This document shows, piece by piece, positions 1 through 64,000 of a stretch of 64,000 bases of DNA; position 1 is the stretch's first letter, and each line of letters begins with the position of its first letter. A program made the translations under genes and the position numbers. Origin of the DNA: Cafeteria roenbergensis (Eukaryota; Sar; Bigyra; Bicosoecida; Cafeteriaceae). The notes below the pieces were generated by a model. It was not told the DNA's origin, made no database searches, and was given only the letters and a program-made list of their open reading frames with translations. The stretch is from assembly GCA_008330645.1 (NCBI GenBank), contig VLTN01000048.1, positions 124,001-188,000 of the forward strand, given 5' to 3'.

Positions 1-621
1 GAGGGCGCGGCCGCCGCGCTCTCGGACGAGGAGTGGCGCGCAGGCGCGTCCGGGGCGCCCACTGCGGGCGGTGCTGCGGCTGCTGGGCGCGGCGGGCCGG
101 AGCTGGCCGCGGCCACTGCGCTGCCCCCCTACGCCCGCGGCTCCCCCCTGCCTGCCGCCATGCCCGCTGCGTCTTCCAGCAGCAGCACGGCCGCTGCGGC
201 GCGCTTGTCGGACGCGGAGTTTGCTGCTGTGCCAGAGGCCATGGTGGTGGCGACGGCGGCGGCGAGCCCGGAGGCGGCTCGACCCAGCGCAAGCGCTGCC
301 GGCCCCGCCGGCGACTCAGTGGCCCGGGCAGGCTCCTCCCCGCCCTCTCCCTCGTCGGCCGCAGCAGCGGGGACGGGGGCGGCCTCAGGGGCCGGGGGTG
401 CGAGCGGCGAAGGCGCAGCGGCCGACGAGGCAGCGTCGCCCACGGTGCGCCTTGCCGGCTCCGGACTGATGCGCAGCCTCGAGCAGGAGGCCCAGGCGGA
501 GGAGGCGGGGAGCGGGTGGCTGGGGGACGGGCCCAGCATGGCCGAGGCGACAGAGGCGCTCAAAGGCGGCAGTCTAGCCTCCATCATGGGCATCGACACG
601 GAGGACGGGGCCAGCGGGTGA
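1..621 (+). CDS. 3' end of a low-complexity Ala/Ser/Gly-rich protein (partial)
   Basis: The reading frame is open from base 1 to a TGA at 619-621, so this is the C-terminal 206 residues of a gene that starts outside the window. It is dominated by Ala, Gly, Ser and Pro. Two short stretches look less disordered: LSDEEW near the left edge, echoed by LSDAEF about 50 residues later, and a helical C-terminal tail (LMRSLEQEAQAEEAG and MAEATEALKGGSLASIMGI). No domain is recognised and I propose no function. The first ATG in frame is at 160, but the frame continues upstream without a stop, so 160 is unlikely to be the true start. An opposite-strand frame over 129-926 is judged a composition shadow. 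Confidence 0.55.
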   Translation, partial: EGAAAALSDEEWRAGASGAPTAGGAAAAGRGGPELAAATALPPYARGSPLPAAMPAASSSSSTAAAARLSDAEFAAVPEAMVVATAAASPEAARPSASAAGPAGDSVARAGSSPPSPSSAAAAGTGAASGAGGASGEGAAADEAASPTVRLAGSGLMRSLEQEAQAEEAGSGWLGDGPSMAEATEALKGGSLASIMGIDTEDGASG

Positions 622-1857
622 GGCCAGCCCACCCAGGAACACGCAACGCTCGGGCCGCGCCGCTGCTGGCCCCTGCTGCGCCCGTCGCTCGCGTGCGGGG
701 TGACCCCTGCTTGCTGGTGCGCCCTTTGCTCGAGGTGCTTTTGTGCGTGTGAGGGTCGTTGCGAATGCTTTTGGGCCCGTGGCGTCTGCTTGGGGGGAAA
801 TGCATGCCTTGCTTCGGCTGGCTCAGGCCACTGGCGCTGCGTGCAAACACCGGCCGCCCTCCCCACAATGTCACTGTGCGCAGCTTCCAGACTTGTCCCC
901 CAGCGGCGTTTGCCCGCCAAATGCATTCACGACCCTCGGGGCCCGTGCGTCCGCATGCGGTCGACTCCGCTTGCGCAGGTCGGCGCCGAGGGGTCAAAAA
1001 CTCGAGAATGCAACCTCCCCCCACCCTCTCTGGCCGCCCGCACGACCCGTGGCTGGCATTGGAAGTGCTCACGCTGTCGAGCGGTCCACCGTCGCTGATT
1101 TGGCTGGGGCGGGCGCCGCCGGGGATGCGGGTCGCAGAGCGGCCGGTGCAGAGCCGCTCGTCACGCCGCATTCACGAAATACCGCCCGCCGACCCCTGGA
1201 CACCGTGCCCCCAGCCAGGACAAGCCGAGCAGTGGCTGCGCAGCCGACGTCAGGGCACAGCCATCCCTTGAAGGACAACACCGAGGCCACCGCAATGGCA
1301 GTAGCTGGTGCGTGTGCAGTCGGCTTGCCCGAGCTGCAGGCGCCGGGTTTGAACTGGGCCGCCAAACGGCGACCCCCGGACGCCCCGCGCGCCGCTTCCC
1401 GCGCGCCGCCGCGGCCCACGGGTGTCGGTTGGGCTGAGAGTGCCGCTCAGGGGGGCAAAAGGCGGGCATGTCTGGCCGGGGAACGGCGTGGTGGCTCGTG
1501 TCGGCGGGGCGGGCTGCGCTGTCGCATTTGAAATGCGCCGATTCGAACGCGCGCTGCCAGGGTCGCGCGCCGGAGCTTTCCCGTGCCGCCCCTCTAGCAC
1601 ATTGCCCGGGCTCGGCGTCTCGTGTCGATTGCGGTCATTTGCGCTGAGCGGCGCGGGCCGGGGAGCGCTGCGCGCCAGGCAGCATGCTCGGCGCGCGGCC
1701 TTGGCTGTCCAGAGCGCTGCCCCCACCGCCTGAGTTTCTGTGTGCCACCACCCGCCGGCGGTGCCCCCGCTCCGCCCTGGTGTCCCGCAAGCTGCTTCGC
1801 ACGCCAGGCTGCGCTATTCTGGCCCCCGCCCAACCCCTGGTGCTTGCCTCGCGATTC
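622..1857. other. Intergenic stretch before the large Ala/Ser-rich gene
   Basis: No gene, RNA or repeat could be supported here. It contains the 3' flank of the partial gene at the left edge and the probable promoter and 5' leader of the gene starting at 1858. The frame of that gene remains open up to an ATG at 1684. The extra 58 residues are rich in Arg, Pro and Cys and look non-coding. Confidence 0.4.
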
Positions 1858-4800
1858 ATGATGCCGCTCGGTCGGACCGCAGAACCTGCCAGTGCCGCTG
1901 CGGGCTGCGACGCACCAGTCAAGGAGGCCGCGCTGCCACTGCTGGTGCAGTTGCAGGCCGTAGTCGACAACGCTGCCATGGGCGACGCTGACGCCATCCG
2001 TCGTTTGTGGTCGGCCGAGGCTGCAGAGCGCTTCTCCGCGGCGACGGCCGACGAGGAAGACCACCCCCTGCTGCACGCCGTGCACCGCAACCGCCCGGAC
2101 GCCGTTGCGGCGCTGTGCACGCTGGGCCTGAGCCCGCTGCAGCCCGGCACGCTGCGCCCGTACACCGGTGATGGCTTCTCCGTGTCGGACCTGCGCCGCA
2201 TCACGCCGCTCGAGCTGGTGGAGCGGATGTTGGTGCAGTGCTCGCGTCGCTCAAAGCGTCGCTCGGCGCTGCTCCGCATCCGATCCACCCTGGAGGCGAC
2301 CTTCCAGCAGCAGCAGGCTGCGCACATTGCCCGCATCCAGCAGGAGGAGGGGATGAGCGACGCTGCCATGACGCTCAGCCCGCTGATGGGGGCGTCGGGC
2401 TCGCACTCCGGCGGGGTCCCGCCCCCGCTGGGACGGGGCCGATCCAGGGCCGCGACCGCGCGGTCAGCGGCTGCGGCGGCCGAGGCGGCGGCGGAGGCAG
2501 CGGCGGAGGCTGCAGCCGCTGCGGCGGAAACGCCTGCAGCCTCGGCCGAGGCGGCTTCAGATGCCAAGCCGCCAGCCGCTCACGCCGCAGCAAGCGACCC
2601 GCAGCTGACGGGCACGCCGTCCAAGCTGCTTCCGTCCAGACAGCCCGCCAACCGCTCGGGCGCGGCCGGCTCGCCCGTTCACCGCGTGCTCTCTGCCCAG
2701 CTGGGGCCGGCGGCCACGCCCCCGCACAGCCGCGCGCCCGTCCATGGCGGCAGCTCCAGCACCTCGTCCTCCCCCTCGGTGGGCGGCACGGTGGGCCTGG
2801 CCTCCGTCCCGGGGTCGGGCTCCACTCTGCGAGTCAGCGCTCCCTCGACCGGGGGCAGCGGAGGCGGGCTCTCTGTTGGCAGCGGCGGCGGCGGCGGCGG
2901 CGGAGGAGGAGGAGGAGGCGTTCTCGGGGGGGCACGTGACCGGGCGCTGGCCCGCCGCCGGCTGAGCACAGCGCGGGCGGCGGCGGCCGAGGATGGGCTT
3001 GCCGACGACGGCGGCGAAGGCAATGACGACGACGACGACGACGACGTCGCGTTTGAACCCTCCAAGGCCGACATCGGATCTGCTCTTGCAGCCGCCGCGG
3101 CAGCGCGCGAGGATTCGGCAGGCTCTGCATCGGGGTCCCCATCAGCAGCCGGTCACCGCGACAGCAGCGCCCGTTCGGCAGCCTTCATTCCGCGCCCCGC
3201 TGCCTCGCCCGAGGCGGCGCTTGCAGCCGCAGCGGCCGTCAGGGCCCTAGCCGGGGGCGCGACGGCTGTGGAGGTGGCCGAGGCTGCGGCGGAGGCGGTC
3301 ACCGGCCGCCCCGGACCGAGCTCTGCCCTGGCAGACGCCGGCGATCCCGTATCGTGGGGAGCCCGCCGCCGCCGCAGCCGCAGAGTGGCAGAGCTCGGCA
3401 TGTCGTCTCGGAACGGCGAGGGCGAATCCTCCTCCTCCTCCTCCTCCTCCTCCTCCTCCTCCGCCGCCGCCGCCGCCGCCGGCTCCTCGTCCGTCTCACC
3501 GCCTCGCGACCTGCCCACCCCCGCTGCTGCCGGCGGCGTGTCGCGCTCCAAGCGGCGTCGCGATCCTTCCACCCCTTCGGGGGCTGCCCTTCCGACCCCC
3601 ATGGCGATGGGAGGCGGCCCCCCCGATCAGGCCGGGCCCCGGGCTGTCGCCGCGTCGCGGCCGGCTGTCGGGGACGCGGCCCCAGCCGCCAAGCGTCTCT
3701 GTGCCGACGGGGCGGCCCCCGCGGCGTCGGGAGCAGCCCAAGCAGACGGCGCTGATCCCGCTGCCGTGAGCGCGGCGACGTCGGCGGCTTCGGCAGAGCA
3801 GTACGCGAGCCAGGCCGGAGCCCGTTCGTCCGGCTATGCCGGGGGCGCGGAGGGGGCGACACTGGAGGCGGCGGCGGCAGCGGCAGCGGCGGCGGCTTCA
3901 GCCACAGCGGAGGCAGAGGCGGCCATGGCGGCAGCAGCGCAGGCGCGCGAGCTTCGTCGATCGCAAGCAGCTGCTGCCGCCGCCGCTGCGGAGCAGCGGC
4001 GCCGCGCGGAGCATGCGGCGGCGGCGATGCAGCAGCAGGCGGAGACGTCGGCATCGGCCGCGACGCATGCGGCGGCGGCGGGCCTAGCCAGGGCGGCGGA
4101 GGCCGCGGCGGCCACCTTCCGCGCCTGCCCCGCCGCGAGCCTTGCGCCCCCGCTGACTGCCCTGTGGGTGGGGCAGGGCGTGGCCCCTCCGGCGAGCGTG
4201 GTGACCGCTGCTCGGCTGAACGGCGTGCCCCTGCTGGCGGCGGAACAGCTGCCTCCGGGGGTCGACCCGGTGCTCGCCGCCACGCGCGCCGCGGTCGCTG
4301 CCATTGCGATGCAGAGCCCCCACGCGCTGCTTCGGGCTGTGCGCGCAGCGGCGGAGGCGGCGCAGGCGTCTGGCGAGGCCGCGGCCGCCGCGCAGCGCGG
4401 CGGGGCGGCTGAGCCCGTCGAGGAGGCGGCCCGCCGTGCCGCGGAGGCGGCTCACGCCTTCAGCGTGCAGTGGCCCTCCATCGCCCCGGACGCCACCGGC
4501 GGCGAGGCCGCCGCGTCAACGGCGGCGGCGGTGGTGGCGGTCGCCTGTGGCACTCGCGCCGTGGCAGCCACGCTGGCGGCCTGCACCGGCGCCCCCGCCG
4601 ACCCCACCGCGCTGGTGGACGTGGCCTCCTTGTTCGGGTGGACCGTGTCGGCGCTGGGGGGCTCCCACGCGGCGGGGGAGGCGGCTGTGCGGAGCGTTGA
4701 CGCACGCAAGGCCGAGCTCATGGCTGCCTCAGCGCGCGCTGCGTCGGCGGTCCCCACGGTGAGGAGGGGGTGTGGCGCAGTCGCGAGGGCCAGCATCGCG

Positions 4801-6393
4801 CGGCACGGGGCTGCGCTTGCCACCGCCAGCGCGCTCGCCGCGTCGGCGCCGGACGACGTCTGGGCCTCGGACGGCGACGGGTCGGCGGCGGAGATGCTGT
4901 CGGTGGGCGGCGGCGCCAGCGGCGGCCGAGCCCTCGTCAGAGGGCTCTTCCCGATTCGATGCGCCGTCATCGCCGCTGGGCCCAGCTCTGCCGAGGCGGA
5001 AGAGCACGGCTCTGCCGGCGAGGGCGCCGCCGAGCAACAGGGGGGCGCGCTGGTCGTGGTCCAGTCGCAGCTGCTGCGACTGCGGTCGCTGCGGGGCGCG
5101 CTGCGGGCGCCGGATAGCCGGCTGTGCGCTGTCCCGGACAGGGCGGGCGTCGCAGCCAGCGTGGCGCTGGAGGCGGCGGCGGCGGCAGCGGCATCGGCCC
5201 ATCACTCGGCTGCCCCGGCCTCGTCCGTCGGCGCTGCTGCGGGCCCGGCGTCTGAGGCAGCCATGGTGTCGGCTGCGCGGTCGGCGCTGCTCGGGCCCTC
5301 CGGGCGCGTGTTCGTCCCGGCCCCGTCGGTCATGGACGTGGCCGAGGCGGCGCTGGCGCTGGTGGCGCGCAGGCCCGACACGGGGTCGTGTGTGTCCGTT
5401 GGGCTTCCCGCCTCAGCCGCTTGGCGTCTGACCCGCGCCTGGGCGTCGGAGGCGGTGTCTCTGGACAGCGCAGTGCGGGCGCGCATGGGCCAGTCGCCCA
5501 GGCGGCTGGCGGCCAACACCGGCTCTCGGGGCCAGCTTGTGGCAGAGCCAGCGACAGCCGTGACGCTGGCTTCGTCGCCGCCCGCCGCGGCGGCGGCATC
5601 AGCCGACGGGCAACCGGAGGCCGCGGGCTCGGCGAGGAGCGCCGAGGACGCAGCCGCCTGCCCGCTCGCCTGCGGCCTCCGCCAGTACCCCTCGCTGCGG
5701 GCGCTGGCGCTGGCCGCTGCCTCGTCGGCCGGCTCGCGCATGCCCTCCGCCCCTGTCGCCGCGCTGCTCGTGCTGCGCAGCCCGCAGGCTCTTCGTTCCG
5801 GCCCGTCGTCCGCGGGCGGGCTGGCGCCGGCGATCCGAGCGTGCGCCGAGTTCCTGGCGGCGGCGCTCCGTTGCGTCGCTGTGGGCCCCGAGGGGGCCCT
5901 GGTCGGGGTGGAGCTGCGCGTGGCGGGGCCCCCCATGGGAGCGGCGCGCGTCCTGCGCAGGGCGGCGGACGAGCTGGCCGCCGGCGCGCAGGGCAGAGGG
6001 GCCAGCCAGGCCGCGCGCGCGGCGTCGCAGGCGCTGCTTGCCGAGGCGGCGTCCCTCCGCGGCCGGGCGGACGCCGTGACGCCCGCCGCGGTCGAGGCAG
6101 CGGTGCAGGCGGTGGTCGGCAGCATGGCCGCGGTCACGACCGCCGACGGGGTGCGCCGGCGCGTCACCCTCGTGTCGAGCGCTGCCGTGCTAGCGGCGTC
6201 CTCGCGCGTGCGCGCGGTCGCGTCTCCCTTCGGTCGCGGGGCCGTGATTCGCGAGGCGCCCGCTGCCGTGGTGAGCCTGGCCGGCCTGGAGGCGACCAAG
6301 TCGACCAGCCCCTTCTGCGTTCTCTGCACGCACTCCCCAGCGCCCGGCGTTGCGGGCGACCAGTCGGTCCTGTTCTGGGCGCGCGTGCAGTGA
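1858..6393 (+). CDS. Large Ala/Ser-rich protein with ankyrin-like N-terminus
   Basis: A single uninterrupted frame encodes about 1,511 residues from the ATG at 1858 (1,569 from the alternative ATG at 1684). The first ~130 residues look globular and resemble an ankyrin-type helical pair (GDADAIRRLW, then HPLLHAVHRNRPDAVAALC). A basic helix with a Gln run follows. The middle is low complexity, with Ala runs, a Gly run at 2882-2920, an Asp run near 3030-3050 and a Ser/Ala triplet run at 3427-3480, plus basic patches such as RRRRSRR and KRRR that could be nuclear signals. The C-terminal ~600 residues are Ala-rich but punctuated by conserved-looking Trp, Cys and Phe residues and end in SVLFWARVQ, so a real folded region is possible. 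No family is recognised. The low-complexity tracts resemble those of nuclear scaffold or transcription proteins, but that is a guess. Confidence 0.6.
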   Translation: MMPLGRTAEPASAAAGCDAPVKEAALPLLVQLQAVVDNAAMGDADAIRRLWSAEAAERFSAATADEEDHPLLHAVHRNRPDAVAALCTLGLSPLQPGTLRPYTGDGFSVSDLRRITPLELVERMLVQCSRRSKRRSALLRIRSTLEATFQQQQAAHIARIQQEEGMSDAAMTLSPLMGASGSHSGGVPPPLGRGRSRAATARSAAAAAEAAAEAAAEAAAAAAETPAASAEAASDAKPPAAHAAASDPQLTGTPSKLLPSRQPANRSGAAGSPVHRVLSAQLGPAATPPHSRAPVHGGSSSTSSSPSVGGTVGLASVPGSGSTLRVSAPSTGGSGGGLSVGSGGGGGGGGGGGGVLGGARDRALARRRLSTARAAAAEDGLADDGGEGNDDDDDDDVAFEPSKADIGSALAAAAAAREDSAGSASGSPSAAGHRDSSARSAAFIPRPAASPEAALAAAAAVRALAGGATAVEVAEAAAEAVTGRPGPSSALADAGDPVSWGARRRRSRRVAELGMSSRNGEGESSSSSSSSSSSSAAAAAAGSSSVSPPRDLPTPAAAGGVSRSKRRRDPSTPSGAALPTPMAMGGGPPDQAGPRAVAASRPAVGDAAPAAKRLCADGAAPAASGAAQADGADPAAVSAATSAASAEQYASQAGARSSGYAGGAEGATLEAAAAAAAAAASATAEAEAAMAAAAQARELRRSQAAAAAAAAEQRRRAEHAAAAMQQQAETSASAATHAAAAGLARAAEAAAATFRACPAASLAPPLTALWVGQGVAPPASVVTAARLNGVPLLAAEQLPPGVDPVLAATRAAVAAIAMQSPHALLRAVRAAAEAAQASGEAAAAAQRGGAAEPVEEAARRAAEAAHAFSVQWPSIAPDATGGEAAASTAAAVVAVACGTRAVAATLAACTGAPADPTALVDVASLFGWTVSALGGSHAAGEAAVRSVDARKAELMAASARAASAVPTVRRGCGAVARASIARHGAALATASALAASAPDDVWASDGDGSAAEMLSVGGGASGGRALVRGLFPIRCAVIAAGPSSAEAEEHGSAGEGAAEQQGGALVVVQSQLLRLRSLRGALRAPDSRLCAVPDRAGVAASVALEAAAAAAASAHHSAAPASSVGAAAGPASEAAMVSAARSALLGPSGRVFVPAPSVMDVAEAALALVARRPDTGSCVSVGLPASAAWRLTRAWASEAVSLDSAVRARMGQSPRRLAANTGSRGQLVAEPATAVTLASSPPAAAAASADGQPEAAGSARSAEDAAACPLACGLRQYPSLRALALAAASSAGSRMPSAPVAALLVLRSPQALRSGPSSAGGLAPAIRACAEFLAAALRCVAVGPEGALVGVELRVAGPPMGAARVLRRAADELAAGAQGRGASQAARAASQALLAEAASLRGRADAVTPAAVEAAVQAVVGSMAAVTTADGVRRRVTLVSSAAVLAASSRVRAVASPFGRGAVIREAPAAVVSLAGLEATKSTSPFCVLCTHSPAPGVAGDQSVLFWARVQ
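3427..3480 (+). repeat. TCC/GCC triplet run encoding poly-Ser then poly-Ala
   Basis: Twelve perfect TCC codons (3427-3462) are followed directly by six GCC codons (3463-3480), inside the Ala/Ser-rich gene. The pure codon run suggests slippage expansion, and length may vary between strains. Confidence 0.9.
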
Positions 6394-7067
6394 GCCCGCC
6401 CCCCGCCGCCGCCGCCTTCCCAGCTGTGCAGGACGCCGCGAGAGAGGCGGGCGGTGCCCAGCCGTCCGACGCCGCCGATCGGCCCCGGGCCTGGACGCCG
6501 CGACCGCGTGGAGGAGAGGGGCGGTTCCGGAATATGCCGGTCCACGCGTGCGGCCCCCGCGCGCCTGAACGTGCGCTCCCGCATGAAGCAGGCGGTTGCG
6601 TTGGGGGGGCGCGTGGCCGCAGTGCGCTGTGTGTCCTTGTGTTAAAGAATCTTACTGACGTGCTTTGCGGCCTGCAACTGGCCCGTCGGCACTGCCAGCC
6701 GACCACACCGAACACAGGCGCGACGCGCTCACAAAGCGAGTGTCGCACTTCGTGCGCGCAGCATCGCCGAGGGGGTCGGACTCGCCGCCGCCGGGGGCCG
6801 AGGATGCGTGCGCGCAGCGGCCGAGCCGGGCGCTTCGTCGCCAGGCTGAGCATGGCCACGGGCGGGGCGGGGGCTGCAGCCGCGCCGCCATCGGGCTCGC
6901 CGCTTGCGCCAGGGCGAATGCGCCGCGGCAACTGTTCCTTGCAGAGGCGGCGCCGCTCTGACGAGGGATTGGCAAGAACAGCAGCTGCTGCAGCAGAGCG
7001 GGGCCGAGCGCAAGCGCGAGCTCGCGCCGGCGCCCGCACCTTTCACCCCTGGGTCCGAGCGAGCAGC
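6394..7067. other. Intergenic, 3' flank of large gene and kynureninase upstream region
   Basis: No gene is supported. A relatively AT-rich patch (6644-6660, TTAAAGAATCTTACTGAC) stands out in the GC-rich sequence and could belong to 3'-end or promoter function. The kynureninase frame stays open upstream, but the translation there is Arg/Ala-rich with no similarity to the enzyme. Confidence 0.4.
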
Positions 7068-8510
7068 ATGGCAGCAGCGTCCTCCGAACCCGCGCCGCCC
7101 ACGCTGGGCCTGAACATCGAGGCCCCTGCCGCCGAGCCGACGGACTTGGCGGAGTCGCTGGTGTGGGAGCCTGCAAAGTCGGGCGCCTTTGCAGCGAGCG
7201 GCGAGGGCCTCACTGCGGACTACGCCGATGCGGCCGACGCCGCAGACGAGCTGCGCAGCCTGCGCGACGAGTTCCTGTTCCCGCCCACGGAGGAGGGCGC
7301 CAAGATCCGCACGGGGGACCGCCCGTCCGTGTACCTGTGCGGCAACTCCCTGGGCCTGCAGCCGCGCGCCGTCCGCGAGGAGCTGTCCAGCGAGCTGGAC
7401 AAGTGGGCGCGCTACGGCGTGGAGGGGCACTTCAAGTCGGACCTGCCCTGGGTCACCGTGGACGAGACGCCGGTCGAGAGCATGGCGCGCGTGGTCGGCG
7501 CCAAGCCGGTCGAGGTGGCCGTGATGAACTCCCTCACCGTGAACCTGCACCTCATGATGGTGCCCTTTTACCGGCCCACCGCCACGCGCCACAAGATCAT
7601 CATCGAGAAGCACGCCTTCCCGTCCGACTGGCAGGCGGTGGCCTCGCAAATCCGCCACCACGGCTTCGACCCCGCAACGTCGCTCGTGGAGCTCGGCCCG
7701 CGCGAGGGCGAGGAGACGCTGCGCACGGAGGACATCCTGTCCGCGCTGGAGCGCGAGGGCCCCAGCACGGCGCTGGTCATGCTCTCTGGCGTGCAGTACT
7801 ACACCGGCCAGCTGTTCGACATCCCCGCAATCACCGCCGCGGCGCGGGCGCAGGGCTGCAAGGTCGGCTGGGACCTCGCGCACGCCGCGGGCAACGCGCC
7901 CCTCTACCTCAACGCGTGGGGCCCCGACTTCGCCTGCTGGTGCACCTACAAGTACCTCAACTCCGGGCCCGGGTCCATCGGCGGCTGCTTCGTGCACGAG
8001 CGGCACGCCGAGGACGCGTCGCTCAACCGCATGGCCGGCTGGTGGGGCCACCGCAAAACGGACCGCTTCGCCATGGCCTCCGCCTTCGTGCCCTCGCCGG
8101 GCGCCTTCGGGTTCCAGCTCTCCAACCCGCCCGTTCTCTGCGTCGCTGCCCTTCGCGCGTCGCTCCGGCTCTTCGACAAAGCCACCATGCCGGCTCTGCG
8201 TCGCAAGTCCCTCGCCGTGACGGCGTACCTCCGCGCCCTCGTGGCGGCGCGCCTGCCGTCTGTGAAGGTGCTCACGCCCGACGAGCCCTCCAGCCGCGGC
8301 GCGCAGCTCTCTCTCGAGTTCGGTTCCGATGTGCCGCTGCGCCGCGTGTACGAGGCCCTGCAGCGGGAGTCCGTCATCGTGGACATCCGGGAGCCGTCGG
8401 CCATGCGCGTGGCGCCGGCGCCCCTCTACAACGGCTTCCGCGACTGCTGGGACTTTGTGGACACCCTCGCAGCCGTGCTGGAGGAGGTCAAGGGCCGCGC
8501 GGCCGAGTGA
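7068..8510 (+). CDS. KYNU: Kynureninase (PLP-dependent, tryptophan catabolism)
   Basis: This intronless gene encodes 480 residues, close to the usual 450-480 for kynureninase (EC 3.7.1.3). The family hydrolyses kynurenine or 3-hydroxykynurenine to anthranilate or 3-hydroxyanthranilate plus alanine in the cytosol. It is a fold-type I aminotransferase-like enzyme acting as a dimer. Family motifs seen in order are YLCGNSLGLQP near the N-terminus, GHFKSDLPWVTVDE, the LTVNLHLMM stretch, a VQYYTGQLFDI segment, WDLAHAAGN with the aspartate that contacts the PLP pyridine nitrogen, and CTYKYLNSGPGS. Lys295 in that last motif is the expected Schiff-base lysine. RMAGWWGH and the RVAPAPLYN C-terminal substrate motif are also present. 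The ATG at 7068 is chosen because upstream in-frame sequence is not enzyme-like. The gene is convergent with the proteasome gene. Confidence 0.97.
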   Translation: MAAASSEPAPPTLGLNIEAPAAEPTDLAESLVWEPAKSGAFAASGEGLTADYADAADAADELRSLRDEFLFPPTEEGAKIRTGDRPSVYLCGNSLGLQPRAVREELSSELDKWARYGVEGHFKSDLPWVTVDETPVESMARVVGAKPVEVAVMNSLTVNLHLMMVPFYRPTATRHKIIIEKHAFPSDWQAVASQIRHHGFDPATSLVELGPREGEETLRTEDILSALEREGPSTALVMLSGVQYYTGQLFDIPAITAAARAQGCKVGWDLAHAAGNAPLYLNAWGPDFACWCTYKYLNSGPGSIGGCFVHERHAEDASLNRMAGWWGHRKTDRFAMASAFVPSPGAFGFQLSNPPVLCVAALRASLRLFDKATMPALRRKSLAVTAYLRALVAARLPSVKVLTPDEPSSRGAQLSLEFGSDVPLRRVYEALQRESVIVDIREPSAMRVAPAPLYNGFRDCWDFVDTLAAVLEEVKGRAAE

Positions 8511-8988
8511 AGGTCCTGAGGGGGGAAGCGGTCGAGGCCGGCCCCGCCAGCGGGGACGCGAGAGCTGGCGCGGCTGGAGCCGCCGCACAGAGAGGCTGCG
8601 CGGCCCCGAGGGCGCGGACTGGGGGGGGGGTGAGGTCTGGCTGGGCCTGCCCGCCGCCGCTCGCTCGTGTGTGGGGCCGGGAGACAGCTGCTCCGCAGCG
8701 ACCAAAAATATGGCGAATTTGCACGCGTGGCCATGGGTAGGGCAGGGGCACACGACACGCGGGGCGGCTGTGCTGCGGTGGGGTGCGCGGCGGCTGAAGC
8801 GCAATGCAGGGCTCGAATTCTCCGTGGGCGGAGCCGCGGTACGGCGCCAACCAACACACACGCGGTGCCGAGGCGTGCTGGACAGCGCAGCGCTCTGCAC
8901 CGCCAAGAGAGGCACAGCACGGCGCAGCGCAGAGCGGCGCAGTGCAGGGCAGCGCAGGGCAGCGCAGGGCAGCGCAGCGCAGCGCAGG
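8511..8988. other. Convergent 3' region between kynureninase and proteasome genes
   Basis: No coding feature is supported. It holds the two 3' flanks. An AT-rich island in a GC-rich background contains CCAAAAATATGG at 8702-8713. A short G/C repeat lies at 8946-8975, just past the proteasome stop codon. Confidence 0.5.
8946..8975. repeat. Tandem AGGGCAGCGC decamer (3 copies)
   Basis: Three perfect copies of a 10-base unit are followed by degenerate AGCGC units up to the proteasome stop codon at 8989. They lie in the probable 3' UTR of the minus-strand gene. Confidence 0.85.
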
Positions 8989-10213
8989 TCAACCGCGCGA
9001 GGCCACGGCTGCCGCAGCAGCAGCACCAGCGGACGAGGACGAGGAAGACGGGCCCGCCGCGCGGTGCTCGGCAACCTCCTCAACTGCCTTCGCCAGGCCG
9101 TCAGCCATGCCCTCGAGCGAAAACGGCAGCTCCGACCCCGGCACGAAACCGCGCTCAGCCCCGTCGCCCGTGAGCACCACCGAGCGGATGACGCCGCCAG
9201 AAGACCCGTCGCGGGCCATGGCGTGCGACACGAGGCGGCGGCCGAAGGCGACAGCGGCGTCCTTGTCCATGTCCGGCGTGTAGTCGGCGTCGCCCATTGC
9301 GTAGATGAACACGGAGCCGGAGCCGCCCACCGCCAGCGGCTGGCGGACCAGAGTGCCGCCCAGGGGGATGCTGTACACCTGCGGGCCGTCGACGTCGTCT
9401 ACGCCAGCCACGATGAGGCCCACGCTGAGGTTGTCCTTGTTGTTGTAAACGATGGAGCTCAGCACGTGAGCAGCTGTGCTCACGCGAGCCGGGCGGCCCT
9501 TCTGGATGCTGCGGAAGCACAGGAACGAGCAGAAGCGAGGGCGTCCGGGGCGATATGGGGCAATGGGCAGGGCGATCACGGCGGCCGAGCGCAGCAGACC
9601 CAACCAGCGCAGCGTCCCCTGCGCGGCAGGCAAAAAGCAGGCCAGGCGCGCAGCGAGACCGCCCGGCCGGGCTCACGCGTAGTCCGACAGGAAACGCTTT
9701 GCATAGTCACACACGGCCTGGGTGTCGGCCGCGGAGCCGCTCCGGCAGGCGTAAATGTTGTCCGTCAGCTTCACGATCTTGTCACTGACGCGGTTCGCCA
9801 CGTAGGAACCTGCAGACAGGGGGCTCAACAGAGATGGCGGCGTTCGCGTGGCAGGCTGGGCGCAGCCGCGCGGCACCGCGGGTCGGCAAGGACCGAGGGG
9901 GGCCGGCGACGCAAACAGAGGCACCGCCAGTTCGGGGCGGAAGCAGCGCTCACCGGTGGACGTGCGCGAGTCCGCCACGAGGACCACGCCATCGCGGTAC
10001 TCGCACGCAAGGATTGTGGTCTGCGAGCGGCCGAGCCTCGGAGCAGGGGGGAGCGGCGGAACGGTCGTCTGGGGGCGCGGGGGCTTCGGCGGCTCGGACC
10101 GGAGCGTCCGCGGCGAACTCCCAACAGCGCTTGCGCCGGGGGCAAGCTCGCAGGCTCACGCCAGTGGCCACGTCGCCCTGCTTGGGGACTTCCTCGATGC
10201 CGTGGGAGTCCAT
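8989..10213 (-). CDS. PSMB6: 20S proteasome subunit beta-1 (beta type-6, caspase-like site)
   Basis: Four exons on the minus strand (10213-10160, 10020-9954, 9809-9677, 9508-8989) give 257 residues. All three introns are GTGAGC...GCAG and keep frame. Exon 1 encodes only the 18-residue propeptide ending VATG. Exon 2 then begins with the catalytic Thr1 (TTILACEY). Mature numbering places Asp17 (ADS), Lys33 (VSDK), Ser129 (GGSGS) and Asp166/Ser169 (RDGSSGG) where the family requires them. Arg45 in ACRSGSAADTQ is the S1-pocket residue typical of beta-1, which gives the subunit its cleavage after acidic residues. The C-terminus has an extra Ser/Ala-rich tail after the core (from about EHRAAG), longer than in animals. 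The role is one of the three active subunits of the beta ring in cytosol and nucleus. Confidence 0.96.
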
Positions 10214-11166
10214 GCTCGCTGGCCCGGCCTCGTGCCTTCGCAGTTGTGGGCGGGGTCGAGGCGCCCGCCTGAGCAAGCAGAGCGCTCCCAGCACCGTCGA
10301 GCCTGCGCCGGTCGGCGGCAGTGCCCCGGCCACACCACGCCCGAGCCGTCCCCTCAGCAAGTCTGGAGCCTGCCGTAGCACCCTGCTGGCCCACTGGCGG
10401 CGGCGAATCGCCGCCCCTGGCACTGCCCAAGGCCACGGAGGCAGCCGCACGTCGGACGCTGCCCTGGACCGGGCGCCGACCCCACTGAAACGCCCACTTG
10501 GGCCTTCGACTGCATGCCTTGAGGGCTGGAAACACGCGAGACGTTTGCGCCCCCGCTTTTGCGGCGACGGACGCGGGGCCTGGGCGTTGATCCACACCCC
10601 GCCGCCACAGCAACGATTCGCGGCGCACTTGCCGCCCTGGCTCGAGCCCCAACTTGGCTTGCGACCTGCACTCACCACCAAAGGTTCTGAAAGGATGCCG
10701 TTGCGGGCACTCTCGCTCGAGCGCGTCGCTTGGCAGCCGTGCGAAGCGATGGTTGCGCGTGCTGGAGTAGCTTGGTGGAGCTTGGCATCCCACATGCCAC
10801 GATCGCTTGCCACTTGGGCAGAAGGCGTTCCTGCAGTGGCCACCTGGGGGGCGAAATGGCCGCGCTGGCCAGCCTCGGCCGCTGTTGAACGTGCGCGACG
10901 CGCGTGGAGCGGCCGATTGGGCAGCGATCCTTTCCGTCGTGGCCGCTGGCCGGAGCGTGCATGACCTAGGCCGGGGGTCCCGGGCTTCGCAGAACGATTT
11001 GCGCCACAGCCTGCAAGTGCATGAGGTGCCAAGAAATGAATGGGCTGTGCAGGCGCGCGACGGACAGCCTCCATACCAGGCTATTCGGAAGCTCGAAGCA
11101 ATGCACTCGCACCGTCAGCCCTGAGGCAGGGAAGCCACAGCGTGGCGGCCCCGCCACGGCAGCTGC
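10214..11166. other. Intergenic between proteasome gene and ELW-repeat gene
   Basis: This is about 950 bases with no supportable gene. Open frames exist on both strands, but their translations are compositional (Arg/Ala/Pro/Gln) and show no domain. It should include the proteasome promoter next to 10214 and the 3' flank of the ELW-repeat gene ending at 11167. Confidence 0.4.
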
Positions 11167-13991
11167 CTACACACTGCTTCCCGTTACGGTTGACTTGGCG
11201 GTGAGGCTGCTCGGCCCGCCTCCTGCGCTTGCCGCGGATGCCGCGCCGTTGGCACTCTGCTGGATGGCCGCTGCGCCTCCCTGCCCACCCGCAACCACGT
11301 CAACTGCCCCAGCGCCTCCCAACGGCGCCTTGGCAAGGCGCATAGCCCACAGAGCGCCGGCACCAAGCAGCGCCGCGCCCCCGACAGCGCCAATCACAAC
11401 TAAGGGCAACGTTTCTGCTTCGTTGGCCGTCGCAGGCTCGTCCTCCGCGCCCGCATTGCCAATCGCGCCGCTTGAGGGGCTTGGTGATGCGGTGGGGCTG
11501 CTGGACGGAGTGGTCGATGATGTCGGGGTGGAGCTACTGGTAGCTGAGGGGGTGACGGTGCTGCTCGGGGTGGATGTTGCAGTGATAGATGGGGTTGGCG
11601 TGGATGTGGGGCTTGGGGTGCTGGATGGGGTAGAAGTCGGCGACGGTGTGGACGTTGACGAAGGGGTGGTCGTCGGCGTGGCAGTGCAGGTCACGGTTGG
11701 CGTGGGCGTCGACGACGGGGTGGGCGATGGTGTGGGCGTCGACGATGAGGTAGGCGATGCCGTGGGAGACGACGATGGGGTGGGCGATGCCGTGGGCGTC
11801 AAGGACGGCGTGGCTGTGGGTGAGGCAGAGTTGGAGGGCGTGGGCGTTGGGGTCGGCGACGTGGAGCTGGATGGGCTTGGCGACGGAGACGTGGAGCTGG
11901 ATGGGCTTGGCGACGGAGACGTGGAGCTGGATGGGCTTGGCGACGGAGACGGCTCAGCCAGCCCAAAAAGCTCCATTCCCACCGTTGAGTCGACGGTTCG
12001 CGAAGTGAAGAAGAAGGTTCCGTCGTACACAACAATCTCCTGCAGGTCTCCCAGGTCTTGCGGCAAAAACTCAGCGACGGCGGCCGATCCGTCGCTTTTG
12101 AGGGTGAACAGGCCCCGTTTGGAGTCGCGCCTGCCTTCAAACAGCAACGAGCCCTGATACGACATCAACAGAGTGAATGATGAGAACTCAGAAAGTGAAA
12201 AGCATTGCAAGTCTTCCGTTTGCGGGTCAAAGCGGCAGGGCGTCAGCTTTGTCGTGCTGGAGGGGTCCAATGCTGCCAACATGAACAGCTTGCCGTCGAC
12301 AGAGACCAGAGACTCGACGTGAGACCACGACGCCCCGGGCTGAATGTCCGCACAGAGCGCAGGAACCCCACCCTCTGAGTAGCTCCAGAGCTCCATGCCC
12401 GCGTCAGCGTGGTATCCAGAAAAATACATCACCCCCTCCATTGCAACCAGGCCACTGACCGCCTTTGGAAATCCTGGGACAAGAGCAAGTCCTGATTCTT
12501 CGGAATACTTGTAAACCGCTGAAGCTGCGCCGCTGTTGGCAAGGAAGTACATGTGTGCACCAAGGATGCACAAGTTTGAAGGGTAGGAGTCACCCGAGCC
12601 AGGCTTGATGTCGGCAAGCAGCTGCACCTCAGACGCCTTGGAGTCAAACTGCAGCAGCTCGATTCCAGCTTCGGGGAATTTCCCTGCCAACAGCAGCGAG
12701 CCATGAAAAGGGACCAGCTGGTACGGCTCGGAGCTGACTGGCCCGGGCATGATGTCGGCGGCGAGTTCCGCCCCGTGCGTTGTGTTGTAGCGCCACAGCT
12801 CGCTGCCATGCACGCCGTCATCCGCCACAAAGTAGAGCTGTTCGTCGTACACGGTGAACAGTTCCGGAATCGAGCTGTATGCACGGGAATCCACGTCGTG
12901 CTCCAGCGCGATGGCATTGCCCGACGATGCAAGCCTGAACAGCTCCATCCCTGCCTTGACGGTGTGCGCCGCCATGTAGAGGACACCATCCAAGACGGCC
13001 ATCTTCCCGAATTCGCCGTCACCGGCGCCCGGAGCCGTGTCTGCGACCAGCACTGCGGTCAAGCCGTCGAGGCGGAACAGCTCCCTGCCCGTGGCCGGCG
13101 TGGTGGCCACGAAATACAGCGTGCTGCTGAACTCGACCAGCCACTCGGGGAAGGAGCCGTCAGGCCCGGCGTTGACGTCTGCAACCATGGCAGGGGCGTT
13201 GGTGCCGTCGTACGCATAGAGCTCCTGACCGTTGCCATTGCCGCCGTCAGCGCTCATGTAGAGAACGCCAGCAACCACGGCCATATGCGCGGGGTTGCTG
13301 TTCGCCGCGCCAGCGTTGATGTCAGCAGCAAGCGACACTTCAGTGCCGTCGTAGGCGAAGAGCTCGACGCCCTTGTTCATAGCCAGGGAGTTGGCTTGCA
13401 TGAACAGCTTGTTGTCGAACACCGCGAGGTACTTGGGGTCACCGCCCATTGTTACGGCGGTGCTGAATTCGTGAATAAGCGACGGGTTCATTGCGGCGTC
13501 AACGGCCCACAGCTCTCGTCCTTGTGCGTCGCTCCCAAGCGCGCCCATGAACATGCGCTCGCCGAAAACAGTCATGAACGCCGGGAACGGCGAGGTGGTC
13601 GCCCCAATGGCAACGGCTAGCGTGGCCTGCTTGGCGTCCTGGTCAAGCACGCCAAGGCCAAAGCCGCTTCCTCTGGGCAGGAAAGGAAAAAAAAGGCGGC
13701 CATTGAACTCGCACAGGTAGAAAGCTGGAAGCGAAGCGTGTGTGGCGAAGTTGGATGCCTCTGTGACAGCCCCTGCGGTCGGATGATAGAGATCACGTCC
13801 AGGGTTGCCCCCCCTGCCATTGGGTCATTTCCACCGAAAACGAGGCTGCCGTTGAACACTTCAAGCGCCTGAACGTTGCCGCTGTAGCCAACCGGGTTGA
13901 TGTCGGCCGCCAGGAAGGGAGCGGGGGTTGCGGAGCTCGCGCCCGCGGCCAGAAGCAGCCCAATGAAGCGGGCGACCGCTGGCTTGAGCAT
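11167..13991 (-). CDS. Cell-surface ELWxxDGT-repeat protein with Ser/Thr/Pro stalk and TM (frameshifted)
   Basis: The protein starts at the ATG at 13991 with a signal peptide (MLKPAVARFIGLLLAAGASS). About ten ELWxxDGT-type repeats of roughly 50 residues follow (signatures DLYHPT, ELWAVD, ELFAYDGT, ELYAYDGT, ELFRLDG, ELWRYN, ELLQFD, ELWSYS, ELFGLA). Next comes a ~180-residue Ser/Pro/Thr stalk, one TM helix near residues 860-882 and a short Gly/Ala-rich cytosolic tail. A seven-C run at 13808-13814 breaks the frame. One more base there would join MAGG to GNPGRDLYHPT and restore the repeat pattern, giving 941 residues, and the span is exactly one base short of a multiple of three. This is likely an assembly error or a recent mutation. 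ELW repeats are thought to form a propeller-like surface module. The ligand is unknown. The gene has no introns. Confidence 0.85.
11858..11947. repeat. Three perfect 30-bp repeats in the stalk-coding region
   Basis: Three identical 30-base units (11858-11887, 11888-11917, 11918-11947) encode, on the minus strand, repeated Ser/Pro blocks of the stalk (SPSPSSSTSP). The identity points to a recent tandem duplication. The wider stalk DNA (about 11480-11950) is a degenerate array of GTGGGCGT-like words. Confidence 0.92.
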
Positions 13992-14814
13992 GGTTTCCTT
14001 GAGCTGCGTGCGACGGATGGCACAAGAGAGATGACCGTCACATTCGGAGAGGGCAGCGGCGCATGCCTCTGGCAAGGCTTCCCTGAACGGGCTGACCGCT
14101 CGGCTCCCTGCCCCTGGAGCACCTGTCGCTTTTGCCACCCGATATCCGCGAGCAAACCAGGCATCCTCGGCTCTCGGCCGTCGCAGGAGCTCACCGATGG
14201 TTTTTGCGACCTCCGTTCGTGTGCGGCTTTGGGACAGCCAAAAAAGGTGCCTCAGAATCCCGACCGGACGTCGGCATGCCGAAACTCTGCCAGAGCCCGA
14301 TGTGTCACATGGACATCGCCGCGCCCCACCGACAGCTGACACGCACGCCCCGGCAGTCAAAAGGCTGTGTTGGCGAGCGCAGTCGAACCGAGCGCACGTG
14401 CGCAATGATCGAACCGTTCGACCCCCCTTCTGTGCATGCGCTCGCGAAAACGAAGCTGGCTGGCCGCTTTCGGTAGCACTCTCGTTCGGCCTCGCGCGGC
14501 ACCCCCGGGGCGGCAGTCGGCTTCACTCGTGCCTTGGCTCCCAGTCCTCACCAGTGCCACGGGCCAGCCGCCCAGTCCAGCCCCCGACGAGGTGCTCTGC
14601 GGCTTTGCGTGTGTGCGCGTGCGTGTGCGGTCGTGAGCAATGCGGCGGAGGTGGTCCCGCTGCAGCAGACACATGCTGTTGTTGCGAAGGGCAGCGCTGC
14701 AACCAGAGGGAGGCCACGTGCACGAGCGCCTCGCGGGGGAAGGCCTCAAGCAGTGGAGATGGCATCGCGTGCGCCGACCTCCAAGCCAAACAGGCACAGA
14801 CACATCGGCCAAAC
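13992..14814. other. Intergenic, upstream of ELW gene and 3' flank of uS9m gene
   Basis: Both neighbours are on the minus strand, so this holds the ELW-gene promoter and the uS9m 3' flank. A GTGTGTGCGCGTGCGTGTGC tract lies near 14608-14630. Nothing else is supported. Confidence 0.4.
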
Positions 14815-16191
14815 TCAACGCTTGACCCACTGGAACCGCCTGCGGGCCTTGGTGCGGCCAATCTTCTTGCGCTCGACGACGCGCGGGTCGCGGGTGAGCA
14901 GGCGAAGGCGGCGCAGCGGGAGGCGGAGGTAAGGGTCGAAGCGGGCGAGGGCGCGGGCGAGGCCGTGCTTGATGGCGCCTGCCTGGCCACTGTGGCCACC
15001 TCCAGTGGCCCTGATGTCGATGTCAAAGGCGCCAGTTGCGTACACTGCCATCAGGGGCGCAATTGCCTCCTTTCGGTCGACGAGATGGGGGAAGTAGTCG
15101 GCAAGAGGGCGGCCGTTGATGTTGAAGCGGCCGTCGCCGAGCTGGACGCAGACGCGAGCCTTGGCGTTCTTGCGGCCGCCGACGGCGAAGGCGCGGCCCT
15201 TGGCGTCGGTCATGGCGTGGCGGACGAGGAAGGTCTCCGTCTTGGGGGCCTTGGTGACCTGGGGCGGGTTGAACTCGTAGCTGAGGTCCTCACGGGCGGT
15301 CTCGATGAACATCCAGTGGGGCATGGGCCGGGCGCGGCGCTCGTCCTGGTGCCACTCTTCCTCGTCGCCCTCGGGGGCGAGGCCCAGGCGGCTCATGAGG
15401 TCCTTGTTGCGGAACACACGCCGCATAGCGCGCTGCGGGGAGCAGGGAGCGGGAAGCGGGGGACGAGGCGTGGCTCGCGGCGCGGGATGCGGAGCCGCGC
15501 ACAGCGCGGGCGCGGCCACTGGGAAGCGAGCAGGACTCACCTCATCGAAGAGGTTGTTGGCACCGATGGTCGGGTCGCCAATCTCCTCGGGCCGCACGGC
15601 AGCAAAGGAGTCGCGGACGTTCGCCATGCCGGACGCCATGTCGCGCTCGTTGTGCTCGCGGGACGAGGACACGTGGGGCTCCCTGGCGCGCAGCAGGCTG
15701 CGCTGCGTGACGCCGGCCGCGGCGTGGCGCTGCTTGGGGCCGATGAAGCGGCGCGCGCGCTGGCGGCTGGGGTTGGACTCGTGCAGGTTGTCGAGGAAGG
15801 CCCCCACGGCCTTGCCGTCCGCCACGGACACGGTGGAGCCGCTAGGCCCCGGGACGTCGGCGAACTGAGCGTCGCCAAACTGGCCCCCGAGCACGGTGGC
15901 GTCGGTGAGGGTCAGCTGGCCGCGCTCGTCCTTGGCCAGCGCAGCCCGCTGACCCTTGGTCATGCGCTTGAACATCATGCGCTGCCTGGGCGCCTTGGAG
16001 CGGGACCGGCCGTCCAGGCCGTCCCCGTCGAGCTTCTCCCACGGGTCCCAGTCCGCGCGGAGGTCGGGGATGCTGTGGGCGGCGGCGGTGGACGAGACCG
16101 CGCGGGCGCCGAGGAGCGCCCGCGAGCCGCTGGCTGCCGAGAGCTCGGCGCCCTTGGCCGCGCGGGCCGCGAGGCGCATTCCGGCGCGCAT
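14815..16191 (-). CDS. MRPS9: Mitochondrial small-subunit ribosomal protein uS9m
   Basis: Two exons (16191-15541 and 15432-14815) with one 108-base GTGAGT...GCAG intron give 422 residues. The N-terminus (MRAGMRLAARAAKGAELSAA) is Arg/Ala-rich without acidic residues, as expected for a mitochondrial import signal. About 230 residues of lineage-specific extension follow, including a basic APRQRMMFKRMTKGQR segment. The last ~130 residues are the uS9 fold: VGGRKNAKARVCVQLGDGR, then FDIDIRATGGGHSGQAGAIK, HGLARAL, RDPRVVERKKIGRTKARRRF, ending QWVKR in place of the usual FSKR tail that reaches the ribosomal P site. The long N-terminus and the presequence argue for the mitochondrial rather than the cytosolic protein. 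Confidence 0.93.
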   Translation of the reverse strand: MRAGMRLAARAAKGAELSAASGSRALLGARAVSSTAAAHSIPDLRADWDPWEKLDGDGLDGRSRSKAPRQRMMFKRMTKGQRAALAKDERGQLTLTDATVLGGQFGDAQFADVPGPSGSTVSVADGKAVGAFLDNLHESNPSRQRARRFIGPKQRHAAAGVTQRSLLRAREPHVSSSREHNERDMASGMANVRDSFAAVRPEEIGDPTIGANNLFDEVSPARFPVAAPALCAAPHPAPRATPRPPLPAPCSPQRAMRRVFRNKDLMSRLGLAPEGDEEEWHQDERRARPMPHWMFIETAREDLSYEFNPPQVTKAPKTETFLVRHAMTDAKGRAFAVGGRKNAKARVCVQLGDGRFNINGRPLADYFPHLVDRKEAIAPLMAVYATGAFDIDIRATGGGHSGQAGAIKHGLARALARFDPYLRLPLRRLRLLTRDPRVVERKKIGRTKARRRFQWVKR

Positions 16192-16561
16192 TCGGCTACC
16201 GAACCAGCAGCTGGCTGCCCCGCTTCGGAGCGAGCCGGCCCGTCGGGGGTCGGTGTTGGAGTGGGCCCGGGAGGCCGCGCGCCCGCCCCGGCGCTCGCCT
16301 TCCGGTCTCGTCGCCTCCCGGCCGGCTGCCGGCCGGCGCTCTGCCGCCGGCCGCGCCGGACGTTTGCCCGGGCCAAATATAGGCGGCGGTTTTCCTCCTG
16401 CGGGGGCTTGCTGTTGGAAGCTGGGGCAACCAAGCTCCGGCTGCGGGAGGCGCTTGTCGCGGCCCGGAGCCACTCGCCGACAGCAGCCGGGGGCTCCGAG
16501 TTCGCGGCCGACCGCGGTGCGCGCAGGGAAGCGACTGCACCCGCGCCGCATCGGGGGCACC
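16192..16561. promoter_or_regulatory. Divergent promoter region, uS9m / PKG
   Basis: This 370-base gap separates head-to-head start codons, so it must carry both promoters. In very GC-rich sequence the only A/T cluster is CCAAATATAGG at 16373-16383, which resembles a TATA or CArG-like element. Its function is inferred from position alone. Confidence 0.45.
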
Positions 16562-19500
16562 ATGGGCTGCGGCCCGAGCAAGGTCCCAGTGGGGCCGTCC
16601 GGCAGCGACAAGGTGAGCGGCCAAAACCCAACGCGCCCGCCCGCGTCCTCCCGCGCCCCTGGCGGCCGGAGCTGCCCCTGGCCGCGCCCGCCGCGCGGCT
16701 GCCCCGCCGCGGCCAGACCCCGCGCCGTGGCCGGGCGCGCCTGCGGCAGCGGGGGCTCCCCCGGGCGGGAGACGTGCGCTGCTCGCGCGGCGCCAGTAAC
16801 CCACGACGCCGCCGTCCCCCCCGCGCGCTGCTGCTGCTCGCCCACGCAGGCGGCCCGCAACGATGGCGGGCCGGCCTCTTCCGCCCAGTCCCCCTCGCCG
16901 TCCAAGCAGCCCAAGTCGGCCCAGCCGCCGCACGCCAGGAAGCCCACGCCCGAGGGCCACGCGGGCGGCAGCGCGCAAGTTGCTCCCACCGTCGTGGCGG
17001 TGGCGCCGTCGCCCACTGCATCCCCGGCCCCGGCGGCGTCCGGGTCGGGCGCCTCGCGAGCGGCAGCAGCTCCCACCGTGTCTGCCGGGGACGGGATCCC
17101 GCTGGTGGACACCGAGTCGGAAGCGCTGGCGTTCGCGGCGGAGGGGCAGCAAGCGCTGCAGCCGACCGGCGTTCCGGCCTCCGTCTCCGTGACCTCGGGC
17201 ACGGCGCCCGCGGTGGGCATCTCGTCTGCCTCGGACGCCAGCCCCTCCCCCGTCACGAACCAGAAGATGCTCAAGGCTGCCTCGAGCTTTTGGCAGCTCA
17301 CCGCGCAAAGCCACGAGGACCCGCGCTCGAGCCCCGACCTGCGCCGCCGCCAGGCGGGCTCGAGCCCCAGCGCCGGTGCGGGCAAGGACGAGCCGCCCGC
17401 GGACGAGTGGGTGACAGAGGCCATGGCCGCGCGCTCGGCCGCGCTGGGCGCCGACGTGACGGCCGGGCGCGGCGGAATGCGCGAGCGATCCAAGAAGCGG
17501 CGAGGCAGCGTGCTCCCCGAGACGCTCGAGGGCGGCGACGGCAGGGCGGCCAAGGGGGACCCGGACGCCGCGGAGGGCGGGGACGCCGGTGGCGCCACCG
17601 CATCTGGCGACGCGCCGCTGGCAAGCGCGCGGTCGGACCGGTCCGACGCCGGCCCCGCGGTGCCCAAGTCCCCCGAGGAGCTCGCCATGGTGCTCGGCTC
17701 CATGGGAAAGTCCTTTCTGTTCAGGGGCCTGGGCCGGTCGGAGCGCACTGCCATCGCCGAGGCCATGGGCTCCTCCGCCTGCGGCCCTGGCGACGAGGTG
17801 GCCAGGGAGGGGGCCCCGGCCTCCACCTTCTTCGTCGTCCGCTCGGGAACCGTGGTGGTACTCGTGTCAGGCAAGCCCGTCGGCAGGATCGGCGCCGGCG
17901 GCCACTTTGGCGAGCTGCAGCTGCTGTTCCAGACCCCCGCGCAGGCCACGGTGCGCGCGGAGACCGAGTGCTCCTTCTTCGCCGTGGGGCGGAGGGACTT
18001 CCGCAGGGCCCTGGCCGGCGCCGCGGAGCGCACCAAGGAGGAGAACATTGCCTTCCTGCGCGGGGTGCCGCTGCTGCGCGGCGTGGAGCAGCGCATCCTC
18101 ACCTCTCTGGCGGAGGCCCTGCAGACCATCGAGTTCGAGGCGGGGCACGCCATCATGCGGCAGGGCAGCGTGGGCAGCGTCTTCTACATCGTGCAGAGCG
18201 GAGAGTGTTCCGTCGTGAAGCGGTCGGCTGGGCCCATGGGAGAGGTGGAGGAGGTGGAGGTGCTGCGGCTGAAGGAGGGAGCCTTCTTCGGGGAGCAGGC
18301 GCTGCTCCACGACAAGCCGCGCGCGGCCACGGTGCTCACGGTGTCCGCGACGACGGTCCTGGCTTTGAGCAAGGACGACTTTGTCAAGGTGTTCGGGCCG
18401 GCCGAGCAGCTGGCGGCGGCAATGGAGCGAACCCACTCCCAGCGGCAGGAGATGGAGGTGGCGGCCCGGTCTCGCAGCCGGGCGGCGATGAAGGACAGGC
18501 AGCGGAACAGTTCCGTCAAGGACGACCTGACCGCGGGGGGCCTCGGGGCCGTTGCCGTGGAGGAGCTGGGCAGCGACGAGGAGGACGACCCGGACGAGGT
18601 GGCGCGGCGGGAGCAGCGCAGGGCGGACCGTGAGGGGCCGACCGCTGCCGTCTCGAACGGCAGCGGCCCAGGGGCGGCCGCGCAGGCGTCGGTCGCGGGC
18701 CCTGCCAGCGGGTCCTACCGCGTGTCCTCGGGGGGCGGGCTGAAGAGCAAGCCGAGCCGCCTCGACATGCCCATCGGGGTGGACGACGGCGAGGACGAGA
18801 CGCGACGCCGCATCATGGCCAAGGGCAGGGACGCCGCCGCGTCGCGCAGCACCGCGGTCATCGCGACGTCGGCGAGCGGGGCCGGGGCCTCCATCGCCGC
18901 GGGGTCAGAGGGCGTCGCCGGGCCGTCGGGCGCGTCAGAGGTGGCCTCGGCCAAGCCCCATGTCAGGAAGATTCCGTCCTCGGCGGTGCTGAGCGGCACG
19001 GGGTCCAGGGCGGCCCCGGGCGCGCAGGCTCCGGCCTCGGCGGCTGGCGGCTCTGCCGGCAGGTCCACGGCGTCTTCGCGAAGCGGCGCCAAGGGCGGAA
19101 CCACCGGCGACGATGCGTCCGTGACCGTCAAGACTGCGCAGAGCCCGACGACGACGGCGGCCATGGCGGCGTCTGGCCTGGCGGCTGGCGGGCTGGCAGC
19201 CACATCCTCGTTCCGCACCACACGGCCGGAGCTGCAGCTGGACGCGCTGCAGGTGCGGGCGGTGCTGGGCGAGGGCGCGTTCGGGCGCGTGATGCTGGTC
19301 CAGGAGCGCACCTCAGGGGAGGTCTTTGCGCTGAAGCAGATGTCCAAGGCGCGCATCGTCAAGACCGGGCAGAAGAAGAACGTGCTCAATGAGAAGAGCA
19401 TCATGATGCGGCTCGAGCACCCGCACGTGATCCAGCTGATCAAGACCTTCCAGGACAGGGACTGCCTGTACATGCTCATCGAGTTCGCGCAGGGCGGCGA

Positions 19501-20605
19501 CCTGTTCGGGCTCCTGGGCCGTGTGGGCGGCATGCTCACGGGCAAGCTGGCTCGCTACTACGCCTCCGTCGTGGCCTCGGTGTTTGCGTACATGCACGGC
19601 ATGAGCATTGTGTACCGCGATCTCAAGGTGAGGGACGTCGAGGCTGTGCTGCCGCGTGGCTGCGCTCCTGCCAGCGTCAGCGTGGCCGGACACTGGTTGC
19701 CTCCTCTCCCCCCCCCTCGCCCTCGCCCTCGCCCTCGCCCTCGCCCTCGCCCTCGCCCTCGCCCTCGCCCTCGCCCTCGCCCTCGCCCTCGCCCCCGCCC
19801 TCCCGTTCCTCCCCGCGCCATATCTCCCCATCCGCCCAACCGCCGCCGTCCTCTGCGCCGTATCTCCCCATCCGCCCAACCGCTGCCGTTCTCTGCGCCC
19901 CCTGCTGCGTCGCAGCCCGAGAACCTCTGCTTGATGGACACGGGCATGCTCAAGGTCGTGGACTTCGGCTTCGCCAAGGTCGTCAAGCCAGGGGATCGCA
20001 CGTACACGCTCTGCGGCACGCCCGAGTACTTGGCGCCGGAGCTGATTTCAGGCCTGGTGAGACAAGTCTCGGCACGGCTGGGGGTGATGCGAGGCGAACC
20101 CCGTGCCCCCCCCCTCCCCGTGCACACAACGCGCCGCGCTCGTCCCCGTTGCTGATGTTGCGGTATCGCGCAGGGGCACCGGGAAGGCGTGGACTGGTGG
20201 GCGCTCGGCATCCTGATTTTTGAGATGCTCCACGGCTACTCGCCCTTCTCCGACCCCGACTCTTCGGACCACCGCGTTATCTACCGGAACATCATCAAGG
20301 GCCGCATGGAGTGGCACGACACCATCGCGAGCGAGCGCGCGGCGCGCTCGCTCGTGCGCAAGCTGCTGGAATCCAACCCCGCGAGGCGCCTCGGCTCCTT
20401 GCGCCGAGGCTCCAAGGACGTGCTCGAGCACCGGTTCTTCAGCTCGGTGGACTGGGCGGCTGTGCGCAGCGGCACGGTGCCCCCCCCACTTCGGCCCAAG
20501 GTGAAGAGCAGGCTGGACGTCAGCGCCTTCGACGAGGTCGAGGTGAAGCGAAACAAGATCGACCCGTACGTCTCGGACGGGACCAATTGGGACGCGTCTT
20601 TCTGA
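16562..20605 (+). CDS. PKG: Lipid-anchored cGMP-dependent protein kinase (PKG-like AGC kinase)
   Basis: Four exons (16562-16612, 16850-19627, 19916-20056, 20174-20605) give 1,133 residues. MGCGPSK matches an N-myristoylation site (Gly2) with a neighbouring palmitoylatable Cys3, implying membrane attachment. A ~270-residue disordered linker leads to two cyclic-nucleotide-binding domains (about 300-415 and 425-540). The second keeps the full phosphate cassette (FFGEQALLHDKPRAATV). The first has Gln382 where the ligand-binding Arg is expected (PAQATV). After another disordered linker, the AGC kinase domain has GEGAFGRV, Lys846 in FALK, YRDLKPEN with Asp941, DFGFAK with Asp959, a GTPEYLAPE activation segment and a DPYVSDGTNWDASF tail. 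Frame and motifs join exactly at introns 2 and 3. Intron 1 (237 bases) is in frame and inferred from its GTGAGC/GCAG ends and compositional noise. The role is serine/threonine phosphorylation in response to cGMP. Confidence 0.95.
19714..19791 (+). repeat. (CCCTCG)13 hexanucleotide microsatellite in PKG intron
   Basis: Thirteen perfect hexamers form a pyrimidine-rich tract inside the 288-base second intron (19628-19915), which separates YRDLK from PEN of the kinase domain. Length polymorphism is likely. Confidence 0.95.
19815..19894 (+). repeat. Two 40-bp tandem copies in PKG intron
   Basis: Two adjacent 40-base units (19815-19854 and 19855-19894) differ at a few positions and begin GCGCC(A/G)TATCTCC. 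They sit between the hexamer array and the splice acceptor at 19915. Confidence 0.88.
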
Positions 20606-21091
20606 AAGCGGGAAGACACAGCAGCCCACAGCGCCCATTCGTTTTCATTCCAAGCTGGGCAGGCGGGGGCCAGATCCAACGTGAGCGCCGCCAGGTTGCA
20701 GCTCAGGCTGGCCACACGCAGTTTGCTTGTGCCCGCTTGCCCTTTCCCCTCTCCCCCCCCCCCTGCGATGTTTGTAGGGGCCTATCAGTGCGGTTGTGCG
20801 TGTCGATCAATGTGCGTGTAGATTGCGCCGCCGAGGCCATCCATTTTGGAGGGCGAGCCAGGCTGAACTGCGTACCCGCTGCGGCGCTCGATCCGAACGC
20901 ACGCACGGCAGCAGCGAAAAGAAAGGCGGTTGCTGGGCTCCCACATACCTGCCGGCGGTTGGCACACCAAAGGTTGTCTCCCTCGCGAGCGAGAATGCCG
21001 CAGGTGAGTCGGAGACGACTTGCCGGCAGAGCGGTGTTCTGCAACACCGGGGTGCAGCTGCGCCAGCGGCGCCCGCACTCAGGGGAACGCC
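20606..21091. other. Intergenic between PKG and sterol reductase
   Basis: No gene is supported. Contents are the PKG 3' flank, a run of ten C at 20755-20764 and the upstream region of the sterol reductase gene. Confidence 0.4.
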
Positions 21092-23815
21092 ATGGCTGCA
21101 GCGCACGGCAGCACCCATGGTCCGGGGGCGGGCTACCTGCGGGCAGCGCTTGAGGCGGACGCGCACCATGGCAGCAAGCTCGCCGCGGTTGTCAGGCGTG
21201 TACGTACGCGGCCAGCGGGCGTGAAAATCTCCATGCGCAAGGCCACCAAGAGCCACACTCCCCACGGCAAAGACTTCAAGCGCTCGTGCCACCTGGTGGA
21301 TGTGGGCCCGCTGGACTCCGTGGTCAGGTGAGCACGCTGGGGGGCGGCGCGGGGATTCCGCACGCAGCCTGCGTGGCGCCCGGATCCGCCCCTCCCGCTC
21401 CGCAGCGATGCGCATGCCCCCCCAGCCCGCCTTCCCGGGCCACCGATTGGTGCCACACCGAGCGCGCGTGCCAGTGGATGCAGGGAGGGGCTGCCTGGCG
21501 CCTGCGTGCGCGCGACAGGTCGTCCGCACCTGCCATGTTGCACCTCGCCACGCAGCATCGATCCGGACCGCCTCGTGGCTGTGTGCGAGGGGCGCGTCAC
21601 CATTGAACAGCTTGTGGATGCGGCTGCCAAGCACGGGCTCGTGCCGGCAGTCATCCCTGAGATCCACGACTTCACGGTGGCCGGACTCATCAATGGGCTG
21701 GGAATCGAGACGTCGTCGCACCGCTACGGCGGCTTCTTCGACACCGTCACCGCGATGGAGGTGGTGCTAGCGAGCGGAGAGGTTCGCCACGTGGACCTGG
21801 CGAGCGACAAGGACCTGTTCGACTCCCTCTTCGGCAGCTACGGTGAGCTGGCAACTGCCCGGGTGCGCACGCGCCGCGCTGGGTCCATCCCCTGTCTCGC
21901 TCTCGTGATCGGGGGCAGACCGACCTGCCCTCCCCGTTGTCGCGCGCTCTCCCTTTCGCCGCTCCGGCGACCGTCGTCGCCGGGACCGCGGCACCTGCTC
22001 TCCGTGCCTCCACGCCTGCCGCCGCGCCTGCCGCTGTTGCGTCCGCAGGCACGCTCGGCATCGTGACGGCCGCCACCGTGGGCCTCATCCCCGGCAAGCC
22101 CCTGGTCCGCACCCGGTACCTGCGCTTCGACTCGCTGCACGCCTACTGCGAGGCCATGAAGGCCGTCGTGGGGGGAAGCCACCTCTTCATCGAGGGGTTC
22201 GTCTTCTCCCTCACGGACGCCGTCCTCATGCTCGGGGACTTTGTCGACGAGGTGGACCCCTCCGAAGGCGAGCTCTGGGACCCCACCGTGCGGGGCAAGG
22301 AGTGGATCCACCAGCACGCTCGCACAGTCAGCTCCCAGCTCAAGGCCGGGGCGGTAGTGCGCGGGGACTCCCTGGCCGGCGAGATGGCCGCCTTGGGGGC
22401 GTGCAGCGCCGGGACCGACTTCATGGGGACGAAGCACTACTTCTTCCGCTCAGAGCGCAGCTGGCTGTGGACGCTGGAGGCCTTCGTCGGCTTCAAGGAG
22501 CTGACGGACACCGAGTGGGGAAGGAAAATGGTGGAGGACAGGGCGGCCGGGGACTACGCCAAGATGGACGCCGTGTTCGGCTTCGCGGGCGGCAGCGCCA
22601 ACAACCCAAGCTGGTCCTCGGACGACCTCGAGCGGGTGTTCGTGCAGCAGGTGAGGCGGGCGCCGGCGCCCTCTCGGGCGGGCCGACACCATGGACGCCT
22701 GGGTGCAGCGTTGGCTTGCGGCCGCGCCGCCGGGTTGTGCGAGCTGCTCCAGCGTGGCACCGGCGCGTGCTGACCGCGCGCTGCCGTGGCGAAGAGTCGC
22801 CGCGCTGCTGCTGTCCCCCCGCCCTCCTCAAGCTCCCCCGCCCCGCCCCCCCGCTCCTCCCATCTCTGTTTCCCCCCCCCCTACCGGTTGTTCCCATCGT
22901 GCCCTTGCCCTGTTCGAACTGTGCGCGGCCGCGCAGGACACTATCTGGCACGTGTCGAACCTCGAGAAGGGCTGCCGCTGGGTGGCGGAGCACATCGGCG
23001 TGTGGCCGCTCTGGCACTGCCCGTGCCGCGTGGAGCGCAGGGCAGGCCCCTTCACCAGCGTCCCGGCCGCGAAGCTTGCCCTCAACAGCTTCCTGGAGCC
23101 CCCCGCCTACGTGGTGGACATGGGAATCTACGGCGAGGCGACCGCGCCCGACTTCCGCGTGCGCCGGGACATGCGCAAGCTGCAGGCCCTCATGGTGAGA
23201 GCGAGCCCCGGGCGACGCGCGCGCGCTGCGCCTGCGGCAGCGGATCAGCCCTGCCACCGCTGCAGCCCCTGAATTGCGCCCCTTCCCCACACCAAGAGGC
23301 GCTGCCGCGCCTGCCCTGCTGTGCGTTCCGCCCGCTGCTCGAGCCGGCGCTCTGCTCCGACGCCTCCGCTGCTCGACGCTTCACGACTCGCCGCGCAGGA
23401 CGCGCCCACCACCTTCGGCAACGTGTACCTGAGCCCGGAGGAGTTCGAGTCCGCCTTCGACCTCGCCGTGTACCGCCGCCTGCGACGCGAACTGGGCGCT
23501 GAGGACGCGTTCCCCTCCATCGAGACCAAGGTGGTCGTCTACGACGCCAGCAAGCCCGAGCTTGGCCGCATCCCCCTCTGGCGCCTCGAGCGCGAGGGCC
23601 TGCTCGTCCCGCTCAAGCGCGCCGCGGCCGCCACTGCTGTCGCGGCGGTGGCGGGCATCGCGTTGCTGGTCGCCGGCTCTCGGCACGACGGCGGCGTGAC
23701 TGGCGTCCTGCGCGACTGCGCTGACGGACTGCGGGCCGCGGCAGGTAGCGTCTGGGCTGCCGTGTCGGGAGTGGCAGCTGAAGCGCCTGGGGCCGAAAGC
23801 CCTTCATCTTCATGA
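21092..23815 (+). CDS. DHCR24: Delta(24)-sterol reductase-like FAD-binding protein (DHCR24/DWF1 family)
   Basis: Five exons (21092-21327, 21556-21842, 22049-22650, 22937-23194, 23399-23815) give 599 residues, and all joins keep frame. The family reduces the C24 side-chain double bond of sterols using FAD and NADPH at the ER. The FAD-linked oxidase domain (PCMH type) is recognised from HDFTVAGLINGLGIETSSH, RYGGFFDTVTAMEVV, the SYGTLGIVTAATV motif across the exon 2/3 join and GTKHYFFRSERS. The C-terminal substrate domain contains WPLWHCPCR and PAYVVDMGIYGEA. The start at 21092 has a good context (GCCATGG). Unlike animal and plant enzymes, no N-terminal membrane helix precedes the FAD domain. 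Instead a hydrophobic helix (ATAVAAVAGIALLVAG, about residues 540-556) lies near the C-terminus, so this copy may be inserted by its tail. It could also be a family paralogue with another sterol substrate. Confidence 0.9.
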
Positions 23816-24178
23816 GAATCGGCCTGTGCGCTGACAGGCTGAGCGACGCTCGCGCGCCCGGGCAGTCGAGGCCTCCCACGGCCGGCCCGTCGGGGCGCGC
23901 TGCCGTGAGGGGACGTGCATCATTCGCCTTCGCAGTGGCTGTGGAGCGAGGAGGGTTTGACAGCCGGGAGTGTGGGTGGGTGCGTCGCCCGCGCTGCTCT
24001 GACTATGCGTCGCGGCGAGTTGTGGCAGGCACTACCTGGAACCCTCCACCCTCACGCGCGCCCAGCACGTCACAGACCACCACAAGAGAATACCAATACA
24101 CGCGATCTGCTGCAGCGGGGCTGGCCTTGGGGGCCTGTTCGATGGCCTGGGGTGCTTGCCGCAAGTCTGGCGCAGGGC
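23816..24178. other. Convergent 3' region, sterol reductase / WD40 gene
   Basis: This holds the 3' flanks of two convergent genes. No repeat, RNA or extra coding frame could be supported. Confidence 0.4.
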
Positions 24179-25597
24179 TCACGAATCCACAGTCCCAGCA
24201 GTCAGCATAGTCAACAGTCCGCCGGTCTGGGCGGCGAGCAAGCGCCCCCCGTCGCCCAAGGAGGCCCCGCAAATCCAGGACGCGCCGCCCTCTGTCCCCG
24301 CTCGGCCCGTCTCCACCAGCTCCCCGCCGCCCGCGGCCTGCCACAGGCGCGCCGTGCCGTCAGCGCCCACCGACCACACCGAGACTGCACCGGCGACGGA
24401 CGCAGGACCGGGAGCCACGCCGTACACCCACTCGTCGCCGTGCGCCGCCGAGTGGCTCTGGTCCCCGAGGCGCCTGCCGCTGGCGGGATCCGCCGGCTCA
24501 CCCTCCGTCCCAAGAGCCGGTTCAGCATCCGCCCGCTGCGCCGGTGCCGATGCCGATGCCGATGCCGGTGCCGGTGATGGTGCCTCCTCCTCTGCAGCCT
24601 GTGCCGCGCCGCTGCGGCCGGCGGGCGCCGCATCCGCCGCCGGGCCCAGCCCGTCGCCGGGACGCCCCGGCCGTCTGCCCGTTTTCGCTCGACGCGCGGC
24701 TGCTGCCATCGACCCGGAGCCGCTCACCGCCGGAGGCAGCATGCCTCCACGACAAGCGGAGGGGGCTGCGCTTGCGGCTGAGGCGGCAAGCGGTCCAGCA
24801 CCCATGTTGCGAATGTCCCACACCCTCACGTTGCCATCGAAACCAGCGCTGGCCAACTGCCCGCTCGGCAACGCACACACAAAGTTGCACTGCTCGTCCA
24901 CCCCGTGCGACCCCACAGACCCCAGCCGCGCGGCAAAGCCCACCCGCGGGTCGACTGCAAGCAGAGCGCCCGAGGACGTGGCGATGACTGCAACCCTGGA
25001 GGGCGCGCCGCCTGCTGCAGCCCCGGGCAGCACGGCCTCACACAGAGACAGCGCAGCCGTGGACAGCTCCACCTTGCTGGCCGCTGTGCCCGTGGAGGCA
25101 TCCCACAAGATGCACACGCCGCCGTAGCCGGCGGACACAATCTGGCCCGACGACATCGTGGCAACTGCCTGGCAGCCATGCGTGTGGCCGCGGAACTCGT
25201 CCGGCTCGCCAGCGCAAAGCAGCTCCACCTCACCCTCGGAGCGGCGCGCCCGAGCCACCCCGACCACGTCCACCAGGTCCCCCACGTGCCAAAGCCGCAC
25301 CACAGCGTCGTTTGAGGCCGTGAGCAGCGTGCTGCCGCCGTCCGCGTAGCTCGGGCCGGCACAGATCCCGCCCACTCGGACCGGCGCGCCCGGGAGAGCA
25401 ACCACGACTTCGGCATCGAATGCAGCCTCGGGGCTGTCGGCGTGGTGGGGCGCGAACGCCACCAGGCGGGCCACGCCGCCAAGGGTGCCAGCGCCGACGA
25501 CGATTGGCCCATCGCCCTCGCCCTGGCTCACGACGGAGAGCGACGTTGCCTGGCAGCCGAGCTTGCGCACGTCAGCACACGCGAGCCCCCCCGACAT
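24179..25597 (-). CDS. WD40-repeat protein
   Basis: This intronless gene encodes 472 residues. Beta-propeller blades are visible from their endings: LLTASNDAVVRLWHV, QIVSAGYGGVCILWDA, QLASAGFDGNVRVWDI and VWSVGADGTARLWQA, with weaker blades between (ALLAVDPRVG; LLAAQTGGLLTML at the C-terminus). A low-complexity insert of about 115 residues (Ala/Pro/Glu-rich, with a poly-(SA) stretch) interrupts the propeller between the third and fourth clear blades and probably loops out. WD40 proteins are scaffolds, and nothing here points to a specific complex. The start MSGGLACADV precedes the first blade directly. The neighbour upstream is on the same strand 440 bases away. Confidence 0.85.
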   Translation of the reverse strand: MSGGLACADVRKLGCQATSLSVVSQGEGDGPIVVGAGTLGGVARLVAFAPHHADSPEAAFDAEVVVALPGAPVRVGGICAGPSYADGGSTLLTASNDAVVRLWHVGDLVDVVGVARARRSEGEVELLCAGEPDEFRGHTHGCQAVATMSSGQIVSAGYGGVCILWDASTGTAASKVELSTAALSLCEAVLPGAAAGGAPSRVAVIATSSGALLAVDPRVGFAARLGSVGSHGVDEQCNFVCALPSGQLASAGFDGNVRVWDIRNMGAGPLAASAASAAPSACRGGMLPPAVSGSGSMAAAARRAKTGRRPGRPGDGLGPAADAAPAGRSGAAQAAEEEAPSPAPASASASAPAQRADAEPALGTEGEPADPASGRRLGDQSHSAAHGDEWVYGVAPGPASVAGAVSVWSVGADGTARLWQAAGGGELVETGRAGTEGGASWICGASLGDGGRLLAAQTGGLLTMLTAGTVDS

Positions 25598-26039
25598 TGT
25601 GACCTTTGCTGAGGCTCTCCGGCGGGTGCCAGGGTGCGCCGCGGGCCAAGGCTCAGCTGGCTCTGCATCAATTCAGGTTTGCATGTTGTCGGGTGTAGCA
25701 GCGACGCCGTTTCAGACAGCCAGCCGATTTATGCAGGTGGCGGCCAACGCAGGGGAACTGACAGAGAGACAGAGAGACAGACACACTCACACACAAAACT
25801 GGAGGGCCCGGCACCGGAGTGCAGCGGGGGGCGGGGGGGCATCAACTCACGTAGGGGGGGGGGTGCACACAGCGCTCCTGGCAAGCGCGCTAGGGGCAGC
25901 GAGCGTGCTTGTGGCCGTGGAAGCGCGCCTGCCGCGGGAGCCAGCGGGGCGTGCGGGGCTTGGCAGCGTCAGTCGCGAGCCCGAAGCGCAAGCGGCGCCT
26001 CGGCGCTGGCGACGCGTGCGGCGCGGGGCGCTGGGCCGA
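25598..26039. other. Intergenic between WD40 gene and basic SP-rich gene
   Basis: No gene is supported. A short simple repeat of GACAGAGA then CACACTCACACAC (about 25761-25795) and G-rich runs near 25830-25861 are the only notable content. Confidence 0.45.
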
Positions 26040-26774
26040 TCAGTCGCGGTCCACGGCCGAGAGCACGAATCCCTCCGTGGACTCTGACCCCGGGGCCAGG
26101 CGAGCCAGCCGCGAGCCGTCGAGGCGCGGTCGCATGCGCTTCGCGGGGCTGCGCTGGGAGACGTTGGCGCTCTTGGGAGAGAGCATGGCAGCGCGCAGCC
26201 CGGCGCCAGCGCGCCGGCCGCCCGGCGACGGCGTCACGGCCGCGGTGGCCGACTTCCCGAGAGGAGGCATGTCGGCGTCGGGGCTGAAGACCACAAACGC
26301 GGGGCCGTTCCGCGCGCGGGAGGGCGGGGAGGCGAACCGGAAGGCGGCTGCGGAGCGGGCGTGCAGCGGCGGCGAGGTCAGAGCCCCGGAGGCGGGCGGC
26401 GCCACCGCCGCGGGGCGGCCAGATGGGGCGGAGTCGGGCGAGGCGCGGGGCTCGTCCGCGGGCGTGGCGTCCTCCTCGGGGGCTGCTGCGGTCGCCGGGC
26501 AGGAGGCCGGGGACGCGGCCTCAGTCCGCGCGCTGAGCTTGGACTTGCGCGTCACGCGCGCAGGGCGGACCACTTGCGAAGCAGCCGTCTTGGGGGCTGC
26601 CGGCCCTGCGATCCTGGGCTTGGGGCGCTCCCCATCGGCGGTCGCAGTGGTGGCTGGAGCGTCCCCAAACGTCAGGCCCGCGGCCTGCGCCTTGCGACGA
26701 GCTGCCACGGCGTGCATCCCGCCCACCGCCCCGCGCCGGCTGGCAGCGAGGCACGCACGAGTTGCAGGAGACAT
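26040..26774 (-). CDS. Basic disordered protein with multiple SP phosphosite motifs
   Basis: From the ATG at 26774 the frame gives 244 residues (MSPATRACLAASRRG). It is open further upstream to about 27047, but that part is Arg/Cys/Pro-rich and non-coding in appearance. The protein is Ala/Pro/Arg-rich without a folded domain. Ser/Thr-Pro sites recur (LTSPPLHARS, FASPPSRARN, VFSPDAD, TPSPGGRR, LSPKSAN, RSPAKR), and several fit the S/T-P-x-K/R consensus of cyclin-dependent kinases. The C-terminus has a basic patch (PAKRMRPR) that could act as a nuclear signal. A cell-cycle-regulated nuclear protein is a reasonable guess but is not shown. Its start is divergent from the prolidase gene, 401 bases away. 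Confidence 0.5.
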   Translation of the reverse strand: MSPATRACLAASRRGAVGGMHAVAARRKAQAAGLTFGDAPATTATADGERPKPRIAGPAAPKTAASQVVRPARVTRKSKLSARTEAASPASCPATAAAPEEDATPADEPRASPDSAPSGRPAAVAPPASGALTSPPLHARSAAAFRFASPPSRARNGPAFVVFSPDADMPPLGKSATAAVTPSPGGRRAGAGLRAAMLSPKSANVSQRSPAKRMRPRLDGSRLARLAPGSESTEGFVLSAVDRD

Positions 26775-27175
26775 CGTGTTGTCAGAAGGGGACGAGAAAA
26801 CGCTGCGGTCGGGGAGGAGCGGGGCGAGAAAACAACTCAGTGGTTTGCGCGCGCTCGCTTGCCACTCCGCTATCGCGCGGAACGCCCGTTGCGAGGGCGC
26901 CTCCGTTCGGTCTCTCGCGTTGCTCCGCGGACCCGGGCTCACTTGGCTGTGCGCTCCGCAAGGAAGCGGCGGGCCTCGACACCAGGATGCCTGGGCTGCA
27001 TGGCGGGCGGGGCGAGCTCGCAGAGGTGGTGCCAACCCAACCAGCAATGGGCAGAGCCCTCGCCCGCTCTGCTGTGAGTCGTCCCCAAATCTGGAAACGA
27101 CTCAGAAGGCATCGGCCCAGTTCAGTGTGCCGGATCCTCGGAGTTCCGGGTCGGACCTCACCTCTTGAGTTCGAC
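26775..27175. promoter_or_regulatory. Divergent promoter region, SP-rich protein / prolidase
   Basis: These 401 bases between divergent start codons must contain both promoters. I see no clear TATA element or repeat. Confidence 0.4.
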
Positions 27176-29467
27176 ATGGCCGCATCTTCCGCCGCCCCCG
27201 CCCCCAGCCCGATCCCCATCGATGCTCTCCGTTGTGAGCGCATGTCCCAGCGCGCGACCGCAGGCAGGGTGTGTCCCGGTATCGGCGGACGCGGGGCGCG
27301 GTTGAAAACGGGAAGCGCTGCAAGTTGGGAAGCGCACCGCGCAGTGGCAGCGCACCTCCACGCTGCTTCCCGCGCCGGCTTTCCGCTCGCGTCGCTTAAT
27401 TCGCAGACGAGCCGGCCGTGAGCAAGATCCCGGCCTTCGACAAGGAGTTGTACGCGGAGAACCGCCAGCGGCTTGCCGCGGCCCTGCGCGATGCGGCTGT
27501 TCCGGCTGGCGCCGTTGCCGTCCTCCAGGGCTCCGTGACCACGACCCGCAACGAGACGGGTGAGACAGTGTCGGTTCACGCAGCTGGGGCTCCGCCAGGG
27601 TTCCTGCGCCGACGTGTGCGGCGCGCAAGGGCTGGTTGCGGCCTCGGCGACTGCTCCTTCAACACACGTCCCGTCGCTGCCACGCCCGCAACCTGCTCCG
27701 CGCGCCGCCTGCATCCCCCGCCGCAGACAACGAGCCCTTGCTTCGCCAGGACAGCCATTTCCTGTGGGCTGTGGGCGCGAACGAGTCTGGCTTCTACGTG
27801 GCGATCAACGTGGACGACGGGAAGGCGACCCTCTTTGTGCCCAAGCTGCCCGAGTCGTACGGCATCTGGATGGGCGCCCTCAAGACCCCTGCCGAAATTG
27901 CGGCTGCCTACGGCGTGGAGGAAGGCAAGTACGTGACCGAGATGCACGCTGCGCTCAAGGCTGCCTCGCCCTCCCGCGTGCTCCTCAACGTCGGCCTCAA
28001 CACCGACAGCGGCCTGACCAGCGAGGCCGCCTCGTGGGAGGGCAGGGAGGACTTCGTGGCCGCCGGGCTCGTGGACGTGGAGACCCTGTACCCGGTGCTC
28101 TGCGAGTGCCGCGTGTTCAAGACGGAGCGTGAAATCGCAGTTATGCGCCAGATCGTCGGCGCAGCCTCCGACGCCCACTGCGTCATGATGCGCGCCGTGC
28201 GCGAGGGCATGCGAGAGGACGGCCTCGAGGCCGTGTTCAAGTTCTGGCTGCAGTCCACCGTGGGCTCCCGCTACAACGCGTACACCTACATCTGTGGCTC
28301 CGGCCCCAACGCCGCAGTCCTCCACTACGGCCACGAGGGCGCCCCCAACGACCGCTTCATCGGCAAGGACGAGTTCGTGCTGTGCGACTGCGGCCACGAG
28401 CTCTTCGGCTACGCCTCGGACATCACCACCGCCTTCCCCTCCTCCGGAAAGTTCACCCCGGACCAGCGTGTCGTCTACTCCGCCGTGCTCGGTAAGTCCT
28501 CGCCCACCGGCGGCGGAGGCCGGCCCTCCGCTTCCCCCTCCCCCGAAGCACGCCGCTGCCCCGCCCAGCGCCCGGCCCCTGGGCAGTCGCTGCGGTGACC
28601 CCGGCGTTGCCCCCCCCTCCCCGCTGGTCCGCCTGTTGTGCTGGGCCCCAGTGCCTCCACCGCTGCTGCCGCTGCCCCTGCCGCGTGCCTTCCGCAGGCG
28701 CCCTCGAGGCCGTGGAGGCCGAGCTGAAGCCAGGCGTCAACTACATCGACATGCAGGCTCTTGCCTACCGCAACATCCTCTCCACCCTCAAGGAGGCCGG
28801 TGTCGTCACGTGAGCCGCAGTCACGGCCGCAGCCTCGCTCGCAGCGCAGCCGTACTGCCCCTTTCCCCGCCTTGGTGCGGCCAGGGCCCTGTTGCCTCGG
28901 CCGGACGGAACGAGCGCTGACAACACGCGCGCGCTTTGTCGCTCCGCGCGCGCGACAGGTCTTGCCTTGCCCACGCCCCACTCTCCTGTTGTTGTCCAAC
29001 GCATCTGCCGCAGCGGGGAGATCGAAGACATGATGGCTGCCAACCTCGGCGCCGTCTTCATGCCCCACGGACTCGGCCACATGCTCGGCATCGACACCCA
29101 CGACGTGGGAGGCTACGGCGGCAAGGACGCCCGGCCGCGCGACACCCGCGACGGCTTCAAGTCTGTCCGCGCCACGCGCCCCATCGCCAAGGGCATGGTG
29201 ATGACCGTGGAGCCCGGCTGCTACTTCATCGACATGGTGCTGGACAAGGCCTTCGCAAACCCCGAGCAGGCGAAGTTCCTCGTCAAGGACGTGATCGACT
29301 CCCGCTTCCGCGGCATCGGCGGCGTGCGCCTCGAGGACAACATCATTATCACCGAGACGGGCATCGACAACATGGTGTACGTGCCGCGCGCCATCGACGA
29401 GGTGGAGGCCATGTGCCGCGGCGAGATCACCTCGCGTGCCGGCTTCGCCAAGCGCTACCAGGCTTGA
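27176..29467 (+). CDS. PEPD: Xaa-Pro dipeptidase (prolidase, M24B metallopeptidase)
   Basis: Five exons (27176-27233, 27407-27559, 27727-28491, 28698-28809, 29014-29467) give 513 residues, against 493 in human PEPD. It hydrolyses dipeptides with C-terminal proline or hydroxyproline in the cytosol using two Mn(II) ions. All five metal ligands are visible: Asp291 (LCDCGHE), Asp302 (YASDITTAF), His385 (HGLGHMLG), Glu429 (MTVEPG) and Glu470 (GVRLEDN). The 11-residue Asp-Asp spacing equals that of the human enzyme. Other family landmarks are SHFLWAVGANE at the start of the N-terminal domain, AAVLHYGHEGAPND and THDVGGYGG. Intron 3 uses GTAAGT, the only non-GTGAG donor in the window. Exon 1 supplies only 19 non-conserved residues. 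Confidence 0.96.
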
Positions 29468-29704
29468 GCTGCTCGCACGCCACCCTGCGTGAACGGCCGC
29501 GCCAAACCCAAAGAGAGATACTCTCGCGGAGCAGCCGCGATGGTCACGCGCCAGAAGCCAAAAAAACGCTCGATCTGCAACATTGCAGCGTCCACCCGGC
29601 TCTGCCAGCGTTGCTCGATCGGCCGGCGCTGGCCGCACCCGTCTGCTGGTCCGAGGGGAGGCGACTGCTGCGCCCTTTCCCCAGGACGGGCAGCGAGAGG
29701 CTAA

Positions 29705-32700
29705 ATGCGGCGTTTGGCATTATGCCTGACCGCGGGCTTGGCCCTGGGGGCTCTCTCCTGCGGGCTCGCGGCGCCTGCGCGGCGGGTGAGCCTGCAGTCG
29801 TTTCGCTCTCGCCTCCGCCTCGCTGCCCAGCTCGCGCCCCTCCCCGCGAGTCCCGCGTGGTGCGATGTCGCCATTGCCGCGGCCCTGACTTTGCGCGGGG
29901 CGGGGCGGCGCGCGGCCCGTCCGCCCCCAACCGTTCCCCGCCTGCCTCGTCCCAACTTGCCTGGCTCCGCGTCAATGCTGCCGCAGGCCCGTGCGCGAGA
30001 GCCCACTGACGGTGCCCCGAGCTTGCTGCAGGAGCAAGCTCATGCTTCAAGCGGACGCGGCCCCGTGCTCGACGTGGGATACATGGCCCAGGTGCTGCAG
30101 CACCAGCGCGGCCGGTTCCGGGGCACTCCGGTGCAAAAGCGTGCTGTCCCGCTGCCTCCCGTCGACCCCATGGAATACGAGGGCGGCGTTCAACCCGTCC
30201 ATTCGGGGGTCGACCCCGAAATCCTGAAGGCCATGTACAGCCAGGGCGTCATGGCCGACACAGACCATGCGCTTGACGGCTTTGGCCAGGCCTCCTCGCA
30301 CGACTCTGAGGGCTCGCACTCGCTCGACGAGAGCGAGTCGAGCCAGCAAGACGGAGACGCTGACGAGGATGGCGCGTCGGGGGAAGACCAAAACGCGGTG
30401 GAGGTTTCTGAGCAGCGCGCTGAGTCCATCCAGCAGCAGCAGAGCGAGGCGCTGGATGAGGAGCTGGATGCCAACACGCTGGATTCCGAGGGCGAAGGCG
30501 ACGAGGATGGGGACTTGGACGAGGGGCTGGACGGCACTGGGGGCGTGCAGACGGTTCGGCAGAGCGGCTCAGGCGGCTCAGGCGGCGACGAGTCCCGCAC
30601 CAGCGGGGGCAACGCGGACGGCGGCCAGCAGCGCACCGGGCTCGACCGGGTGAACCACGACGAGGGGAACATCGATGTGGGCGATGTTGACGAGGAGGAC
30701 GAGGACGGGTACGATGAGGACGCCAACGGCGGCGGCGGGGGGTCGCTGCTTCAGGCCGGAGCCAAGGACGGCCCCCTGGAGGACCTGGATGTCATCCAGG
30801 CAGTAGCGTCCACCCAGTTGGCATCCAGGTCGGAGGACTCCCTGGACACTGTGGCGCGCGTGCAGCAAGGGCTGCCGCGCCCGCACGGCCTGTGGACCCG
30901 CTTCCCCGCGCTGAGAGGCACCCCCCTCAGCCCAGTTGACCCCCAGTCGTACCAGGGCGGTGTGCGTCAGCTGACGCTCAAGGACGTCCGGCCCTTCCAG
31001 CCGTCGTCCAATCCCCTCTCGAAGCTTGGCTTGGGCTTGCTGCAGACGGAGGCCAGCCGCCCCGGGCGCAGGCACAGCGCCTCCCACGGCCACGCGGCGG
31101 GCTCCCACAGGCACAGCGCCTCCCACGGCCACGCGGCGGGCTCCCACAGGCACAGCGCCTCCCACGGCCACGCGGCGGGCTCCCACAGGCACAGCGCCTC
31201 CCACGGCCACGCGGCGGGCTCCCACAGGCACAGCGTGGGCCACAAGGCTGGACACGCTGCCAGCCTCGGCAGCCAGGACCGAGTGAGCGTGTCTGGAACC
31301 CGCTCAGCGGTGCAGGCCCCTGTCCCGGCCGTCCGCGTCCGGCCCGACCTCGTGCCTGGTCCGGGCGAGCGCCTCGTCGCCTGGGGCCTTGACAGCCTCC
31401 CACCCCCGGCAGACCACGTCTCGCGCCGCCACCACCACAGCAGCCGCCGGCAGGCACCGGCTGTGCCCGGCGACTCCGAAATGCGCTTTGCCCAGCGTCG
31501 TGGAGTTGCTGCAGGCTTCGGACAGCGGCCATCGTTCGACACCCTGCGGCAGGAGCGGCAGCAGCAGATGCAGCAGCAGCAAGAGCAGCAAGCGCAACAC
31601 GAGCAGCAGATGCAGCAGCAGCAGATGCAGCAGATGCAGCAGATGCAGCAGATGCAGCAGCAGGCGCCCCCCCAGGCGCCCCAGCAGCCCCCGGCTTTGC
31701 CAGCAGCGCCCCTCCAGCCCCCGTCGATGCCCCGATTCGCGGACGACATGTCCACCACAACGCTTCCCGACGATGCCTCCTTCCAGCGCTTCCGCTCCGT
31801 CATCGACCTCGGGGTGCTCAGCCCCGTGCCTCAGGACGGGGTGGAGGCCATGCGCCGCACGCTGCAGGCCCAGCAGCAGGGCGCGCCCACCTCTCAGGCG
31901 CCTGGCAGCGTGGCTTCGCTCCTCAGCGGGTCCACCCTGTCCGGGCTTCAGCAGCTCGACCTCCCGCGTGATCTGGCCTCGCAGCTCGGGGCGGTGTCCA
32001 CCGTGGCTGCCGCGGGCCAGCTGCCAAGGTTTGCCTCTCAGAGGCTCACTGCCCAGCAGCAGGCCCAGCAGCAGGTGCAGCAGCAGTTCCAGCAGCAGTT
32101 CCATCAGCAGTTCCAGCAGCTTCAGAGCCAAACCCAGCAGCAGCGCCAGCAGCAGCCGTTCCAGCAGCAGTTCCATCAGCAGTTCCAGCAGCCATTCCAG
32201 CAGCAGCAACAGCAGCAGTGGGCAATGCAGCAGCACCCCGCGCAGGCGTTCTGGCAGCAGGCACGCGCCGCTCGGTTTGCCGGCTCGCCGCCGCAGCAGC
32301 AACAGCAGCAGCAGCAGCAGCAGCTGCAGGCCCCGCCCGCGCTGGACGCGGGACTTGCCCCGATGGGACCGCTGGTGCTTCCTAGCGCCGAGGCCACCCC
32401 GGGCGGCATCGCAGTGGGGACTGTCGGCCCCATGGACATGCGCGCGGCCGCCGACGGGTCCTCCTTGTCCTCTGCTCCGGCCCCCGCGGCGCCTGCGCAG
32501 CGCTTCCGCCAGGCGGCGGCCGCCCCAGCAGCGCCGGAGGCGCCCCCCGCCCCGACCGCGTCCGAGCGCGTGGCTGCTCTCTCCGAGTCAACGCGCGCCC
32601 TGGCGTCGGGCACCTCTGTGCGCTCGTTCCGCGACGCTCTGTCGTCCATTGGCCTCGGGGCTGGCCACCAGTCCCTCCTGCAGGTGGGCAAGAGTGGCGA

Positions 32701-32710
32701 GCGCAAGTGA
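29705..32710 (+). CDS. Secreted acidic, His-repeat and Gln-rich protein
   Basis: The frame runs 1,001 codons. A probable 201-base intron (29786-29986, GTGAGC...GCAG) reduces the protein to about 934 residues. Exon 1 is exactly a signal peptide (MRRLALCLTAGLALGALSCG). The mature chain has (i) a module LLQ...RFRGTPVQ...PVDPMEYEGGV, (ii) ~150 acidic residues rich in Asp/Glu/Ser/Gln, (iii) a second module LLQ...WTRFPALRGTPLSPVDPQSYQGGV, (iv) four perfect copies of RHSASHGHAAGSH plus a degenerate fifth, and (v) Gln-rich tracts with QMQQ and QFQQQF periodicity. A final LLQVGKSGERK repeats the LLQ motif. No enzyme domain is seen. Acidic, His-rich and Gln-rich blocks occur in extracellular matrix, adhesive or metal-binding proteins, but function here is unknown. 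Confidence 0.78.
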   Translation: MRRLALCLTAGLALGALSCGLAAPARRVSLQSFRSRLRLAAQLAPLPASPAWCDVAIAAALTLRGAGRRAARPPPTVPRLPRPNLPGSASMLPQARAREPTDGAPSLLQEQAHASSGRGPVLDVGYMAQVLQHQRGRFRGTPVQKRAVPLPPVDPMEYEGGVQPVHSGVDPEILKAMYSQGVMADTDHALDGFGQASSHDSEGSHSLDESESSQQDGDADEDGASGEDQNAVEVSEQRAESIQQQQSEALDEELDANTLDSEGEGDEDGDLDEGLDGTGGVQTVRQSGSGGSGGDESRTSGGNADGGQQRTGLDRVNHDEGNIDVGDVDEEDEDGYDEDANGGGGGSLLQAGAKDGPLEDLDVIQAVASTQLASRSEDSLDTVARVQQGLPRPHGLWTRFPALRGTPLSPVDPQSYQGGVRQLTLKDVRPFQPSSNPLSKLGLGLLQTEASRPGRRHSASHGHAAGSHRHSASHGHAAGSHRHSASHGHAAGSHRHSASHGHAAGSHRHSVGHKAGHAASLGSQDRVSVSGTRSAVQAPVPAVRVRPDLVPGPGERLVAWGLDSLPPPADHVSRRHHHSSRRQAPAVPGDSEMRFAQRRGVAAGFGQRPSFDTLRQERQQQMQQQQEQQAQHEQQMQQQQMQQMQQMQQMQQQAPPQAPQQPPALPAAPLQPPSMPRFADDMSTTTLPDDASFQRFRSVIDLGVLSPVPQDGVEAMRRTLQAQQQGAPTSQAPGSVASLLSGSTLSGLQQLDLPRDLASQLGAVSTVAAAGQLPRFASQRLTAQQQAQQQVQQQFQQQFHQQFQQLQSQTQQQRQQQPFQQQFHQQFQQPFQQQQQQQWAMQQHPAQAFWQQARAARFAGSPPQQQQQQQQQQLQAPPALDAGLAPMGPLVLPSAEATPGGIAVGTVGPMDMRAAADGSSLSSAPAPAAPAQRFRQAAAAPAAPEAPPAPTASERVAALSESTRALASGTSVRSFRDALSSIGLGAGHQSLLQVGKSGERK
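31070..31225 (+). repeat. Four 39-bp tandem repeats encoding RHSASHGHAAGSH
   Basis: Four identical 39-base units in frame each encode 13 residues with four histidines. A degenerate continuation (RHSVGHKAGHAA) follows. Nucleotide identity among units indicates recent expansion or homogenisation. Confidence 0.95.
31555..32330 (+). repeat. CAG-rich tract encoding poly-Gln segments
   Basis: Clusters of CAG/CAA codons interspersed with ATG and TTC codons (31555-31660, 32050-32235, 32294-32325) encode QMQQ and QFQQQF-like patterns. They are short imperfect triplet and hexamer repeats. Confidence 0.85.
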
Positions 32711-32979
32711 GCCGCCCCTCTTTGTCTGTGTGTGTGGCGTGCGTGTTCGTGGATCGAATCGTATGAATGCAAGCGGGGCTGTGCCGTGCCCGTCGATGCT
32801 CGCGATAGCCCGCAAGCAGAGCGCTCGATCGACAGCCTCTGGTGATTTTTCGGCGGTGCCTGCGTCGGCCGTTCACAGTCGCCGCGCGGGCATCTTTCTG
32901 GAGCGCCGCTGCCGCACGCACTGCGTCCGTGACAGGCAGTTGGGCCGCCGGCTGAAACTTGCCGACAGCGCGAACAGCA

Positions 32980-35900
32980 ATGGCGATGTCTGACGCCCCG
33001 ATGCTGCTCGCCTACGGGATGCGAGTCGCGGGCCTGCCGGCGATGGATCGCAACGGCAAGGCCGACCCGTATCTCAAGCTGTCGGTGAGAAGCTGCGCCA
33101 CGCGCTCGCGCGCGAGCTTGTTGCGCCCGGGCAGGCTTGGGGCAAGCAGGGTGAAGGCATGCGCCGCCTGCGGCCACGGTGCGGCGTGCAGTTCCGTCCT
33201 CCCCGGCTTCCCGCGCGCGAAGCGGGCCCCTGGCGAGCGCCTCGAGCAGGGCATCTCGTTCCACGCCCCCGCCCTTTCCGCTTGTGGTCGCAGGCGGGGC
33301 GGGACTCGTTCCGGACCAAGACGAAAAAGGCCACCTTGGAGGCGTCGTGGGACGAGCAGTTTTACTTCGGCAAAAAGGGCCGCAAGGGGGCGATTCTGTC
33401 CGAGGACACCCTTCGAGTGGAAGTGTGGGACGACGACACCATCTTCGACGAGTCTGTTGGGGTGGTCAGCGTGCCTCTGGCCGGTGAGAGCGCGCCCAGC
33501 GTTGCCTCGGCCCGGGCTGGGTCCGCCATCCTCGTGGACAAATCCAAGCTTGTGCGTTGCGCTGCGCCGCCCCCGCCCGCGAGCGCAGACATCCGCAATC
33601 CGGCGGCGCCCACGAAAACGGTCGCGCTCCCCATCATTGGCCCCAAGGGCAAGGAGCGCGGGCAGCTCTTCATGTCGTGAGTCCGGGATGCTGGTCGGGT
33701 CAGCCCACATTGTTGATTTCACAATCCAGCCGAGCCCACGGGTGCCGCGCATGCGACGCTGTGCCTCTTGCTGCGCAGGCTGCTCTTCATGAACCTTCCT
33801 GCGGCCAAGGGCAGCGCGCCGGGCGGGGCGATGGCACCCGCGTCTGCCGGCGCGGCGGCTGCTGCTGGCGCGAGCGCTGCAGGCGGGAGCGGCGCCGCCT
33901 CCGATGCTCCAGCCGCCGCCCCCGCGGCTGCGGGCTCCATCCCCGCGGCGGCAGCCGCGGCTGCTGCCTGCAACACGCTCAAGTTCCGCGTCTTCTCGGC
34001 GCGCGGGCTGCGGCACAAGGCCAAGGCGTACTTGCGCATCAACGCCGCGTCCGGGAACGCGAGCACGACCCCTGGAGCGGAGGCCACCGAGCCCAACTTC
34101 GCGGCCTCCTTCCTTGCGCCTGCGCCCTCCCCCTCGTCGTCCGTGGTGGTGAGCGTGTTCCAGAAGAGCATGTTCCGCGACCGCTTCGTGGGGGCCATCG
34201 CCCTCACCGCCGACCAGTTCGCCGGCGCGCAGCCGCGCAGGCAGTGGTACTCGCTGGGAGACCGCGACGGCGTGGAGGGTGACGGCACGCGCGGCGAGAT
34301 CGAGGTGATGGCGGCGTGGGAGGCCTCCATGAGCCCGGTGGGGGCGCCGGTGCCCTTTGACCCTGCCACCGGCCAGCCCCGCGTGGGCCCGCCGACTGCC
34401 GACGGCCAGATGGGCGAGGTCGTTCCGCCCGAAGCCAAGGCCGAGTCGGAAGAGGAGCGGGCGGCCCGGGAGGCCGAGGAGCGGCGCCACAGCGCCATGA
34501 TGCGAGGCATGTCGCTTCGCCGGGGCGACTACAAGGTGATGGTCCACATCCACGAAGTGCGCCAGCTCAAGGACGAGGACCTCAACGCGTCTGTCGACCC
34601 TTGCGTGCGCGTGGAGGTGCTGGGCAAGCGCCAGCAGACCAAGACGGCGTGGATGACCAACGCGGTGGTGTTTGACCACCTAATGTACTTCTCGTTCGAG
34701 GACCTCTCGCCGGAGCAGCTGGAGCGCGGGAGCGTGACCATCCGCGTGATGGACGTGGACCGCTTCTCCCGCGACGACCTCGTCGGGCAGCACGTGCTGG
34801 ACCTGCCGTTCGTCTATTTTCGGGAGCACCACGAGCTGCACGGCCGCTGGCTGGGCATCACGGACCCCACGCACAAGCGGAAGAAGGGCCTCATGGGCTA
34901 CGTCAAGGTCAGCGTGGCGGTGCTCGGGCCGGGGGACCGGCGGCACCTGTGGGACGCGGCCGAGGAGGCGCGGCTGGAGGCCGCGGAGCGGGCGCACGGG
35001 CTCGAGTCCGTTGTGATGATGCCCCCCTCCATCGATCGCAAGGTCGAGTTCCTCGTGGTGACGGCGCACCGAGCGGAGGACCTCATGCCCATGGACAAGC
35101 CGCAGGTCGGCGGGCTGGTCAAGGGCGGCATCGACGCGTATGTGCAAGTGGACTTTGCCGGCAACCCGTCCGCCCGCACGCCCTGGGTGGCGCGCAAGGG
35201 GAAGCATGACACCGCGCTCAACGTGTCGTGGACGAGCAAGAACCAGCTGTGGATCCCGGTGATGGTCCCAACCATGACCACGGGCGTGCGCGTGGCCGTC
35301 ATGGACTACGACATGGCCTCGTCCGACGACCTGGTCGGCACGGCCCACCTCAACTTCCGCGCCCTGCGCTCCAAGCCCGTGCACAGGCGCTGGTTCAACC
35401 TCTACGGCGGCCCGGAGGGCATCTACGGCCAGGAGGCGGAGGCGATGGCCGAGTTCCCAGCGGCCGCCTCGCACTTCCGGGGCCGCGTCCTCCTCAGCGC
35501 CGAGGTGGTGCGGCACCCGCGCCCCGACGAGGTGGAGCACGTGCACGTCAAGACGGCGTCGACACCCGTCTTCCTGGACCCTTCCTACGCGCCAGCCAGC
35601 CACGCAGCGGGCTCCGACCTAGCCGGCGACGACGATGACGACGAAGCCGTGAGCCCCCCGCCCGACGCTGGCGCGGCGGTCGTGGACGGTGCCCACCCCC
35701 TCGACCCGCCCACCCGCGAGTACACGCTCCGGGCGCTGGTGCTGAGCGGCGTGGACATCCCTGCCAAGTTCAACCCCATTTCGCGCACGCTGGGGCTGGG
35801 CAAGGGCCACGAGATGGCCGTTGAGATCGAGGTGGGCGGCACCGTGCTCTCCACCGAAGCGAACCGCGTCACCGCCGGCGCTGTCTGGTGGGGCAAGCAG

Positions 35901-37584
35901 CTCTCCGCCAGGGTGAGGCTCCCAGCCGACCCTGCCCAAGTTCCCGACGTGTTCCTCTACCTGCGCCGAGGCAAAGCCGGCCCCCGCGTCTGCTTCGCCC
36001 GGTGGAGCGGCGAGGAGCTCGCCCAGGAGGAGGACGCCTTCGACGCCACTGCCAACCCGTGCGAGTGGGTGCCCCTGCAGGAGGACGTGGCCCTCGACGC
36101 CCTGGCCGACAACCAGCAGCCCGGCGCGGTGCTCTGCCGCCTCGCCCTCGCGCCGTCGGAGTTCGAGACCGTGGACGAGACCTGGGAGGACGACCTGGCC
36201 AGGGCCTCCGCCAAGGGCGCCTTCGAGCTCCGGGTGCACGTGTACCAGGCGCGAAACCTGCCGGCCGCAGACTCCATTGGCTCAGCCGACCCGTACGTTC
36301 GGGTGCAGGTCGACGGGCAGGTGATGGAGACGCGGTACAAGGAGGCCACGGTTTCGCCGCTCTTCTACGAGACGCTGCGCTTTCGCGGCCTGGCTCTGCC
36401 ACTGGAGCGCGAGTTCCGGCCGCCCGTGACGCTGCAGGTGTTCGACCGGGACCGCTTCACCAGCGACGACTTCATCTCCGAGCTTCGCATGCCCCTGAGC
36501 GACCCGCGGGTGCTGGTGCACCCGTTCCGTCAGGACGGCTCCGTGTCCCTGCCGGCGACGCTCAAGGACCCCGAGTGGTTCCCGCTCACAGCCCTGGGCC
36601 GGGAGGACGACGGGCCACAGGGGGAGCTGCTGCTGTCGCTGGAGCTGGTTCACTACGACGACATCGCGCCGGGAGCCGTGCCGGCTGTGCAGGCGCCGCG
36701 CCCCGCCTCCATCGTGCCGGAGATGGACGACTGGCACGTGGAGGTGCTCTGCCTCGGCATGCGCTCCATGCAGCCCTACATGGGGCTCCCCATCGCAAAC
36801 CCGCGGGTGGACATGGACCTGGGTGACAGGTCCAAGGCCGAGGCGGTCAAGCGCACGTCGCACTCCAACTTCCCGTCGGGGTCCGACCCGAACTTCTGCC
36901 AGCGCATCCTCATCCCGTGCCGCCTCCCCCGCCGGGAGATCTTTGCGCCGGCACTCAACCTCTCGGTGGTGGATCGCCGCCTGGGCGGATTCCTGGAGCC
37001 GGTGGTCGGCACCGCCACCGTGCCGCTCGTGGACAAGATCCCGGGCACGCCCTCCTACCGCCCTCCCTTTGGCAGCCTCCAGACGGAGAACCTCCACTAC
37101 CGCGACATGTCCCAGACCGAGCGCGCGAACCCCCCCATCTTCCCAAAGTCCGCCCGCCAGGGGCCTGGCAAGGCCCGCGCCGGCCGCCGGCGCGTCGCCA
37201 CGGTCAAGCCCAACGTCCAGTACCGCGCGGGCGCGGAGGAGGAGGACATGCAGATCGAGCTCGACGGCGTGCCCATCGACCTGTCAGCCGGCGAGCCGGA
37301 CCACGACGGCGCGGCCGCCGCAGCCAGCGCGGGCGGCGGCGACACGGCGACCTCGAGCCCGGACCTCTCGCCGTCCGCCCCGCGCCGCCATCGCCGCCGT
37401 CGGAAGCTGCAGGCACCGGAGTCGCACTCCGCATCCGCGGGAGCCGTGCACGCGGCGGCAGCGCAGCAGCTGGCGCAGGCGGAGGCCGCTGCCGGGTCGG
37501 GCCAGCTGACAGCCGCAGTCGCCGGGGAGGCCGCGCGTCGCGCCAAGCTCGAGTCTACCGCGGTGTCAAGGTCGGCGGATGGGC

Positions 37585-37617
<33 letters not shown>

Positions 37618-40600
37618 CAGTGGCTGCCGGGGCCGGCGGGCCGGGTCCAGTGCTGGCCGAGGAGGAGGCGGTGGGGAGCTCCTCTGCCGGAGGTGGCGTA
37701 TCCGTTGGGGCCCTGGACCTGCCTGCGGGTGCGGAGCTGGACATTGGCGCGTCTCCGCTTCTGTCCCTCGGAGCGGCATCGGCGGGAGCGCATTCCGGCA
37801 TCGCGGCCGCCAGGGCCGCCGCCCAGGTGGCTTTGGAAGCCGAGCAGCAGGCAATCGCGCGGCGGGGCGGCGCCGCAGGCAGCATTCTCGTGTCCAACGC
37901 TGACAACGGATCGGTCAGGGGCGTGGCTGCCAGCGCCGGCGGAGCTGCCGCGGAGCTGGCGGCTGCTGCGGCGGGCGTGGACGTCAGCTTCCTCGACCGG
38001 CACATGCGCTACGCCGACGGGGCCGTGACCGCCGACGGGGAGCCGCGGTTCCACGCCGAGGACAAGGCCGCCAGGTACATGTCCGGCCGCCGCGTGTACA
38101 GCGCGGGGCTGGAGGAGGCGCTCCAGACGGCTCCGTTCGAGACCATCGACGTGATGCGGGGCCAGGACGTGGGCCGCGGGCACATCTTCGGGTGGCGCCT
38201 GCCCTCCACGCTGAGGCGCGTGGGCGTGTTCAAGGGCATCGTGCGGGTTGTCAAGGACCCGGACGCCGAGCCCGAGGCGGGCTGGGCCAAGATCCTGGAG
38301 CCCAAGGAGTACGAGGTGCGCGCCTACGTTCTGCAGGGGTACGGCATGCGGCCGATGGACCGCAACAGGCGCTCGGACTGCTACCTGGTGGGCAAGCTGG
38401 GCGACCAGCGCGTGTCCTTCCGGGACAGCTACCACCCGCGGAGCATCGACCCGCCGCTCTACAAGGTGGTGACGTTCAAGACCGTGCTGCCCGGCCCCTC
38501 CCGCCTGGACCTGTCGGTGTGGGACTTTGACTCAGTGTCCTTTGACGACTTCATCGGCCGCACGGAGATCGACCTCGAGGACCGGTGGTTCGACCCGCGC
38601 TGGCAGGCGCTCGGGAGGGGCTTCGAGAGCCGCGGCCGCCTCCCGCCCAAGCCGCTGGAGGAGCGCCGCCTCTTCTCGCCGGACCGCTGGGAGAGCACTG
38701 GCGCGCTGCAGGTGTGGGTGGACGTGCTGGACCCCGCCACGGCCAGGGACCACCCGGCCGTGGACATCGAGCCCCCGCCACCCCGCGACTTCGAGTGCCG
38801 CGTGGTGATCTGGCGCACCTGGGGCGTGCCTGCTCACGACTACTTCACCGACATGAACGACCTCTACGTCAGGGGCTGGCTGGAGGGAAGCCGGGCCCAG
38901 TCGACCGACGTCCACCTGCGCTGCAAGAAGGGCCGCGGCAGCTTCAACTGGCGCATGGTGTTCAAGACGACGGTGCCGTGCAAGGCGCCCATTCTGCACC
39001 TGCAGATGTGGGACCGGGACTACCTGGAGGTGTCCGACCTCATTGCCCAGGCGGAGCTGCAGCTGGACCAGCACTTCGAGGCGGCGCGGCACTGCAACGG
39101 CCGCTACATGGTCATGGACCGCATTCGCAGCGCCTTCGAGGGCACCGACGCGCTCACCGGCGCGACTGGCAGCCGCCTGCACGGGATGGCCGTGCCGGGG
39201 GCAGCGAGCAAGAAGCCCCGCGCGGCTCGCCCGCGCTACGGGGGCGCGGAGTCGGCCCCGCTGCTGGGGGGGGGCCGGGGCCTGGAGGCCGTCGAGGAGG
39301 AGGATGACGACGACGACGAGCAGGTGGAGGTCGAGGACGGCTTCGGCCCCCTTGACGGCTCTGGACATGGCGCGACGGACGGCGACGACGCTTCCGGGCC
39401 CGGCGGTGCGGACGAGGTGAGCGTTCCGGCGGTGACCGCCGCAGTGATCGCGGCCGAGCTGCGCCAGGCCCACGCCGCCGCGCAGCGCAGGGAAGCCGCT
39501 CGCGCCGCCTCAGCGCCCAACACGGCCGGAGGGCGCCAGCAGCTCCGGGCACAGGCGGAGCAACGCCGGGCAGCGGCGCAGGCGGCGGCGCAGGCGGAGT
39601 TTGCTGCTGCCGACAGCGACGGCGACGATCCCACGGGCGACGACACCACGGGCGGCGCGGCAGGCGGACAGGGCAAGGGCGACGCCGCCTCGCTCCTCGC
39701 GCGGGCCACGACGGAGGCCGAGACCAAGGCGGAGGCCGACGCGGCCCGCTCCACCGTCCAGCAGGCGAAGGAGGCCGTCGGGGTGCCCATCCACCCGCAC
39801 GCCGACAACGCCGCCTGGCTGCCGCTCTACCGCCACTACGGCAAGGACGACGACGGGAACAAGGTCATGCTCGACACCCCCATGTACATGGGCAAGGTTC
39901 TGGTGTCGGTGGAGCTCGTTCCAGTCGAAGTGGCGGAGTCCTTCCCGGTGGGGCTGGGCCGCGCGGCGCCCAACGAGCACCCGCACCTGCCCCCGCCGGC
40001 CGGCCGCATGCGCTTCTCCCTGAACCCCTTCTACCTCGGTCGGGAGTGCCTCGGCCCGCGCATCTTCGGCAACTGCCTGCTCTGCCTCTGCCTGGTGGGC
40101 GTGGTCCTGGCGGTGTTCTTCGGCGCCCCGTTCATCCAAACGCTGGCCACCATCGTGAACTCGCTGGGGGACCCGCTCGGGGGGATCATCACCGCCCTCG
40201 TCGTGCTCGCAATTCTGATTCCAATCGTCTACATTTGCGTCAAATATGTCTGGTGTCCCGAGGGCGTGGGCATCTTGCAGGAGACGGCCTCGGACAACCA
40301 CACGTACCTTGACCTCATGCAGGTTCAGAGCGCAAAGGCCGACGCCAAGGCCCTCGGGTTCGGCAGGGGCGTCGCCGCAGCGCCAAAGAGGCCCTCAATG
40401 GCGCAGTCCCAGCAGCACGGCTCAGCAGCCGCAGCCGCGGGGGTGTCGCACGCCAGCGACAAGCCTGCTCTGTCGATCGCCACCCCGGGTCCCGGCAGAG
40501 CCGTGTCCGGTGCTGCCGCATCTGCGGCGGCGGCCCGGCCCGTGCCGGGCGCGCGTGCCAACCCCACCGGAGCTGGAGCGGCGGCGGCTGGCGACGCCAA

Positions 40601-40811
40601 GGCTGCCTCTGCGAGCGGCGGACCTGCGCTGACCCCAGCGGCACGGGCAGCCATGGCCTCCCGCGGATCCAAGGCCCCGTATCCTGGCGTCAAGCACGTG
40701 ACCAACCCTGCTGGAGGCGTGAGCGCGAGCGGTGACACCGCCAGAATGGCCGGCCGGCGCAAGGCGCTGGCGTCTGCGAGTGCGCCCCAAGTTCCCTCGG
40801 CCGAGGAGTGA
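32980..40811 (+). CDS. Ferlin-family multi-C2 membrane protein
   Basis: Three exons (32980-33084, 33294-33676, 33779-40811) give 2,506 residues. Ferlins are tail-anchored C2 proteins that act in Ca2+-regulated membrane fusion and repair. C2-like domains start near residues 8, 227, 414, 584, 811, 977, 1146, 1674 and 1834. The first (RNGKADPY, VWDDDTIFDE), third (VMDVDRFSRDD), fourth (VMDYDMASSDD) and sixth (DSIGSADPY, VFDRDRFTSDD) retain Asp clusters for Ca2+. The last two match the ferlin C-terminal pair (FECRVVIW...YVRGW; NWRMVFKTTVP; WDRDYLEVSDL). Between residues ~1250 and 1640 and around 1960-2150 the chain is low complexity. A ferlin-like RFSLNPF segment precedes two hydrophobic helices (about 2257-2278 and 2297-2320) and a ~180-residue disordered tail. 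No DysF or FerA domain was recognised by eye. The first intron interrupts C2 number one. Confidence 0.93.
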
Positions 40812-41342
40812 GTGGCAGAGCAGGCAAGGCCGGGCAATTCATCCCGGGGGTTGCGCTTCAACGGTAGAGCTGAGATTGCCGCGCGAGGCGCACTGCAGCG
40901 CTGAACTCCGCTTCCACGCCGGCAACGCGGACAAAGCCTGCAGGGGACTCTGTGCCCTGCTTCTGCTGTGTCTGCTGAAGCCCTGGCCGGGGCCATGGCC
41001 CTGCGAGCGAAGGCGTGCGCTGGTCCGCGCGCCGGAGAGCGCTTTGGGCGGCCGATGGGGCCCGTGCACAAAACGAATCCAGGCCCAATCACACACACGC
41101 GCGCTCAGTTGCAAGAGCAACAGGCAACGAACACAATTCATACGCGAAGGGGGCAAAGGGCGGGGCGCGGCTCCGAGGGGAAGGCGGGGAGGGCAGTGCG
41201 CGCCAGCGGCGCCAGCGGCGGAGGCTGCGCCAGCGCGGCTTGATCCGAAGCGCGAGCAGTCCAGTCTCCGCGAAAGGGGAGGGGGGGCAACTGGGCGGCA
41301 GGCATCCTCTGCAACGCGTGCAAGTGGCGAGGGCGCTGGCGC
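40812..41342. other. Convergent 3' region, ferlin / zinc-finger gene
   Basis: No gene is supported. A tRNA-like D-arm string (CAACGGTAGAGC, 40859-40870) was examined and rejected because no matching anticodon or T arm follows. Confidence 0.45.
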
Positions 41343-43328
41343 CTACTGCGCGCCCCCTGGCGTGAAGGAGCCGTGCATGCCGCCGGAGAGCCCGCTGGAC
41401 GCCGCTGTGGCGTCTGCTGCCGAGCCGAAGCCGTGGGCGTCGGGTCGCTGCTGCAGGGCCGCGATGACGGCCATGAGAGACGCCCCCTGAGCGCCGCCCT
41501 GCGCCGGGAAGCCCGAGACGAGCCCCGAGTCGAGCCCCACGCCGAGCGGGTTCCCGGCGTGCTGCGACGACAGCTCTGAGAGGAGCGACTGAAGCGAGGC
41601 CCCGTTGCCGTTGAGGGCCGCCGCGGTGATGTGGGCCACGTCAGCGGTGTCGCTGTCGATGGGCGGCGCCGAGCCGTGCGCGAGCGTCATCGCGCTGTGG
41701 TCGACGCCAGAGGCGTCGCGCGGGCGCTTGGGCGCCGGCCCCACGACGGAGGAGGCGGCGGCGGACGCGGCTGCCATGGCCGCCTGCGCGAGCGTGCCCC
41801 CCTCGAGACCGCGATAGTGCGTGGAGGGCAGGTGGGGCATGCCGGAGAGCACGGACTCGTCGAGGCTCAGCGGCAGGTGCTGGTGGATCCCGCTCACTGC
41901 TGCAGCGGCGGCTGCCGCTGCTGCTGCGGCGGCTGGGTCCAGATCGGCGCTGGAGAGGTCGCCCTGCTGCGTGTCGCGACTCGCGCTCCGGCCCCGCTTG
42001 CGCTGCTTGGTCGCCGACGTGGCGCTCGTCACGGGGATCTCGATCCCGTGGTCCCGTTTGCTGTGGGTGCGGACGGTGCCGAGGGACCCGAACGCCCCTC
42101 CGCAGGTGACGCAGAGGAAATTTCCGATGCGACGCTGGTTGCCGTCAGAGTCCGTCACCGAGTCCCTGCCCTCCACCAGCGCCCTGGCGCACTCGCACGC
42201 GTCGGGCGGCGGCATGGGAAGGCCCGCGGAGCGGTGGTCCCCCTGGTTCCGGGCCTGCTTGGTTCGGCCGAGCTTGCCCTTGGAGTCGGCCTTGAGCCGG
42301 CGCTCCTCGTCCTTGCGCTCCGCGTGGTAGAGGGCCTCCTGGCCGGGGGCCGGCACGATGATGGGGTGGACCACTCGGAAGTGGGTGCGCTTGTTGCTGC
42401 CGGTGGAGAAGGAGCGGCCGCAGAGCTCGCAGGTGTGCGGCCGCTCGTTGTTGTGCACCGACCGCTCGTGCAGGCTCAGGTGGCCCTTCTCGGTGAAGCC
42501 GCGGCCGCAGGTTTCGCAGCGGAAGGGCTTCACGGAGGCGTGCCGCGCAGCCACGTGCTCTCGCATGGTTGTGGCCCGCATAAACCCTGCCTTGCACTCG
42601 GGGCAGCGCACCTTGGGGCTGAGGTCCGCGGACTCGACGACGGAGCCGTCGGTGTTGAGGATGCCGTCCACTTGCAGGGGGTACGCAGCCTGGTACGCGT
42701 GCTTGTGCTGGCCGCCTGGAAGGCCGATGGGGTGCAGCCCGGCGCTGCCTGCGGCCGCCGCGGCCGCCGCGATGGCGCCGGTGTCCGGCGCCCCTGCCGA
42801 CGCGCTCGCGGGGTGGCCGCTCAGGAGCCCCAGCGACGCGGGCGCATGGACGCTGTTGCCCACGGTGGCGGCCGCAGCCGCCGCAGCGATGGCAGCCATG
42901 GACTGCTGGGCCGTGGCGGGGTGCGTCGACGCTGGCGGAACGGTGGAAGTGCTCGGCAGGGCCAGCGAGGCCGGAAGCCCGGTCGGGAGGGTCCCGGGCA
43001 GCGCAGGGACGGTCCAAGAGGCGCTGCCAGCGAGCCCCTCGGAGCCCACGGCGTGCGGCAGGGACATCGGGAGAGCGACGGCGCCCTCCGTCACACCGTA
43101 ACTCGGAGCCGCGGCCGCCTGGGAGCCCGCCAGCGACGAGAGCCCCGGGCCACTGACGAACGCGGCTGACTGCGGCACTGGGAACCCTCCTTCGCCGTGC
43201 ACCCCGGTGTTGAGGCGCGAAAGGAGCGGTCGCAAGTGCTCCGGCACCTCGGCCACGCCGGAATGAAGGGGCAAAGAGGTCGCCTGCCCCACGCTCGTCG
43301 AGGCAGGGGAAAACCCTCGCCCGTCCAT
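41343..43328 (-). CDS. C2H2 zinc-finger protein (3+1 fingers)
   Basis: From the ATG at 43328 this intronless frame encodes 661 residues (MDGRGFSPASTS). The frame is open further upstream but without recognisable content. Three tandem C2H2 fingers lie near residues 242-319: CPECKAGFMRATTMREHV-AARH, CETCGRGFTEKGHLSLHE-RSVH and CELCGRSFSTGSNKRTHF-RVVH, joined by linkers close to the TGEKP type (ASVKPFR, NNERPHT). A fourth finger (CVTCGGAFGSLGTVRTHSKRDH) sits ~90 residues later. Flanks are Ala/Ser/Gly-rich with His and Pro, and a basic KQRKRGRS patch could be a nuclear signal. A sequence-specific DNA-binding regulator is likely. The target is unknown. The gene is divergent from the calpain gene. 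Confidence 0.87.
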   Translation of the reverse strand: MDGRGFSPASTSVGQATSLPLHSGVAEVPEHLRPLLSRLNTGVHGEGGFPVPQSAAFVSGPGLSSLAGSQAAAAPSYGVTEGAVALPMSLPHAVGSEGLAGSASWTVPALPGTLPTGLPASLALPSTSTVPPASTHPATAQQSMAAIAAAAAAATVGNSVHAPASLGLLSGHPASASAGAPDTGAIAAAAAAAGSAGLHPIGLPGGQHKHAYQAAYPLQVDGILNTDGSVVESADLSPKVRCPECKAGFMRATTMREHVAARHASVKPFRCETCGRGFTEKGHLSLHERSVHNNERPHTCELCGRSFSTGSNKRTHFRVVHPIIVPAPGQEALYHAERKDEERRLKADSKGKLGRTKQARNQGDHRSAGLPMPPPDACECARALVEGRDSVTDSDGNQRRIGNFLCVTCGGAFGSLGTVRTHSKRDHGIEIPVTSATSATKQRKRGRSASRDTQQGDLSSADLDPAAAAAAAAAAAAVSGIHQHLPLSLDESVLSGMPHLPSTHYRGLEGGTLAQAAMAAASAAASSVVGPAPKRPRDASGVDHSAMTLAHGSAPPIDSDTADVAHITAAALNGNGASLQSLLSELSSQHAGNPLGVGLDSGLVSGFPAQGGAQGASLMAVIAALQQRPDAHGFGSAADATAASSGLSGGMHGSFTPGGAQ

Positions 43329-44011
43329 CGAATTAGCCAATTGACCGCTTGAAACGGCGTCGGCGTCCCGGGGACGCTGGGGGCTCGGCTCGGCTTGGTC
43401 GAGCGGGCTTTGGCCGATCGCTGCAATCGACCAACTGCCGACTTGTTTGCGCGTGCTCGCAGTCCGCCGGCAACAGGCGGCACTCGGGCCAGACCGGCTG
43501 AAGGTGCTTCGCGCAACCCTCAAGGCAAAGGCCCTGGTCTCCCCGGACTGCGCAGCGCGGCCAGCGAGACTCGCAGCAACCAGTGCCCGCCTCGCGATTC
43601 TTCCTTTTTGCTCGGCTCGCGCTGCGTTTGAGCAATGCTTGTAGCGATGGATATATGTGTGCTTGCTCGGGCGCCGGCGGCAGAGCCACACGCGCTTGCA
43701 GCCGCCGAAACGCGCTTAGGGCTGCGTTTCGCCCGCGTGCGCCCCCTGGGCCCGCCGGGGCAAAGTGCGATCGCGACTGGGCTCGCCGCCCGTAGGGGGA
43801 CAGGGGCTTCGGCGCGCTGCCAGCCGCTCCGGGAGCGAATGGGTGCAGAGCTGACGCAAATGGCGGCTTGAGCGACTGCGCCAGGGCAACCGCGAGTCGT
43901 GTGCGCCTCCGGCACGTGGCGGGCGCGAGGAGCCGTCCTCGGGCAGTCCGGCGCCTCCACCGGGGCGCTCGAGTATCGCCCACCAGCCTGTTCGCTTGGA
44001 TCCCGGCCGCC
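43329..44011. promoter_or_regulatory. Divergent promoter region, zinc-finger / UIM-calpain
   Basis: These 683 bases between divergent starts carry both promoters. An A/T-rich string GATGGATATATGTGTG at 43646-43661 is the most TATA-like element. No gene or RNA is supported. Confidence 0.42.
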
Positions 44012-47000
44012 ATGGACCCAGACGAGGCGCTGCGACTTGCAATTGAAGCTTCCCTCGAGAACGCTGGCGCGCCTGCCGAGGCGCCCAATGCGCTTCCAGC
44101 GCAAGATGCCCGCGTCGAAGCACGCGAAGCCGACGACTTTGACGACGAGCTCACCCGCGCCATTCGCGCGTCCATGGGGGAGGCAGCCGCCAGCACAATG
44201 TTCGTTCAGCCTGCAGCGGTGGCCGCGCCGTCAGCCGCCGCCACCGCCGCCGCTGCCGCTGCCGCTGCCGCTGCGCCGGAACGACCAGGGGGCAGCGCAC
44301 AGGCGCTGGTGCGGACTCCCAGCGCTATAGGCTCGGCCTGCGCCGCGGGCTCGCTGCAACGCTGCAGGAGCGACGACGGCGCCGGGTTGGACGGAGGCAC
44401 CTGCGTCGCAGACGAGGAGCGCCGTGCGGACCTCGAGTACGACCACTGCCTCGCCCACAGCATGCAGGCCAACCGGCCCTTCTCCGATCCGGAGTTCGTG
44501 CCGTCCGCAGCCTCGCTGGGCTCCGGAAAGACCACCACAACGATGCGCGTGCGCGCCAGCCCAACCGCCCCCGTGGAGGTCCGAGAGGTCCCGGTCCTCT
44601 GGCTGCGGCCCAAGGAAATCGGGCACCGCGAGCGCGGCGAGAGGGAGTGGACGCTGTCGCACCGCCAGCCCGCGGGCTCGGACGTGGCGCAGGGCACCGA
44701 GGGGGACTGCTGGCTCGTCAGCGCCATGTCGGTGGCCGCGGAGGGGGACGGCCACGTGGCCCACGCCCTGCGCTCTGCCAGCGCCGAGGGGTGCGGCGCG
44801 GTGCAGATCCGCCTCTGTCTGGGGGGGCTCTGGACGGTCGTCACTGTGGACGACCTCATTCCGTGCGACGCACTGTCGCGCCGGCCCATCTTCGCGAGCG
44901 GGAGGGAGCAGCAGCTATGGCCGTGCTTCATCGAAAAGGGTGAGACGCCGCGCAGCAACCGCGCGCTCTGCCCTGGCCGGCCGCTGGCGCCAGCCCCCAC
45001 CATCTGATCCCAAGCCTGACCCCAGGTCCTCCCCCCCCCCCCAACACCCAACACCCAACACCCAACACCCACCCACCGGCTCTCTCTTCTCGCCTCTGCC
45101 AGCCCCTGGCGCTGCGGCCCGCCGTGCGTGCCTGCCGCCCATGCGTCGCTCGCCGCGCCAGTGTGACCCGCCGCGCCAGTGTGACCCGCCGCGCCAGGCC
45201 TCTCCGCTGCTGTTCGTTTGCCACCGCAGCGATTGCCAAGGTCACTGGCAGCTACCGCGCGCTCTCCGGAGGGCAAGTGTCCGAGGGCCTGCGGCTCATG
45301 ACTGGGGCCTCCGTCACAGCGCTGCTCCTGTCGACCAACGAGACGCGGGAGGAGCGGACTCTCCGCCGGGCCGCCGCCTCCAGCCTGGCGGCGCTGGAGC
45401 GCACACTCGCGCATTTCAGCGGCACCAGCATCCGCGTTGTGCTCGGCTCCGGCATGCAGCAAGTGGTCAAGACCGTCAGAGAAGCGGGACTGTCGCTTGA
45501 CCCGGAGAGGGCCAGACCTGCGGGCGGCAGAGCCGCAGCAGAGCCGCGCGCCGACGCGGACCTAACCTGGGCCCGCCTGGCCAGCTGGAAGGACAGCGGG
45601 TGCCTCATGGGGGCGGCCTGCGGGAAGGCGGGCATGGAGTGGGAGGACGAGCGCAAGGCGGTGCGCGACGCGGCGGCGGCGGTCGGGCTGCAGACCGAGC
45701 ACGCGTACTCGGTGCTGGAGCTCACGTCTGTGGGGTCGGACCGGCTGCTGCGGCTTCGCAACCCCTGGGGCCGGGGCGAGTACACGGGCAAGTACGGGAC
45801 AAGCTGGCCCGGCTGGACGCCGGAGCTGCGCTCACAGCTGGGGGCCTTTGAGATGGAGGGGTCTGGCATCTTTTTCATCGAGTTCAACGACTTCCTTCGC
45901 CACTTCGACACGGTCGAGGTCGCTCGCGTGCACAAGGGCTGGTCGACAGCCCGCTCGGCGTCGCTCATGGCAGAGTCGGCGAGAGGCGCCACTGCCGAGG
46001 GAGGCTTCCCCGCGTGGGAGATCGTGTCGCCGGAGGACGGGGACGTGTACCTCACCCTGTGGCAGGCGTCCTCGCGCCTCAGGGGGGGCGGGCGCCTTCG
46101 GGGTCTTGCTCCGGGAGAGTCGCTCCGCCAGCTCCAGGTCGAGGGCGTGATCGGGGACGATGGCCGCCCCTCGGAAGGCCAGGGGCCGGGCTCGCCCACC
46201 CGCTCGAGCGGAGCGTCGGCTGGCGGGGCAGAAGCAGCTAGGGCAGCAGGAGTGACGGCCGGGGCGCCCGGCGTTGCCGTCGGCGGCGACGCCGGACCCG
46301 CTCTGCGGGCCTCCAACTCGGCTGTTCTGGACGAGGCCGGCAGGGTGCTGTCGAGGGACCGCCGCAAGCCCGCCCCGGAGCGCACCGAGCTCGGCATCGC
46401 GGTGTTTGCAGGAGGCAGGGCGAGCTCCGGCTCGGCCTCTGAACCCGTGGGGTCGTATGTCGGGGGCGCGCTGCGGACCCTTCAGGACAGCGTCAACGCC
46501 GACGTCAGCATCACGGCTGGGAGGCGCTACACTGTCGTGCCGCTTGCGATGGCACACATGGCCCGCAAGCAGTGGCAAGAGGCGGTCCTGTCCGTGCAGT
46601 CCCCGTCACCCGTGCGGCTCAGGCGTGTGACACTGTCTGCACGGCGCTTCGCCGAGGCCATCGTGGAGCGCGTCACTGCCCTTGGCATGGCCACGTTCCA
46701 CTCGGCGGGCGACGACGGCGACATCGTGGTGCGAGAGCTGGCCGCTGACAATTGCATGATGCTCGTGCTGGAGAACCGCACCAGCAGCCGTCTGGTCACG
46801 CTCGAGTACACCGTGGGGGCGGAAGGCCTCACTGCCTCGCGGGAGGCTTTCTTCTGCACCGACACCATCCCCCCACAAACTGTGCAGCTGATTCAGGTGC
46901 TCACCGTTGACAGCGCCGGCGGCAGCTACTCGTACAGCGGCTCGCAGGCCATGTCGATTGAGAAGCTCGCTTCCAGGGAGGCTGCGCTCACCAGCGAGGC

Positions 47001-47049
47001 ACACTTTCCCCCCGTGTCGGGAATGCACTCCCCGTTTCCCCTTGTGTGA
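44012..47049 (+). CDS. Calpain-family cysteine protease with N-terminal ubiquitin-interacting motifs
   Basis: Two exons (44012-44939, 45230-47049) give 915 residues. The N-terminus has two sequences fitting the ubiquitin-interacting motif (DEALRLAIEASLE and DDELTRAIRASMGEA), with a weaker third (LEYDHCLAHSMQ near residue 143). An Ala run separates the second from the third. The C2 peptidase core follows with the full triad: Cys233 in EGDCWLVSAMS, His467 in TEHAYSVLEL and Asn487 in RNPWGRGEYTG. PWNGE-like SWPGWTPEL and FIEFNDFLRHF are also present. The exon join restores IEKAIAKVTGSY, matching the family EKAYAKL.GSY. Two beta-sandwich-like C-terminal regions (about 560-680 and 740-880) resemble calpain domain III. 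There are no EF hands. The start at 44012 has a GCCATGG context. It would be a Ca2+-modulated cytosolic protease, perhaps directed to ubiquitinated proteins. Confidence 0.92.
45042..45069 (+). repeat. (CAACACC)4 heptamer array in calpain intron
   Basis: Four perfect 7-base units directly after a C run, inside the 290-base intron 44940-45229. Confidence 0.93.
45153..45197 (+). repeat. 18-bp tandem repeat (2.5 copies) in calpain intron
   Basis: Two perfect copies of CCGCGCCAGTGTGACCCG and a half copy lie 30-75 bases before the splice acceptor. Confidence 0.92.
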
Positions 47050-47246
47050 GGGCTTGGCGGCCGCATTGAAATTCTGGCTGCGCGCGCCTGAATGCGGGCC
47101 TCGTTGTTGCAAACCCGACGCACCAAGAGCATCGACACACAGAAGGGGGCGGGGGCGCGGCATGCTGCTTGATCGCCCCGCACTCGAGAGCCAGCGCATT
47201 GCCGATTGCCACCGGCTGCCCCACACGCGACTCGGGATTCGTCCTC

Positions 47247-49492
47247 TTACGCGCAGGAGGTAGCGTCCAGCTGCGTCAACTGAGGCAACTCGGAGGCAAC
47301 CGTTTCGCGGTAGCCAGAGAGGCGAGCCACAGGGTTGTGCTCCAGATACAAGGTGCGCAGTTCTCCCAGTCCCTTGAGTGGCTCCAGGTCCTCCGGGAAG
47401 CAAATTCCGTTGCTGCCCAGCTGCGGCAGCGACCAGGCTTGGCAGGGCGGGCTTCGCAAGCGAGACGATGGCGCGCCAGAGTCATCGAGGCGCGAGCATG
47501 CTGAGGGCGCCCGGCAGGTTGACTCACCCACAGGTCTTCCAGGCTCTCGAGCGACGCCACGTTCTCAATCTTGGAGATTTGGTTGCGCGTGAGGTCCAGC
47601 GTCTTCAAGCAGCGCTGCACAGGTGCGAGGGGCCACGGGCATGGGGAGCGGCGGGGAGACTTGTGACGGATGGCCCTGGGTTGCCCTTCGCGATCGCGCC
47701 GAGGGGGGGGGGGCACTTGGCTGTGCGGGGCTGGGGCCGGCACTGGGGGGCAGGGCCTAAGGTGACACACTCACAAGCTCCTCGAGGCCCTCAATCGTCT
47801 CGATGGCGTTGTGGCCAAGGAAGAGCTCCTCCAGCTTTGTCAGCGTTGACAGGCCTTCGATCTTGGTGAGTCGGTTGCTCTGCGAACAGCCGCAGTTTTG
47901 ACGGAGCTTGAGAGCCGGATCAGAGCAAGGCAGGCGGGGGAACCCGCAAGTGACTCCGCCGCAAACCGTGGCGCAGCGGGCGCGACTCACTTGCACGTCA
48001 AGGCGCCTCAAGTTGGTCAGCGATTCCAGGCCGCAGATGACCGGGATCTTGTTCTTGCCGAGCCACAGCTCGCGCAAGCCCGTCAAGTGCGACACGCCCT
48101 CGATGGCCCTGATCTTGTTCATGCCCAAGTCGAGCCCTGTGAGCGCCGCGGTGCTCTCGAGCCCCTTGATCTCGCGAAGCTTGTTGCTGGCCAGGAACAG
48201 CTTGCTGAGAGACCGCAGGTCCCCCATACCCTCCATCTCGCGGATCTTGTTGTACGACATGTCAAGGACCGTCAGCGCTGCGCCGCAATGGGAGGCGCGC
48301 GCGCATGGGCAGCCCGAGCGGGAAGAAGGTGTGGGAGGCAGACTGCGAGGCGGCCCGGGAGGGCTGCGTGCGCGGGGAGGAGCGGGCGGCAGCAAAGCGC
48401 CGGAGCGACGGTCTGCGCGGGCGTGCCACTCACAAGTCATCCCCTCCAGGCCTTCCAGCGCGCGGATGCGGTTTTCGTACAGCTCGAGGTGCTTGAGAGC
48501 GGTCTGGCCCGCCACGCTGTGCATCCGGCCGATGAGGTTGGAGCGGAGGCAGAGTGATTCAAGCGCTGGCGAGGCCGCCAGGCTGCCGATCCGAGTGATT
48601 TTCGTGCCGCGCGTGCCGATCACCTCAACCTCCTGGGAGAAGAACAGGGGCGGCAGCGGTGGAGCGAAGTGGCCGGGTTGGGTCGGCGAGGAGCCGGGCG
48701 GGCAAGGTGGCGCGGGCCGTCGCGCGGCGCGCGCTGCATCGACCGGACCTGCAGCGGATTGGCAGCCCGCTGCGCGAGGCCCCTCGCCCTCGACCACCTG
48801 GGCGGATGACCGCGCGTGAGGCGTGCGCTGGGCTCCCGCCGCGGGACGCCAGCGGATGCTGCCATCACCGGGGCCCGGGCGGCTGGATCGTCGATCCTCC
48901 CTTGGGCAATTCCTCCCCTCAACCCTCGTCCCCAAGGCTGCCCCCTCCCACCCTCCCCCCTTCTCAAGACTGGCCCGCGAAATGGCAGAAGCGATAGGGG
49001 CCCAGCGCGCGACGGTCTGCCGCCTCGCGCAGCTATGTGCAGCGTGGCGAGGGCAGGGTCTCACCTTGGTGCCGGCAGTGAGGCTGGTCACATCCGCGAC
49101 GCCGGTCCGAGGGACCTCGTCCGCCAGGTCCTCGTCCCCGTGCTCCCCCGCGTAGTCAGCGTCTGCAATATCGCCATCGTCGACGACTGCCGCGGCAGGG
49201 TATCCAGCAACCGTCGTGGGGGTAGACGCAGCCGCTGCTTGGGACGAGGACGAGCTGGAAGCCTCCATGGCAGCCATGACCGGGTCCACGAACGCCATTC
49301 CCGACGCTGGCGCAAACTCGCCAGGCCCGCCCACCTCTGGGAGATCGTCATCTGCGGATCGGGGTCGCGGTGCGGAGCGCAGGGGAGCTTTGTGCGTTTC
49401 CCAAGACCGAACGCAGAGAATTCTGTCTGGAACCATCGACTTACGCAACCCCAACGCGCCCATGTCGGTGGGCAATCCTCACCGTAGTCCAT
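47247..49492 (-). CDS. PPP1R7: SDS22 / PPP1R7-like leucine-rich-repeat regulator of protein phosphatase 1
   Basis: Seven exons (49492-49483, 49351-49065, 48632-48434, 48277-47991, 47879-47775, 47614-47528, 47420-47247) give 382 residues, against 360 in human. After an acidic N-terminus (MDYDDDLPEV, ADADYAGEHGDEDLADEV) come about eleven SDS22-type LRRs of 22 residues, for example LTVLDMSYNKIREMEGMGDL, LFLASNKLREIKGLEST, LWLGKNKIPVICGLESL, SNRLTKIEGLSTLTKLEEL and LDLTRNQISKIENVASLESL. An LRR-cap follows (LYLEHNPVARLSGYRETV, LPQLTQLDATSCA), as in PPP1R7. SDS22 binds PP1 catalytic subunit in nucleus and cytosol and controls its maturation. Exon 1 is only ten coding bases (ATGGACTACG). It joins in frame through GTGAGG...GCAG and is inferred rather than proven. 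Confidence 0.93.
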
Positions 49493-49684
49493 TTTCAGCA
49501 CGAAGGTCACGCTTCTGCCGTCTGGTGTGGCCACTCCGGCCCAAGAGCGGCCGCCAGTTTTTTCTCGGTCGCTGGCTCTGCCACCAAATTGCAGCGCGCG
49601 ATGAGCGCGAGTGCAGCGGCGAGCCGCCGCCGCTGCCCGAGCACCTGCTGCCTGCGAGCCGAGCGCGGGGTCGCCCGGCGGATC
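49493..49684. promoter_or_regulatory. Short divergent promoter, SDS22 / 1,433-residue protein
   Basis: Only 192 bases separate the two start codons, so the promoters must overlap or be shared. If the plus-strand gene starts at the upstream ATG near 49601, the gap is shorter still. Confidence 0.4.
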
Positions 49685-52142
49685 ATGTCGGACTCTGAGC
49701 CCTTGTCTGCGATTGGCCCCGAGGACGCTGCGAAGCTGGAGGCGTTTCGCGCGCGTCGGATGATCAGAGTGGACTCGCTCGGTCCGGACCCAGGCGGGCT
49801 GCTGCGGCGCGCCCGCGACCTTGTGTCGGGGACCCTGTCGCCCAGAAGCCACGCGCCGTCTGTCAGGACCATGGTGCCGCGGATGGAGGCGAGCTGGACG
49901 GCCTCGCCGGACGCCGAGGAGCCGTCGCCCAGCGACTCGGACACTTACTCCGGCCAGCACCCGGAACCCCGCCACACGATCGAGATTGTGAACCTTCACG
50001 CGTACGGCGGGTCCCCCGAAAGGCCTGCCGGCATGTGGTGGGGGCAGTCTCAAGGGGCGGCCATGGGCGCACGGCGTGCTCCGCGCGGGTTTGCGACCGC
50101 CGGCTCGCAGTCGCAGCCGCCGCCCGCACCGCCCCGCGACGGCCGGGCCCGCGCCCGCTCGTCGCCCTCAGAGCGCCACGATGGTCTAGCTTCCTCCCCC
50201 GAGCCGAACCGCGACGACGGCCCGTCGCGGCCGCACTCGCCGCCCGGCGCTGCGCTCACGGCCTCCGGCCTCGCCTCGTCGGGCGGCACTGCTGGCGAGA
50301 GCGATCTCTTCACTGCCGTGCGGGTGCTTGCAGAGCAGAACGCGCTCTTGCAGCGCCAGCTGGCGGCCATGCAGGCGGCGGCAGAAGCCCCGCCCGTGGA
50401 CGCGGCCGGGGTCTCGCCGGCGCCCAAGCGGGGTCCGGGTAGAGCGTCCCCGGAGCAGCTGCCGGCGGGCCGGGGCGGGGGCCGGAGCGCTGGAAGCTCG
50501 TCATCCGGCATCGCTTCGTCGATCGAAAGCCCCGGTCTGGGGGTGCAGCCGGCCTCGCCGGAGCCAGGCCCGGGCTGTCGATCGGCGCGCAGCGGCCGCA
50601 GCGGCCACAGCAGCGGCAGCGGCCGCAGCAGCGGCAGAGGCGGTTCTTCCCCCCCAGTGACGCCCCCCATTTCAGGCTCGAGGGCGAAGAAGCACCGAGC
50701 CGGGCGCGGCGAGGCCGGGCGCCCACACAGCACGGTCGACTCAGCCGCTGGCGGGAGCGCCGCGTCTCAAGGCGGCACCCCATCGACAGGCCCCTCCTCC
50801 TCGCAGCGAGCGAGCAGGAGCCGAGGCAGCCGCATCAGCAGCCAGTCACGGACCCGTCACGCCCGCGAGGCAGCGGCCGGCTCGGTCGCGGAGCCGCTAG
50901 AAACGCACAGAAGCGGCCGGCGAAACCGCTCCAGCAGGTCGGGTCGCTCATCGCCCAGCGCGAGGGACGCCACTGACCGAGACGGCCCGCTGGGCGGCGC
51001 GCAGCCAGCACCGCAGCCCGGGGCAGGGGACGAGATGCAGCTCATGAAACCGCTTCAGGGCATCGGCGCCACGCGGCGACGGCCCGCGCGCACCGCCGGT
51101 GCTGACAGAGGCCAGTCGCGAGCCAGGCAGGTGCAAGTCACCGGCCAGCCGGACGCTCCACCGACGGCCTTCCCGTCGCCCCTTGGCAGAGCTGCTGTCG
51201 CAGAGTGGGGCAGCGGTTTCGCCGATGGTGAGGATCAACAAGTGCCAGCCTCGTCGTCGGTCGAATTTTCCGCCGGTGTGAGGGCGGTGGCGCCCCCGGT
51301 GCGCCCAGTCACCCGCCCATCAGCGGCACATCCAATCCGCGCCCCGGCTCGCCGGCCAGTCTCACTTCTCCCAGAATGCGCTGATGGGCCCGCCACCGGC
51401 CCAAGTGCCGGCGGCTGTGCGCTGGGAGGACTGGCCGAACCCGGCACGGCGCATGGCTCGCGCGAAGCGACCGGCGACGGCCTGCCGGGGGGCAGCCACG
51501 CCACGCTCGCTCACAGAGGCGAGCAGAGTGCGGTGGACGCGAGACGTGCTGACGACGCGTCAGTGCCGCGGCCAGCGGGGAGCGTGGACGCGCCGACGGC
51601 CGGCTCTGCAATCGACGCTGGCGCTGCCAGTGGTGCTGGTGCCAACACTGGTGGCAGTGGCGGCGGGAGCGCCGGTCGCAGCGGCAGTGGCAGTGCTGGC
51701 GGAGGCGGCGCTGCGAGCAGCACGGCTGGGACTGTGAGCACGGGGTGGTGGCGGCTTCCCGAGGCCCAGCGTAAGGCATTCACTGACGGCTCTGCCGCAC
51801 CGGGCACGGGCCGCGCGGAGCCACAGGCGGGGCCGTCGGCTTGCGAAGCAGCGAAGGGCACAGACACGGGCGAGCAGAGCCGGGCGGAAGAGTTTGCCGA
51901 GCAGAGCCGGGCGGAGGAGCTGCAGGCCAGGCTGGCGTGCCAGGGGCCGGAAACAGTGATGCCCTCGGCTGCCGGCACCAGCGACCCTCCGCAGCGGATT
52001 CACCGCCTCGGCCCCCAAACGGCAGCGGTCGACCTAACCACTGAGGCCCATGGCTCTGCCGCATCCTCAGGTCGGCAGAGCCGGAGGCTCCCTCTGCCGT
52101 CGCGCACGCAGCGCCAGCGGCCAGCCCGGGGAGCAAAGTCGT

Positions 52143-52188
<46 letters not shown>

Positions 52189-53986
52189 TGCGAGAGCGAG
52201 AGCGCTGCAGCGGCGCCACCTTCGCTCGGCCGCCGCCGCCTCCATTGCTGCTCGCGCGAGGGCTTGGCACGCGACCGACGGCGCAGGAGCCCGGGACGGG
52301 CCCGACGGCGCGGGGGCCGCGGCAAGCGGCCCGGGACATGTGGCCGGCGGTCAGCCCGCCGTGGAGGAGTGCAAGTCGCTCGATGAGTCCGTGCCGTCAT
52401 CAGACACCAGCTCTGCTGCATGGGCCGTCGAACGCCCGGCAGAGCACTTCGCTCCGGACATGGACGCCTTGGCTGCAGCGCTTGATTCCAGCTCTGCCGA
52501 AGCGGAGAGCTCTGCCGAAGACGACGTCCCTGCCTGCCCGGAGGGGGGCGCAGGGCCGGCCGGCGGTGAACGGGTCCGCAGTGGCGCGGCCGCCGGAGGG
52601 CAAAGTGGCGCGCTGCCGCCTGCGCACGGAAGCTCCGCACGGCAGAGCCCTCGTGCACTCGCTCTGCCCAAAGACGATGCGGCTCTGCCGGGAGGGGGTG
52701 CGAAGTGTGTCCCGCTCCGGGAGTACCGGCGCGTTGCACGCAAGGCCGAGTGTCTGTTCTTCGCGCTGACGTCGGCTCGCAGGGCCGGGGCCGGTGGGTG
52801 GCGGGAAGCTCTGCCGGAGGCCCCTGAGGAAGAGAGTGGTGGTCGCGGACAGCGACCCGCGGGTGGCTGGGCGGCGGTTTCGGCGCAGTCCCGGTCCGCC
52901 ATGGGTCGCGATCGGTGGCTGGCGCGGCAGCGCGCGCAGTCAGCCCGTCGGCAGCAGCAGGCGGCGGCCGAGGCGGGCGGGTCGGCGTACGCTGCCGGGA
53001 CCGCGGCTGGGGCCTCGGCAGAGGCGGACGGACCCACTGCCATGGATCTGGCTCTGCAGGCAGCAGCGCAGGGCATTGGCGCGAGCCTGGGAGTCGGGGA
53101 AGGCGAGCCCTCCCAGCTCCCCGTCGATGGGTTCGACCGAGGGGGTGGGTGGCGCGGGGCGGGTGAGGCGTTTGGCTCTGCGCGCCGTCCGTCGCGCGGG
53201 TTGGGCCCGAGCCAGTGGCTCTACCCAGGCCATCGGCAGAGGCGGCCGGTGCCGCGGGAGGGGCCCGTGCCGTCGCTGCGTCGGCTGTTCGGATCGGGGG
53301 CGGGGCGAGCCGGCATCCGGCACGCAGGGGTGCGCCCCAGCGCTGCTGCTGCTGCTGCTGCTGCGGCCGAGAGAGGGGCGTCTTCACGGCCAACGGACAG
53401 GGGCGCTGCTGGCGATGGCTTTGGCTCTGCCGGATGGCTTGCAGCAAGAGGCCTGGCCGCAGGCGGAGGCGCCGGCGGGTCAGTGGAGGGATTTTCGGCC
53501 ACCTGCGGTGCTGACGTCTGCCGGGATGGCGCGGCGAGCGAGGTGTCGGACCTGTGGGCACCGGGCGGCGGCAGGCGGAGCGACGCGGCGATGACCGATC
53601 CTTCCTTCGGCGCCAGCGCAGACACGGGCACCGTGAGCGACGCGGGTGCGCGGCAGGTGCTGGCAGAGCTACAGCTGCTATTCGGGGCGCGGTCGGCGGC
53701 AGAGCTGCTTCCTCGGGCTCGCGCTGCGGCAGCCGCGACGCTGGCGCTGCCTGTGCTCGACGCATTCGCTGCCAACGTGGAGGCCATGGTGGCGGCAAGC
53801 CTGGGGCGCGGTGCCGGTGGGGGAAGCGGGGGCGGCGGGCCAGAAACGGCCGCGGCCGCGGATGACGGCGACGGCGCGGCGGCGGACGGGGCGGGTATGG
53901 GACTGGAGCTGACGTTGCGAGAGCTGGCCGCCGCACTGTTTGGCAGCGGCGGGGGGGCGGAGGAGGAGTGGGGCGTGCGCGGGTGA
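49685..53986 (+). CDS. Large disordered Ala/Ser/Gly-rich protein, unknown function
   Basis: The frame encodes 1,433 residues from MSDSEPLSAIGPEDAAKLEA, with no intron needed. An in-frame ATG ~84 bases upstream is possible. The N-terminal 120 residues look partly ordered (AKLEAFRARRMIRVDSLG; RHTIEIVNLHAYGG). A short coiled coil occurs near residue 215 (LAEQNALLQRQLAAMQAAAE). Most of the rest is Ser/Arg/Gly/Ala low complexity with an SGRSGHSSGSGRSSGRGGSS-type basic segment. A region near residues 1000-1060 (YRRVARKAECLFFALTS; DRWLARQRAQSARRQQQAAA) is more structured. The last ~110 residues are helical with Leu and Ala (LAELQLLFGARSAAELLPRA; LELTLRELAAALFG). No family is recognised. The gene is unusual in carrying about twenty copies of a GCTCTGCC / GGCAGAGC word in several reading frames. 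Confidence 0.6.
51600..53710. repeat. Dispersed GGCTCTGCC / GGCAGAGCC words
   Basis: Roughly twenty near-copies of the word occur here on both strands, for example at 51788, 52051, 52074, 52490, 52508, 52681, 52808, 53428, 53663 and 53698. In the host frame they encode different peptides (GSA, ALPG, SSAE, RQSR, AEL), so the similarity is at DNA rather than protein level. Confidence 0.6.
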
Positions 53987-54006
53987 CTGCCGCGTCTGCG
54001 GCAGAC

Positions 54007-54076
54007 GACTGCTGCTGAGTGGCGCGATGCCTCGGTCGGGTGACTGTTGCTGAGTGGCGCGATGCCCTCGTCGGGT
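54007..54076. repeat. Imperfect 35-bp tandem duplication
   Basis: Two adjacent units (54007-54041 and 54042-54076), both containing TGCTGAGTGGCGCGATGCC, lie in the convergent 3' region (53987-54279) between the 1,433-residue protein gene and TXNDC17. They differ by one substitution and a shifted C/G. No gene is supported in that gap. Confidence 0.9.
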
Positions 54077-54279
54077 GGATGCACGCGCTGTTTGCAACGT
54101 AGGCGGCGGGCGCACCCTCTCACGCACACTCAGCCGTTCAATCACGCACTGGGCAGCGAGCGTGCGGGGAGGGCGGAGGGAAGCTCTCGATGCATCGCCT
54201 GCAGAGCTGCTCCGCCTCCTCTCATCAGCACTGGCGGGCGGAATGCCGGGGCGTTGCTGGGCGAGTGCGCGGGCGGCGC

Positions 54280-54850
54280 TTATGCTTCGAGCAGGGCGCG
54301 AACCCGTGCGGCCTTGCTGCAGTCGTCGTCCACGCACGCGGCCCTGACCTTGCCGTCGACGTACTTGACGACGGTGGGCACTGAGGTGAGCGAGATGAGC
54401 TTGTGGGTGCGGTACGGGTACTCCGGGTGGTCCTTGTACTCTGACCGCAGCACGTTGCACCACATCACGCGGGCGCCACCCTCGCGGTCTGCAAGCGTGG
54501 CAATGATGACGGGCTCGGCGGTGACGCAGTCCGGGCACCTGCGACGAGGCGGCGGGGCGAGCAACGTCTGTTCGTGCGAGTGCCAGTTGCCTGCTGTTCC
54601 TGGCACGGCAACGGCCACGGCAAGGCCCACCCCCTCGTACGCAGCCGAATCGTGCTGCGCGCAAAGGTGCAACAGCTGTGGCTTGACCTCACCAGCTCTT
54701 GCCCGTCTCCGGCTTGGGAGTGCCCACGAAAACGGCGTACACTGGCTTGCCAGCCGCGGCCTCCGTCTGGGCGGCAAGGACCGCGTCAAACTCGGCCGTG
54801 TCGTTCACCGTTACGTGGCCCTCCAGCATGGGCGCGCTCTCGGAAGCCAT
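54280..54850 (-). CDS. TXNDC17: Thioredoxin domain-containing protein 17 (TRP14-like)
   Basis: Two exons (54850-54693, 54538-54280) give 138 residues. The single intron splits the tryptophan codon of the active site, and joining gives GKSWCPDCVTAEP. That WCPDC motif identifies the TRP14/TXNDC17 branch of the thioredoxin fold. Other family marks are YAVFVGTPKPETGKSW before the active site, a long insertion with YKDHPEYPYR between helix 1 and the central strand, and the cis-proline in SVPTVVKYVDG. These cytosolic proteins accept electrons from thioredoxin reductase and reduce small disulfides such as cystine and persulfides. The family is normally about 120-125 residues, so this copy is slightly longer at both ends. 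A Cys near the C-terminus (AACVDDDCSK) also matches positions seen in relatives. Confidence 0.95.
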
Positions 54851-55063
54851 GACGCTGAGAGACAGAGAGAGAGAGTGGCGGCAATGCGTGCAGGGCTCAA
54901 CCAAAAAGTTTGCTCTGGCTCGAATATTTGCGCAGGGCCCGCGGTTTTGGCTTCACGCCCTACGCAAGCTGCCCCCGCCAGAGAAGTGCAACAGTGGTCG
55001 TCCGGACCCAAGGGGAAACGGCGCAGCGCATTGGACGGGGAGGGGGCCTTGGATCCACGGCAG

Positions 55064-57022
55064 TCACTCCAACGACGCGGCGAGGGCGTTGATGGCTTGC
55101 GTGACTGCGACGGCAACCGAAACAACTGCCGAGCGCTGCTCCGCGCTCGCTGCCCCAAGCGACTTGTGGAAGGTCCTCTGGAACCTGTCCGGGTGATAGG
55201 CCATCGCTGCCCTGCGCACCGCGGCCCTGCGGTCTGTGCGGGGAGCGCTCGCAGTCAGGCCCAAGTCCTCCCACGCTAGGCCAGAAAGCTGCGCTGAGCG
55301 AGGCTTGGGACCGATGGTTGGAACGTCGGCCACCTCCATTGAGCGAAGGGACGGCGCCGATGGGCCAAACGCCGCCAAGAAGGCCTTCCACCGGGCCTCC
55401 CAGCCAGCGCCGATGGCTCGTCTCTTGTCAACCATGGATCGCGGCGAGGGCTCGTCCGCGCGTTTGCCTGGCCCCGCCCCGGCACTGGCGCCGGAGCCGG
55501 ACTGGCTCAGCAGCGCATTCCTCCGCTCGCGGGCAGCCTCTGCCTGCGCCGCCGCGAAGTCTGTCCCCCCGACGCCAAACCCTGCCCTCGCCCAGTCCCA
55601 CCCAGGATCAATAGGCCCCTCCCCCCGGGGAGTGGCGCCGCTCCTCGCAGCAGGGCGGGCTGCCCTCCCGCCGGCCCGCCGGGTCCCGCCCTGCTGCGGC
55701 GGGGCGGCCGCGTCGCTGCCCTTGGCAAGCGCCGCTCGGGCGGCAAGCAGAGCCACTTCGCGCCGCATGCCAGTGGCCGCCTGGAGAGACCGGGCCATTG
55801 CCTCCACAGCCGCTGCATCGGCCTGCTGGGACGGCAGAGCCGAGTGCCGCTGGGAGCGGGGCCGGTCATCCGTCTTGCTGTCGTCTCGGCCGACGCACGG
55901 CTGTGGCCTAGACCGCGACGGGAAGGAGTCGGGCGGCGAGCCGGCGACGCTCCCGCAGCTTGCAGCCTCGCGGGGAGTGAAGTGGCCAGGCCTTCTCGCC
56001 GAGGCCTGGCTTCCGCGCGCGGCAGACAGCCGGGGGAGCGGCGGGGAGCCGGGTGACGCATTCCCGGCCGCCGCTCGCAACGTGCGGCTTCCTCTGCGGG
56101 TCGCAGCCCTGGCGGCGGCAGGCGCAGCTCCCGCGGATGCGCCGCTCGCGACGCCGGGGCCGAGCGCACGCGGCTGGTTCGAGGGGTCCGCCGGGCGGCT
56201 GCTGGGGGCCTTCGCGGACAGGGACTTGGGGGGACTTGAAACGGAGTCCTTCCAGTTGGCCCCGCAGCGGGCTGCCATGGACCGCTCGGCAGCCTCGATC
56301 GCGCCCGCGGCTCTGAGCCGCGCCTCGTCGAGGAAGGCGGAGGGGCGTCCGTGGGCGAGCCCCGGGGCTGGCTGCGGTGCCGCCCGTGCGGGGTCAGCGG
56401 GAGGCGGCGCGCACTCATCGCCGAGACTGGGCAACGGCGGCGCCTCGCTGGCCGGAACCGCTGCTCGGGGCGGGGCACTCGGCCAGGAGGGCCCCGGGGC
56501 GAGGGCTGCGCGCGCGGCGGCGAGCACGGCTGCGATTCCATCGCGAAACACCGCTTCCGACACCGGCTCAGCGGCGCTGCGACGGCTCGCAGGTGTCGGC
56601 AGGCTGGGCCGCAGCCGCGCGCGGCCGGGCGCCCCAGTGGCCGTTCCCGGTGCCTCAGACCGTCCCGGAGAGGGAGTCGCTGGAGGCGCTTGAGACGGCG
56701 GAGACATTTCGCTCGCGCAGCGCCCCTGCTGCGCACTGGACGTGGCCGGCCCGGTTGCCGGGCTCTTGGGAAGCTGTGGTGCAGGCAGAGAGGAGGCAGG
56801 CGTCGGCGACGCGCGCGGCGAGCGCGAGCTTTTCCGCCCAGGCCTCTCGGGCAACTCCCGGGGCGAGGCCTCGCGCCTGGCTTCGCGGCGGTCCCTCAAG
56901 GCCGGGACGCTGCCGTACGGCTCAGGCGCGGATGCTCCGGCAAAGAGCCACGCAAGCTTCCCGTTGAGGCTCGAGCTCCGGCCGAGCATGCCTCCCATTG
57001 CGCGCTTGTCGTGGGACCTCAT
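55064..57022 (-). CDS. NFKBIL1-like protein with degenerate J-type C-terminus
   Basis: From the ATG at 57022 the frame encodes 652 residues. The C-terminal ~110 residues match the NF-kappa-B inhibitor-like 1 tail: RRAIGAGWEARWKAFLAAF, a spacer ending ADVPTIGP, WEDLGL, then AAMAYHPDRFQRTFHKSL and a final helix VAVTQAINALAASLE. The HPDRF segment corresponds to the HPD of a J domain. In the human protein the same region reads WHPDRFLQRF and ends in a similar SQALN helix. Everything before it is Ala/Pro/Arg/Ser-rich and disordered. A good acceptor (pyrimidine tract then ACTTGCAG) lies upstream at about 57105-57114, so a 5' exon between 57115 and 57350 is possible. NFKBIL1 relatives are nuclear and linked to RNA processing. 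The role here is inferred from the family only. Confidence 0.72.
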   Translation of the reverse strand: MRSHDKRAMGGMLGRSSSLNGKLAWLFAGASAPEPYGSVPALRDRREARREASPRELPERPGRKSSRSPRASPTPASSLPAPQLPKSPATGPATSSAQQGRCASEMSPPSQAPPATPSPGRSEAPGTATGAPGRARLRPSLPTPASRRSAAEPVSEAVFRDGIAAVLAAARAALAPGPSWPSAPPRAAVPASEAPPLPSLGDECAPPPADPARAAPQPAPGLAHGRPSAFLDEARLRAAGAIEAAERSMAARCGANWKDSVSSPPKSLSAKAPSSRPADPSNQPRALGPGVASGASAGAAPAAARAATRRGSRTLRAAAGNASPGSPPLPRLSAARGSQASARRPGHFTPREAASCGSVAGSPPDSFPSRSRPQPCVGRDDSKTDDRPRSQRHSALPSQQADAAAVEAMARSLQAATGMRREVALLAARAALAKGSDAAAPPQQGGTRRAGGRAARPAARSGATPRGEGPIDPGWDWARAGFGVGGTDFAAAQAEAARERRNALLSQSGSGASAGAGPGKRADEPSPRSMVDKRRAIGAGWEARWKAFLAAFGPSAPSLRSMEVADVPTIGPKPRSAQLSGLAWEDLGLTASAPRTDRRAAVRRAAMAYHPDRFQRTFHKSLGAASAEQRSAVVSVAVAVTQAINALAASLE

Positions 57023-57765
57023 GCCATGCGAGCCGCTCGGCCCCGCAGGCAGCTGGCCGCTCTCCAGACGCGAATGCTGGTCAGTGGCATCATTTTGCAC
57101 CACACTGCAAGTCAGGATGGGTGGTAGGGGAAGGGGGAGGGGAGGGCGCGGGCAAAGGGGGTCGAGGAGGCGCAGCAGCAATTGCAGCTGACGCACTGAC
57201 ACGTCCCCTCGGCCGCTCGCGTGCCCCCGCCACCCTTCTAGCTCCATGGCTCGCGGGCGCCACTGCATTTGCCATTCACGACACTTGAGCCCGCCCTGCC
57301 ACGCACAATGAGCCCTCGCGGCCGTGGCCTGGTCGGCACGAGCGGACATTGGACTCTCACCATCTCGTTCGCGCGCTCCAACTCGCTGACGCTCGAATCG
57401 CCCGGCCGCGGTCAGGAGCGTGGGGGCCGCCCCGGGTCAACGACATGCCACCTCGGGTTGCGCGGGCATTCCCACCGGGAGTGCACCCCGCCCACACTCC
57501 TGCTGGCGGGCAGAGCACGGTCGAACGTTCCGTCGCGAGCAGCTCCGTCGCGCAGCATGCGAGGGCAGCGCGCCTCGTCTCATCGATGGCCTGTTTCCCG
57601 CTGACCCTGCCACGCGGTTCCCCACGCGTTCCTCGTGACCACGGGCCGCACCCTTGAAAGTCGGTTCGAGGTTGCTGCGCTGCTCCGACAAGAAAGCCGC
57701 GGCTCGACTCCAATGGCTCGGCCGCTTGAGCTGTCCAAGCTCGGATGCGCGGCCACACGCCCCGC
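57023..57765. other. Intergenic upstream of NFKBIL1-like gene
   Basis: No confident gene is present. It may include a small upstream exon of the NFKBIL1-like gene on the minus strand (57115-57350) and the 3' flank of the Cir_N gene. Frames on the plus strand in 57269-57657 lack any recognisable content. Confidence 0.4.
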
Positions 57766-58914
57766 TCAGGCGTCCCGATGAAAGCGCGATCTCGCCTCCG
57801 CTGCCTCGCGCTGCTTGCGCTCAGCGCGCAGGGCCGCGAGCGCGTCGCTGTCGAGGCCAACGCGCAGCGCCAGCGCGCTCTCCGAGGGCAGGGCAGCCCG
57901 GCCGATGGACCCCGCGACGCCAAAGGTGTGCTCACGCGGCTCGCTCCTACTTCGACGGCCGCGCTTCGCGTGGCGGCTTCTGGACCGAGAGCGGTCCAAC
58001 GGTGATCGCGCTCCCGCGTCCAGCCCAACGCCGGCCGAGCCCACACCCCCGCCCCCACCGTCACGATGGCAAGAGGCGTCGCTGTCGCGGCGGTGCCGCC
58101 GCCTGCTGTCCGGCCTCGCCCGCTTGGCTGACCGCCCCATGCAGGCAGCGTCCTTGGCCGATCGGCCGCACCGGCCAGCGTCCCCGCCAGCGTCCCCGCC
58201 AGCGTCCCCGCCCTCCAGCACAGCAGCGGCTGCTTCCAGCCTGCCCGCCAACCTGGCCTGGACCGCCTCGGCGTCTGCGCCGCTCTCTGCTGCAGCCGTC
58301 GAGGCTGACGGCGCCTTTTTCGCCTGGTGCCGCTTCAGCCTGTCAATGGCGTCAGCGATCGCAGCCGCCCCGTCCCCGGAGTCCGTGAAGCCCAGCCTAG
58401 ATCGCTTCCACGCGTCGGCCCCCTCGCGCTGGCCCTCTGCCTGGGCTTGCGATGCGGCCGCGTCGCCAGCGGGCGCCTGGGCGCCGCCGCGGCCAGGGCG
58501 CCGGCGGAGCTGCGGCTTGGGCCGGTCACGCCACCACTCGTCCCCGGATCGGCGCAGCTCTTTCACCGCGTCGCCCCCAAACTCGGCTCCCTCTGCCGCC
58601 TCGGGGGCGGGGTCCCGGCCAGCGCGTTGCGCTGCGGCAACTGCAGCCTCGCAGGCCTCTCTCTGGCCCGGAAGCTCAGCAGCTGCCTCTCGGTCAGAGA
58701 GGCCATCGTCTAGCGCGGCCCCCGCGGACGGATCGCCCGGCTCTGTGCCTCGGCGTCGAAGGGCGCGCAGCCGCTGCGCATGTTCTGCCGAGGCGCCGGC
58801 CATGGCCGCCGCGGTGGCCTTTGCTTCCACAGCGGCTTCATCGCGCTCCACGCGCTGGATGTTGTCTCGCCGCCATACGTGCCACGACTTGTGGTGCAAG
58901 ATGTTGAGGCTCAT
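57766..58914 (-). CDS. LENG1-like protein with Cir_N domain
   Basis: The gene encodes 382 residues without introns. The N-terminus MSLNILHHKSWHVWRRDNIQRVERDEA is the Cir_N signature (family form: NILxxKSWHVxxxxNxxxVxxDE), which occurs in CIR1, LENG1 and related splicing-associated proteins. A charged coiled-coil stretch follows, including AQRLRALRRRG. The C-terminus has an RS-like tract (SRSRSRHAKRGRRSRS) and ends with LRAERKQREAAEARSRF, resembling the conserved LENG1 tail. ELRRSGDEWWRDRPKP in the middle is also LENG1-like. The start is set by the Cir_N motif beginning at residue 1-5. It is probably a nuclear protein linked to the spliceosome. There is a GGDAGGDAGGDAG repeat near residue 250. 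Confidence 0.82.
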   Translation of the reverse strand: MSLNILHHKSWHVWRRDNIQRVERDEAAVEAKATAAAMAGASAEHAQRLRALRRRGTEPGDPSAGAALDDGLSDREAAAELPGQREACEAAVAAAQRAGRDPAPEAAEGAEFGGDAVKELRRSGDEWWRDRPKPQLRRRPGRGGAQAPAGDAAASQAQAEGQREGADAWKRSRLGFTDSGDGAAAIADAIDRLKRHQAKKAPSASTAAAESGADAEAVQARLAGRLEAAAAVLEGGDAGGDAGGDAGRCGRSAKDAACMGRSAKRARPDSRRRHRRDSDASCHRDGGGGGVGSAGVGLDAGARSPLDRSRSRSRHAKRGRRSRSEPREHTFGVAGSIGRAALPSESALALRVGLDSDALAALRAERKQREAAEARSRFHRDA

Positions 58915-59417
58915 GGCCCGAGTGGCCCACTCCGGGCATGGTTGCCATTTTTGACGCGAAAGGCAGAGCCGCGCTGCAGGTTCCGCCGAGCCGCTGGCGA
59001 AGCTCGACCCCATCGCCGCGAGGCGTTTCGGCCTGGCGTATCGCCACGCACTTCGTCGCGGCGAGCATGGCTGAGGCTGTTGATCGGTGTGAATGTGACT
59101 GGGCTGCGCCCTGCGGTGGCTCCAGGCCCAGCACGCGCCCTCGCTCTGCACACCTCTCACCAACAAGCAACCACGCAGTGTCTCAATCCAGCCGTGCAGC
59201 GGGCGAGGCAGCCGCTTCCCTCCAAAACCGCCGAGCCGTGTACCCGCGGCCGCCCCTGCTAACGCTGGCACCGCCGCCTCGCTCCAGGCCGCAGCCGCAC
59301 CGGCGCCGCTACCCGCGATGCGGACTCGAGCCCTCGCACCACCTGAAAGCTATCTCCACCTGCTGCATGTGTGGGGGCGATGGGCACCGGATGGTCGGGA
59401 GCACCACCGACGTCACA
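58915..59417. other. Intergenic between Cir_N gene and four-TM gene
   Basis: No gene is supported. Contents are the upstream region of the Cir_N gene and the 3' flank of the four-TM gene. A short ACGTCACATCACATCGCATCG string (59410-59430) spans the stop codon of the latter. Confidence 0.4.
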
Positions 59418-60382
59418 TCACATCGCATCGAGAACCAAGACCAAGCAGTTGCAGCAACACAGGAGACTCCAGCCCACCAGGTTGATTATCATCATCACGA
59501 AAGTGTACTGCGGGCACGGCGACGGGCCCACAGTGTGTATCCACGCGCTCAGGGCGGCAGCAATGTTGGGGGGTCGGCGGAGGCGGGCTCTGACGGTAGC
59601 GCCTGGCGCCTCTGCCAAGCTGCAAACGTTCCTGCCGGCCCACGGAGGAGATTTCCAGCCCTGACCCCTTCCTGCCCCCCGCCCCCCGCTTCTCCCGCTC
59701 GCAATGCCAGCCCCGGCACGCGTGCAACGCGTCGCGGCGCTCGCTGCATCACTCACCGTCCTGACGGGGTCCAGGCACGTGTCGATCAGGGGGTTTGTGT
59801 ACACGAAGCTCATTCCGTAAATGCTCCACCCGAACAGCACGCCGTTGCCCAGCAGCCGAAGGATGAAGAAGTACCGTTGCACCTTGGATTCGGAAATGTC
59901 CCCGAGGCACAGCGTTATGGGCAGCATGCAGCCGCAAAGAATGACAATTGGCGACAACAGGCCGATGAGGGCAAGTCCGACCGACAGAAATCGCATTTCA
60001 GAGGCCAAGTGGGGATCGGGGCAGAGGTCGCCCTCCGCGACAGCAAAGCCCAGCAGCGGGCCCTGCGCGGCTCGGCCGGGGTCAGCAGCGGGGACGAGAC
60101 ACGTTGGTAGAGGAGGATGGGCGAGGGGGCGGCCAGGCCGCAGCTCCTCGCGCCGGAAGCGGGCGCGCCAGCTCCTGGGGCCCTTTGCCCCGCCCGCGCC
60201 GCGCGCAGCGCAGGCTATCGTGTGCGCGCTTTGCCCCGCCACTGCGGCCCAGCGCTCACGTAAATTGCCGACATGCAGGCCGTCGCTATGCAAGTTGAAA
60301 TAGCCGACACCTTGAGCGTCGCCTTCCAGAACGACGCGCGCGCTTCTTCGGCGAGCCGAGTCGGCATGTTGATGTCGCGCAT
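59418..60382 (-). CDS. Small four-transmembrane protein
   Basis: Three exons (60382-60260, 60062-59757, 59507-59418) give 172 residues, and both joins are in phase. Predicted membrane segments are about 21-45 (LKVSAISTCIATACMSAIY), 64-93 (FLSVGLALIGLLSPIVILC), 105-128 (YFFILRLLGNGVLFGWSIYG) and 144-171 (FVMMIINLVGWSLLCCCNC). The segments carry many cysteines, including a CCCNC cluster in the last that could be palmitoylated. The loop between TM1 and TM2 contains a single Cys (GDLCPDP). The chain starts MRDINMPTRLAEEARASFW and ends VLVLDAM. Tetraspan size and topology are clear, but I cannot assign a family. The tetraspanin CCG motif is absent. Confidence 0.75.
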
Positions 60383-60730
60383 GACTCCGAGCGGCGTGTA
60401 TCGCGCAATGGCAACGGGTTCCCCGAAGGCGGCGGCACGGGTGGGGACGAGCCGAGCCAATGGCGTGCTCGGGGCGCTGGCCAGATTGGCTCTGCACTCC
60501 ACGGCAGCTGCGCTCCCGGAGGTGCTCCAGGGCATGAGAGCCGCGAAACGACCGCGGGCGGGCACCTCTGGGCCCGCCCCCCGGCCGTTGGGCGGCCCGG
60601 CTTGCCGAGCAACGGGCCCTGGACGCGCGCTCAACTTCGCGGAACTGGCGGACGCGATGTTTGCCTGGGTTCGAACATTCGCGCCAGGGCGGCTGTGCGT
60701 TTTCAGCAGAAGAAAACCGTCACCGACGCC
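60383..60730. promoter_or_regulatory. Divergent promoter region, four-TM protein / multi-pass protein
   Basis: These 348 bases separate two head-to-head membrane-protein genes. No clear TATA element or repeat is seen. Confidence 0.4.
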
Positions 60731-63700
60731 ATGCGGCCGCCAGCCGCGGCCGTGGCCGTGGCCTGGGCTGCCCTTGCCGCCCAGCACTCGCGCGCCATCC
60801 CCGTCCCCTGCCAGTGAGCTCGCGTGGTCCCGCTTGCCGTGCTGTGTGGCCGGAGCAACGGGTCTGCGACCGCCAGAGCGATGTCCCGCGCTCGACGGCC
60901 AGGCAGCGTGCGGCGCTGGCGGGCCCCAACCAGCACGTGCCTCGCCCGGCTCCTGCTGATTCGCGTTGCAGATCCGGGGAGGGGGCGTGCCCCGGGCGGG
61001 AAGGCCTGCCGAGCGTCGGCGTGTCGACGGCCGCGGCTTACTTTCGCCGCTCCGACCGGTTCTTCCGCCCGCTCAGCGGCTCGTGGGCTGACTTTGCACT
61101 GTTCAACTGCACCCCCGAGCACTCTCGCCTCGACCGCCCGCGCTGCGGGCTGGCGTGGCCCACAGCGGCGCGGGAAACGCTCGCCAACGCCGACGCAGCG
61201 GACGCCGCGCGCGTGGCTGCTGTGGTCGACGGCAGCGCCCGGCCGGACGGCGTCCCTGTGTTCGACGACCCCCTGTCGTGGGCGTGGCGCAACGTCGTCC
61301 TCCTTGACGCCGGCGCCCTCTCGGGACCCGCAACGGATTTTCAGGCAGCCAGGCAGCGGCCTGCTGACTCTGCCACCGACGTCGCCACGGCGTCGGCGCG
61401 GCTAGCGGAGTTGTCAGGCCCGCAGGCGCGGGCCATGCTGCCTCGGGCGAGCCTGCTGGGCGCGGCAGAGGTGGCAGCAGCCCTGAGTGCCGCAGTCGCC
61501 GCGGCAGCCAGCGAGGGCTCGGCTCTCAGCGGCGCCTCTGGCAACGAAACGGGCGCTGCAGCTGGCACTGGCGCTGCCCCTGAGGAAGGCTCCGTCCTTC
61601 CCGGCTCTGCCATGACTGCAGAGCTGGGTTGGCAGGGTCTCGTGGTGGGGGGGGTCCGGGTGAGCGCTGGAGCCGAAGGGCTCGCTGGCCGCGTGGCGGC
61701 GGCGCTGGAGGACGCGACCGCCGCCCGCGCGCCCAGGGGGTCGGCCAGGCAGTACGTTGAAGGCGTGGGCATGTGGAGCAACACCCTGCTGGCGCTGGCG
61801 CTGGCGCTGCCGGCAGCCGCGCTGGTGTTCTCGTGGCTGCGGACGGAGTGGGCCTGGCGGCATGTGCTCTGCCGGTTAGGGTGCCAGCGCTGCGACGGGA
61901 GACATGCCACGATGCCCGGGGGGTCGTGCCGTGGCGGGTGGGCGTGCCTGGGGCGCGGCGTTCCAACGGCCAACTCGCTGGGGCGGTGGTGGGTGGCGGG
62001 GTTTGTGGACAGCAAGCCGGCCAGCGTGCGGGGGGGAGAGGACGGCGGCGGCGGCGGCGGCGGGTCGGGAGCGGACGAGGTCGTGGCGGAGGGCGACGCT
62101 GCCGAGGCTGCGGAGGCTGCCGAGGCCGAGGCGGTGGGTGAGCGGCCCGCCGTCCCGACGGCTGCAGCGCTGCGGAACGTTCGCTTTCACTACAGGGGCT
62201 GGTGCCGCTGGCTTCTGGCAGCAGGGCTCACGATGTTTGCCGGAGCAAGCATTGTCGGCGTGACTGCGAGCCACAGGTGGGGAGCGTTAGCGATGCGCGG
62301 GGCGGGGGAGGCCATGATCACGGCGCTGGACGGCGCGGCAGAGGCTGTGCAGGCGATGGAGCCGGCGGCGCAGGCTGCAGTGGAGGGCTTTGCCGAGCAG
62401 GGGCTGCGGCTGCTGGTGATGGGGTTTCTGGCATCGGTGACCGGGCAGCGACAGGTCCCTGACGCCGCTCTGTCGGCTCCCGGAAGCGTTCCCGGGGCCC
62501 CCGCTGTACCCTCTGCCTTCGCCGGGCCGCTGAACGGACTCCTTGCCGGGGACGCTTCCACCGGCGCCGGCATCAACACCAGCCGCCTCCTCGCCAGGTC
62601 CAGGTGCGCTCGGCGGCACGTTCCCGGAAACGGCACGGCCGCGCTGTACGTCCGGGAGCAGGCCGGCATCCAGGTGGGGCCCTTCGGGTTCGAGGTGGAC
62701 GCGGCCGCGGCGCTCAAGGGCCGGCTGCTGCCCCGGCCGATGTGGGTGGTGGAGCACATCGGAACCACGCAGCGGAGCGCCGCCGAGGCGGTGGTCGGGG
62801 CGGCAGAGCGGGTGGCGGCCTTGGCGAGCGCTGCCGCGTCGCTCAGCAGACCGGCGGCATGGTCGCTCAACGAGACGTCAACGCACGCCTCCCAGCTCGC
62901 GGCCTCCCGCGCTCGCCTGGGCGCCCTCAACGCGCGAACGCAGTCTGCGCTACGGTCCGCCGACGGCTCCAACGGGCGCTTGGAGGGCGCGGGCCGCGGC
63001 ATCACGTTTCACCGACTGCCAGAGCCAGCCTCCCCGACCACCAGCACCACCGCCGGAGTCGACGTCGTTCGCTCTGCGCTGGCCGCCTACAACGCCAGGC
63101 CGTCACGGGCGCTCGCGGAATCCGTCGCAGACGGGGTCGAGGACACTGCCAACGGGCGGCTTGACGGGCAGGCTTCGCAGGCCGTGCGAGCAGGCTTTGT
63201 CAACAACGTTGAGTCCATCATCACGGCCCTGTCGACCACCGTGCCCGACGGGGCAGAGCTGGGGTCCCTGCTGCAGCGCTGGTCGCTGCTGGTTTCGGCG
63301 GAACGATCATCCGCTGCGGCTGCGGAGATGGCCCTGGCCATTATGGCTTTCGGCAACGAATCGACGTTTGGAGTGACCCCAACCCTTCCAGTCGCGGCGC
63401 AGCGCGTGAACGAATCCTTCCTGTTTTTGAGAGACGCCCAGGCGGCGGCGCTCTCCCTCGCAGAGGCGATTGTGGGGAGCGACCTTGCGGCAACGGCAGC
63501 CTCCCGAGCGCCAGCGGGCGCCGACGCCGCGGAGTTGGCTGCCGCCACGGCCGCCGCCAACGCGGCGACTGTCTCTCCCGCCGGGGCGGCCTGGGCGCTG
63601 CCGCCCACGCTTCCCGTCGCCGGCAGCGCTGCCAAGGCGGCTGCTTCCCTGGCGGCGGTGTTGGCCCATCACGGCGCCGCCTTGGCCGCCGCCGCCGCCG

Positions 63701-64000
63701 CCTCCTCCTCCGCCTCCGCCTTGGGAGGCTCCATCCCGGCACCGGGCTGGACCGTGTCTCCGGCCGGCGCCGTGCTGGTGCCGCCCGCTCCGCCCACGCC
63801 CTCGCTTCGAGCGTCTCTGGGGGCTCTGCCCTCACTGGAGCAGCTCCGGGTGGAAGACGTCCGTACGCGAAACCTCACGGCCCTGCAGAGCTGCGGCGAG
63901 GACGTCAGCGAGGCGTACGCGCGGTTCAGCGAGTGGGTGGCGCCCGAGCCGCAGGCCGCCACCAGGGTGCGTCAGCTGATTGCGGACCTCGCGTCTGCGC
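60731..64000 (+). CDS. Large multi-pass membrane protein, prominin/tweety-like topology (partial)
   Basis: Exon 1 (60731-60813) encodes a signal peptide (MRPPAAAVAVAWAALAAQHS). A 158-base GTGAGC...GCAG intron joins it in phase to an open frame from 60972 to the window edge, so about 1,038 residues are visible and the 3' end is missing. Order: a ~270-residue extracellular region with Cys and Trp (WADFALFNCTPEH), TM1 near 297-317 (LLALALALPAAALVFSW), a ~120-residue cytosolic loop starting with a Cys/His cluster (HVLCRLGCQRCDGRH) and ending acidic, TM2 near 441-461 (WLLAAGLTMFAGASIVG), then a >570-residue second extracellular region with several N-glycosylation sequons (NETS, NGTA, NESF, NLTA). 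Two extracellular regions around a short Cys-rich cytosolic loop recall prominin or tweety proteins, but I find no decisive signature. Confidence 0.72.

Follow-up and report, generated by a model that had tools for sequence, protein, structure and literature searches.

Two UIM-like motifs precede a SOL-type calpain core in Cafeteria roenbergensis

In the parts of PMC12805371 considered here, CAPN15 is described (2025) as a calpain with ubiquitinated proteins as substrates, which it cleaves outside the proteasome. The N-terminal NZF zinc fingers of the human enzyme bind ubiquitin and are required for its action, and CAPN15 cleaved a polyubiquitin-tagged E-cadherin tail but not an untagged one, with Ca2+ enhancing the cleavage (PMC12805371, same parts). 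SOL calpains have been grouped from metazoa and choanoflagellates (PMC5650170), and the definition of the SOL family used here is taken from passages of that paper and of PMC12002525. Emiliania has UBA-CysPc and PUB-CysPc calpains, according to the portion considered of a survey of 44 genomes (PMC3563603), and a DEK1-type calpain is known in Cafeteria roenbergensis (PMC10762896, in part). The calpain gene described here lies in a 64,000-nucleotide stretch of the C. roenbergensis genome (the window; positions 124001-188000 of contig C48; G+C 60-79% per 2 kb). The genome searched comprises 36,303,456 bases in 167 contigs. The features of the gene are collected in Table 1.

Table 1. Features of the calpain gene, in window coordinates
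Feature	Position	Strand	Basis or remark
Whole calpain gene	44012..47049	+	exons 44012-44939 and 45230-47049; 915 residues
UIM 1 (UIM-like), residues 2-17, DPDEALRLAIEASLEN	44015..44062	+	Pfam, matrix scores, AlphaFold
UIM 2 (UIM-like), residues 42-58, DFDDELTRAIRASMGEA	44135..44185	+	Pfam, matrix scores, AlphaFold
Claimed third motif, residues 139-153, by score not a UIM	44426..44470	+	matrix scores
CysPc part 1, including catalytic C233	44480..44939	+	Peptidase_C2 match, alignment
GT-AG intron, 290 bases	44940..45229	+	inferred from frame and calpain similarity on either side
CysPc part 2, including H467 and N487	45230..45924	+	Peptidase_C2 match, alignment
Post-core region	45934..47046	+	SOL-homology match to CAPN15, at its clearest between residue 697 (46390) and the C-terminus

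The gene starts at the ATG at 44012 (context GCCGCCATGG), which is the first Met codon of the frame after an upstream stop. The first-pass annotation had reported an intact calpain core with a Cys-His-Asn triad. This holds only after removal of an intron that it had not mentioned (44940-45229). The spliced protein then gives a Pfam Peptidase_C2 match (5.8e-54) over residues 157-541, and the triad C233, H467 and N487 is invariant across the window protein, its paralog L022 and CAPN15. L022 (G000:C60:107500-117400, frame 3473-6727, plus strand) is a SOL-type sister calpain with an intact triad. Neither the domain III (C2L) nor the penta-EF-hand of classical calpains was among the Pfam matches of the window protein. 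A SOL-homology region occupies the C-terminus in place of domain III; AlphaFold modelled the C-terminus with a mean pLDDT of 33.5. One sub-threshold Pfam match on the C-terminus was taken as chance.

The human CAPN15 sequence used for comparison is a working copy whose letters and length of 1086 residues we take to be correct. Set against the C552/H717/N737 given in the part of PMC12805371 considered, it has a Cys-His distance of 165, a His-Asn distance of 20 and a His-to-end distance of 370, which fits the length of 1086. With HMMER, the core scored 209.9 bits against this copy of CAPN15 and 175.8 bits against L022, compared to 60.6-95.7 bits against CAPN2, CAPN1, CAPN9, CAPN3 and three other calpain loci of the genome, L020, L021 and L023 (best classical calpain, 95.7 bits). 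BLAST on the core placed L022 (180 bits) above CAPN15 (161 bits), with all others at 77 bits or less per piece. The window protein, L022 and CAPN15 formed a clade with support of 86/98 in a 10-row tree and 92/95 in a tree of 25 rows, 16 of them bacterial; the single outside SOL sequence in these trees is that copy of CAPN15. L023, long-branched in the 10-row tree, was for that reason omitted from the 25-row tree, L025 was dropped from the latter for length, and L024 is in neither tree. Prokaryote contigs yielded 28 related loci, of which 16 were used as outgroups; those 16 and L025 were searched with a calpain profile. AU tests, on groups named after the tree was seen, rejected placement of the Cafeteria pair with DEK1-like calpains (p 0.011) or with classical calpains (p 0.005), and of CAPN15 with classical calpains (p 0.018). 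Viral contigs were scanned twice, using residues 1-593 as the query in one case and a three-row alignment in the other, and no relative was confirmed. The SOL core may conceivably have been acquired horizontally from an animal relative. No zinc finger was detected, there being no Cys pair 2-4 residues apart in the whole window protein and no zinc-finger family among its Pfam matches. Judged by its sequence, the window calpain is SOL-type in its core and C-terminus and is not a full member of the SOL family, the N-terminal zinc fingers being missing.

Ahead of this core, the first-pass annotation had placed UIMs at residues 4-16 and 44-58 and a weaker third near residue 143. Read against the UIM consensus, two of the three claimed copies carry the core features (acidic patch, hydrophobic residue, Ala-x-x-x-Ser, helix). 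With a scoring matrix built from 14 known UIMs, motif 1 scored 14.9 and motif 2 scored 13.0, compared to 4.9 for the next stretch of the protein. In leave-one-out scoring, 12 of these 14 reached at least 21, the remaining two having values of 14.6 and 10.2. The nine other UIM stretches of the genome scored 15.6-24.3 with the same matrix. Both motifs thus rank among the weakest of real UIMs. A matrix built from those nine stretches gave 20.7 and 17.7, with the next stretch at 11.4. The third claimed copy (residues 139-153) scored -0.6 with the 14-UIM matrix (chance about 0.002 per position); this is background, and a UIM near residue 143 was ruled out on this score. These residues directly abut FSDPEFVPSAASLG (FSDPEF), the core start common to L022 and CAPN15.

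On residues 1-166, the Pfam UIM profile (PF02809) had its best stretch at 4-16 and an overall score of 20.2 bits (E 5e-4); it scored 17.7 bits on the exon-1 frame and 14.8 bits on the whole 915-residue protein, and so reached the curated cut-off of 21 bits on none of the three. The UIM_2 profile gave 14.6 bits on residues 44-57. When short pieces were scanned, motif 1 scored 15.7 bits and motifs 2 and 3 were unmatched. The N-terminus falls just short of the profile threshold, but none of eight other UIM frames of the genome reached 21 bits in the same hmmscan either. These control frames surround the highest-scoring UIM matches of the genome, and three of the frames are truncated by the limits of the 3-kb loci; UIM was matched in six (13.9-20.2 bits), L008 matched UIM_2 alone (16.1 bits) together with a RING finger, and L004 gave no match. 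In a genome UIM search, scored differently from hmmscan, 2 of 10 matches passed the cut-off (24.8 and 24.4 bits); the window gene was absent from the 10 candidates scored. At most one of 96 window ORFs (at least 150 aa, E up to 10) matched UIM, namely the exon-1 frame. The scan matched 72 families, ranked by their number of members, of which the first 25 are considered here; C2 and Peptidase_C2 were alone in having more than one member. C2 and FerI matches occur among the window ORFs. A 2340-aa multi-C2 frame, ferlin-like by reading, lies upstream of the calpain (33789-40811, plus strand).

AlphaFold, given residues 1-160 alone, modelled helices at 3-18 and 30-59 within a low-confidence arm (mean pLDDT in blocks of ten residues: first helix, 84 and 73; residues 21-60, 50, 68, 85 and 64). 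Ala-rich stretches are easily modelled as helix, so these helices are weak support for UIMs. With its Ala-rich N-terminus, sub-threshold Pfam scores and a paralog, L022, that has no such motifs, the protein might carry both by chance, in a disordered arm rich in Ala and acidic residues, and neither would then bind anything. We consider this improbable, since the best and second-best matrix values were each unreached in 3000 shuffles of residues 1-150, the per-position chances are 1.4e-6 and 3.9e-6, and motifs 1 and 2 alone scored at least 13 among 88,106 window positions in six-frame ORFs (next, 8.4 and 8.2). The two N-terminal motifs of the first-pass annotation are upheld in this sense: residues 2-17 and 42-58 are UIM-like matches, predicted to bind ubiquitin.

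L022 has no UIM match and a best UIM-matrix value of -0.4, which shows that the UIM module is not fixed; closely spaced Cys residues are likewise absent from its first 240 positions. Its N-terminus carries repeated acidic-Trp patches (GWGGGWGDL, DSGWGWSSD, DRDGWEGPS), which may bind another partner. UIM was absent from the Pfam matches of L020, L021, L022, L023, L025 and one L024 frame (E up to 10 or 1). L020 (C71) and L021 (C88), which we take to be DEK1-like, are closely similar to each other, and each encodes a large calpain that has Calpain_III and, before the core, hydrophobic stretches; L023 is presumably CAPN7-like. L024 (C34) and L025 (C31) are calpain-like with the catalytic Cys replaced, by Asn in LLQDNWFL and by Arg in LLGDRYFL, and are probably inactive as proteases. 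Elsewhere in the genome, L008 (C35:133021-136065, minus strand) has a RING-finger frame followed by two UIM-like stretches and is likely a ubiquitin ligase, and L005 has a PUB match joined to a UIM.

The explanation that we favour, with moderate confidence, is a UIM-guided SOL-type calpain for limited proteolysis of ubiquitinated proteins. Its N-terminal arm, disordered for the most part, would carry two UIM helices separated by about 25 residues, and these would bind ubiquitin on substrates, holding the substrate near the protease core. Upon a rise in Ca2+, the core would make a limited cut, by analogy with CAPN15, and the SOL-homology region would probably add a choice of substrate or partner. 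We infer the ubiquitin dependence of cleavage from CAPN15 (PMC12805371). The SOL-type core and C-terminus, which the first-pass annotation had not seen, are the strongest indirect support for the ubiquitin idea: if ubiquitin targeting matters for a SOL-type core, two unrelated readers, zinc fingers and UIMs, would be expected in the matching place. As a counterpoint, neither a UIM nor a zinc-finger reader is seen in L022, although its core is related. The selection of ubiquitinated substrates by UIMs, as first proposed, is the best-supported reading, although it would involve two motifs and not the third.

Alternatively, the UIMs could act on the enzyme itself by recruiting ubiquitin machinery, so that monoubiquitination of the calpain keeps it inactive or changes its location. 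Endocytic UIM proteins are regulated in this way, by coupled monoubiquitination, and two UIMs in a flexible arm would suit it; the SOL-type core, however, argues for a reader of substrates, as in CAPN15, and the present results hold no sign of enzyme modification, which makes this quite unlikely. Very unlikely, in our estimation, is that the UIM-like helices dock onto a partner other than ubiquitin and thereby bring the calpain to autophagic membranes. Atg8, which in plants and yeast has a UIM-docking site, would be such a partner: the motifs are weak as UIMs go and their Ala-Ser core would suit ubiquitin or Atg8, but the ubiquitin-binding zinc fingers of CAPN15 in the matching place favour ubiquitin.

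Read as a UIM-guided protease, the window calpain hints that ubiquitin-guided calpain cutting is not solely an animal invention. If this is true, CAPN15-type proteolysis would be ancient or would have arisen more than once, and its essential part, the core and SOL region, would be separable from an interchangeable ubiquitin reader. We suggest only tentatively that ubiquitin-directed cutting by SOL-type calpains predates animals and choanoflagellates, with zinc fingers or UIMs as swappable readers on a common core and SOL region. The window calpain would also offer a compact two-UIM construct for probing the role of the SOL region.

The first-pass annotation knew of no common calpain architecture with N-terminal UIMs. 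No report of a UIM on a calpain was found among the literature matches listed, judged by title and start of abstract, and the term 'UIM' is missing from the main text of PMC3563603, PMC13413365, PMC10762896, PMC4631099 and PMC12805371; calpains linked to ubiquitin are nevertheless known (PMC12805371 and PMC3563603, in the parts considered). A ubiquitin-directed calpain is a known idea, and it is the UIM module and the protist lineage that appear, provisionally, to be unreported in the literature searched, which was largely non-subscription.

Like the MIT-CysPc-C2L calpains (CAPN7/PalB), the window calpain has an N-terminal adaptor ahead of CysPc; in contrast, CAPN7/PalB have MIT and C2L, and the presumed CAPN7-like gene of this genome is separate (L023, with Calpain_III). 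A common motif style links it to the UIM frames of L008 and L005, with Ala preceding Ser in seven of the nine genome UIM stretches, but those two loci have no detected calpain domain. Like the UBA- and PUB-CysPc proteins of Emiliania, it is a protist calpain with a ubiquitin-system module at the N-terminus, whereas the Emiliania calpains carry UBA or PUB, and the part of PMC3563603 considered mentions no SOL region. With CAPN15 and the SOL family it shares a SOL-type CysPc with an intact triad, a SOL-homology C-terminus for domain III and an N-terminus that, from sequence only, is a predicted ubiquitin reader. Unlike them, it has long inserts, both within its core and ahead of the SOL region, carries two UIMs and no zinc finger, and comes from what is probably a stramenopile rather than a metazoan or choanoflagellate.
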